NCBI GenBank assembly: GCA_029938465.1
Contig: JAOZUW010000015.1
Coordinates: forward strand, 1 to 34,939
Length of the DNA stretch: 34,939 bases
Source of the DNA: Bacteroidales bacterium
GTDB taxonomy: Bacteria > Bacteroidota > Bacteroidia > Bacteroidales > UBA12170
Direction: 5' to 3'
Shown: positions 1 to 34,939 of the stretch, in pieces
Layout of the letters: each line of letters opens with the position of its first letter
How positions within the stretch are numbered: position 1 is the first letter of the stretch
Translations under genes and position numbers: made by a program
The notes under the pieces: generated by a model
Database searches by the model: none
The model's input: only the letters and a program-made list of their open reading frames with translations
What the model was told of the DNA's origin: nothing

Positions 1-2897
1 GTAATTACTATATTTGGAGTCCAAGCTGTTACACAACTACTTGCATTCCTTACAGAAACAGGATAACTACCTGGAGCTAAACCATTAAAAACTCCAGTTG
101 TATTGGAATAATCACTACCATCAATACTATAATTTAACCCAGAAGGGCCTCCTGTTGTACTAACTGTAATTGTTCCATCATTTGCTCCATTACATTGCAC
201 ATCTGTTGAAGATACACTTGTAATTGTGAAAGATTCAGGATCTACCACTGTTACCGTAGCTGTACAGTTACTAGAATTAGAGTTATTATCTGTTACAACT
301 AATGTTACCGTATGATCGCCAACATCACTACAAGTATAAGAAACGGAAGCACCTCCATCAATAGTTAAACTAGCAATTCCACAAGCATCACTTGAACCAT
401 TATCAACCTGTGCTGCGGTTACATTTGCGTTACCGCTAGCATCAAGATTTACTGTAATATCTTGACATACTGCAATAGGATTTACATTGTCTGTAATTAT
501 TATATTTTGAGTACATTGACCTATATTTCCAGCAATATCGGTAGCTGTCCAAGTAACAATAGTGGTACCTACTGGATAGGTATCTGAAGCATCAGCTGTT
601 CCATTATAATCATTTATTGCATCTAAACATGATATAAACTGTTGGATCCAATCAGTGGAAGCATCCATATTTGTAAGGGTTCCATCATGATTACCAACGG
701 CAATATCATCAGCTGTTAAACCAGAGCCATCATTAAAATTCCAAAAACTTAATAAGTCTGTTTCGGATCCATTAAGCTCCGTACAAAAATCCAAATGAGC
801 TAAAATTTCTGCTGGGCTAAGTGCTTTTGTCCATACACCTACATCTCTAATTTTACCAAAAAATCTATTTGCAGTTTCCCCAAGATCGGTTTCTCCACCA
901 ATGGAAGCGGGACCAATATCAGTTCCCCAGGTGCCTGGATCAGCCATACTAGCTACTTCTACACCATCCACGTAAATATAACGCATGCTATTGGCAATAT
1001 CTGCTACTGCTACAACATGATGCCATGTATTATTTGATATCACTGCATTTGCATCCAAAATAATATTTGTCATTCCTCTTGAATAGAAACGAATGGAACC
1101 AGCTCCACCATCACCTATACTTAGTGCATAGCCATTGGTATTGTTTTCGTCATCACAAAAAACACGTTGTCCCATTTTTGCATTATCATTAGTATAAATC
1201 CATGCTTCTATACTAAAACTTGGCATAGGATTAGTATTAGGAAAACTACTCACTTCTACATAATCATTTATTCCATCAAAACTCAAGGAATATCCTTGAT
1301 AAGCCCCACCAATATCCATAACCGTTGGAGCTACAACACTAACTAATGCATCACAAGATGCTGCATCAACATTTTGTGATTGATTTGCAGAACATGTTAT
1401 AGTAGGAGAAGTAACATCGTTTACATTTACCGTATAAGTAGCAATACTTGAAACATTATTACTATCTCTAAACCTAAAATTAAAACTTCCTTGATCATTA
1501 CCGATATCACCATCGGCCACATAAATAACATTAAAAGCGGCATCAGTAACATCATCTCCTACAGCAATTGGTGTAACACCATCAGATTGAAGAAGGTAAC
1601 CTGATACTGGCAAAGATGTAATTGTGGCTATAAGCGGACTACCATCACCACCTGTAGATAGCAGTCCAGCATTTGCCTGCGCTCCTAATTCTACAGTCAT
1701 AGCTAGAGGAACAGCTACCAATGGTGGTACATTACTAGTATGGAATTGCCATATCTCTGACCAAGTTACATCTCCAACAGCATTATAGGAATATACTTGC
1801 CAATAATAATCTCTATTATTGGTTAAAGCCTGAAAATATGTTGTATCAGTTAAATCAACAGAGGTATGTACAAGTGGCGACATATCAGAATGTTGTGAAA
1901 TCAATACTTTATAGTGATGAGCATTGGAAGGTGTTTCCCATAAAAAATTTACATTCGGGTTTACTGTAGAACCATTAGCCGGAATTACAAGTTGAGTTAT
2001 ACCAGCTCGAGGGTTTACACCCACTAAAAGAATACCTTCATAAACTGCATTACCATCGCAAGCACCAAGTGTATCGTTACCACTATCATAGGTATAATGT
2101 ATGGCTTTACCACTTTCAACTGCACCTGGAGTATTAAAGGAGCATTCCACTCCAATAGTTCCATCAATATTTTCAACACCAATACTTGCAGAACCTCCAC
2201 TTGATCTATTAGATAGAGGATCAACAATACTTCTATATTGAAATTGGACATCATTAGAACCTTCGTATAAAATAATCTGAAAAGTCCCTAATAAAACAGG
2301 ATCATTCCAAAAACCCATATTAGTAAACTGGACAATTGTTTTTTGAGTTCCAGAAGCTCCAATTGTGGCATACATTATATCACCTTCATCTTTTAGCTCA
2401 ATATCATCCCAGAATGGTGCAATAAAGTTATCAATTTTGTCACGAGAACCATTATTTGGCCCAGTAGAGGGAATATGACGGTTAGTTTCTTGGTTTGGAG
2501 TAAGGTCTTCAATTCCTGTACCAAAAGTAATCATACCATTAGAAGTTACATAGAACTGGGTGTAAACATTCCCATAAAATTCAAAACTAAAACCTATAGG
2601 CAACGGACCCCACCAAGTATCGTCATGATACTCATCAGCTGCAGTTTGCGGATCATTATTTAATCCACTATACCAATCGCTTGCCGAAGGTATAATACCA
2701 AGAACCTCAGTTTCAGGAGGTAAATTACCCCTAACACCATGATCTCCTTGAATATTCCAAGAATGATCATTACCACTTTTTTGGGTAGTATTTTTGGTTA
2801 TTGAATCGCTTTTAGGAGAAAAGGCGAAAACTGATGATGTACTGATAAATAGTAAAAGCCCAATTAGGACAACGAAGTAAGTAAATTTTGATTTCAT
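1..2897 (-). CDS. Large secreted multidomain adhesin-like protein (N-terminal 965 residues; runs off the window)
   Basis: One frame stays open from an ATG at 2897 to the window edge: 965 codons with no stop, so the C-terminus is missing. A signal peptide (about residues 1-26) is followed by: a nidogen-like beta region with the FYGNVYTQFYVTSNG signature (about 96-285); a fibronectin type III-like domain (about 299-387); a cadherin/Ig-like segment (about 389-490); the first half of an HYR domain (about 496-525); a LamG/concanavalin-like domain (about 531-750); the second half of the HYR domain (about 757-803); another HYR/Ig-like unit (about 804-888); and a SprB-type repeat starting with DVQCNGANDGTI (about 889-965). 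This architecture is typical of giant Bacteroidota surface proteins exported by T9SS for adhesion or gliding. Export by T9SS is inference, since the C-terminal sorting domain lies outside. No clear promoter was found in the 397 bp upstream. Confidence 0.9.
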   Translation of the reverse strand, partial: MKSKFTYFVVLIGLLLFISTSSVFAFSPKSDSITKNTTQKSGNDHSWNIQGDHGVRGNLPPETEVLGIIPSASDWYSGLNNDPQTAADEYHDDTWWGPLPIGFSFEFYGNVYTQFYVTSNGMITFGTGIEDLTPNQETNRHIPSTGPNNGSRDKIDNFIAPFWDDIELKDEGDIMYATIGASGTQKTIVQFTNMGFWNDPVLLGTFQIILYEGSNDVQFQYRSIVDPLSNRSSGGSASIGVENIDGTIGVECSFNTPGAVESGKAIHYTYDSGNDTLGACDGNAVYEGILLVGVNPRAGITQLVIPANGSTVNPNVNFLWETPSNAHHYKVLISQHSDMSPLVHTSVDLTDTTYFQALTNNRDYYWQVYSYNAVGDVTWSEIWQFHTSNVPPLVAVPLAMTVELGAQANAGLLSTGGDGSPLIATITSLPVSGYLLQSDGVTPIAVGDDVTDAAFNVIYVADGDIGNDQGSFNFRFRDSNNVSSIATYTVNVNDVTSPTITCSANQSQNVDAASCDALVSVVAPTVMDIGGAYQGYSLSFDGINDYVEVSSFPNTNPMPSFSIEAWIYTNDNAKMGQRVFCDDENNTNGYALSIGDGGAGSIRFYSRGMTNIILDANAVISNNTWHHVVAVADIANSMRYIYVDGVEVASMADPGTWGTDIGPASIGGETDLGETANRFFGKIRDVGVWTKALSPAEILAHLDFCTELNGSETDLLSFWNFNDGSGLTADDIAVGNHDGTLTNMDASTDWIQQFISCLDAINDYNGTADASDTYPVGTTIVTWTATDIAGNIGQCTQNIIITDNVNPIAVCQDITVNLDASGNANVTAAQVDNGSSDACGIASLTIDGGASVSYTCSDVGDHTVTLVVTDNNSNSSNCTATVTVVDPESFTITSVSSTDVQCNGANDGTITVSTTGGPSGLNYSIDGSDYSNTTGVFNGLAPGSYPVSVRNASSCVTAWTPNIVI

Positions 2898-3294
2898 CTG
2901 ACTTATTTTAGATCATGTTATTTTTTCTTGCCATATACAAAACACAATAACTATCTAACAGAGGTTTCCCAATGTTATATAGCTTGTGTGTTTAAGTATG
3001 ATTATAGCTTTATATTTTTTAAACAATGCCTTCTTTCTTTATCAATAAACAAAGTAGACATTGTATTGTTCTTTAAAATATAGTGTTCAACTAGTTTCTC
3101 ACTAGTAGTCAATCAGATAGAGATACGTTAATAAATACAAAACAAACATATAGTTTATTTACACTAATCTATATCCTAAACAAAAGATTTATCACCAAGC
3201 TTTTGTTGATATTCTTCTACGGTAAGAGGCTTGTTTTGTTACATAAAAAAAGACTAGTCATTTGAGTATAAAAGAGTAGGAGATAAATAGTAGT
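2898..3294. other. Intergenic region, 397 bp, no intact gene
   Basis: This AT-rich stretch separates the end of the HU/SPOR operon from the large adhesin gene. It should hold the adhesin promoter, but no well-spaced TTG/TAnnTTTG pair could be placed. A lone minus-strand -7-like element (CAAACATA on the plus strand, about 3147-3154) lacks a partner at the right distance and lies about 250 bp from the start. The only coding-like sequence is the short broken frame at 3176-3244, listed separately. No strong T-tailed hairpin was seen after the SPOR gene. Confidence 0.6.
3176..3244 (-). pseudogene. Short broken reading frame (ATG-TAA followed by 20 protein-like codons)
   Basis: On the minus strand an ATG (3242-3244) is followed directly by TAA and then by twenty in-frame codons up to a TAG. 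These read QNKPLTVEEYQQKLGDKSFV, a hydrophilic, Glu/Lys/Gln-rich composition that looks like real protein rather than translated AT-rich spacer. It may be the 5' remnant of a decayed gene with a nonsense codon at position 2, or chance. No family was recognised and no continuation is visible past the TAG. Confidence 0.25.
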
Positions 3295-4302
3295 TTATAG
3301 TTCTTCTTTGAGCAACCAAGCTTCGTTATTATGGTTGGTTTGATACCATCGTAATTGCGCTACTGCTTTACTACGATTGGTGAAATTTCCAAGGCTTACT
3401 CTGTATAAACCACTGGCATTTTGACCTGCAATATAGGATTTAAAACCATCACTTTCGAGCTTCTTTAAAAGCTTAATTGCAAGATCTTTATGACTAAATG
3501 CACCACATACAATATGGTATTCACCAGGAGCAAAAACAGGGGCTTCGTCATATACAATTTCTGCTGCAGAAGTGGCCTTTTTTTCTACACTTGAATCTTT
3601 ACTTTCAATAGGCTTTTCAAGAAAGGTATTATTCGTTCTAACAGCTAGTGTTTCTTCTGTCTTAGCTACACTCTTCTCCTTAAGAGGTTGTTGAATATCG
3701 ACAATAGCTGCAGTTTGTTGGTAAGTATTTGATATTTGGTCCTTTGCAAAATAGCCGAAAACACTTAAAAGCATCAAAGGAAGCGCTATAGCTGCTATCT
3801 TTTTAAACAATGGGACTTGTGATTTTAATTTTTTCTTGGCTTCCGGATGTAACAGAATAACAGGCTCATATTCTTTTCTTCTTTGAATGCGAGGAGCAAT
3901 AATATCTGGCAAACCAAAATATTCATCGGCATAGTTAACAGAGAGATCAGCAGAAAATGAAATAATACCCTGAGAATTTTGCGACAAAACACCCAACTTG
4001 TCAAAAGATATCTGATGCCCACTTTCTAATTCACGCTGGCAAAATTCAGAAAAAACATCTATCAAATGCATAGCATCTTTATAGGACAAATGAATTTCTT
4101 TGGCTAAACTATGTGCCAGAAGTCCATCATTATCCTTTAACTGGGTGTTAAAAGCAATATGACGTCCTGGAGATTGCAAACGATTGGATAGCGCATGAAT
4201 ACTGGCTCCATGAAAATGAGTAAGGAAACCACCCAACCCAGGGATGATAACCAATTCATGTTTACGAACCATTTGACCAATATATGCTGCTATGTCTATC
4301 AT
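3295..4302 (-). CDS. HU-CCDC81 / SPOR domain envelope protein
   Basis: A 335-residue protein with the Bacteroidota HU-CCDC81-SPOR architecture. Residues 1-135 match the paired HU-like CCDC81 domains (MIDIAAYIGQMVRKHELVII start, then IPGLGGF). A basic linker leads to one membrane segment (about 169-187, AIALPLMLLSVFGYFA), then a low-complexity Lys/Glu/Thr spacer, and a SPOR domain at about 258-335 (EYHIVCGAFSHKDLAIKLLKKL). SPOR domains bind denuded peptidoglycan glycan strands at division sites, so a role in septation or cell-envelope organisation is likely; the function of the N-terminal HU-like part in a membrane protein is not established. It is the last gene of the five-gene operon, 36 bp after kdsB. 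Confidence 0.85.
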   Translation of the reverse strand: MIDIAAYIGQMVRKHELVIIPGLGGFLTHFHGASIHALSNRLQSPGRHIAFNTQLKDNDGLLAHSLAKEIHLSYKDAMHLIDVFSEFCQRELESGHQISFDKLGVLSQNSQGIISFSADLSVNYADEYFGLPDIIAPRIQRRKEYEPVILLHPEAKKKLKSQVPLFKKIAAIALPLMLLSVFGYFAKDQISNTYQQTAAIVDIQQPLKEKSVAKTEETLAVRTNNTFLEKPIESKDSSVEKKATSAAEIVYDEAPVFAPGEYHIVCGAFSHKDLAIKLLKKLESDGFKSYIAGQNASGLYRVSLGNFTNRSKAVAQLRWYQTNHNNEAWLLKEEL

Positions 4303-4338
4303 ATTATGCTGCTAAAGTAATTTCAAAAGTGATTAAAA

Positions 4339-5076
4339 TCAAGTTTTGTTTGTAAGTTTTAATAAATCCTCCGGTGTATCAACAGATAAGGCTTCTATTT
4401 CGGTAATTTTCATATCTATTTTATAATCAGCCGAAAGCCATCGAAGCTGCTCTAAAGATTCTATTTTTTCAAGTTTAGCTAGAGGTAATTTTCCTATTTC
4501 TCTTAAAATATCTGTACGATATGCATAAAGCCCAATGTGCTTATAAAAATTGGCATGCTCAAGATAATCATCTGATTTCACACCTCTTACAAAAGGGATA
4601 ACAGCTCTACTAAAATATAAAGCTTTACCGCTTTCTCCAATAACAACCTTTACGTTATTAGGGTTGAAAAGTTCCTCTTTTTTTCCAATTTTTTTTGCCA
4701 AACTGGTTATTTGTGTTTCCTTATTATTGAAGGAATTACTAAGCATCTCAATTTGAGAAGGATCGATAAAAGGTTCATCACCTTGAATATTTATAAGCAC
4801 ATCATAAGTTTCATTTTGCCTTTTTAATACTTCAATGCATCTATCCGTTCCACTGGGATGATTTACTGATGTCATTTCCACTTCTCCTCCCCATTCTTTT
4901 ACATGATCGTAGATACGTTTATCATCTGTAGCTACTACTACTTTAGATAAAGATGGTGCTTTAGAAGCTTGCTCATACACCCTTCTTATCATGGACTTCC
5001 CATTAATATCTGCCAAAGGTTTCCCGGGGAAACGTGTGCTGGCATATCGAGCCGGAATGATTCCTATTATTTTCAT
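4339..5076 (-). CDS. kdsB: 3-deoxy-manno-octulosonate cytidylyltransferase (CMP-KDO synthetase)
   Basis: 245 residues, the usual length for KdsB. It activates KDO with CTP to CMP-KDO in the cytoplasm for the inner core of lipopolysaccharide. Visible motifs are the N-terminal nucleotide-binding IIPARYASTRFPGKPL (residues 6-21), VVVATDD, NHPSGTDRC, the metal-binding INIQGDEPFI, FSRAVIPF, and HIGLYAYR in the C-terminal half. The start ATG lies 9 bp after the deoxynucleoside kinase stop, which shows operon membership. It marks the host as a Gram-negative organism that makes KDO-containing LPS. Confidence 0.95.
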   Translation of the reverse strand: MKIIGIIPARYASTRFPGKPLADINGKSMIRRVYEQASKAPSLSKVVVATDDKRIYDHVKEWGGEVEMTSVNHPSGTDRCIEVLKRQNETYDVLINIQGDEPFIDPSQIEMLSNSFNNKETQITSLAKKIGKKEELFNPNNVKVVIGESGKALYFSRAVIPFVRGVKSDDYLEHANFYKHIGLYAYRTDILREIGKLPLAKLEKIESLEQLRWLSADYKIDMKITEIEALSVDTPEDLLKLTNKT

Positions 5077-5085
5077 AAGGAAAGC

Positions 5086-5700
5086 TTAAAACAAACCATG
5101 AATTTCTGCATTTATCTTATCGATAACCATTCCCAAATCTTCAGGGTTATTTGTAAAATCTATTTCATTCACATCAATTATTAGTAGCTTTCCTTTATCA
5201 TAAGAGGAAATCCATTCCTCATACCTTTCGTTAAGCTTCTTCAGATAATCAATTCTTATGGTTTCTTCATAATCTCTTCCTCGCTTGGCAATTTGACTCA
5301 CTAAGGTAGACACATCAGCACGTAAATAGATTAACAAATCTGGTGCATCAATAAATGAACTCATCAACTCAAATAATGATATATAATTATCAAAATCACG
5401 AGTAGTCATCAGGTTCATCTGTTGCAAATTAGGTGCAAAGATATAGGCGTCCTCATAAATTGTTCTATCTTGAATAACGGTACTGTTGCTTTCTCTAATT
5501 TCAACTACCTGTCGGAACCTACTATTTAAAAAGTACACTTGAAGGTTAAAAGACCAACGTTTCATATCGTCGTAAAAACTATCCAGATAGGGATTATCAT
5601 CTACACTTTCGTAATAAGCTTTCCACTTCATCTGTTTGGCTAATAAGCGGGTTAAGGTTGTTTTTCCTGAGCCAATATTTCCTGCAATAGCTAAATGCAT
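5086..5700 (-). CDS. Deoxynucleoside kinase (dNK/dGK-dCK family)
   Basis: 204 residues, the normal size for bacterial deoxynucleoside kinases, which phosphorylate deoxynucleosides for nucleotide salvage in the cytoplasm. A P-loop GNIGSGKTT sits at residues 7-15. The family's DR(S/T) substrate/catalytic motif appears as QDRTIYEDAYIFA (Arg at about 79), and an arginine-rich lid, AKRGRDYEETI, lies towards the C-terminus. Which deoxynucleoside it prefers cannot be read from the sequence. The gene starts 17 bp after the propeller-like gene and ends 9 bp before kdsB. Confidence 0.88.
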   Translation of the reverse strand: MHLAIAGNIGSGKTTLTRLLAKQMKWKAYYESVDDNPYLDSFYDDMKRWSFNLQVYFLNSRFRQVVEIRESNSTVIQDRTIYEDAYIFAPNLQQMNLMTTRDFDNYISLFELMSSFIDAPDLLIYLRADVSTLVSQIAKRGRDYEETIRIDYLKKLNERYEEWISSYDKGKLLIIDVNEIDFTNNPEDLGMVIDKINAEIHGLF

Positions 5701-5717
5701 ATTCTTTTGTTTAAGTA

Positions 5718-6581
5718 TTAATATATTTTATCTAAGGAATAGATTAATAATCCATCATTAGTGAGAAAACTTATTCTCATAGGGTTGATATCAGATGCTA
5801 AAGACCAATCTTTAAAGCCCAATACCGGCAAGGGATTATAGGATTCTTTTCCTGTTTTTAAATCATGAACTATCAATGTACTACTGGTGGTATAAAAAAG
5901 TAAATCTTTATGTACCTGTATTTTCTGTAGTCCCATTAATGGTAAAATTCTTACAAAACTACCATTTTCATCGAAAATATAGACACCTGTAGCCGGATTG
6001 TTAATAAAAAGTCTGTTTTCTTCCATGATCATAAAATTAGGATTGGGTTCTTCATCCATTATCTGATCTAAAGCATCAGCTTTAAAATCAATTTGATTGT
6101 TATGATCTAAAAGAATAATATCAGTAGTATTTTCATCATAAACCCAATAGGATTCATTATACTCATCTAAACAAACCAAAGATGTAAAAGTAAGGTTTAA
6201 ATCATCAAGAGATACAGGCTCAGGTCTGGTATTTAAAGAATAAATACTTAAGGAACCTGCCATTCCTAATTCTTGATTTAAAAACTGCACATAGGCATAC
6301 TCCTTATAATATAACAGAATACGGCGAGGATCTTTTGCATCAATACAAGTGATTGCGCCTTGAAACATAGGATAATAGTGAGCCAAAAACTTTCCATCCA
6401 TATCCAGTTTGGTCAACTTAGATCTGGCAGCAATCATCATATTTCCTCTATCATCATTGCCGATCATATCACCCTTATAGGTTGCAGTAGCAGTTAGAGT
6501 AAAGACATATTCTTGTTGCGCAAATATAGCTCCTATATTCAGCAATAAAATAGCCATTAACAAATATGTTTTCTTAATCAT
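5718..6581 (-). CDS. Secreted propeller-like protein of unknown function
   Basis: 287 residues with a clear signal peptide (MIKKTYLLMAILLLNIGAIFAQQ, cleavage after about residue 21). The mature part is beta-rich and acidic, with repeated short units resembling propeller blades (RGNMMIAARSKLTKLDMDG; FINNPATGVYIFDENGSFVR; LLFYTTSSTLIVHDLKTGKE). No catalytic motif was recognised. It is likely periplasmic. The start overlaps the last codons of the GH3 gene by 8 bp, implying translational coupling, and it sits between GH3 and deoxynucleoside kinase in a tight operon. A small beta-propeller is inference from blade-like repetition only. Confidence 0.7.
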   Translation of the reverse strand: MIKKTYLLMAILLLNIGAIFAQQEYVFTLTATATYKGDMIGNDDRGNMMIAARSKLTKLDMDGKFLAHYYPMFQGAITCIDAKDPRRILLYYKEYAYVQFLNQELGMAGSLSIYSLNTRPEPVSLDDLNLTFTSLVCLDEYNESYWVYDENTTDIILLDHNNQIDFKADALDQIMDEEPNPNFMIMEENRLFINNPATGVYIFDENGSFVRILPLMGLQKIQVHKDLLFYTTSSTLIVHDLKTGKESYNPLPVLGFKDWSLASDINPMRISFLTNDGLLIYSLDKIY

Positions 6582-8091
6582 GGACTAGTTTTTTTATTTC
6601 ATCCAAAAATGCACGTTCATCAGTCATTCGTGGGACTTTATGTTGCCCGCCTAATTTCCCTTTTTCTTTTAGCCATTGATAAAAGATTCCTTTGGGCATT
6701 TCACTAACAACAGGAGGCTGAAGCACCATGTTTTTATATCTTTTGGCTTCATAATCAGAGTTTTGGGATTTTAATGCATTATCTAATGCATCGGCAAAAA
6801 CAGCTTTGTTTTGGGGTATTTTTGCAAACTCAATGAGCCATTCATGGGTTAATGGTTTACCATTCTTATCAAAAACTGGGCCTACTATATATTCATCAAC
6901 TCTTGCGTCACATTTACGACAAGCAATATCCAATGCTTTTTCAGCATTATCTAAAATCAACTCCTCTCCTACCAAATTAATAAAATACTTGGTACGACCT
7001 GTAATCACAAAACGATATGGATCTAATGAAGTAAATTTTATAGTATCTCCAATTTTATAACGCCATAAACCAGCATTTGTTGAAATGACTATAGCATAAT
7101 TTACAGCTTTTTCTACTTCCCATAAAGGTATAACTTTTGGGTTTTCTTTATCAATCTCAGCTAAAGATATAAACTCATAGAAAATGCCGTAATCCAGCAT
7201 CAACAACATTTCTTTGCTATGGCTAAGATCTTGAATACCAAAAAAACCTTCAGAAGCACTATATGTTTCTTGATAATTTATACCTTCTTTACCTATAAGA
7301 CCCTCAAACTCTCTTTGATAGGGATCAAATTTTACACCCCCATGTATAAAGAGTTCCAGATTAGGCCAGACTGCCTTTATATTTTTCTCGTCACTTATTT
7401 CCAGTATTTTTTTTATAAGTAGCATCGTCCATGAGGGAACTCCCGAAATAGTAGTTACATTATGCTGCATAGTGGTCCAAGCCATTTTTTCAATTTTACT
7501 CTCCCATTCATCCATCAAAGCTATCTCCAGATTTGGAGTTCGAAGAAACTGCGCCCAGAAAGGTAAATTTTGAATAATAATTGCTGATAAATCACCATCA
7601 TAATATTCCTCACTATTCACTTCAGAGATATTATGGCTACCTCCCATAGCAATACTTTTTCCATCAAATATTAAAGTGTCAGGATTATTATTTACATAAA
7701 TAGAAAGTAGATCTTTACCTCCTTTAAAATGACATTCTTCTAATGCATCCTTACTCACTGGAATATACTTACTTTTACCTGCTGTTGTTCCTGAAGATTT
7801 TGCAAACCATTTAATATCAGATGACCAAAGAATATTCTGCTCCCCTTTTCTTAACCTGTCTATATATGGTTTTAAACTCTCATAATCATTTATGGGTACA
7901 CGTTGTGCAAATTGATGAGGGTTTTTTATACTACTATAATCATATTTTTTACCCCACTCGGTATTTTTTGCAGCAAACACTAATCTTTTAAACCACTCAT
8001 TCTGAACATCATGAGGATATTTCATAAAAAGCTCAATCTGATGAATTCGCTTTTTCATAATCCAGGTAATCACAGAATTTATGAGGGCCAT
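6574..8091 (-). CDS. GH3 family acyl-adenylate/amido synthetase
   Basis: 505 residues, first gene of the five-gene operon. It carries the three GH3/adenylate-forming motifs: the ATP-binding SSGTTAGKSKYIP (residues 99-111), YSASE (277-281), and YKIGD (345-349) followed by FVITGRTKYFINLVGEEL. Plant GH3 enzymes conjugate amino acids to hormone carboxylates by an acyl-adenylate intermediate; bacterial members are widespread in Bacteroidota but their substrate is unknown. Co-transcription with kdsB and an envelope SPOR protein hints at an envelope-related acyl or amide transfer, which is inference. The ATG at 8091 is supported by a -7 promoter element about 22 bp upstream. Confidence 0.88.
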   Translation of the reverse strand: MALINSVITWIMKKRIHQIELFMKYPHDVQNEWFKRLVFAAKNTEWGKKYDYSSIKNPHQFAQRVPINDYESLKPYIDRLRKGEQNILWSSDIKWFAKSSGTTAGKSKYIPVSKDALEECHFKGGKDLLSIYVNNNPDTLIFDGKSIAMGGSHNISEVNSEEYYDGDLSAIIIQNLPFWAQFLRTPNLEIALMDEWESKIEKMAWTTMQHNVTTISGVPSWTMLLIKKILEISDEKNIKAVWPNLELFIHGGVKFDPYQREFEGLIGKEGINYQETYSASEGFFGIQDLSHSKEMLLMLDYGIFYEFISLAEIDKENPKVIPLWEVEKAVNYAIVISTNAGLWRYKIGDTIKFTSLDPYRFVITGRTKYFINLVGEELILDNAEKALDIACRKCDARVDEYIVGPVFDKNGKPLTHEWLIEFAKIPQNKAVFADALDNALKSQNSDYEAKRYKNMVLQPPVVSEMPKGIFYQWLKEKGKLGGQHKVPRMTDERAFLDEIKKLVHD

Positions 8092-8112
8092 TTTGTTTGG
8101 TTTTTAATGCAT

Positions 8113-8120
8113 CAAATGTA
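8113..8120 (-). promoter_or_regulatory. Bacteroidota -7 promoter element for the GH3 operon
   Basis: The minus strand reads TACATTTG, a perfect TAnnTTTG -7 box, placing transcription start at about 8106 and a leader of roughly 15 nt before the GH3 ATG. No convincing TTTG was found at the -33 position. Confidence 0.5.
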
Positions 8121-8244
8121 CATTAATTTTTTTATTTATATATCCTCCCTTAACTTCTTATCATTCTCTAGAGTGATGAGCAAATCCAATACTCAACTGT
8201 ATTTAAAAAAGAGATTATTTGGACACTATTTATGCGAAAAAATA

Positions 8245-8275
8245 GTTGGAACTTTCAGAAAAAAATATACCTTTG
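8245..8275 (+). promoter_or_regulatory. Strong Bacteroidota promoter for the COG2403 gene
   Basis: GTTG at 8245-8248 is separated by exactly 19 bp from TACCTTTG at 8268-8275, matching the Bacteroidota housekeeping consensus TTTG-N19-TAnnTTTG. Transcription would start near 8282, leaving a leader of about 108 nt before the ATG at 8390, unusually long beside the roughly 10-50 nt leaders of other genes here. Confidence 0.75.
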
Positions 8276-8334
8276 TAGGGATAATTTATTCATAATGAAG
8301 AATCATATTATTCGTCCTGAACAATATGGGGTTC

Positions 8335-8360
8335 TCTCGCCCTCGCGAGATTTGAAATCT
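8335..8360 (+). promoter_or_regulatory. Leader hairpin overlapping a 13-bp palindrome
   Basis: TCTCGC (8335-8340), loop CCTC, GCGAGA (8345-8350) forms a perfect 6-bp GC-rich hairpin. It overlaps the odd palindrome AGATTTGAAATCT (8348-8360) by three bases, so both structures cannot form together in RNA. They lie 30-55 nt before the COG2403 start codon. This may be a regulatory leader or a protein-binding site; no known riboswitch class is recognised. Confidence 0.45.
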
Positions 8361-8389
8361 GTCATTTTAACTTTACAAATTAATTACAG

Positions 8390-9724
8390 ATGAAGAAAAA
8401 TGTATTAATCATTGGTGCCGCCGGAAGAGATTTTCATAATTTCAACACTTATTACCGTGGCAATGAAACTTACAATGTAGTAGCCTTTACAGCAGCTCAA
8501 ATTCCTGATATAGATGGCAGGAAGTATCCAACAGAATTAGCTGGGGATTTATACCCAGAAGGCATTCCAATTTATACTGAAGATAATTTAGAAAAATTAA
8601 TTGCAGATTTAAAAGTAGACGATTGTGTTTTTTCTTATAGCGATGTCCCTTACCCAAGAGTGATGAATATGAGTGCCAGAGTTAATGCAGCAGGCGCTAA
8701 CTTTATTCTTTTAGGTCCAAAAGATACTATGGTGAAAAGCACTAAGCCTGTTATAGCTGTTGGTGCAGTTCGTACTGGATGCGGGAAAAGCCAAACCTCT
8801 CGTAGAGTGATCGAGCTTTTAATGGAAAAAGGCTTAAAAGTTGTAGCCATTCGTCATCCAATGCCTTATGGTGATTTGGTAGCTCAAAAAGTACAACGTT
8901 TTGCCACAATAGAAGATTTGGCTAAGCATAAATGTACAATTGAAGAAATGGAAGAGTATGAACCCCATGTAGTTCGTGGAAACGTTATTTATGCCGGTGT
9001 AGATTATGAAGCCATTGTAAGAGCAGCCGAAAACGATCCAGATGGATGTGATGTAGTACTTTGGGATGGAGGAAATAATGACTTCCCATTTTATGTACCT
9101 GATTTAAATATCACAGTTGTAGATCCACACAGACCAGGTCACGAACTCAATTATTATCCCGGGGAAGTAACATTAAGAATGGCTGATGTGGCTGTTATTA
9201 ATAAAATGGATTCTGCTTCTCCTGAAAATATTCAAATAGTACGAGAAAGCATTGCTAAAGTAGCACCGAATGCTATCGTGGTAGATGCAGCATCTCCGCT
9301 TAAAGTCGATGACCCTTCTATTATTAAAGGGAAAAACGTATTGGTGGTTGAAGATGGCCCCACCCTTACACATGGCGAAATGAAAATTGGTGCCGGAACT
9401 GTAGCAGCTCTTAAATATGGTGCTAAAAAAATAATTGATCCTCGTCCTTTCACTGTTGGAAAACTTAGCGAAACTTTCCAAATTTATCCTAATATTGGTG
9501 AGTTATTACCAGCTATGGGTTATGGTGAACAACAACTCAAAGATTTGGAAACGACTATCAATAATACTGAATGTGATTCAGTAGTTATTGGCACACCTAT
9601 TGACTTACAGCGTATTGTGAAGATCAATAAGCCTGCTACTCGTGTTTATTACGACTTGCAAGAAATTGGTCAACCCGATTTAGTTGGTGTTATTGATGAC
9701 TTTGTTAAAAAATATAATTTATAA
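8390..9724 (+). CDS. COG2403 P-loop NTPase (cyclic 2,3-diphosphoglycerate synthetase-like)
   Basis: 444 residues. The N-terminal Rossmann-like segment starts VLIIGAAGRDFHNFNTYYRG (residues 5-24); then comes a P-loop GAVRTGCGKS (125-134), IRHPMPYGDLVAQKVQRF, a Walker-B-like WDGGNNDFPF (225-234), DPHRPGHE, and NKMD (271-274), a G4-like guanine-specificity motif. This is the order seen in COG2403 proteins, annotated as predicted GTPases or cyclic 2,3-diphosphoglycerate synthetases after the methanogen enzyme. Cyclic 2,3-diphosphoglycerate is a thermolyte of hyperthermophilic methanogens, so this activity is doubtful in an AT-rich Bacteroidota member. The gene has its own promoter, long leader and terminator and lies just upstream of pyrB-pyrI. 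The true role is unknown. Confidence 0.75.
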   Translation: MKKNVLIIGAAGRDFHNFNTYYRGNETYNVVAFTAAQIPDIDGRKYPTELAGDLYPEGIPIYTEDNLEKLIADLKVDDCVFSYSDVPYPRVMNMSARVNAAGANFILLGPKDTMVKSTKPVIAVGAVRTGCGKSQTSRRVIELLMEKGLKVVAIRHPMPYGDLVAQKVQRFATIEDLAKHKCTIEEMEEYEPHVVRGNVIYAGVDYEAIVRAAENDPDGCDVVLWDGGNNDFPFYVPDLNITVVDPHRPGHELNYYPGEVTLRMADVAVINKMDSASPENIQIVRESIAKVAPNAIVVDAASPLKVDDPSIIKGKNVLVVEDGPTLTHGEMKIGAGTVAALKYGAKKIIDPRPFTVGKLSETFQIYPNIGELLPAMGYGEQQLKDLETTINNTECDSVVIGTPIDLQRIVKINKPATRVYYDLQEIGQPDLVGVIDDFVKKYNL

Positions 9725-9729
9725 ATAGG

Positions 9730-9758
9730 ATGGCGGCTTTTTAGTCGCCATTTTTTTT
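9730..9758 (+). terminator. Intrinsic terminator of the COG2403 gene
   Basis: ATGGCGGC (9730-9737), loop TTTTTA, GTCGCCAT (9744-9751), then a run of seven further T. The 8-bp stem contains one G-T pair. It begins six bases after the stop codon and separates this gene from pyrB. Confidence 0.85.
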
Positions 9759-9761
9759 ACC

Positions 9762-9769
9762 TAAATTTA
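9762..9769 (+). promoter_or_regulatory. Possible weak promoter for pyrBI
   Basis: TAAATTTA differs from the TAnnTTTG -7 box only at the last base and lies 21 bp before the pyrB ATG, just after the terminator. A T-run lies about 19 bp upstream instead of TTTG. Some initiation site is needed because a terminator precedes pyrB. Confidence 0.3.
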
Positions 9770-9790
9770 CACCCTAAAAAAGCATAAAAG

Positions 9791-10699
9791 ATGAAGAACA
9801 GAAGTTTAATTTCTATTAATGATTACAGCAAAGAAGAGCAACTAAAGATTCTGGATTTGGCTGAAGGCTTTGAAAAAAATCCTCGTCAGAATATTTTAAA
9901 TAACAAAGTGATTGCTACCTTGTTTTTTGAACCTTCTACACGAACCCGTTTGAGTTTCGAAAGTGCTATTTCGCAATTAGGCGGGAAAATTATTGGCTTT
10001 ACTGATGCTGCCAGTTCTAGTGTTTCTAAGGGAGAAACTCTTATGGATACTATCAAAACTGTAGCCAACTACTCCGATCTTATCGTTATGCGTCATCCAC
10101 TAGATGGCAGTTCACGATGGGCTAGCGAAGTAGCGGATGTGCCTATCATTAATGCTGGTGATGGTGCTAATCAACACCCAACTCAATGTTTGCTTGATAT
10201 GTATTCTATCCGAAAAACCCAAGGAAGCCTTGATAATATTCATATAGCTTTTGTAGGTGATTTAAAATACGGACGTACTGTTCATTCTCTTGTTATTGCT
10301 TTGTCACAATTCAATACAACTTTTCATTTGGTTTCTCCTGATGAGCTAAAACTTCCTAGTGCAGTAAAAAAATATATTAAAGATGCTGGCTTAAATTATC
10401 ATCAATATACTGATATGAATGAAGTAATGGATAAAGTAGATATCCTGTATATGACTCGCATACAAAAAGAGCGTTTTGCCGACCCCATAGAATACGAAAA
10501 AGTAAAAAACTCTTATATTCTTAAGAATGAAATGATGGAAAATACCAAAGAGAATATGCGCGTTCTTCATCCATTACCCCGAGTTAACGAAATAGAAGAA
10601 GCCGTAGATCAAAATCCAAAAGCCTATTATTTTCAACAGGCATTAAATGGTGTTTATGTGAGAGAAGCCCTTTTAGCCTCTACATTAGGATTAATTTAA
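9791..10699 (+). CDS. pyrB: Aspartate carbamoyltransferase catalytic chain
   Basis: 302 residues, normal PyrB length. It condenses carbamoyl phosphate with aspartate, the second step of de novo pyrimidine synthesis, in the cytoplasm. Motifs: the carbamoyl-phosphate loop FFEPSTRTRLSFESA (STRTR at residues 49-53), the mobile SSVSKGET loop (77-83), MRHPLDGSSRW, GDGANQHPTQCLLD, and HPLPR (260-264). The RHPLDGSSRW and NQHPTQ motifs argue for PyrB rather than ornithine carbamoyltransferase. pyrI follows after 16 bp, so a catalytic-regulatory holoenzyme is expected. Confidence 0.97.
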   Translation: MKNRSLISINDYSKEEQLKILDLAEGFEKNPRQNILNNKVIATLFFEPSTRTRLSFESAISQLGGKIIGFTDAASSSVSKGETLMDTIKTVANYSDLIVMRHPLDGSSRWASEVADVPIINAGDGANQHPTQCLLDMYSIRKTQGSLDNIHIAFVGDLKYGRTVHSLVIALSQFNTTFHLVSPDELKLPSAVKKYIKDAGLNYHQYTDMNEVMDKVDILYMTRIQKERFADPIEYEKVKNSYILKNEMMENTKENMRVLHPLPRVNEIEEAVDQNPKAYYFQQALNGVYVREALLASTLGLI

Positions 10700-10715
10700 T
10701 AGGAAAAAAGAAAAA

Positions 10716-11180
10716 ATGGAAAATAAAAGAACAGAATTGAAAGTTTCAGCCTTAGAAAATGGCTCGGTAATAGATCATATTCCTGCAACAAGTTTGTTTC
10801 AGGCGATAAGAATACTAAAATTAGACGAATTAGATAATCAAGTGTATTTTGGCACTAATTTAAGAAGTGATAAATTTGGCAGCAAAGGGATTATTAAAAT
10901 TCGAGATAAGTATTTCAAGAAAGAAGAAATCAATAAAATTGCTTTGGTTGCTCCAACTGCTACTATCATCGAAATTAAAGATTATGAAGTTGTAAAAAAA
11001 GGCAAAGTGGATACTCCAAAAGTGGTAGAGAATTTTGTGAAATGCTTTAATCCTAAATGCATTACCAACCATCAGCATGTGCCCACAAAATTTACAGTCA
11101 TTAATGATGGTGGAGCATTAAAACTACGTTGTCGATATTGTGAAAAAACGACTACCCAAGCTACTATGGAATTTAAATAG
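10716..11180 (+). CDS. pyrI: Aspartate carbamoyltransferase regulatory chain
   Basis: 154 residues, the usual PyrI size. The N-terminal allosteric domain (LKVSALENGSVIDHIPA) binds nucleotide effectors such as CTP and ATP in characterised homologues. The C-terminal zinc domain keeps the four cysteines that clamp PyrI to PyrB: Cys110 and Cys115 (CFNPKC) and Cys139 and Cys142 (CRYC). It starts after a purine-rich AGGAAAAAAGAAAAA leader, 16 bp behind pyrB, indicating co-transcription. Confidence 0.96.
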   Translation: MENKRTELKVSALENGSVIDHIPATSLFQAIRILKLDELDNQVYFGTNLRSDKFGSKGIIKIRDKYFKKEEINKIALVAPTATIIEIKDYEVVKKGKVDTPKVVENFVKCFNPKCITNHQHVPTKFTVINDGGALKLRCRYCEKTTTQATMEFK

Positions 11181-11228
11181 AATCTGCTGAATTAAATTTG
11201 AATAATAGACTAAAAAACTTGATTTACA

Positions 11229-12662
11229 TTAAAAATACAAATCTCGTTCGCCATTTTTAATGCGTTCTATCCGTTCTTCTATCTCATCAACTCGTTGATA
11301 ATCACCTAAATCATTAAGCTGCTTTGCAATTACTTCCCAACCTTTTTTTGCTGTGGAAGGCTCTGCATAATCCATAATATACTCTGCCAAGGTAAGTATG
11401 GCATTGGCGGAGCAATATCTTTTAATAAATCCAGGAACTGAGAATTCCATAAAATGTTCTCCTGTTCGTCCTAAACGATAACAAGCCGTACAAAAACTTG
11501 GTAAATAACTATCGTCAAGTAACTCATCTATCACATCGGCAAGGCTACGGTCATCATTAATTTTAAATTGTTCTTTATTTAGATTTTGTGCCTCAAACTG
11601 GCTTTCGTCTTGTGAATAATTCCCCAATTCTATCTTAGTTCCACCATCTATCTGTGACACACCATATCTAAGTACTTCTTTACGTATTTCTTTACTCTCT
11701 CTGGCTGTTAAAATCATCCCGGTATAAGGAACTGCCAATCGCAAAATAGCCACCAATCGTGTAAAATCTTCATCGCTTACTATATACTTATCCTCTTTAT
11801 TAATCATAGCAGCATCTTGTAAACGAGGAAAAGAAATGGTATGTGGGCCTACATTATAACAAGCTTCTAAATGATTGGTATGCCTAACCAATGCAAGTAC
11901 TTCAAAACGCCAATCATAAAGACCAAATAAAGCGCCAATCCCTACATCGTCAATTCCGGCTTCCATAGCACGATCAAGAGCTGTTAATCTTTTATGATAA
12001 TCTTTTTTATGACCACCAAGATGATATTTTTTATAAGCCTCGGGATGATAGGTTTCTTGAAAAACCTGATAAGTACCGATCCCAGAATCTTTAATTGTTT
12101 TGAAACCTTCAATGTCTAATGGTGCTGCATTAATATTTACACGGCGAATTTCACCTGCACCCTTTTTAACACTATATACTAGATTTACCGTATGGGCAAT
12201 ATATTCGGGTGTATATTGAGGATGTTCACCATAAACCAAAATCAAACGCTTCTGTCCATTATCCTCCAAAGCTTCTACTTCTGTCACTATTTCTTCATCA
12301 GATAAGGTTTTTCGAATAGCTTCAGTATTTGATGCTTTAAAACCACAGTATTCACAATTATTTACACATTTATTTCCAATGTAAAGGGGTGCAAAAAGAA
12401 CAATTCTATTCCCATACACCTTCTCCTTAAGAGTTCTAGCTCCTTGTTTAATCTCTTCAATTAAAACTGGATCTTTTGTATTAACCAATATGGCAGTATC
12501 TTGTAAATTAAGGCGCTCTTTATTTAATGATTTAGCAATAACAGCCCTTACATTTTCTGCTGTACTATGGGTATTTTCCAGTAATTGATCTATCTCTTTC
12601 ACATCAATAAATGAATGCTGAGATTTATCTTCTATATTGTATTTTTCCGGAGTAAATTGCAT
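11229..12662 (-). CDS. hydG: [FeFe]-hydrogenase maturase HydG (radical SAM tyrosine lyase)
   Basis: 477 residues. HydG cleaves tyrosine to give the CO and cyanide ligands of the hydrogenase H-cluster, in the cytoplasm. The radical-SAM cluster motif CX3CX2C is at Cys99, Cys103 and Cys106 (CVNNCEYC), and a second, HydG-specific C-terminal cluster motif CX2CX22C is at Cys391, Cys394 and Cys417 (FCTACYRLGRTGEHFMEF). That C-terminal site and the length separate it from ThiH and BioB. It has its own promoter and stands alone: no hydE, hydF or hydrogenase gene occurs in the window. It implies hydrogen metabolism and an anaerobic phase of life, provided its partners are elsewhere in the genome. Confidence 0.95.
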   Translation of the reverse strand: MQFTPEKYNIEDKSQHSFIDVKEIDQLLENTHSTAENVRAVIAKSLNKERLNLQDTAILVNTKDPVLIEEIKQGARTLKEKVYGNRIVLFAPLYIGNKCVNNCEYCGFKASNTEAIRKTLSDEEIVTEVEALEDNGQKRLILVYGEHPQYTPEYIAHTVNLVYSVKKGAGEIRRVNINAAPLDIEGFKTIKDSGIGTYQVFQETYHPEAYKKYHLGGHKKDYHKRLTALDRAMEAGIDDVGIGALFGLYDWRFEVLALVRHTNHLEACYNVGPHTISFPRLQDAAMINKEDKYIVSDEDFTRLVAILRLAVPYTGMILTARESKEIRKEVLRYGVSQIDGGTKIELGNYSQDESQFEAQNLNKEQFKINDDRSLADVIDELLDDSYLPSFCTACYRLGRTGEHFMEFSVPGFIKRYCSANAILTLAEYIMDYAEPSTAKKGWEVIAKQLNDLGDYQRVDEIEERIERIKNGERDLYF

Positions 12663-12687
12663 ATTAATATAATTGTTATTCAGTTAA

Positions 12688-12719
12688 CAAAGATACATGT
12701 TTCTTCAATAAAAGACAAT
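12688..12719 (-). promoter_or_regulatory. Promoter of hydG
   Basis: On the minus strand ATTG (12719-12716) is followed after 20 bp by TATCTTTG (12695-12688), a good Bacteroidota promoter. Transcription would start near 12681, giving a leader of about 19 nt. Confidence 0.7.
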
Positions 12720-12843
12720 ATTTAATCATCTTTTTGCAATATAACGAAAATATACATATTCCACCTAAAACAATAATCAGAGTAATGCCTAATCTATTCA
12801 GAATACTTCTATCATTTTTTTATATGAAGTATTAAAAGAATAC

Positions 12844-12851
12844 TACATTTG
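12844..12851 (+). promoter_or_regulatory. -7 promoter element for the EamA operon
   Basis: TACATTTG is a perfect TAnnTTTG box 20 bp before the EamA ATG. The -33 region offers only TATG at a 17-bp spacing. A short leader of about 14 nt is expected. Confidence 0.5.
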
Positions 12852-12871
12852 TGATTATTTTTTAATTCATT

Positions 12872-13738
12872 ATGCAAAACAAAACATTCTTTTCGAGCCT
12901 TCTTTTATTGCTTACAGCAGCTTTATGGGGTTTTTCTTTTGTGGCTCAACGGTCTGGTATGGATTATATTGGTCCTTATTTATTCAATGGTATCCGTTTT
13001 GCTTTAGGCAGCTTATCATTGGTTCCACTATACCTATACTTCCATAAAAAGTCTACAAAAAAGATTTCCCAAGTCAATACTTTAAAATCTGGTATTATAT
13101 TGGGCTTTGTTTTGTTTGTCGCCGCAAGCCTACAACAGATTGGTATGCAATATACTACGGCAGCAAATGGCGGCTTTATCACTAGCCTATATGTAGTTAT
13201 CGTTCCTTTAATACTAGTTCTATTCGGCCGTAAAATTCCTATCAATGTTATCCTAGGAGCAATTCTGGCATTAATAGGCTTATATTTTTTAAGCATACAG
13301 GATCAGTTACAACTTTCTTGGGGCGATACCTTAGTTTTATGGAGCGCATTATTTTGGGCTATTCATGTTATATTAATAGGTAAATATACTAGTCCAGGGA
13401 CTGTAATTCTATTATCCATTATTCAATTTGCCACAACAGCCATTTTAAGCCTTATCGTTGCATTTATTACAGAAGATATTATCATTTCATCCATACAACA
13501 AGCAACACTACCTATTATTTATGGAGGCGTCTTTTCGGTAGGAATAGGCTATACACTACAGGCATTAGCACAAAAGAAAGTTAATGCAGAAACCGCTGCA
13601 ATTATTCTTAGCTTTGAATCAGCGTTTGCCATGCTTGGGGGTTGGCTTATTTTAAGCGAACCCATAACTACACGCTCACTGTTTGGAGCCAGTTTAATGT
13701 TAGGCGGTATCATTATATCACAAATAAAAAAAACGTAG
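12872..13738 (+). CDS. EamA/DMT-superfamily transporter
   Basis: 288 residues of almost continuous hydrophobic segments, consistent with ten transmembrane helices in two EamA repeats. The first repeat opens LLLLLTAALWGFSFVAQRSG with the family's WG(S/F)(S/F)F pattern, and the second has LVLWSALFWAIHVILIGKY. It ends in short basic residues. Members export amino acids, nucleosides or other small metabolites across the inner membrane; the substrate cannot be told. A hotdog thioesterase follows after 6 bp, so the two are co-transcribed. Confidence 0.88.
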   Translation: MQNKTFFSSLLLLLTAALWGFSFVAQRSGMDYIGPYLFNGIRFALGSLSLVPLYLYFHKKSTKKISQVNTLKSGIILGFVLFVAASLQQIGMQYTTAANGGFITSLYVVIVPLILVLFGRKIPINVILGAILALIGLYFLSIQDQLQLSWGDTLVLWSALFWAIHVILIGKYTSPGTVILLSIIQFATTAILSLIVAFITEDIIISSIQQATLPIIYGGVFSVGIGYTLQALAQKKVNAETAAIILSFESAFAMLGGWLILSEPITTRSLFGASLMLGGIIISQIKKT

Positions 13739-13744
13739 AATAAA

Positions 13745-14158
13745 ATGAAAAATACTTTCAAATTTATATATCAGGTAAATATCTCTGACATCAACTATGG
13801 CGGGCATATGGGTAATGATAGGTCATTAAGTTTATTCCATGAAGCACGTTTGGCTTTTTTCAAAAGCCTGGAACTAAGCGAAATGAACATTGGTGAAGGA
13901 CTAGGAATTATTATGAAAGATGCACAGGTTGATTTTTTGGCTGAAATATTTCATCAGGATGAATTAGAAGTGAGGGTAAGTTTGGGAGAAGTAAAAGGAC
14001 TTCTTTTCTATATCAATTACGAAGTGGAAAGAACCAGTGACTCCAAGCAAGTTTTAAAAGGGAAAACAGGTATTTTAGCATTTGACTATTCTAAAAGAAA
14101 ATTGGCTAAAGCACCACAAAGTTTTTTCAATAAAATAGAAGATATATATGGAATCTAA
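13745..14158 (+). CDS. Hotdog-fold acyl-CoA thioesterase (4HBT/YbgC-like)
   Basis: 137 residues, standard for a single hotdog domain. The N-terminal active-site region reads VNISDINYGGHMGNDRSLSLFHEAR (residues 11-35), with Gly-Gly-His-Met-Gly-Asn in the place of the 4HBT motif. The position of the catalytic Asp in YbgC/4-hydroxybenzoyl-CoA thioesterases (DxD) appears here as Asp15-x-Asn17, so the second Asp is Asn. It probably hydrolyses an acyl-CoA in the cytoplasm, with substrate unknown. It lies 6 bp after EamA and overlaps the next gene by 11 bp. Confidence 0.8.
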   Translation: MKNTFKFIYQVNISDINYGGHMGNDRSLSLFHEARLAFFKSLELSEMNIGEGLGIIMKDAQVDFLAEIFHQDELEVRVSLGEVKGLLFYINYEVERTSDSKQVLKGKTGILAFDYSKRKLAKAPQSFFNKIEDIYGI

Positions 14159-15005
14159 GAATAATTTCCGGAGCTTTTATCAGCAGTTTTTGATAAAATT
14201 ACAGCACGCACAACAGGATAAAAACGCTAGTTCTTTTCATCAATTATCACAAATAATAGAACCAAAATGGCAAAGAGAAGAACAGGATTTGTATGTTGAT
14301 TATTGCATTAAAAAAGCAAGCATTTATGCCTTATTTGGCGAAAATTTGGATCTTGACGACTGGATAAAAAAAGCGCTACAATTTTCTAATATTCAGCAAC
14401 ATATAAATATTTATGCCATATGGATAGATTTATATTGGAAACAAAGTTTAACAGTACAAGACGACAGTAAACTAAGAGCTATTATGAGTTCATTATATAA
14501 TATCTCCACCATGGCTATCAAGGGAAAATTAAATAAATATGATCTTTTTGGATTTGTAGCCATACAAGCTTTTACTTTATCTTTTCTGGGGAAACAAGAA
14601 GAAATTAGTCAAATCATTTCTAAACTAAAATGGGATCCTATTCCTTCCAAATTATGTAACGATAAAACCAAGCTTAACTTCTTCTATGCCCATATTTACA
14701 AATTTATTGTAGTAGCCATTGAGCAAAGAAATAAAGAGTTAATGCAAAAATTGCTACTCCTCATCACAATCGACGATTCTATTTTACTCTCAAAGGCTCC
14801 ATTCTTTCGAAAAGTAAACACAGTGATTATGGATATAGCAGACATAAGAAGTGAGTTTGCTTTGAATTTTAACACCTTTTACAAACAAAGAAAAACCTGG
14901 GCCGGTTTCCTTCCAAATTACAGCTTATTCACTATGATGATTGAAAAAGAAAACATAAAAGGATTACAATATTTCTTCTCAGGGTTTGACAGTGATCATA
15001 TATAA
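14148..15005 (+). CDS. Helical protein of unknown function
   Basis: 285 residues, not recognised. No signal peptide or membrane segment is obvious. The sequence is rich in Lys, Gln, Leu, Ile and Phe and appears wholly alpha-helical, with TPR-like stretches (YCIKKASIYALFGENLDLDD; FGFVAIQAFTLSFLGKQEEI), but no clear repeat consensus. The start ATG overlaps the thioesterase end by 11 bp, suggesting translational coupling, and a strong terminator follows. A cytoplasmic scaffold or TPR-like protein is a guess. Confidence 0.65.
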   Translation: MESKNNFRSFYQQFLIKLQHAQQDKNASSFHQLSQIIEPKWQREEQDLYVDYCIKKASIYALFGENLDLDDWIKKALQFSNIQQHINIYAIWIDLYWKQSLTVQDDSKLRAIMSSLYNISTMAIKGKLNKYDLFGFVAIQAFTLSFLGKQEEISQIISKLKWDPIPSKLCNDKTKLNFFYAHIYKFIVVAIEQRNKELMQKLLLLITIDDSILLSKAPFFRKVNTVIMDIADIRSEFALNFNTFYKQRKTWAGFLPNYSLFTMMIEKENIKGLQYFFSGFDSDHI

Positions 15006-15013
15006 TGAAAACT

Positions 15014-15054
15014 AAAAAAGCTCCAAAAAGCAAATGCTTTTTGGAGCTTTTTTT
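15014..15054. terminator. Strong bidirectional intrinsic terminator
   Basis: A 19-bp perfect stem (15014-15032 pairing with 15035-15053) with a 2-nt inner loop includes the core GCTCCAAAAAGC/GCTTTTTGGAGC and is flanked by A-runs and T-runs on both sides. It begins 8 bp past the unknown gene's stop. It can end transcription of the EamA operon and, on the other strand, of the FadL-like gene, which ends at 15136. Confidence 0.92.
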
Positions 15055-15135
15055 GATATGCTTACTAATCTCTACAAAAACCAGCTTATCCCATTTCAAA
15101 CGAGAAAGAGATTGGCGTTTTCTTGCAAATACTAA

Positions 15136-16839
15136 TTAGAATTTGAAATCTACACCAACACTTACAGCAAATGTTTCTTTGTCATAAGTTTCTTGATAAG
15201 GAACTTCGGTTTCACCACCAATTAAATAACTCTTATCAATAGTTTGCTCATCATACTGAGTAAAGAAACCACCCAATTGTAAGGTTAGATGATCATTGAT
15301 AATAAAAGCAGCACCACCACCAAATGTGTTGGTAGTTAAGCTAAAGCTTAAATCGTCTTGATAAAGGTCATTAACACCAGTAATAGCTCGTAAATAACCT
15401 CCACTTAATAAGAAATTATCAGTAACCTGATATTCTAAACCAATAGCATATTCACTAAAATTCTTATCTATTACACTGTTACCATCGTCATTAGTTGCCC
15501 ATCCGGCTTTGCTATCAAAATAAGTATGATAACCCACTTGAACGCTTAATGGTTTTGCCAATTGATAACTCACACCAACTGAAAGCATAGCTGGGATATC
15601 AGCATTCACTGTTTCACCATCCACAAACATATATTCAGCTTCATTATTCACAGGGTCATAATCCACAACAAAGCCTTTGTTATCTACCACACTATTAGTT
15701 AAATCCATTTTAGTATGGAATTCATATTTTAAACCAATATTTAATTTATTGTTTAATAAATTGAAGTTAGCACCTACAATTGGTGTAACACCATTACCTG
15801 TTTGAGTAACATCTGCATCTTGATCTGCTAGAATAAAACCCAATGATGTAAATGTTAAAGAACGCCCATGTAACTCTTGGCTCTGAGCTTCTAAAGCAGT
15901 ACCGTAAGTAAAATATGTACCTTGAGCTTGTTCAGCAGTCATGGCTCCTATTTCATCAGCAGGAACACCTAAGGCCATTAATCCACCTTCCATTTGTGCT
16001 CTTTGTGTGGCATCAATAATACCAGCACCTTCTAACTGTGCGAAAGTATATCCGCCGCCGCCGCCATCAATAATAGGTTGCATTGCATTACCACCCCCAT
16101 TCGCCATAACAGAACCCTCAGCTGCTTGCTGTGAAAAAGCTTCCATTTGTCCAGAAATACCATTCATAGTTTCTGAAGCAGGAAGTTCTAAGCCAGATTC
16201 AGTTGTTACTGTAATATCTTTCATATAACCATTATAAGTGTTCTTTGCCATCACATAGCGAGCACCAGCATATAATGAAATATGATCATTAATAGCGAAA
16301 GTTAAACCTCCTTGTAAACCAAAGTATACAGAAGATCCTCTAAAGAATAAATTCACATTATAACCCGTTAAAGATCCATAACCCAACTGTTCGAATGCTG
16401 GAGAAAGAGCTGGAACCAACGATGATACCGGAGTCTCCATGCTTGGCAATCCTCTGCTAAAAGTAGCACCACCACCACCACCTATTGGATTAAATCCAAA
16501 GGAAACGGCAACACGACCTTTTTTCCAAGCTGCATAAACACCAGGAAAAAGAACAGCAGAAACATCACCAGTATATTCACCATTATTAAGATAAGGGTAA
16601 GTACTTGTAATGGTTTGCGTTTGAAACAAAGCTTGATTATTAAGTGACATATGAAAACCATCACTTAACATTGCTAAACCTGCAGGATTATAAAATACAG
16701 CATCTATACTTGTTGACGCATCTCGAACCAACATTCGAGTCCAGGCTGTACTTTGGTTTGTATTAGTTACTAAACCACCCGCGAATCCTAATTGTGCAGC
16801 CATAATAAGACTCACAAAAATGAGTAATTTTCTTTTCAT
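15136..16839 (-). CDS. OmpP1/FadL-family outer-membrane transporter
   Basis: 567 residues with a signal peptide (MKRKLLIFVSLIMAAQLGFA, 1-20). The conserved FadL N-terminus follows: TAWTRMLVRDAS, DAVFYNPAGLAML (NPAG at 51-54) and FGFNPIGGGGGATFSRGLPS (115-133). Amphipathic beta strands fill the rest and the chain ends in Phe (VGVDFKF), as required by outer-membrane assembly. FadL proteins let hydrophobic compounds such as long-chain fatty acids pass the outer membrane by lateral diffusion. Residues about 205-322 form an unusual Gly- and Ala/Gln-rich insert (MANGGGNAMQ, DGGGGGY), making it longer than the roughly 450 residues usual for the family. Confidence 0.9.
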   Translation of the reverse strand: MKRKLLIFVSLIMAAQLGFAGGLVTNTNQSTAWTRMLVRDASTSIDAVFYNPAGLAMLSDGFHMSLNNQALFQTQTITSTYPYLNNGEYTGDVSAVLFPGVYAAWKKGRVAVSFGFNPIGGGGGATFSRGLPSMETPVSSLVPALSPAFEQLGYGSLTGYNVNLFFRGSSVYFGLQGGLTFAINDHISLYAGARYVMAKNTYNGYMKDITVTTESGLELPASETMNGISGQMEAFSQQAAEGSVMANGGGNAMQPIIDGGGGGYTFAQLEGAGIIDATQRAQMEGGLMALGVPADEIGAMTAEQAQGTYFTYGTALEAQSQELHGRSLTFTSLGFILADQDADVTQTGNGVTPIVGANFNLLNNKLNIGLKYEFHTKMDLTNSVVDNKGFVVDYDPVNNEAEYMFVDGETVNADIPAMLSVGVSYQLAKPLSVQVGYHTYFDSKAGWATNDDGNSVIDKNFSEYAIGLEYQVTDNFLLSGGYLRAITGVNDLYQDDLSFSLTTNTFGGGAAFIINDHLTLQLGGFFTQYDEQTIDKSYLIGGETEVPYQETYDKETFAVSVGVDFKF

Positions 16840-16955
16840 AAATTTAGGTTTTTTTGTTAATTTGATGGCAAGGTATGAAAAAAAACAATTGACCCCAACA
16901 AATTAATGAGCGAATCTCTTACAGAAGCTTTATAAAATGACTTATTCAAATTCAA

Positions 16956-19019
16956 CTACTTGATTAAGCTTCCATTCTGTATAGAAACATCAGGAGCAAC
17001 AAAACGCAAACGACCATCTGCATCTTCAGCCATTAAAATCATCCCTTGAGATTCAATACCACGAAGTTTTTTAGGTGATAGATTAGCCAATACACTCACT
17101 TGCTTTCCAATGATTTCATCTGGAGAATAATACTCAGCAATTCCACTAACAACAGTTCTTTTATCAATTCCGGTATCTATCAAGAGCTTTAATAGTTTTT
17201 TCGTTTTTGCTACTTTCTCAGCCTCAAGAATAGTTCCAACACGGATATCCATTTTGGCAAAATCCTCAAATTGAATATTATCCTTTAATGGTGCTACTTT
17301 TTTCTCGGATACTTCATTGGCTTTTTTTGTATCTAAAAGTTTTTGCACTTGCGCATCTACTTCTTTATCCTCAATTTTTGCAAAAAGTAAATCCGGCTTA
17401 GGCAATTGAATCCCAGAGTTAACTAAGTCATTCTTTTTGGCCATTTCCCAATCCATTTTACTAATATTCAGCATAGCTAAAAGTTTTTCAGAAGTGAACG
17501 GTAAAAAAGGTTCTGATAAGATGGCAAGAGTCGCACTAATCTGAATTGAAACATACAGTATAGTCTCCACTCTTTCCACATCAGTTTTAAATACTTTCCA
17601 AGGTTCTGTTTCAGTAAGGTATTTATTCCCCAATCGAGCCAAATTCATTAACTCATTAATGGCTTCTCTGAATTTATACTTTTGGATCTTCTCTCCTATT
17701 CTATCAGAAAAAGTATTCATTTCTTTCAATGTCTCTTTATCAATTTCCGTAAGCTGATGTGCCTCAGGAACAATACCATTGAAGTATTTTTGAGTTAAAA
17801 CTAAGGTTCTGTTTACGAAATTACCAAATATGGCTACTAATTCATTATTATTTTTGGCTTGAAAATCTTTCCAAGTGAAATTATTATCTTTTGCTTCGGG
17901 AGCATTAGCAGTAAGTACATATCGTAAAACATCTTGCTTCCCGGGGAACTCCTCTAGGTATTCATGCAACCAAACTGCCCAATTTCTGCTAGTTGAAATT
18001 TTATCATTTTCCAGATTAAGAAATTCATTAGCAGGAACATTTTCTGGCATAATATAAGAACCTTCAGCTTTTAACATACTCGGGAAAATAATACAATGAA
18101 AAACTATATTGTCTTTTCCAATAAAATGCACCATCTGACTACTATCATCTTTCCAATAGGGCTTCCAATCTTTTCCTGTTTTTTGCGACCACTCTCTACT
18201 TGCTGAGATATAACCAATAGGTGCATCAAACCACACATAAAGCACTTTGCCATCAACACCTTCGATGGGAACTTTAACTCCCCAATCTAAATCACGTGTA
18301 ACGGCACGTGGGTGCAATCCTTGATCTATCCAGCTTTTAACTTGTCCGTAAACAGTTGGACGCCAGTCATGTTTATGCCCTTTAAGTATCCATTCGCTTA
18401 ACCATTCTTCATATTCATTAAGGGGCAAATACCAGTGCTTGGTTTCTTTAAGCATAGGCACATTACCGGTTAAGGCAGATTTTGGATTTATTAAATCAGT
18501 GGCACTCAATGATGTTCCACAGCTTTCGCATTGATCACCATAGGCTTTTTCATAGCTACAATGAGGGCAAGTTCCTGTAATATATCTATCTGCCAAAAAT
18601 TGCTTGGCATCAGCATCATAGTATTGCTCAGCAGTTTTTTCAATAAACTTATCATTATCATATAGTTTCTTGAAAAAATCGGAAGCAGTTTCGTGATGTA
18701 TTGGAGCAGAAGTACGTGAATACACATCAAAAGAAATACCCAAATCTTCAAAACTCTTTTTAATGATATAATGATATTTATCAACAACATCTTGTGGCGT
18801 TATTCCCTCTTTCTTCGCTTTTATAGTAATGGGTACTCCATGTTCGTCAGATCCACCAATAAATAGTACATCTTTATGGTTACTTCTTAAATAACGTGCA
18901 TAAATATCAGCTGGAATATAAACTCCGGCTAAATGACCAATATGAATGGGGCCATTGGCATATGGCAAAGCTGATGTGATGGTATATCTTTTAATCTCTT
19001 TATTCTGCTCTGTTGTCAT
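16956..19019 (-). CDS. metG: Methionyl-tRNA synthetase
   Basis: 687 residues from the ATG at 19019. Class I signatures: [16 protein letters not shown] (HIGH at about 26-29), SDEHGVP, and KISTS (about 340-344) in place of KMSKS. A zinc knuckle CX2CX9CX2C is at Cys151, Cys154, Cys164 and Cys167. After the anticodon-binding domain a Lys/Glu linker leads to a C-terminal EMAP/Trbp111-like tRNA-binding domain ([20 protein letters not shown] onwards, about the last 110 residues). It charges tRNA-Met in the cytoplasm. The frame could be extended to a TTG at 19037, but that TTG lies in the -7 promoter box, so the ATG is preferred. Confidence 0.97.
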
Positions 19020-19034
19020 CTTATATTTTTTTTG

Positions 19035-19042
19035 CAAATTTA
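19035..19042 (-). promoter_or_regulatory. -7 promoter element of metG
   Basis: The minus strand reads TAAATTTG, a TAnnTTTG box 15 bp before the metG ATG. Transcription would start near 19028, so the upstream in-frame TTG would not be in the transcript. No TTTG was found at -33. Confidence 0.5.
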
Positions 19043-19099
19043 CTTTTTGTCTGTTAATTAGACTAATTTTCCTTCATTTATTAAAGTCTACATCATAAT

Positions 19100-20404
19100 T
19101 TATAAAAAATTAAACAAAGTAGAAATAGCATATAGAGGAATATTTATAAACTCATCCTGCTGAAAATAATTCCGAGGTGAGGTTCTAATAATTCGTTTCG
19201 GATTGTATTTATCCTCATAACTCCTCAAACTTTTTAGTGTTCTACTTGTTCCACTTTTTACTTCTAAAGGATAGATATGATTATCTTTCTCTAATATGAA
19301 ATCTACTTCTGCTTCGCCTCTCGAAATCCAGTAAAATAATCTTCTATCGTCTATTTTGCTTAATTCCATGGCAACAAAGTTCTCAATAAAAGCACCATTA
19401 TACTCTTTGAATAATTGATTGGGTTTAATGATAATATCGGAGCCTAGTTTCAGCATAGCTCCCAACAAACCAGTATCCAACAGGAATAGTTTAAATTTAG
19501 ATTCGTCAGTATGGCCCGCCAAAGGAAGCTTTGCAGTTGTAATACGATAGGAGATATTTACAAGTCCTGCTCGTTTTAACCAATCAATAGCTAATTCATA
19601 ATTTGCTGCTCTAGCCCTATTTTTTACATCGCTATATTTAAACTTTTTGTTCTCTTTTGCTAATTGCGTAGGAATAGAATTCCAAATTTCCATATTCTTA
19701 ATAGTTTGTGAACGCGTTGTATATTTAGAGAAATCATTTTCAAATGCTTTAATGATATCGTTCTGTATCTTACGAACCAAAGCAATATTTTTATTGTCTA
19801 GATAATTTTGGAGCACTTCTGGCATACCTCCTAAAAACAAATATAGTTTTAGATGATTCAATAGTTTATTATGAAGAATTTCTAGCCATCCATCTATTGA
19901 TTTCATTTCTGCAATTCGTTCTTGTAGCATTTCATCACCGAAAGCTATTAGGTATTCAGCAAAACTCATTGGATACATTTCTAAAAAAGTTACCTTTCCA
20001 ACAGGAAAGCTGTGCTCTTTATTGACTGCAACACCTAAAAGTGAGCCAGCAGCAATAATATGATATTCAGGTGCTTCTTCGTAAAAATACTTTAATGATT
20101 TCAATGCTTGCTCAGAAACTTGAATTTCATCGAAGAATATTAGGGCGGATTCTTTCTTGATTTTTTTACCGAATAAAAAACCCAATTCATCTATTATTAT
20201 TTCTGGTTCCAGATTTTTATTGAATATTTCTTTTAATTCTGGATTCTTTTCGAAATTTAAATGGATAAACTGTTTGTATTCCTGTTGGGCGAATTGCTTA
20301 ATCAAATATGTTTTTCCAACTTGCCTAGCTCCTTGTAAAACAAGTGGTTTGCGATTTTTCCCACTTTTCCATTTTAGTAAATTATTATAGAGTTCTCGTT
20401 TCAT
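19100..20404 (-). CDS. AAA_14 ATPase with C-terminal DUF4143 domain
   Basis: 434 residues. The P-loop GARQVGKT is at 25-32 and the Walker B ALIFFDEIQ at about 87-95, followed by a sensor-like IIAAGSLLGVA. The C-terminal part from about residue 190 has the DUF4143 features, ending with the nuclease-fold-like FYWISRGEAEVDFILEKDNHIYPLEVKSG, where E-x-D and ExK resemble a PD-(D/E)xK-type core. These ATPases are common and often horizontally spread in bacteria and archaea; their function is not known. It stands alone between gltX and metG, with a repeat-rich promoter. The gene is whole, with no frameshift. Confidence 0.88.
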   Translation of the reverse strand: MKRELYNNLLKWKSGKNRKPLVLQGARQVGKTYLIKQFAQQEYKQFIHLNFEKNPELKEIFNKNLEPEIIIDELGFLFGKKIKKESALIFFDEIQVSEQALKSLKYFYEEAPEYHIIAAGSLLGVAVNKEHSFPVGKVTFLEMYPMSFAEYLIAFGDEMLQERIAEMKSIDGWLEILHNKLLNHLKLYLFLGGMPEVLQNYLDNKNIALVRKIQNDIIKAFENDFSKYTTRSQTIKNMEIWNSIPTQLAKENKKFKYSDVKNRARAANYELAIDWLKRAGLVNISYRITTAKLPLAGHTDESKFKLFLLDTGLLGAMLKLGSDIIIKPNQLFKEYNGAFIENFVAMELSKIDDRRLFYWISRGEAEVDFILEKDNHIYPLEVKSGTSRTLKSLRSYEDKYNPKRIIRTSPRNYFQQDEFINIPLYAISTLFNFL

Positions 20405-20432
20405 AAGTGTAATTTTAGCGTAAATCGAGAGA

Positions 20433-20440
20433 CAAATATA
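20433..20440 (-). promoter_or_regulatory. -7 promoter element of the DUF4143 ATPase gene
   Basis: The minus strand reads TATATTTG, a perfect TAnnTTTG box 28 bp before the ATG. A direct-repeat copy (20466-20453) lies at the matching -33 position in place of TTTG. Confidence 0.5.
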
Positions 20441-20508
20441 AGTAATAAAGTTGGTATAAGTGTAATAATAGCATATATTTATCTTGGCATAAGTGTTATT
20501 ACTAATTT

Positions 20509-20527
20509 ATTTTATCCTAGATAAAAT
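20509..20527. promoter_or_regulatory. 19-bp palindrome in the DUF4143 ATPase upstream region
   Basis: ATTTTATC-CTA-GATAAAAT is a perfect inverted repeat with 8-bp arms and a 3-bp centre. It lies between the repeat copies, about 70 bp upstream of the -7 box, and looks like a dimeric repressor or activator site. Confidence 0.45.
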
Positions 20528-20608
20528 GGGATATTATATTTGATACACCCTAGCAAAAGTGTCAGTATAGTTTGTATTTATCTTTGAAAATATGTAATAT
20601 TTGGCTGA

Positions 20609-20638
20609 GAATAATTTCTTATATCAGCTAAATTATTC
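20609..20638. terminator. Possible AT-only hairpin after gltX
   Basis: GAATAATTT (20609-20617) and AAATTATTC (20630-20638) form a 9-bp perfect inverted repeat with a 12-nt loop, 10-39 bp past the gltX stop. The stem has only one G-C pair and no T-run follows, so terminator function is doubtful. Confidence 0.25.
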
Positions 20639-20647
20639 ATAGAAAAA

Positions 20648-22168
20648 TTATTTCTGAATAGATTTTAATCCCAAATCAAATCGCTTCATAGCCTCCTCTT
20701 TGCCAATCAACTCAATAATTTTAAACAAATCTGGTCCTTTGCCATCTCCAACAATAACTAAACGCAAAGCATTCATAATAGCACCAAAGCCTAATTCATT
20801 TTGCTGAATATAATCTCCAACAATATCATGCATAACAACAGCTTCCCACTTGGGGGATTGCTCCAGAAGCATTTTTATATCTGCTATATATTTTGGGGTA
20901 TTTTCTTTCCAGCGCTTCTTCACTACTTTTGGATTATAGCTGTCTGGTGTTTGAAAGAAAAAATGACTCTGCTCCCAAATATCACTTACAAATACACAGC
21001 GTTCCTTCACTAAATCTATAATCTCTATAGTTGTTTGATCATTATGTAATGCTATTCCATTTTTAATGAGTATGGGATTAAAATCGGTTAATAAATCTTC
21101 AGCCCTTTTCTGTTGCATATACTGCTGATTAAACCATTTGGTTTTGTCCGGATCGAATTTTGCACCTGACCTCCCTACTCTATCCAAATCAAAAGCTGCA
21201 ATAAGTTCATCCATAGAGAATATCTCTTGTTCTGTTCCGGGATTCCAGCCTAAAAGAGCCAGCATATTGATAAAGGCATCCGGAAAATAACCACTCTCTT
21301 TATATCCAGCAAAAACTTCGTTGCTTTTAGGATCTTTCCAACTCATAGGGAAAACCGGGAAACCCATTTTATCGCCATCTCTTTTGCTTAGTTTACCTTT
21401 ACCAACAGGTTTTAAAATAATAGGCAAATGTGCAAATACAGGCTCCTTCCATTTAAAAGCACGATATAATAAAACATGCAAAGGTGCAGATGGTAACCAT
21501 TCTTCACCACGTATTACATGAGATATTTCCATAAAATGATCATCAACAATATTTGCCAAATGGTAGGTAGGCATTCCATCACTTTTAAATAGTATTTTAT
21601 CATCTAATCGCGAGGCATTCACCTTTACTTCACCACGAATTGCATCAGTAAAAATCACCTCCTTATCTTCGGGCATTTTAAAACGAATAACATAAGCATC
21701 ACCTGCTTCAATTTTCGCTTGTGTTTCCTCATTTGAAAGACATAAAGAGTTATTCAAACTTTTTCTAGTCTCTGCATTATAAGTGAAAACTTGTTTTTGT
21801 TTTTCAGCCTCTTCACGCAATTTATTGAGCTTTTCAGAAGAATCAAAAGCATAATAAGCCCATCTACTTTCAATAAGGTCTTGAGCATATTTAATATATA
21901 ATTCTTTTCTATCAGATTGTTTATATGGACCAAATTCACCCTTATTATCAACACCTTCATCAAAGTTTATACCACACCATTCTAAGGATTCTTTTATATA
22001 TTCTTCGGCACCTTCCACAAATCGTGCTTGATCAGTATCTTCAATACGAAGAATCATTTTCCCTTGATGTTTCTTTGCAAATAAATAATTATAAAGGGCT
22101 GTTCTTACGCCTCCTATATGCAACGGACCAGTGGGGCTAGGTGCAAATCTTACTCTTACTTCTGACAT
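20648..22168 (-). CDS. gltX: Glutamyl-tRNA synthetase
   Basis: 506 residues from the ATG at 22168. Class Ic signatures: FAPSPTGPLHIGGVRTALYN (HIGH-like HIGG at about 17-20) and GKLSKRDG (KLSKR at about 259-263, for KMSKS), with IRGEEWLPSAPLH before the latter. The C-terminal helical anticodon-binding domain is complete. It charges tRNA-Glu in the cytoplasm. The frame could be opened further to a TTG at 22195, but that lies inside the -7 promoter element, and the start MSEVRVRFAPSPTG fits the family. Whether it also charges tRNA-Gln cannot be told. Confidence 0.97.
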   Translation of the reverse strand: MSEVRVRFAPSPTGPLHIGGVRTALYNYLFAKKHQGKMILRIEDTDQARFVEGAEEYIKESLEWCGINFDEGVDNKGEFGPYKQSDRKELYIKYAQDLIESRWAYYAFDSSEKLNKLREEAEKQKQVFTYNAETRKSLNNSLCLSNEETQAKIEAGDAYVIRFKMPEDKEVIFTDAIRGEVKVNASRLDDKILFKSDGMPTYHLANIVDDHFMEISHVIRGEEWLPSAPLHVLLYRAFKWKEPVFAHLPIILKPVGKGKLSKRDGDKMGFPVFPMSWKDPKSNEVFAGYKESGYFPDAFINMLALLGWNPGTEQEIFSMDELIAAFDLDRVGRSGAKFDPDKTKWFNQQYMQQKRAEDLLTDFNPILIKNGIALHNDQTTIEIIDLVKERCVFVSDIWEQSHFFFQTPDSYNPKVVKKRWKENTPKYIADIKMLLEQSPKWEAVVMHDIVGDYIQQNELGFGAIMNALRLVIVGDGKGPDLFKIIELIGKEEAMKRFDLGLKSIQK

Positions 22169-22192
22169 GTTTTTTCGCTTTTTATGAGTGCG

Positions 22193-22200
22193 CAAAATTA
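22193..22200 (-). promoter_or_regulatory. -7 promoter element of gltX
   Basis: The minus strand reads TAATTTTG, a TAnnTTTG box about 25 bp before the gltX ATG, giving a leader of roughly 18 nt. Confidence 0.5.
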
Positions 22201-22236
22201 CAAAAAAATGAATAGAAAAAAGGAGGACTTACGGTA

Positions 22237-22899
22237 TTAAAAATGGAATCTTCCCCAATCTGGAATAGCCTTCTTTTTTTGCCAAAGGAATATGGACAAA
22301 ACCGGTACTCCAAATCCAATAAGTGCTCCAAACCAGATATCTATAAAAAAGTGTTGTAATAAATAAACTCTCGATAATGCAGTAAAAATAGCTATAGCCA
22401 CCAATAATAGATTTATAGAGGTACTTTTCTTTATGACCAAAGCTAGAAATGTTATCACTAAAAAGATGGATTGTGTATGTCCCGATGGAAAAGTATGGAG
22501 TCCGTGAAGGTGCACGCCTACTACCTGATGTAATTGTTCAAAATTTGGTATATATGCCGAAGGTCGGTCAAGATGAGCAAAGATTCCTTTTTTCAAAACA
22601 AGCTGAACCAAAATAGCTTCAACAACTACAAAAGAAGCAAAGAAAGCACTTAAGGAATAGGATCTAAAAAGAAGAAAAATTAAAACTGGCACGAAAACCA
22701 AACCATCACCCAAATAGGTGATATAATAGAAAAAGTGATCCAAAAATGGAGTATGCCAAGCGTTTAGCCATATACTTATGGTTTCTTTAGAAAACCACAA
22801 AAATGGAGAACTAACTACTAAAACGAAGGCAATCATTAAGCAGAATTGCTTAAAATATTTATCTGAAAAAATATCTTCCTGCATAGTCTTTGAAACCAT
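22237..22899 (-). CDS. PAP2-family membrane phosphatase
   Basis: 220 residues with about five or six membrane segments. The acid-phosphatase triad motifs are in order: K104-x7-RP (KGIFAHLDRP, one residue longer than the usual KX6RP), PSGH at 138-141, and SRxxxxxHxxxD at 176-187 (SRVYLLQHFFID), supplying the catalytic histidines. Members dephosphorylate undecaprenyl diphosphate, phosphatidate or lipid A at the outer face of the inner membrane; the substrate here is not determinable. The frame begins MVSKTMQEDIF, so residue 6 could also be the start. It is divergent from tkt. Confidence 0.88.
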   Translation of the reverse strand: MVSKTMQEDIFSDKYFKQFCLMIAFVLVVSSPFLWFSKETISIWLNAWHTPFLDHFFYYITYLGDGLVFVPVLIFLLFRSYSLSAFFASFVVVEAILVQLVLKKGIFAHLDRPSAYIPNFEQLHQVVGVHLHGLHTFPSGHTQSIFLVITFLALVIKKSTSINLLLVAIAIFTALSRVYLLQHFFIDIWFGALIGFGVPVLSIFLWQKKKAIPDWGRFHF

Positions 22900-23019
22900 T
22901 TGGTAAAAATAAGAGTTTTTTATAAACCATAAGCTTATCTTTTAAAAACCTCAATATCTTAACTTTAAAACTCAATAAATTTAGAAGTAATCTACCTAGA
23001 ATATTCGTAAAATTATTAC

Positions 23020-23027
23020 TACTTTTG
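23020..23027 (+). promoter_or_regulatory. -7 promoter element of tkt-rpe
   Basis: TACTTTTG is a TAnnTTTG box 57 bp before the tkt ATG; the leader would be about 51 nt. No TTTG at -33 was seen. Confidence 0.5.
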
Positions 23028-23084
23028 AGCCTACAAAAAAACCATAATTATATTGATTAATACGCCTTAATAAAACAATACATT

Positions 23085-25088
23085 ATGACTAATATCAAGC
23101 TAAAAAACATCGCAAATACCATTAGAGGCCTCTCCATGGATGCCATACAAAAAGCCAACTCTGGACACCCTGGACTACCAATGGGGATGGCGGATGTAGC
23201 AACAGTTTTATACCAAGAATTTATAAATTTCAATCCTAAGAATCCTGATTGGTTCGATCGTGATCGCTTTGTACTCTCTGGTGGACATGGCAGCATGTTA
23301 CTTTATAGTTTACTACACCTCTACGGCTACAATTTAAGCATGGAGGATATCAAACAATTTCGTCAATGGGAAAGCAAAACTCCTGGTCATCCTGAGTACC
23401 AAGATACCGAAGGAGTAGAAACTACTACAGGTCCACTGGGTCAAGGCATTGCTAATGCTGTAGGAATGGCTATTGCCGAAAACCACTTAGCTGGAAAATA
23501 CAATAAAAATATTGAAGTTGTTAATCATTACACCTATGCTATGCTAGGTGATGGTGATTTACAAGAAGGGGTTTCTCACGAAGCATGTGCCCTAGCTGGA
23601 CATCATAAAATAGGCAAATTAATTGCCATGTACGATTCCAACAATATTACCATTGATGGAGATACCAGTTTAAATTTTACCGAAGATACAAAAAAACGTT
23701 TTGAAGCCTATAACTGGCAAGTTTTGGAAATTGACGGGCATAATTATGATGAAATTCGCACTGCAATAAAAGCTGCACAAGAAGAAAAAGAAAAACCATC
23801 TTTGATTATATGCAAAACCATTATTGGATTTGGTAGCCCTAACAAACAAGGAACATCCGGAGTACATGGAGCAGCTTTAGGAGAAGAAGAACTTATTTTA
23901 ACCAAGAAGAACTTAGGCTTACCACTAAAAGATTTTTATGTATCTGATGAGGTTTACCAGGAAACAAACAAAATAGCCAACAGTGGAAATACTAAAGAAG
24001 CTTTATGGAATGAAAAACTCGATCAATTAAAAAATATTGATGACGAATTATATAAAGAATTCTCTGGAGTAATTAAAAACGAATTACCAAAAATAGAATA
24101 CCCATTTTTTGAATCTGGGAAAAAAGTAGCCACTCGTAAAGCATCAGGTGATATTTTGGAAGCTATTGCACCACAAATCCCTGCCCTTTTTGGAGGCTCT
24201 GCAGATTTAAGCCCATCAAATAATACAAGAACAAAGCAACAAACTACCTATGATGCCAAAAATCGTGAAGGAACTTATATGCATTATGGCATTCGTGAAT
24301 TTGGAATGGGAGCTATAATGAATGGTATGGCTCTGCATGGTGGTGTTTTACCCTATGCAGGCACCTTCTTTGTGTTTGCTGATTATATGCGTTCGGCCAT
24401 TAGAATGTCAGCACTGATGGGGTTAAGAGTTATTTATGTATTTACTCATGATAGTATTGGTTTAGGTGAAGACGGGCCAACCCATCAACCTATTGAACAT
24501 TTAGCTTCTCTAAGAGCTATGCCAAATGTGCTAAACCTACGTCCAGCTGATGCTAACGAAACATCTGTAGCCTGGAAAATGGCGCTGGAAAATACAAAAG
24601 GCCCTACAAATTTAATTTTAACCCGACAAGGTTTACTAACACTTACTCGCGATGGTAAAGAAATGGCTTTCTGTACGGAGGCTGAAAAAGGAGCTTATGT
24701 ATTAACCGAAGATAAAGATTTTGACTTGATAATCATGGCCAGTGGATCAGAAGTAGAAATTGCTTTAAAAGCTAAAGAAATATTAAATGGCTTCAATAGG
24801 AAAGTAAGAATCGTTTCTATGATGTCAACCGAAGTTTTTGATGCCCAAAGTCAGGAATATCAGGAAAGTATACTACCTCCAGATAACTCCATGCGTATAG
24901 CTGTTGAAGCAGCTGCTACACAATCTTGGTATAAATATGTGGGTTATAGAGGAGAAGTTATTGGTATCGACCATTTTGGCGCCTCTGCTCCCATTGATAT
25001 CCTCTATGAAAAATTTGGAATTACTGCTGAGAATATCGCAAGCACAGCTCGGAAGATGTATGTTTTTCATGAATCTTGTGAGAATTAA
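23085..25088 (+). CDS. tkt: Transketolase
   Basis: 667 residues, the full length of the two-part enzyme. It transfers two-carbon ketol units between sugar phosphates with thiamine diphosphate and a divalent metal in the pentose phosphate pathway. Motifs: [16 protein letters not shown] (23-38), [16 protein letters not shown], the ThDP motif GDGDLQEG (155-162) through the NN pair at 186-187, GVHGAALG, and in the pyrimidine domain [17 protein letters not shown], with Glu for cofactor activation, and [15 protein letters not shown]. rpe follows after 18 bp, so both pathway enzymes are made together. Confidence 0.97.
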
Positions 25089-25106
25089 TTCATTCAAAAG
25101 AAACCT

Positions 25107-25769
25107 ATGAAACAGAAAAAAATATCGCCCTCTCTACTATCAGCTGATTTTGTCAATCTGGAAAGAGATATCAAAATGCTGGAAAAAGGAGGTGCTCATT
25201 TATTGCATATCGATGTTATGGATGGTCATTTTGTACCCAATATCACCATAGGTCCACCAGTAGTAAAAGCCATAAAGAAAGTGGCCACAATCCCCTTGGA
25301 TGTACATCTTATGATTGAAAATCCAGGGCAATATGTAGATGACTTTATCAAAGCAGGTGCTGATTATTTAACTATACACGTAGAAGCTGCACCACACTTG
25401 CACCGTGTTTTGCAAAGCATAAAAGCATCTGGAATTAAGGCCGGCGTTTCTCTAAATCCGCATACACCCATTAGCAGTATCGAAAACGTTTTAGATGTTT
25501 TGGATATGGTTCTTATTATGTCTGTTAATCCAGGGTTTGGTGGTCAGAGCTTTATTCCTCAAGCATTAGATAAAATAAAAGCACTAAAATTAATGCTTAA
25601 AGAAAACAATGCAGAGCATATTGAGATAGAAATAGATGGCGGAGTTAAACTTGACAATATTAAAGAAGTAGCTGATTCAGGAGTAGATATTTTTGTTTCA
25701 GGTTCCGGTATTTTTAAAGCTGAAGATCCACCAGCCATGATTCAAAAAATGATTCAAAAGATTTCATAA
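25107..25769 (+). CDS. rpe: Ribulose-phosphate 3-epimerase
   Basis: 220 residues, the normal size for this TIM-barrel enzyme, which interconverts ribulose 5-phosphate and xylulose 5-phosphate. Visible signatures are SPSLLSADFVNLERDI, LHIDVMDGHFVPNITIGP (metal and catalytic His34, Asp36 and His41 region), LDVHLMIENP, VNPGFGGQSFIP, and the phosphate-binding IEIDGGVKLDN with VSGSGIF near the C-terminus. It starts 18 bp after tkt and is closed by a terminator. Confidence 0.97.
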   Translation: MKQKKISPSLLSADFVNLERDIKMLEKGGAHLLHIDVMDGHFVPNITIGPPVVKAIKKVATIPLDVHLMIENPGQYVDDFIKAGADYLTIHVEAAPHLHRVLQSIKASGIKAGVSLNPHTPISSIENVLDVLDMVLIMSVNPGFGGQSFIPQALDKIKALKLMLKENNAEHIEIEIDGGVKLDNIKEVADSGVDIFVSGSGIFKAEDPPAMIQKMIQKIS

Positions 25770-25779
25770 AAAAAAGCTT

Positions 25780-25810
25780 AAAAGCAGATGTAAAAACATC
25801 TGCTTTTTTT
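25780..25810 (+). terminator. Intrinsic terminator of tkt-rpe
   Basis: AAAGCAGATGT, loop AAAA, ACATCTGCTTT, then further T residues: an 8-bp GC-containing core (25784-25791 with 25796-25803) extended by A-T pairs, beginning about 11 bp after the rpe stop. Confidence 0.88.
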
Positions 25811-25857
25811 ATGAAATATTCAGAATTTATAACCCAAAAAACTCTCAAAAAAAGTAA

Positions 25858-25865
25858 TACCTTTG
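25858..25865 (+). promoter_or_regulatory. -7 promoter element of ahcY
   Basis: TACCTTTG is a perfect TAnnTTTG box 36 bp before the ahcY ATG. Transcription would start near 25872, leaving a 30-nt leader, too short for a SAH riboswitch. The -33 position has no TTTG. Confidence 0.55.
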
Positions 25866-25901
25866 CAGCCCAAAAAAATAGAAATAATAAAACAATATAA
25901 A

Positions 25902-27329
25902 ATGAAATCAGAAGTACTTACAACCAACCTACCTTACAAAGTAGCCGATATTAACTTGGCTGAGTGGGGAAGAAAAGAACTAGATATTGCTGAGCAAGAA
26001 ATGCCCGGCTTAATGTCTATCCGCGAAAAATACAGACAAACCAAACCTTTGCAAGACGTTAGAATAATGGGGTCTTTGCATATGACTATTCAAACAGCAG
26101 TTTTAATAGAAACATTAGTGGCTTTGGGTGCTGATGTACGCTGGGCCAGTTGTAATATTTTCTCTACACAAGACCATGCTGCTGCTGCAATAGCTGTAAC
26201 GGGCGTACCTGTTTTTGCATGGAAAGGCGAAACTTTAGAAGAATATTGGTGGTGTACCAATCAGGCTTTATCTTTCCCTGGTGGGAAAGGTCCAGAGCTT
26301 ATCGTTGACGATGGTGGAGATGCTACTTTATTGATTCACAAAGGTTTTGCTGCTGAAAAAGATTCCAGCCTTTTAGATGTTGCACCAGAAAGCGAAGAAG
26401 AAGGCGAAGTCTTAAAACTCCTAAAAAGCTTATTAAAAGAAGACAATCAAAGATGGCATCGTACAGTGAAAGACTGGAAAGGTGTTTCAGAAGAGACTAC
26501 TACAGGTGTTCACCGTTTATACCAAATGTTTGATGCAGGCAAATTATTAATCCCTGCCATTAACGTAAATGATTCTGTTACAAAGTCTAAATTTGACAAT
26601 CTTTATGGATGTCGTGAATCATTAGCTGATGGTATTAAAAGAGCTACTGATGTGATGATAGCTGGAAAAGTTGTTGTTGTAGCAGGTTATGGCGATGTGG
26701 GTAAAGGTTCTGCTCATTCTATGAGAAGCTATGGCGCCAGAGTTATTGTTACCGAAATTGATCCTATTTGCGCATTACAAGCAAGTATGGAAGGTTTTGA
26801 AGTGACAACGATGGAAGAAGCTATTAAAGAAGGTAATATCTTCGTCACCACTACCGGTAATAAAGATGTGATTACAGCCGAACATATGAATAACATGATG
26901 GATCAAGCTATTGTTTGTAATATTGGTCACTTTGATAATGAGATTCAAGTAAGCCAAATGGAAGCATTGCCAGGTGTTGAGAAGTTAAATATTAAGCCAC
27001 AAGTTGATCGTTATAACTTTGCCGATGGTCACTCCATTTTCCTCTTGGCTGAAGGTCGTTTAGTAAACTTAGGCTGTGCTACAGGTCACCCAAGTTTTGT
27101 AATGAGTAATTCGTTTACCAACCAAACCTTAGCTCAAATAGATCTTTGGGAAAAGCGTGGCGAATACGAGGTAGGCGTTTACCGTTTGCCAAAATATCTT
27201 GACGAAGAAGTAGCTCGTTTACACCTAGCAAAAATCGGCGTTACACTAACTGAGTTAAGCCAAGAACAAGCTGACTATTTGGGGATTAAAAAAGAAGGTC
27301 CTTATAAAGCTGATCATTATAGGTATTAG
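25902..27329 (+). CDS. ahcY: Adenosylhomocysteinase (S-adenosyl-L-homocysteine hydrolase)
   Basis: 475 residues from the ATG at 25902. It splits S-adenosylhomocysteine into homocysteine and adenosine with bound NAD, in the methyl cycle. Motifs: [53 protein letters not shown], the NAD-binding [15 protein letters not shown] (GxGxxG at 262-267), [11 protein letters not shown], and the C-terminal KADHYRY whose Lys and Tyr reach the NAD of the neighbouring subunit. A TTG-started extension of 13 residues from 25863 is rejected because it begins inside the promoter element. It stands between two terminators and is therefore monocistronic. Confidence 0.97.
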
Positions 27330-27349
27330 GATTTATTTGATAAAAACAG

Positions 27350-27380
27350 ACCGCTAAGATTATACCTTAGCGGTTTTTTT
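27350..27380 (+). terminator. Intrinsic terminator of ahcY (CCGCTAAG stem)
   Basis: ACCGCTAAG (27350-27358), 7-nt loop ATTATAC, CTTAGCGGT (27366-27374), then six further T. The stem core CCGCTAAG/CTTAGCGG occurs again after the next gene. Confidence 0.88.
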
Positions 27381-27450
27381 AGGACTAGTAAACGCTAATT
27401 GTATTACAAAATGAGTATCTTAGCTTTTTAAAAACCTAAAACTTAATTCT

Positions 27451-28869
27451 ATGAAAACAATATTCCTTTCTTTAACCTTTATGCTATTTTCTTTCAGCTT
27501 CATATTAGCACAAAGCTTTACTAATATTGAAGCCGGAATCGTTGATATTGATTATAGCTCAGGTGCCTCTTGGGGCGATTATGACAATGACGGCTTATTA
27601 GATCTTGTTATTTGTGGTGAGCCAAATGGAGGTATCGATACTACTTTGTTATACCATAACGATGGAAATGATATTTTTTCTGTTGTCGCAACTGATTTTA
27701 TTAATGTAACTATGGGTGATGTTGAATGGGGCGATTTTAATAATGATGACTATCTGGATTTATTGGTTATCGGATATAGTAATTATGCTTCTGTTATTGC
27801 TTTATATGTAAATAATGGAGATGGTACTTTTAGCGAACAAACCTCAACTGGCTTACCAGGAGTATATATGGGTGATATAGATTTTGCTGATTATAACAAC
27901 GATGGTTTTTTGGATATTGGACTTCTTGGTTTTGATAATAATTATGTATTCATTAGCAAAATATTCGAAAACAACCAGAATTTAAGCTTTTCCGAAGTCA
28001 GTGGTTTAAATTTAGAAGGCATGAACTTTGGTAAAATAAAATGGGGCGATTATAATGGGGATGGATATGCCGACTTTGTAATGAATGGCTTTGGTGATAT
28101 CGATTTCGTAACAGAGCTATGGAAAAATAATGGTGATGGTACTTTCTCTGAAGCAACTAATGTTACCCTACATCAAGGATGGTTAGGCGATATGGCTTGG
28201 GGCGATTATAATAATGATGGGGATTTGGATTTAGTGATATCCGGAACTGGAGGCGATGGCAGCCAGCGATATACACTAATCTATACCAATAATGGTGATG
28301 GCAGTTTTACTGAGGAAGGTGGAATGTTCCTAACACCAGTTTCTCATAGCTCATTGGAATGGGCTGACTTTGATGGCGATGACGATCTTGATTTGTTTAT
28401 TTCAGGTACTATTGATGCAATGGCAACCGGTAATTATGTTGGGGAAATTCGATATAATAACGATGGGAATTTCTCTCAAACTGAGGATATTCTTGGATCT
28501 TATTGGGGTGATTGTAGGGTAGCTGATTATGACAATAGTGGTTACCCCGATATCTTTATTTGTGGATACGATGTAACTGAGAATGGTGTAGCAGAAATCT
28601 TTAAAAATGACAGAGTCCTTTCTGTTCATTCTATTGAACTAGGAGCTGTTCAAATTGGACCTATCCCCGCAAAAGAGGCTATCCATGTTTCAAGTGAACA
28701 AATTATTTTAACTTATCATATCTATAAACTTTCAGGAAAAGAAATAATCAATCGAAAAGTTAATTCTAAAGATTTTACTATTGATGTAAAAAGTCTTACA
28801 ACTGGAATCTATTTATTGAAGTTAAGCTCCGAAAAAGGAGAAGAAACACAAAAAATTACAGTGCTTTAA
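27451..28869 (+). CDS. Secreted VCBS/FG-GAP repeat protein with T9SS type A sorting domain
   Basis: 472 residues. A signal peptide (about 1-20, MKTIFLSLTFMLFSFSFILA) is followed by about seven FG-GAP/VCBS-like repeats carrying WGDYDNDGLLDL, WGDFNNDDYLDL, FADYNNDGFLDI, WGDYNGDGYADF, WGDYNNDGDLDL, WADFDGDDDLDL and VADYDNSGYPDI; the Asp/Asn-rich DxDxDG loops are calcium-binding type. The last 75 residues or so (IGPIPAKEAIHVSS, YHIYKLSGKEI, LTTGIYLLKLSS) form a T9SS type A C-terminal sorting domain. The protein should fold as a beta-propeller and be secreted or surface-attached; its target is unknown. It is flanked by two hairpins with the same stem core. Confidence 0.9.
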   Translation: MKTIFLSLTFMLFSFSFILAQSFTNIEAGIVDIDYSSGASWGDYDNDGLLDLVICGEPNGGIDTTLLYHNDGNDIFSVVATDFINVTMGDVEWGDFNNDDYLDLLVIGYSNYASVIALYVNNGDGTFSEQTSTGLPGVYMGDIDFADYNNDGFLDIGLLGFDNNYVFISKIFENNQNLSFSEVSGLNLEGMNFGKIKWGDYNGDGYADFVMNGFGDIDFVTELWKNNGDGTFSEATNVTLHQGWLGDMAWGDYNNDGDLDLVISGTGGDGSQRYTLIYTNNGDGSFTEEGGMFLTPVSHSSLEWADFDGDDDLDLFISGTIDAMATGNYVGEIRYNNDGNFSQTEDILGSYWGDCRVADYDNSGYPDIFICGYDVTENGVAEIFKNDRVLSVHSIELGAVQIGPIPAKEAIHVSSEQIILTYHIYKLSGKEIINRKVNSKDFTIDVKSLTTGIYLLKLSSEKGEETQKITVL

Positions 28870-28878
28870 ACAATATCC

Positions 28879-28913
28879 AACAATCCGCTAAGGTTTAATC
28901 TTAGCGGATTGTT
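28879..28913. terminator. Bidirectional hairpin between convergent genes (CCGCTAAG stem)
   Basis: AACAATCCGCTAAG (28879-28892), 7-nt loop GTTTAAT, CTTAGCGGATTGTT (28900-28913): a perfect 14-bp stem. It lies 10 bp after the VCBS stop and includes two bases of the stop codon of the convergent gene at 28912. No long T-run follows on either strand, so it may act as a terminator or mRNA 3' end stabiliser. Confidence 0.7.
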
Positions 28914-29538
28914 ACAATTTATAATTAAACCCAAATCTGATAACAGGTGCACCACTAATGAGGTTTTCTACTTTATCTGAAGGATTTTTATTAGAATAAT
29001 TTCCATCAATAGTATAGGAACGTTCAACAAATTTTAAAGTGCCTCCAAAGTCTAAAACCAATTCCCACTTATTACTAGTCCCCATCATTATATGACTACT
29101 ATACATCAGTGAAATATTATGATATTTTTCAGTAAATTCTTGGTAAGGCTCTTGTGATGAACCGCCATGCTTTCCTTCATCCCTAATATAATTACCCGAA
29201 CTTAATCGTTGATATTCAATGGTATATTGGCTCCATCGATTGGCTTTCTTTTTGGACTTACCTTTAAAAAACATGCTCACCCCAAATCCTTTTTGGTTTA
29301 AGCCTATTATCAAATACTCCACAGGAACAATACCGCCCTGATCCATAAATAACTCATCAGCAAAAGCAATGTAATAGGAAACTCCTATACCCATCTTACC
29401 AGATTCTGACAGACTGATTAAACTATTCACATGAACTTCATGCATTGTTTTGGCGCCAATCTGAAATTCCAGTTTTTGAGCATTTCCATAGCTCAAAGCC
29501 ATAAATAATGCCATTAAAAGAAATAGAACTTTTTTCAT
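28912..29538 (-). CDS. Small secreted, probable outer-membrane beta-barrel protein
   Basis: 208 residues from the ATG at 29538 (MKKVLFLLMALFMALSYGNAQK), chosen because it gives an ideal signal peptide; the longer frame to 29661 runs into the preceding gene. The mature protein has alternating amphipathic beta strands (MGIGVSYYIAFAD; KGFGVSMFFKGKS; YTIEYQRLSS; WELVLDFGGTLKFVERSY) and ends APVIRFGFNYKL, like a small barrel. No named family was recognised. It follows the SMP-30-like gene after 28 bp and is probably co-transcribed. A calcium- or sugar-related partner role is not supported by any motif. Confidence 0.65.
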   Translation of the reverse strand: MKKVLFLLMALFMALSYGNAQKLEFQIGAKTMHEVHVNSLISLSESGKMGIGVSYYIAFADELFMDQGGIVPVEYLIIGLNQKGFGVSMFFKGKSKKKANRWSQYTIEYQRLSSGNYIRDEGKHGGSSQEPYQEFTEKYHNISLMYSSHIMMGTSNKWELVLDFGGTLKFVERSYTIDGNYSNKNPSDKVENLISGAPVIRFGFNYKL

Positions 29539-29566
29539 TATTAAAAATAATTTAGATGCATCATTT

Positions 29567-30448
29567 CTAAAAACCTTTACCTGAGAACTCCGAAAAGAAG
29601 CTTTCAAAACAACCTCTATCTGACACCGTAACAAAACATTGTTTATTATCGATACCTCCAAAAGTGATATTAGAAGGGTTCTTACCTTTAAGTAAGATCT
29701 CTCTTATCATTTTTCCTTGCGGAGACATAACAACTACACTAGCTTTACCATAACGGCATACATATAAATTTCCTTTTATATCGCAACGCATACCATCTAA
29801 TCCAAAATTTGGAAATGAAGCAAATAGCGTCTTATTTTTCAGGCTTCCATCATCTTGAATATCATAAACCCATATTTTTCTTTGAACTGACTCGTTAACA
29901 TAGAGTTTATCACCATTTGGACTTACTTCTATACCATTTGTAGTACCCATATCTTTCTCCAAAAGAATACAAGTATCCTCCTTAATCATCCAGAGATTTC
30001 CGGTATTATTCTCCCAGTCAGGGTCGCTAGCATATAATAATCCATTAGATGAAATGGCAATATCATTAGGTTGATTCATTGTAGAATCATGAGCATAAAC
30101 AGTAGCTTCAGTAGAGCCCTTTCTTATAATAAGAATATTATGGTTTGTATAATCCGCAATATACATATTGTCGGCCTTATCGAAACGAATTCCATTGCCA
30201 ATGCTCCCAGAGGGCAGAGTGGCAAATAAAGAAACCTGAGCTATCTTATTAACTATTCCGATAGTACCTTCTTTAGCGAAATTTACTGCATATAAATTTC
30301 CTTTGCTATCTACAGCAGGCCCTTCTATTCCATTAGTAAAAAGCCCTTCTTCAGTAAAAACATAGCTAGTATAAGCTTTATTCTTGCAAGAAAATAATGT
30401 ACCAAATATTAAAATGAAGATGAAATACTTTTTTATTATTTTAATCAT
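29567..30448 (-). CDS. SMP-30/gluconolactonase-like beta-propeller lipoprotein
   Basis: 293 residues from the ATG at 30448 (MIKIIKKYFIFILIFGTLFSCKNK), with a lipoprotein signal ending LFSC and acyl-Cys21; an alternative TTG at 30460 is less likely. The body shows propeller blades with SMP-30/LRE features: GIEGPAVDSKGNLYAVNF, GNGIRFDKADNMYIADY, QPNDIAISSNGLLYASDP, TNGIEVSPNGDKLYVNES and DGMRCDIKGNLYVCRYG, where Glu, Asn and Asp occupy usual metal-site positions. Family members hydrolyse sugar lactones or related esters; this one would be anchored in the envelope. Enzyme activity is inferred. It has its own good promoter and leads into the small barrel gene. Confidence 0.82.
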   Translation of the reverse strand: MIKIIKKYFIFILIFGTLFSCKNKAYTSYVFTEEGLFTNGIEGPAVDSKGNLYAVNFAKEGTIGIVNKIAQVSLFATLPSGSIGNGIRFDKADNMYIADYTNHNILIIRKGSTEATVYAHDSTMNQPNDIAISSNGLLYASDPDWENNTGNLWMIKEDTCILLEKDMGTTNGIEVSPNGDKLYVNESVQRKIWVYDIQDDGSLKNKTLFASFPNFGLDGMRCDIKGNLYVCRYGKASVVVMSPQGKMIREILLKGKNPSNITFGGIDNKQCFVTVSDRGCFESFFSEFSGKGF

Positions 30449-30505
30449 AATAATGAGCAATTAAATAAATCCATCCTCCTAATGTAAACACTTTTAAGAC
30501 CATTG

Positions 30506-30537
30506 CAAAAGTATCTTTACAGGAGAGCTGGTTCAAT
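30506..30537 (-). promoter_or_regulatory. Promoter of the SMP-30-like lipoprotein gene
   Basis: On the minus strand ATTG (30537-30534) is followed after 20 bp by TACTTTTG (30513-30506), the same form as the hydG promoter. The leader would be about 50 nt. Confidence 0.65.
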
Positions 30538-30584
30538 GTTCTTTACGATTCAGCATCTTTACAAAATATGAACCATAAACATGC

Positions 30585-32459
30585 TTACCTCTTAAACACC
30601 AACTCATTCACTGCATTAGCATGCCAATCAATCATCATTTTTCTAAATATTTCATATTCCTGATGATCTAAAAATAGTTCAAAGCTTTTTCCTTCTTTCG
30701 ACTCCACATTCATGGGCGATTTATTCGTTTTCTTCATCACTCTTGAAGAATATATTTTCAAATGCTTTACGACTACTAATCTCCCATTTTTTATGCCCAT
30801 ATCAATGGTCATTTCTCCAAAACTCTCTTTATAGCTTTTATGTATCTCCTTCCCTACCCACATCACACTTTTGGGTAAAGTAATATGATATTCATACTTT
30901 TCATCAAGAGCTGGTACAACTAGAGGGAAATCTCTATCCGTTGGCAAAATATCAAAATGACTATGGGCTATACCGTTCTTAAATTCAGGTATATTGAAAA
31001 AATAATAGTTTTCTTGCTGGTCTATTTTTGCACTATCCTTAATAGGCAGCGAGAATTTTGCTGTTTCATCATTTCCATAATTTACTTGTATTTCTTTATC
31101 CTCTGCTACCTTTAGAGCATTTGAAAAATAATTGACAATTTTCTGTGTATCCTGAGTTAAAACAAAATCATCGTAAAAACCTCCATAAAGTTTAACAGTG
31201 AAATCTCCAAAAATCTGATTTCCAGGATCAACTGTTAATTTAGCCAACACATTAACATGAGATGCTTCTTGCTTAGGATGCAACACCACTTCTTGTCCGT
31301 CAAACAAACTAATAACTCTAGTATTTGCATATTCCCATTCTAAAGATTTTTTGTTTTTTTGTATGGCTGAGAGAATAACAGGCTTAAAATCTTTAGTGGA
31401 AACAAGAACTCCAAAATGGGTAAAGTCATCAAAAGAAACCACCTGTGGATCCCAGAGTTTATCAGGCATAAATCCAACAATTTTTGCTTTTAGATCTGCT
31501 AACACACAAATTTGATATAATAGATTGGTTTTCTCTAACTCATTTCCAACATTATTATTCCATACTAAAACTGGATTTTGCACCTTATAATTACTCCATT
31601 TTAAAGGATTGTGTTTAGATGTGATATTATCTACAACAACTGCTTGCATAGCGCGAACGGCATCCCATTCATTGTTTGTCTCACTTGTTGTTTCATGAAT
31701 TAAATTCATGAATTGAGGTCTTTTCCTTGCTGAAAAAACTTCAGCTGAGGTCCACTTTTCCAGAGCTGTTTTCGCATCCGGGAAAGTAGAAAATTTAATG
31801 GTTGGTGATGTCACATATGAAGACGGTGCAGACGTCTCATAGGCCCTAGCCGAAACATTAGTAAAATGCCAGTTATATGTTGCATATTTATTATTGGTAT
31901 TCATCTTTGGCTTTCCATCGAAATTCATCACAGTAAACTCAAAAGCTCTACGTGCTGGTACTTGTATTTGAACTTCATAATCTTCAACAGGTACATCTTC
32001 TGTAATAATTGCTGTCCCCATCAGTTCATGTATATTATTAAGTTTGGAAATAATACTATACTCTAAAAATATAGTAGCTCCAACTTCTAAAGCAGTATGC
32101 GTAACAACCATCTCTACCATTTTATTAAAAGCAGGATAATTAGCAGCAGCCCGTGGTAATACTTTATTAAAAGCATTTTCGGGTGTTTCTACTTTTTTCC
32201 CATCAGCCATAATAGTATATGATTTATGGATTATTAATTCCTGATAATCAGGATTATAAACAATAAATGTTTCTCCAAACATACGGTTAAAACTATATGG
32301 AGTTAAATATTTTAACTCTTTATAATACTTATACTCAATGCTCCCATCGGTATGTAAAATATATTCTTTTTTTATCTTTTTGAAAACGGCATCAGTATCG
32401 GAAGCAAAAGTATAAGCGACCATTAAAAGACTGATAAATAATAATGTATATTTCTTCAT
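30585..32459 (-). CDS. DUF3857 protein with a degenerate transglutaminase-like domain
   Basis: 624 residues with a signal peptide (1-19). Residues about 40-215 match DUF3857 (HKSYTIMADGKKVETPENAF; EVGATIFLEYSI). A transglutaminase-like core follows, but compared by eye with the neighbouring paralogue the catalytic Cys position is Glu307 (VGNELEKTNLL versus CGVCKDKASLL) and the Asp position is Ser364; the His remains (DDFTHFGV, His348). The C-terminal third is beta-rich. It is therefore probably not an active transglutaminase or protease but a binding or partner protein. It lies 4 bp after the active-looking paralogue, in one operon, and is probably periplasmic. Confidence 0.82.
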   Translation of the reverse strand: MKKYTLLFISLLMVAYTFASDTDAVFKKIKKEYILHTDGSIEYKYYKELKYLTPYSFNRMFGETFIVYNPDYQELIIHKSYTIMADGKKVETPENAFNKVLPRAAANYPAFNKMVEMVVTHTALEVGATIFLEYSIISKLNNIHELMGTAIITEDVPVEDYEVQIQVPARRAFEFTVMNFDGKPKMNTNNKYATYNWHFTNVSARAYETSAPSSYVTSPTIKFSTFPDAKTALEKWTSAEVFSARKRPQFMNLIHETTSETNNEWDAVRAMQAVVVDNITSKHNPLKWSNYKVQNPVLVWNNNVGNELEKTNLLYQICVLADLKAKIVGFMPDKLWDPQVVSFDDFTHFGVLVSTKDFKPVILSAIQKNKKSLEWEYANTRVISLFDGQEVVLHPKQEASHVNVLAKLTVDPGNQIFGDFTVKLYGGFYDDFVLTQDTQKIVNYFSNALKVAEDKEIQVNYGNDETAKFSLPIKDSAKIDQQENYYFFNIPEFKNGIAHSHFDILPTDRDFPLVVPALDEKYEYHITLPKSVMWVGKEIHKSYKESFGEMTIDMGIKNGRLVVVKHLKIYSSRVMKKTNKSPMNVESKEGKSFELFLDHQEYEIFRKMMIDWHANAVNELVFKR

Positions 32460-32463
32460 TTTT

Positions 32464-34407
32464 CTATTTTTTCAAGATTATCTTTTGTGTTTGCATTTCT
32501 TTTTGGTTTAAAACAGCTTGTCGGAAAACTGGCCAATCATCAGCTTCATAAACCCTTTTTCCATAGCTGGCAAATTGAGTAAAAGTAAGCTTCTGACTCT
32601 CCAAAGTATATGCGGCTTTATAATTTACATATTCCGAATTCACTTCATCAACCACAGGTAATGCAATCGAGCTTTTATATTCAGGCAATTCCACTACTTC
32701 TTCAATTTCCAACAAACGAGAACAACGATCCTTAAAACCAAATTCTTTTGTTTCAGAAGAAGTATTTAAATACAAATGCGACATAGCTCTCTTAAATACT
32801 CCTTTCGCCAAAGGTGGAATAAAAATTATTTCTTCATTGGTTACTAGTGCATAATTAGGGATAGTATAATGATAGGTGATAGAAACTGGCTGTTCCAAAT
32901 ATTTATCGTTGTCAGTATGAATAACCTCTGTTATTTGAGCTGCTGGATCTAACCTTAATAATTCCTTTTCCAAATTCTTTTTCCATTCGGTGCGTACGCT
33001 ATATTTAAATACACCTCTTACTGCAGCATCTGATTGCCCTTCGGCAGTAATGGTAAAAGAACCATTTAAGTTTCCTTTCTCATCAATTTTCGATTTACCT
33101 GTCATTCTTACATAATGATTCTCCGGAGCTGAAATAGGTGTGTAATTTAAATCAGAGCCCTCAGGTAAACCCATCAAATAACCCTGTTGTTGTTCTGCAC
33201 TCGACCATAATTCTCTTACACCTGGCACCCAGGTTGGATCCAAGAGCTTGTATTCACCACTTCTCATTATCACTACTGTAATAGAATGGTTAAACTGATC
33301 TGCTGGAATATCTTCAATACGTTGTCCAGCCATAGTCATGGCAGCATAGGACTCAAAACCAGCTGCACGCAACATGGCTATTAACAAGCTTGCTTTATCT
33401 TTACAAACACCACAGCGGTCGGTAAAATTCATCTCACAATTATGTAGAGTATAACCTTCACCAGGCCCCATGGAAATACCAGAATAACGCATATTATCAG
33501 CTACCCAATGGGTTAGAATAGAGATACTATCTAATTCCGTCTTGGCATCTTTAATTAAATCATTTACAAATATTTTCACTTCTTCGGTAGGAACAAAAGC
33601 GCCATAATCTTCGTTTACCTTGTAAAACCATTTTCCTTTGGCATACCAATCAGGGCTGGTAGACATCAACAATTTGGTATTTACATTGTTTTTACTCACC
33701 ATATTTGACTCTGATTTAACAGGCTCGATATCTTTTTTACTAAAGGTATAGTATTTATATTTTGCATCTTGCTTTTCACTAATAGCAGTCATTTCTCCGT
33801 GATACACTTCAAAACGTAAATTTTTATCTGCCGGAGTTTGTAACTGATACACCTTTTCTAAAATAGGATGAGAACTCCAAAAAGGAACGATATCATAAAA
33901 ATGCCCTCGCATAGGTGGAATATATTTATCTTCTTCATCACCTAATAAAGCGTAGGTATAACCTTTCTTAAAAGAAACAACTTCAACAGCATCTCCAGGT
34001 TCCAAGCGACCCACTTCTATCATTTTTTCTCTGGCACCCCAGTATATAGCTCGTGCCGGAGCAGCGTAATCCATCACTGGATTATCTATTAAAAGGATAT
34101 CTCCATTAGCTTTATAAACTACCACTCTTTGTATTTCTACATAAGCCGATAAGGGATCATAGCCTAATTTAACGATACGCAAACTTTTTGCACCTTTAGC
34201 AGTAAGCACTTTAGTTAATTTATGCATTTGATAATAACTTAAGCCACTACTCTGCATTTTAACACTGGTACTATCAAAAATATCTACAATATCCGATTTA
34301 GGAAATGCTTTGGCATCACCAGCCTTTGAAATAAGCTCCTGGTAGTTTTGTGCGTTTGCCCAAAATCCAATGATAAGAAACCAAAGAAGCATTTTTTGTT
34401 TTTTCAT
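32464..34407 (-). CDS. DUF3857 / transglutaminase-like periplasmic protein (intact triad)
   Basis: 647 residues with a signal peptide (MKKQKMLLWFLIIGFWANAQ, 1-20). An N-terminal DUF3857 domain (about 50-220: KLGYDPLSAYVEIQRVVVYK; LEPGDAVEVVSFKKGY) is followed by a transglutaminase-like core with the full Cys-His-Asp triad: Cys335 (RCGVCKDKASLL), His374 (DQFNHSITV) and Asp390 (YKLLDPTW). The C-terminal third is beta-rich. Such proteins are common in Bacteroidota; substrates are unknown, and either proteolysis or cross-linking is possible. It is the first gene of the operon with the degenerate paralogue. No confident promoter was found in the 192 bp upstream. Confidence 0.88.
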   Translation of the reverse strand: MKKQKMLLWFLIIGFWANAQNYQELISKAGDAKAFPKSDIVDIFDSTSVKMQSSGLSYYQMHKLTKVLTAKGAKSLRIVKLGYDPLSAYVEIQRVVVYKANGDILLIDNPVMDYAAPARAIYWGAREKMIEVGRLEPGDAVEVVSFKKGYTYALLGDEEDKYIPPMRGHFYDIVPFWSSHPILEKVYQLQTPADKNLRFEVYHGEMTAISEKQDAKYKYYTFSKKDIEPVKSESNMVSKNNVNTKLLMSTSPDWYAKGKWFYKVNEDYGAFVPTEEVKIFVNDLIKDAKTELDSISILTHWVADNMRYSGISMGPGEGYTLHNCEMNFTDRCGVCKDKASLLIAMLRAAGFESYAAMTMAGQRIEDIPADQFNHSITVVIMRSGEYKLLDPTWVPGVRELWSSAEQQQGYLMGLPEGSDLNYTPISAPENHYVRMTGKSKIDEKGNLNGSFTITAEGQSDAAVRGVFKYSVRTEWKKNLEKELLRLDPAAQITEVIHTDNDKYLEQPVSITYHYTIPNYALVTNEEIIFIPPLAKGVFKRAMSHLYLNTSSETKEFGFKDRCSRLLEIEEVVELPEYKSSIALPVVDEVNSEYVNYKAAYTLESQKLTFTQFASYGKRVYEADDWPVFRQAVLNQKEMQTQKIILKK

Positions 34408-34451
34408 CTGTTGTTAGTTTTATATTTCAGTTATTTGTTTCCAATAGCTAT

Positions 34452-34476
34452 CGGAATACAAAATTTAATCATTCCG
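34452..34476. repeat. Short inverted repeat upstream of the DUF3857 operon
   Basis: CGGAAT (34452-34457) and ATTCCG (34471-34476) form perfect 6-bp arms around a 13-bp AT-rich spacer, about 45-70 bp before the start codon at 34407. It may be an operator; chance cannot be excluded. Confidence 0.25.
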
Positions 34477-34599
34477 TTGCAAGTCAAAATTTTGTCTTGT
34501 TGAGTTTATTAAACAGAATTTTTTAGATGGGCTAATTTATAAAGAATTTGGGGAATACAGAAATCTTCGCGAAAAATATTATGGGTATTTTTTTAATAA

Positions 34600-34939
34600 T
34601 TATCCAAAATGATTACTTTCATTTACTTTAAGCAGTAGATGGTTTCTAATCCCAAAATGTTCCACCACATCTTCTACAAAAATATCACGAACACTAATGA
34701 CCAAATCTATCTCCTCTTTAATCAGCTCTTTTAAAACAGGCCCCCAAATTTTATCCTTTATCTCAAATCTTCCTATCTCATCAATAAAAAGCCAATCGCT
34801 AGTTTTTGAATGGGTTCTAAGTATTTCTTCTCCTTTTTTAATACTCAATGGATTAAAATAGAATGGACGAATATATTCCCAGTCTTTCTGTTTTTCTCTT
34901 GATGCAAAATCAAATCTTTCCAGCGTTTGTAAATCAACT
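34600..34939 (-). CDS. THEP1-like nucleoside-triphosphatase (C-terminal part; runs off the window)
   Basis: The minus-strand frame is open from the window edge to the stop at 34600, giving at least 112 residues; a TTG at 34848 lies inside the frame and is not the start. The visible part reads FDFASREKQKDWEYIRPFYF, then the Walker-B-like DWLFIDEIGRFEIKDKIWGP and VISVRDIFVEDVVEHFGI. This order and the DEIGRFE motif match NTPase_1/THEP1 proteins, whose P-loop would be in the missing N-terminal part. They hydrolyse nucleoside triphosphates; the cellular role is poorly known. Confidence 0.65.
   Translation of the reverse strand, partial: VDLQTLERFDFASREKQKDWEYIRPFYFNPLSIKKGEEILRTHSKTSDWLFIDEIGRFEIKDKIWGPVLKELIKEEIDLVISVRDIFVEDVVEHFGIRNHLLLKVNESNHFG

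Follow-up and report, generated by a model that had tools for sequence, protein, structure and literature searches.

The stretch of DNA analysed here (the window, 34,939 nucleotides from a Bacteroidales bacterium) carries two adjacent genes for DUF3857-transglutaminase proteins, one with an intact catalytic triad and one without, which raises the question of what the second protein does beside the first. The upstream, active member is referred to below as A and the downstream, inactive member as D (Table 1).

Table 1. Features of the A/D locus, in positions of the window.
Feature	Position	Strand	Basis
A, active member, 647 aa	32464..34407	-	ORF, Pfam, predicted model
DUF3857 domain of A, residues 55-230	33718..34245	-	Pfam
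Transglut_core match of A, residues 281-381, inside the most conserved part of A	33265..33567	-	Pfam, relatives
Catalytic Cys335 codon of A	33403..33405	-	sequence, relatives
Catalytic His374 codon of A	33286..33288	-	sequence, relatives
Catalytic Asp390 codon of A	33238..33240	-	sequence, relatives
4-bp gap between the A and D frames	32460..32463	.	ORF coordinates
D, inactive member, 624 aa	30585..32459	-	ORF, Pfam, predicted model
DUF3857 domain of D, residues 38-204	31848..32348	-	Pfam
D residues 61-140, most conserved stretch, putative contact surface	32040..32279	-	relatives
Glu307 codon of D, at the Cys position	31539..31541	-	sequence, relatives, profile-profile alignment
His348 codon of D, at the His position, unconserved (4/97)	31416..31418	-	sequence, relatives, profile-profile alignment
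Ser364 codon of D, at the Asp position (Ser in 74/97)	31368..31370	-	sequence, relatives, profile-profile alignment
DUF3858 domain of D, residues 485-572	30744..31007	-	Pfam

Both proteins have a signal-like N-terminus followed by DUF3857, after which A continues with a transglutaminase core and C-terminal beta domains, and D with a degenerate transglutaminase core and DUF3858. DUF3857 (PF12969, curated Pfam cut-off 24.6 bits) was matched in both (A, 110.9 bits, E 9.2e-32; D, 107.2 bits, E 1.3e-30). Against the Transglut_core (PF01841) cut-off of 23 bits, A scored 36.1 bits, whereas D remained below it (12.6 bits, E 0.17) though its fold is similar. By a crude pattern, the N-terminus contains a hydrophobic run in 98 of 106 relatives of A and in 94 of 97 of D, and is lipobox-like in 5 of 106 and 4 of 97, respectively; judging from this sequence pattern, A and D may be exported. 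The type IX sorting domain PF18962 was absent from the Pfam matches of both proteins up to an E-value of 1. Promoter-like sites around the pair numbered 21 vs. 20.3 in shuffles, and no terminator-like sites were detected there.

The first-pass annotation of this DNA had assigned Cys335, His374 and Asp390 to the upstream protein, the same DUF3857-core-beta layout to both proteins and a 4-bp spacing to their genes, all of which was borne out, the layout by predicted models (pLDDT 87.1 for A and 87.0 for D) that align along most of the chain with PDB 3kd4 (A, Z 23.6, rmsd 4.2, 491 residues; D, Z 38.4, rmsd 4.2, 503 residues). Plain BLASTP barely detects the relationship between A and D (E 0.088, 19% identity over 282 positions). 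When the two families were compared profile to profile (E 4.7e-36, probability 99.9), C335 aligned with E307, H374 with H348 and D390 with S364. In the predicted models, the helix bearing C335 begins at residue 334 of A and the helix of D begins at E307, with C318, the sole Cys of D, 11 residues further along it. The annotation had also stated that Glu307 and Ser364 replace Cys and Asp in the downstream protein while His348 is kept. All three residues are where it placed them, but the retention of His348 holds for the sequence in the window and not for the family, as only 4 of 97 partner relatives have His at this position; His348 is therefore incidental, and the nearest full-length relative of D has Gln there.

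Across relatives, the Cys-His-Asp triad was found in all 106 distinct A sequences, while Cys occurs at the nucleophile position in none of the 97 D sequences and Asp at its position in two. The loss of Cys is thus consistent, and no active-site Cys occupies this position in any partner. The two genes are also conserved together. In 77 of the 80 best named loci, D comes directly after A in the same orientation, and the genomes of the other three (G020, G511, and G512) have D elsewhere, away from A. Among 119 genomes of the order, all 34 with D also have A, and 34 of the 35 with an A of this family also have D, while in the 35th a stretch of 97 residues matches the C-terminus of D. The reading as an enzyme/pseudoenzyme pair is therefore strongly supported, whereas the annotation's whole interpretation, which extended to a possible complex, is supported in part; the results speak neither for nor against the cell-wall substrate that it suggested.

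Clustering of the gene neighbourhoods (1031 ORFs including A and D, from 81 loci, with genes called by a simple longest-ORF rule) gave no flanking cluster other than A and D in more than 13 of the 81 loci, which suggests that the pair is a self-contained unit; beyond this, the neighbourhood offered no functional clue. Five ORFs of about 1250 amino acids in the order sample (L094-L098) were considered as natural A-D fusions that would be evidence of a complex, and were rejected: the active DUF3857-transglutaminase lies in the C-terminal half in all five, and in the three scanned with Pfam it is preceded by tetratricopeptide repeats, not by a dead partner.

D is under purifying selection, with dN/dS of 0.07-0.28 in the 17 computable of 21 close pairs. 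It evolves faster than A in 15 of 16 dN/dS comparisons, which could mean looser constraint. Column information in A is highest in the core (3.68 bits vs. 2.89 in DUF3857), and in D it is highest in DUF3857 (2.43 bits vs. 1.73 in the core); the conservation of D has moved to DUF3857. The pairwise distances among active members correlate with those among inactive members (r 0.84, 102 pairs), although linked genes that share their descent would be expected to show such a correlation, and to co-occur, as well. Most of residues 420-484 is missing from 29 of the 97 D sequences, three of which, judged from their lengths, are cut by a contig end; these shortened sequences and the faster evolution of D were counted against a complex of A and D.

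The arrangement of the pair in the window is met with repeatedly across the sampled phylum. DUF3857 genes are present in 82 of 198 sampled Bacteroidota genomes, and every one of the 118 classified tandem DUF3857 clusters contains exactly one intact-triad member, with neighbouring genes in tandem loci separated by a median of 6 bp (135 pairs). On a 69-row tree, a quick one with long branches, the active/inactive label needs two changes; forcing the 34 inactive rows into one clade gave a p-AU of 0.048, and one and two origins of the inactive members are therefore indistinguishable.

PDB 3kd4 is BDI_1141 from Parabacteroides distasonis, deposited as a "putative protease" and an orthologue of D (phmmer E 2.9e-47), though shorter (506 vs. 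624 residues). Like D, it appears to lack the nucleophile Cys: Pro aligns at this position in the alignment to D and also in the weak alignment to A (E 0.21), and the depositors' term protease would thus stand despite a missing aligned nucleophile. Closer relatives of 3kd4 in two sampled genomes (G105, E 8e-121; G106, E 6e-102) are preceded by an A gene in the same orientation. The core of D resembles transglutaminase-like folds such as 3esw (PNGase; Z 11.2, rmsd 3.2, 150 residues), LapG 4fgq (Z 10.5, rmsd 3.9, 135 residues) and transglutaminase 3, 1l9m (Z 10.3, rmsd 3.5, 151 residues), and the core of A resembles transglutaminase-like 3isr (Z 9.6, rmsd 3.4, 127 residues). The DUF3857 regions of both models have the fold of the M1 aminopeptidase N-terminal domain and of OST1/ribophorin I (Z about 9-11 over about 160-175 residues); the likeness is one of fold only and does not imply a zinc site or glycosyl transfer. 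To our knowledge, no transglutaminase-like thiol enzyme of known structure combines a DUF3857 N-terminal domain with an inactive tandem paralogue.

The openly licensed papers searched yielded no description of the A/D pair. Vasohibins belong to the transglutaminase-like superfamily and have a non-canonical third residue (Cys-His-Ser), according to a paper that gives 3KD4 among its profile matches (PMC4866520); vasohibins retain Cys and His, whereas the D family retains neither. DUF3857 itself occurs in one of the papers, as a gene beside lolA in Xanthomonas (PMC6341742). A parallel in organization is the TldD/TldE metalloprotease, reported to be a heterodimer of one active and one inactive paralogue whose activity requires both proteins, and for which the structures of inactive TldE, with no recognisable catalytic site, came first (PMC5810440). 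A/D and TldD/TldE have in common one active and one inactive paralogue, which in A/D are encoded together, but TldD/TldE differs in fold and in its metal chemistry, and its complex is a demonstrated one, which for A and D we infer.

Taken together, we propose, with a probability of roughly 0.6, that A and D are a stand-alone two-gene unit for an exported heteromeric enzyme, in which A is catalytic and D is a pseudoenzyme subunit that binds A in the manner of TldE and TldD. A would be a transglutaminase-fold thiol enzyme and, given its Cys-His-Asp triad, is predicted to be a peptidase or acyl-transferase. D may have arisen by an old duplication, lost its nucleophile and been kept for its binding surfaces; it most likely binds A, mainly via the conserved DUF3857 face, and binding might make A stable or active, or supply the missing part of its substrate cleft, as TldE would for TldD. 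Since every sampled cluster of this kind combines a single intact copy with at least one dead copy, A probably needs D. What we infer comprises the export of both proteins, the physical complex, its interface, the dependence of activity on D, the substrate and the reaction.

Alternatively, D might act in the same pathway as a non-catalytic binding protein in its own right, such as a substrate receptor or a scaffold in the envelope, never stably complexed with A. Its conservation in DUF3857 and its retention away from A in some genomes would fit such a role, as would the behaviour of Cys-less genes in other lineages. The generalization that dead members never occur alone is wrong outside this A/D family: the examined loci contain 20 single Cys-less genes, two of them of the A/D family, and among the 18 genomes with the others, 6 also carry an active member within the region examined, and 8 of the remaining 12 have an active DUF3857 gene. 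In the last four (G147, G199, G269, and G009, 88% complete) a search at E 1e-15 revealed no active member, so it appears that Cys-less members can be maintained where the enzyme is missing; these lone genes were likewise counted against the complex. However, the short intergenic gaps and the single active member per tandem cluster fit a stoichiometric partnership better, and we consider a separate binding protein unlikely.

Still less probable, in our judgement, is that D acts as an inhibitor or pro-domain substitute, binding A and holding it inactive until release. A pseudoenzyme of the same fold could occupy a dimer or substrate face of A, and the co-encoding of the two in nearly all of the best loci agrees with this, but matched dosage would be required where D is away from A, and inhibition and activation of A by D are equally compatible with our results.

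It is very doubtful that D is still an enzyme using other chemistry or other residues. An acidic residue at 309 is present in 97 of 97 D relatives and Lys310 in 86, Ser predominates at the Asp position, and Ser-His-Asp is found in 15 of 124 inactive-labelled members of other clades. In 40 of the 97, a Cys precedes the nucleophile position by three residues, whereas the D of the window has Val there. The corresponding Cys332 of A is a second, non-catalytic Cys present in 102 of 106 relatives, and across 94 paired loci Cys332 of A and Cys304 of D are both present in 39, only that of A in 51, only that of D in 1, and neither in 3. An active site shifted to this upstream Cys was rejected, since no conserved His or Asp accompanies it in D. 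Moreover, 18 different residues are seen at the nucleophile position, and the core is the very part of D where conservation was lost. That D is a functionless duplicate in decay, as the lost catalytic residues and a relative with D split into two overlapping frames (G067) might suggest, is hardly credible, being contradicted by the purifying selection on D and its retention beside A.

Extending the two-gene reading to the phylum, we regard it as an evenly balanced proposition that tandem DUF3857-transglutaminase clusters of Bacteroidota follow a composition rule of one catalytic and one to three pseudoenzyme subunits, which go back to one or two old duplications and have diversified in matched pairs. 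Such clusters would then encode a class of exported heteromeric thiol enzymes spread across the phylum, of which 3kd4, the one solved structure found, would be the dead subunit labelled as a protease, that is, a non-catalytic subunit read as an enzyme. DUF3857 genes are common in Bacteroidota, and Pfam gives the domain as one of unknown function. Should the catalytic member depend on one particular dead partner, its activity would go unnoticed when the enzyme is assayed by itself. The more than 100 matched clusters offer material for studying how pseudoenzymes diversify alongside their enzymes.

Only two DUF3857 matches were found in the draft genome to which the contig belongs (3.07 Mb, 94% complete), the active transglutaminase-like protein (A) and its inactive paralogue (D). 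Pfam places DUF3857 in both; Transglut_core is above the cut-off in A and below it in D, and DUF3858 is present in D. The residues of A and D named in the first-pass annotation were confirmed at their positions, and a profile-profile alignment of A with D pairs Cys335 with Glu307, His374 with His348, and Asp390 with Ser364. Elsewhere in the window, the organism probably has a type IX secretion system, because an FG-GAP repeat protein carries the corresponding sorting domain, and the first of two overlapping ORFs probably starts at a Met inside the listed frame that precedes a signal-like sequence.

Coordinates of the gene pair and of other features (in the window unless a locus is named)
Feature	Positions	Strand	Remark
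A ORF, 647 aa	32464-34407	-	ORF listing
D ORF, 624 aa	30585-32459	-	Downstream of A after 4 bp
FG-GAP repeat protein	27451-28869		Type IX secretion sorting domain (Por_Secre_tail; Pfam)
First overlapping ORF	28912-29661		Same strand as the second; 95 bp overlap in listing
Second overlapping ORF	29567-30460		
D gene of sampled genome G067, locus L038	7224-9096		Split into overlapping frames of 279 aa and 355 aa; frameshift or assembly error

Structure models, with alignments of 35 (A) and 30 (D) sequences as input, reached pLDDT 87.1 and pTM 0.84 for A, and pLDDT 87.0 and pTM 0.83 for D. The overall layout noted for both proteins is borne out, as both models match PDB 3kd4 (BDI_1141 of Parabacteroides distasonis) over most of their length (A: Z 23.6, rmsd 4.2, 491 residues; D: Z 38.4, rmsd 4.2, 503 residues). 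A helix begins at Glu307 in D, and the corresponding helix of A begins at 334, adjoining Cys335. The core of D, as modeled, is similar in fold to PNGase, LapG and transglutaminase 3 (Z 10.3 to 11.2, 135-151 residues), which argues that the predicted transglutaminase-like fold of D outlasted the loss of the triad. In the DUF3857 region, both models resemble the M1 aminopeptidase N-terminal domain and OST1 (Z of roughly 9 to 11, about 160-175 residues).

In a first set of relatives, Cys, His and Asp were present in 35/35 A sequences, and 32/32 D sequences were without Cys at the nucleophile position. The set was enlarged with custom profiles to distinct sequences (identical proteins excluded) of more than 600 aa and 400 bits for A, and more than 400 aa and 200 bits for D, shorter or weaker matches being left out. 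The A triad is intact in 106/106 of these, and the loss of Cys in D proved consistent, with Cys in 0/97 (Pro 21, Ala 19, Glu 13, Gln 10, Ser 7, and 13 further residue types). The Asp position of D holds Asp in 2/97 and Ser in 74/97. The earlier statement that D keeps only His348 holds for the window's D but not for the family: the full-length protein closest to it shares 44% identity and has Gln at this position, and His348 is incidental, since only 4/97 D sequences have His (5 gaps). Following the Cys position, D retains an acidic residue in 97/97 and Lys in 86/97, aligned with Asp337-Lys338 of A. Shortened D proteins of about 470-525 aa (e.g., at loci L147, L151, and L155; mostly labeled rumen or gut) lack the segment that joins the core to DUF3858, and many have a Cys three residues ahead of the nucleophile position.

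The two genes are also conserved together. Named species genomes contain at least 553 A relatives; at 77 of the 80 best, D lies downstream of A on the same strand, within 350 bp at 76 of them; at the remaining one (L174), a D fragment begins 1.1 kb away and ends at the contig end. The other three loci comprise one that is cut off by a contig edge and two in which about 10 kb are free of D, and all three genomes hold D elsewhere. Among 119 Bacteroidales genomes, a sample partly overlapping with the named loci, D was found in 34 and A of the window's family in 35 (37 if the diverged pairs of genomes G012 and G053 are added), and every D genome has A (34/34); a 35th D match, in G030, is weak and located in a TPR protein. 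In G047, the only genome with A but no full D, a stretch of 97 residues on a different contig matches the C-terminus of D. Both genes are absent from the other sampled genome of the window's genus, which suggests joint gain or loss of the pair. Across 395 Bacteroidota genomes, strong matches to A were confined to the window's genome and G105, as were those to D, and each search gave one weak match to another protein.

A similar composition is seen in the tandem DUF3857 clusters sampled from the order and the phylum. The window, 80 Bacteroidales regions and 80 phylum regions, picked from part of the matches without knowledge of catalytic residues, yielded 312 ORFs, of which 301 were kept after removal of duplicates and those under 380 aa. 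Cys-His-Asp/Glu/Asn was present in 146 and missing in 155, one of which retains Cys with Tyr at the His position; the His and Asp columns are approximate in diverged members, and the Cys column agreed with earlier alignments for common sequences. All 118 clusters, defined as at least two same-strand neighbors within 700 bp (median gap 6 bp), have exactly one active member. The active gene comes first in 29/29 clusters of the window's family. In the other 89, which have one (73), two (15) or three (one) inactive members, it leads the cluster in 36 and ends it in 53. Label shuffles among these 89, which do not correct for shared descent, gave a mean of 42.8 one-active clusters and a maximum of 62 in 5000. 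Exceptions to the pattern are 20 single Cys-less genes in the loci classified; for four genomes outside the window's family with a Cys-less gene, a search at E 1e-15 gave no active member, one of these genomes being 88% complete. Loci L244 (G147), L251 (G199), and L252 (G269) are lone Cys-less genes of this kind in genomes 98-100% complete, and G308 has an unlinked pair outside the window's family, its active and Cys-less genes each alone on separate contigs (L268, L269). In other clades, 15/124 inactive-labeled members have Ser-His-Asp and could still be active via serine. The same family also includes a distinct single-gene architecture: the C-terminal half of ORFs of ~1250 aa at L094-L098 (G030, G086, G012, G051, and G064) contains an active DUF3857-transglutaminase, preceded by TPR repeats in the three that were Pfam-scanned.

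A tree of 69 rows requires two switches between active and inactive labels, and grouping the inactive members in a single clade is borderline for rejection (p-AU 0.048). Distances among active members correlate with those among their partners (r 0.84 over 102 pairs; 0.82 within the window's family, 0.93 in the rest), although this alone does not show contact because linked genes have a common species history. One or two ancient duplications, after which enzyme and partner diversified together, would be consistent with this pattern.

D is also under selection. From 21 non-overlapping close pairs, dN/dS was 0.07 to 0.28 for D (computable in 17) and 0.06 to 0.22 for A (16), higher for D in 15/16 comparisons, single values being rough because several dS exceed 1. 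Information per column in A rises from 2.89 bits in DUF3857 to 3.68 bits in the core; in D it falls from 2.43 bits in DUF3857 (about 3.0 at residues 61-140) to 1.73 bits in the core and to 0.92 past it, where residues 420-484 are mostly missing in 29/97 sequences (three, judged by length, end at a contig end). Judged by these alignments, DUF3857, rather than the former active site, is the region of D most protected by evolution.

Deposited as a 'putative protease', 3kd4 itself is probably such a dead subunit. It matches D in sequence (E 2.9e-47) and has Pro at the Cys position in this alignment, as in a weak one to A (E 0.21). D-type proteins of G106 (E 6e-102) and G105 (E 8e-121) are closer to 3kd4 than the window's D, and each is encoded downstream of an A gene on the same strand, at a distance of 17 bp and 153 bp, respectively.

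Transglutaminase-like folds with a Cys-His-Asp triad belong to peptidases or acyl-transferases, and the invariant triad points to such an activity for A. Hydrophobic N-terminal runs (98/106 A and 94/97 D sequences), together with the absence of a Pfam type IX sorting domain from both, suggest that the proteins are exported, the periplasm being the simplest destination. For a pair known here from sequences and single-protein models, the nearest demonstrated parallel is the metalloprotease TldD/TldE, whose activity requires both proteins, and for which structures of TldE, without a recognizable catalytic site, came first (PMC5810440). D would likewise be a subunit that the enzyme A needs, which fits the one-active composition, the minimal gaps, the co-retention even where the genes do not adjoin, and the conservation of D in DUF3857.
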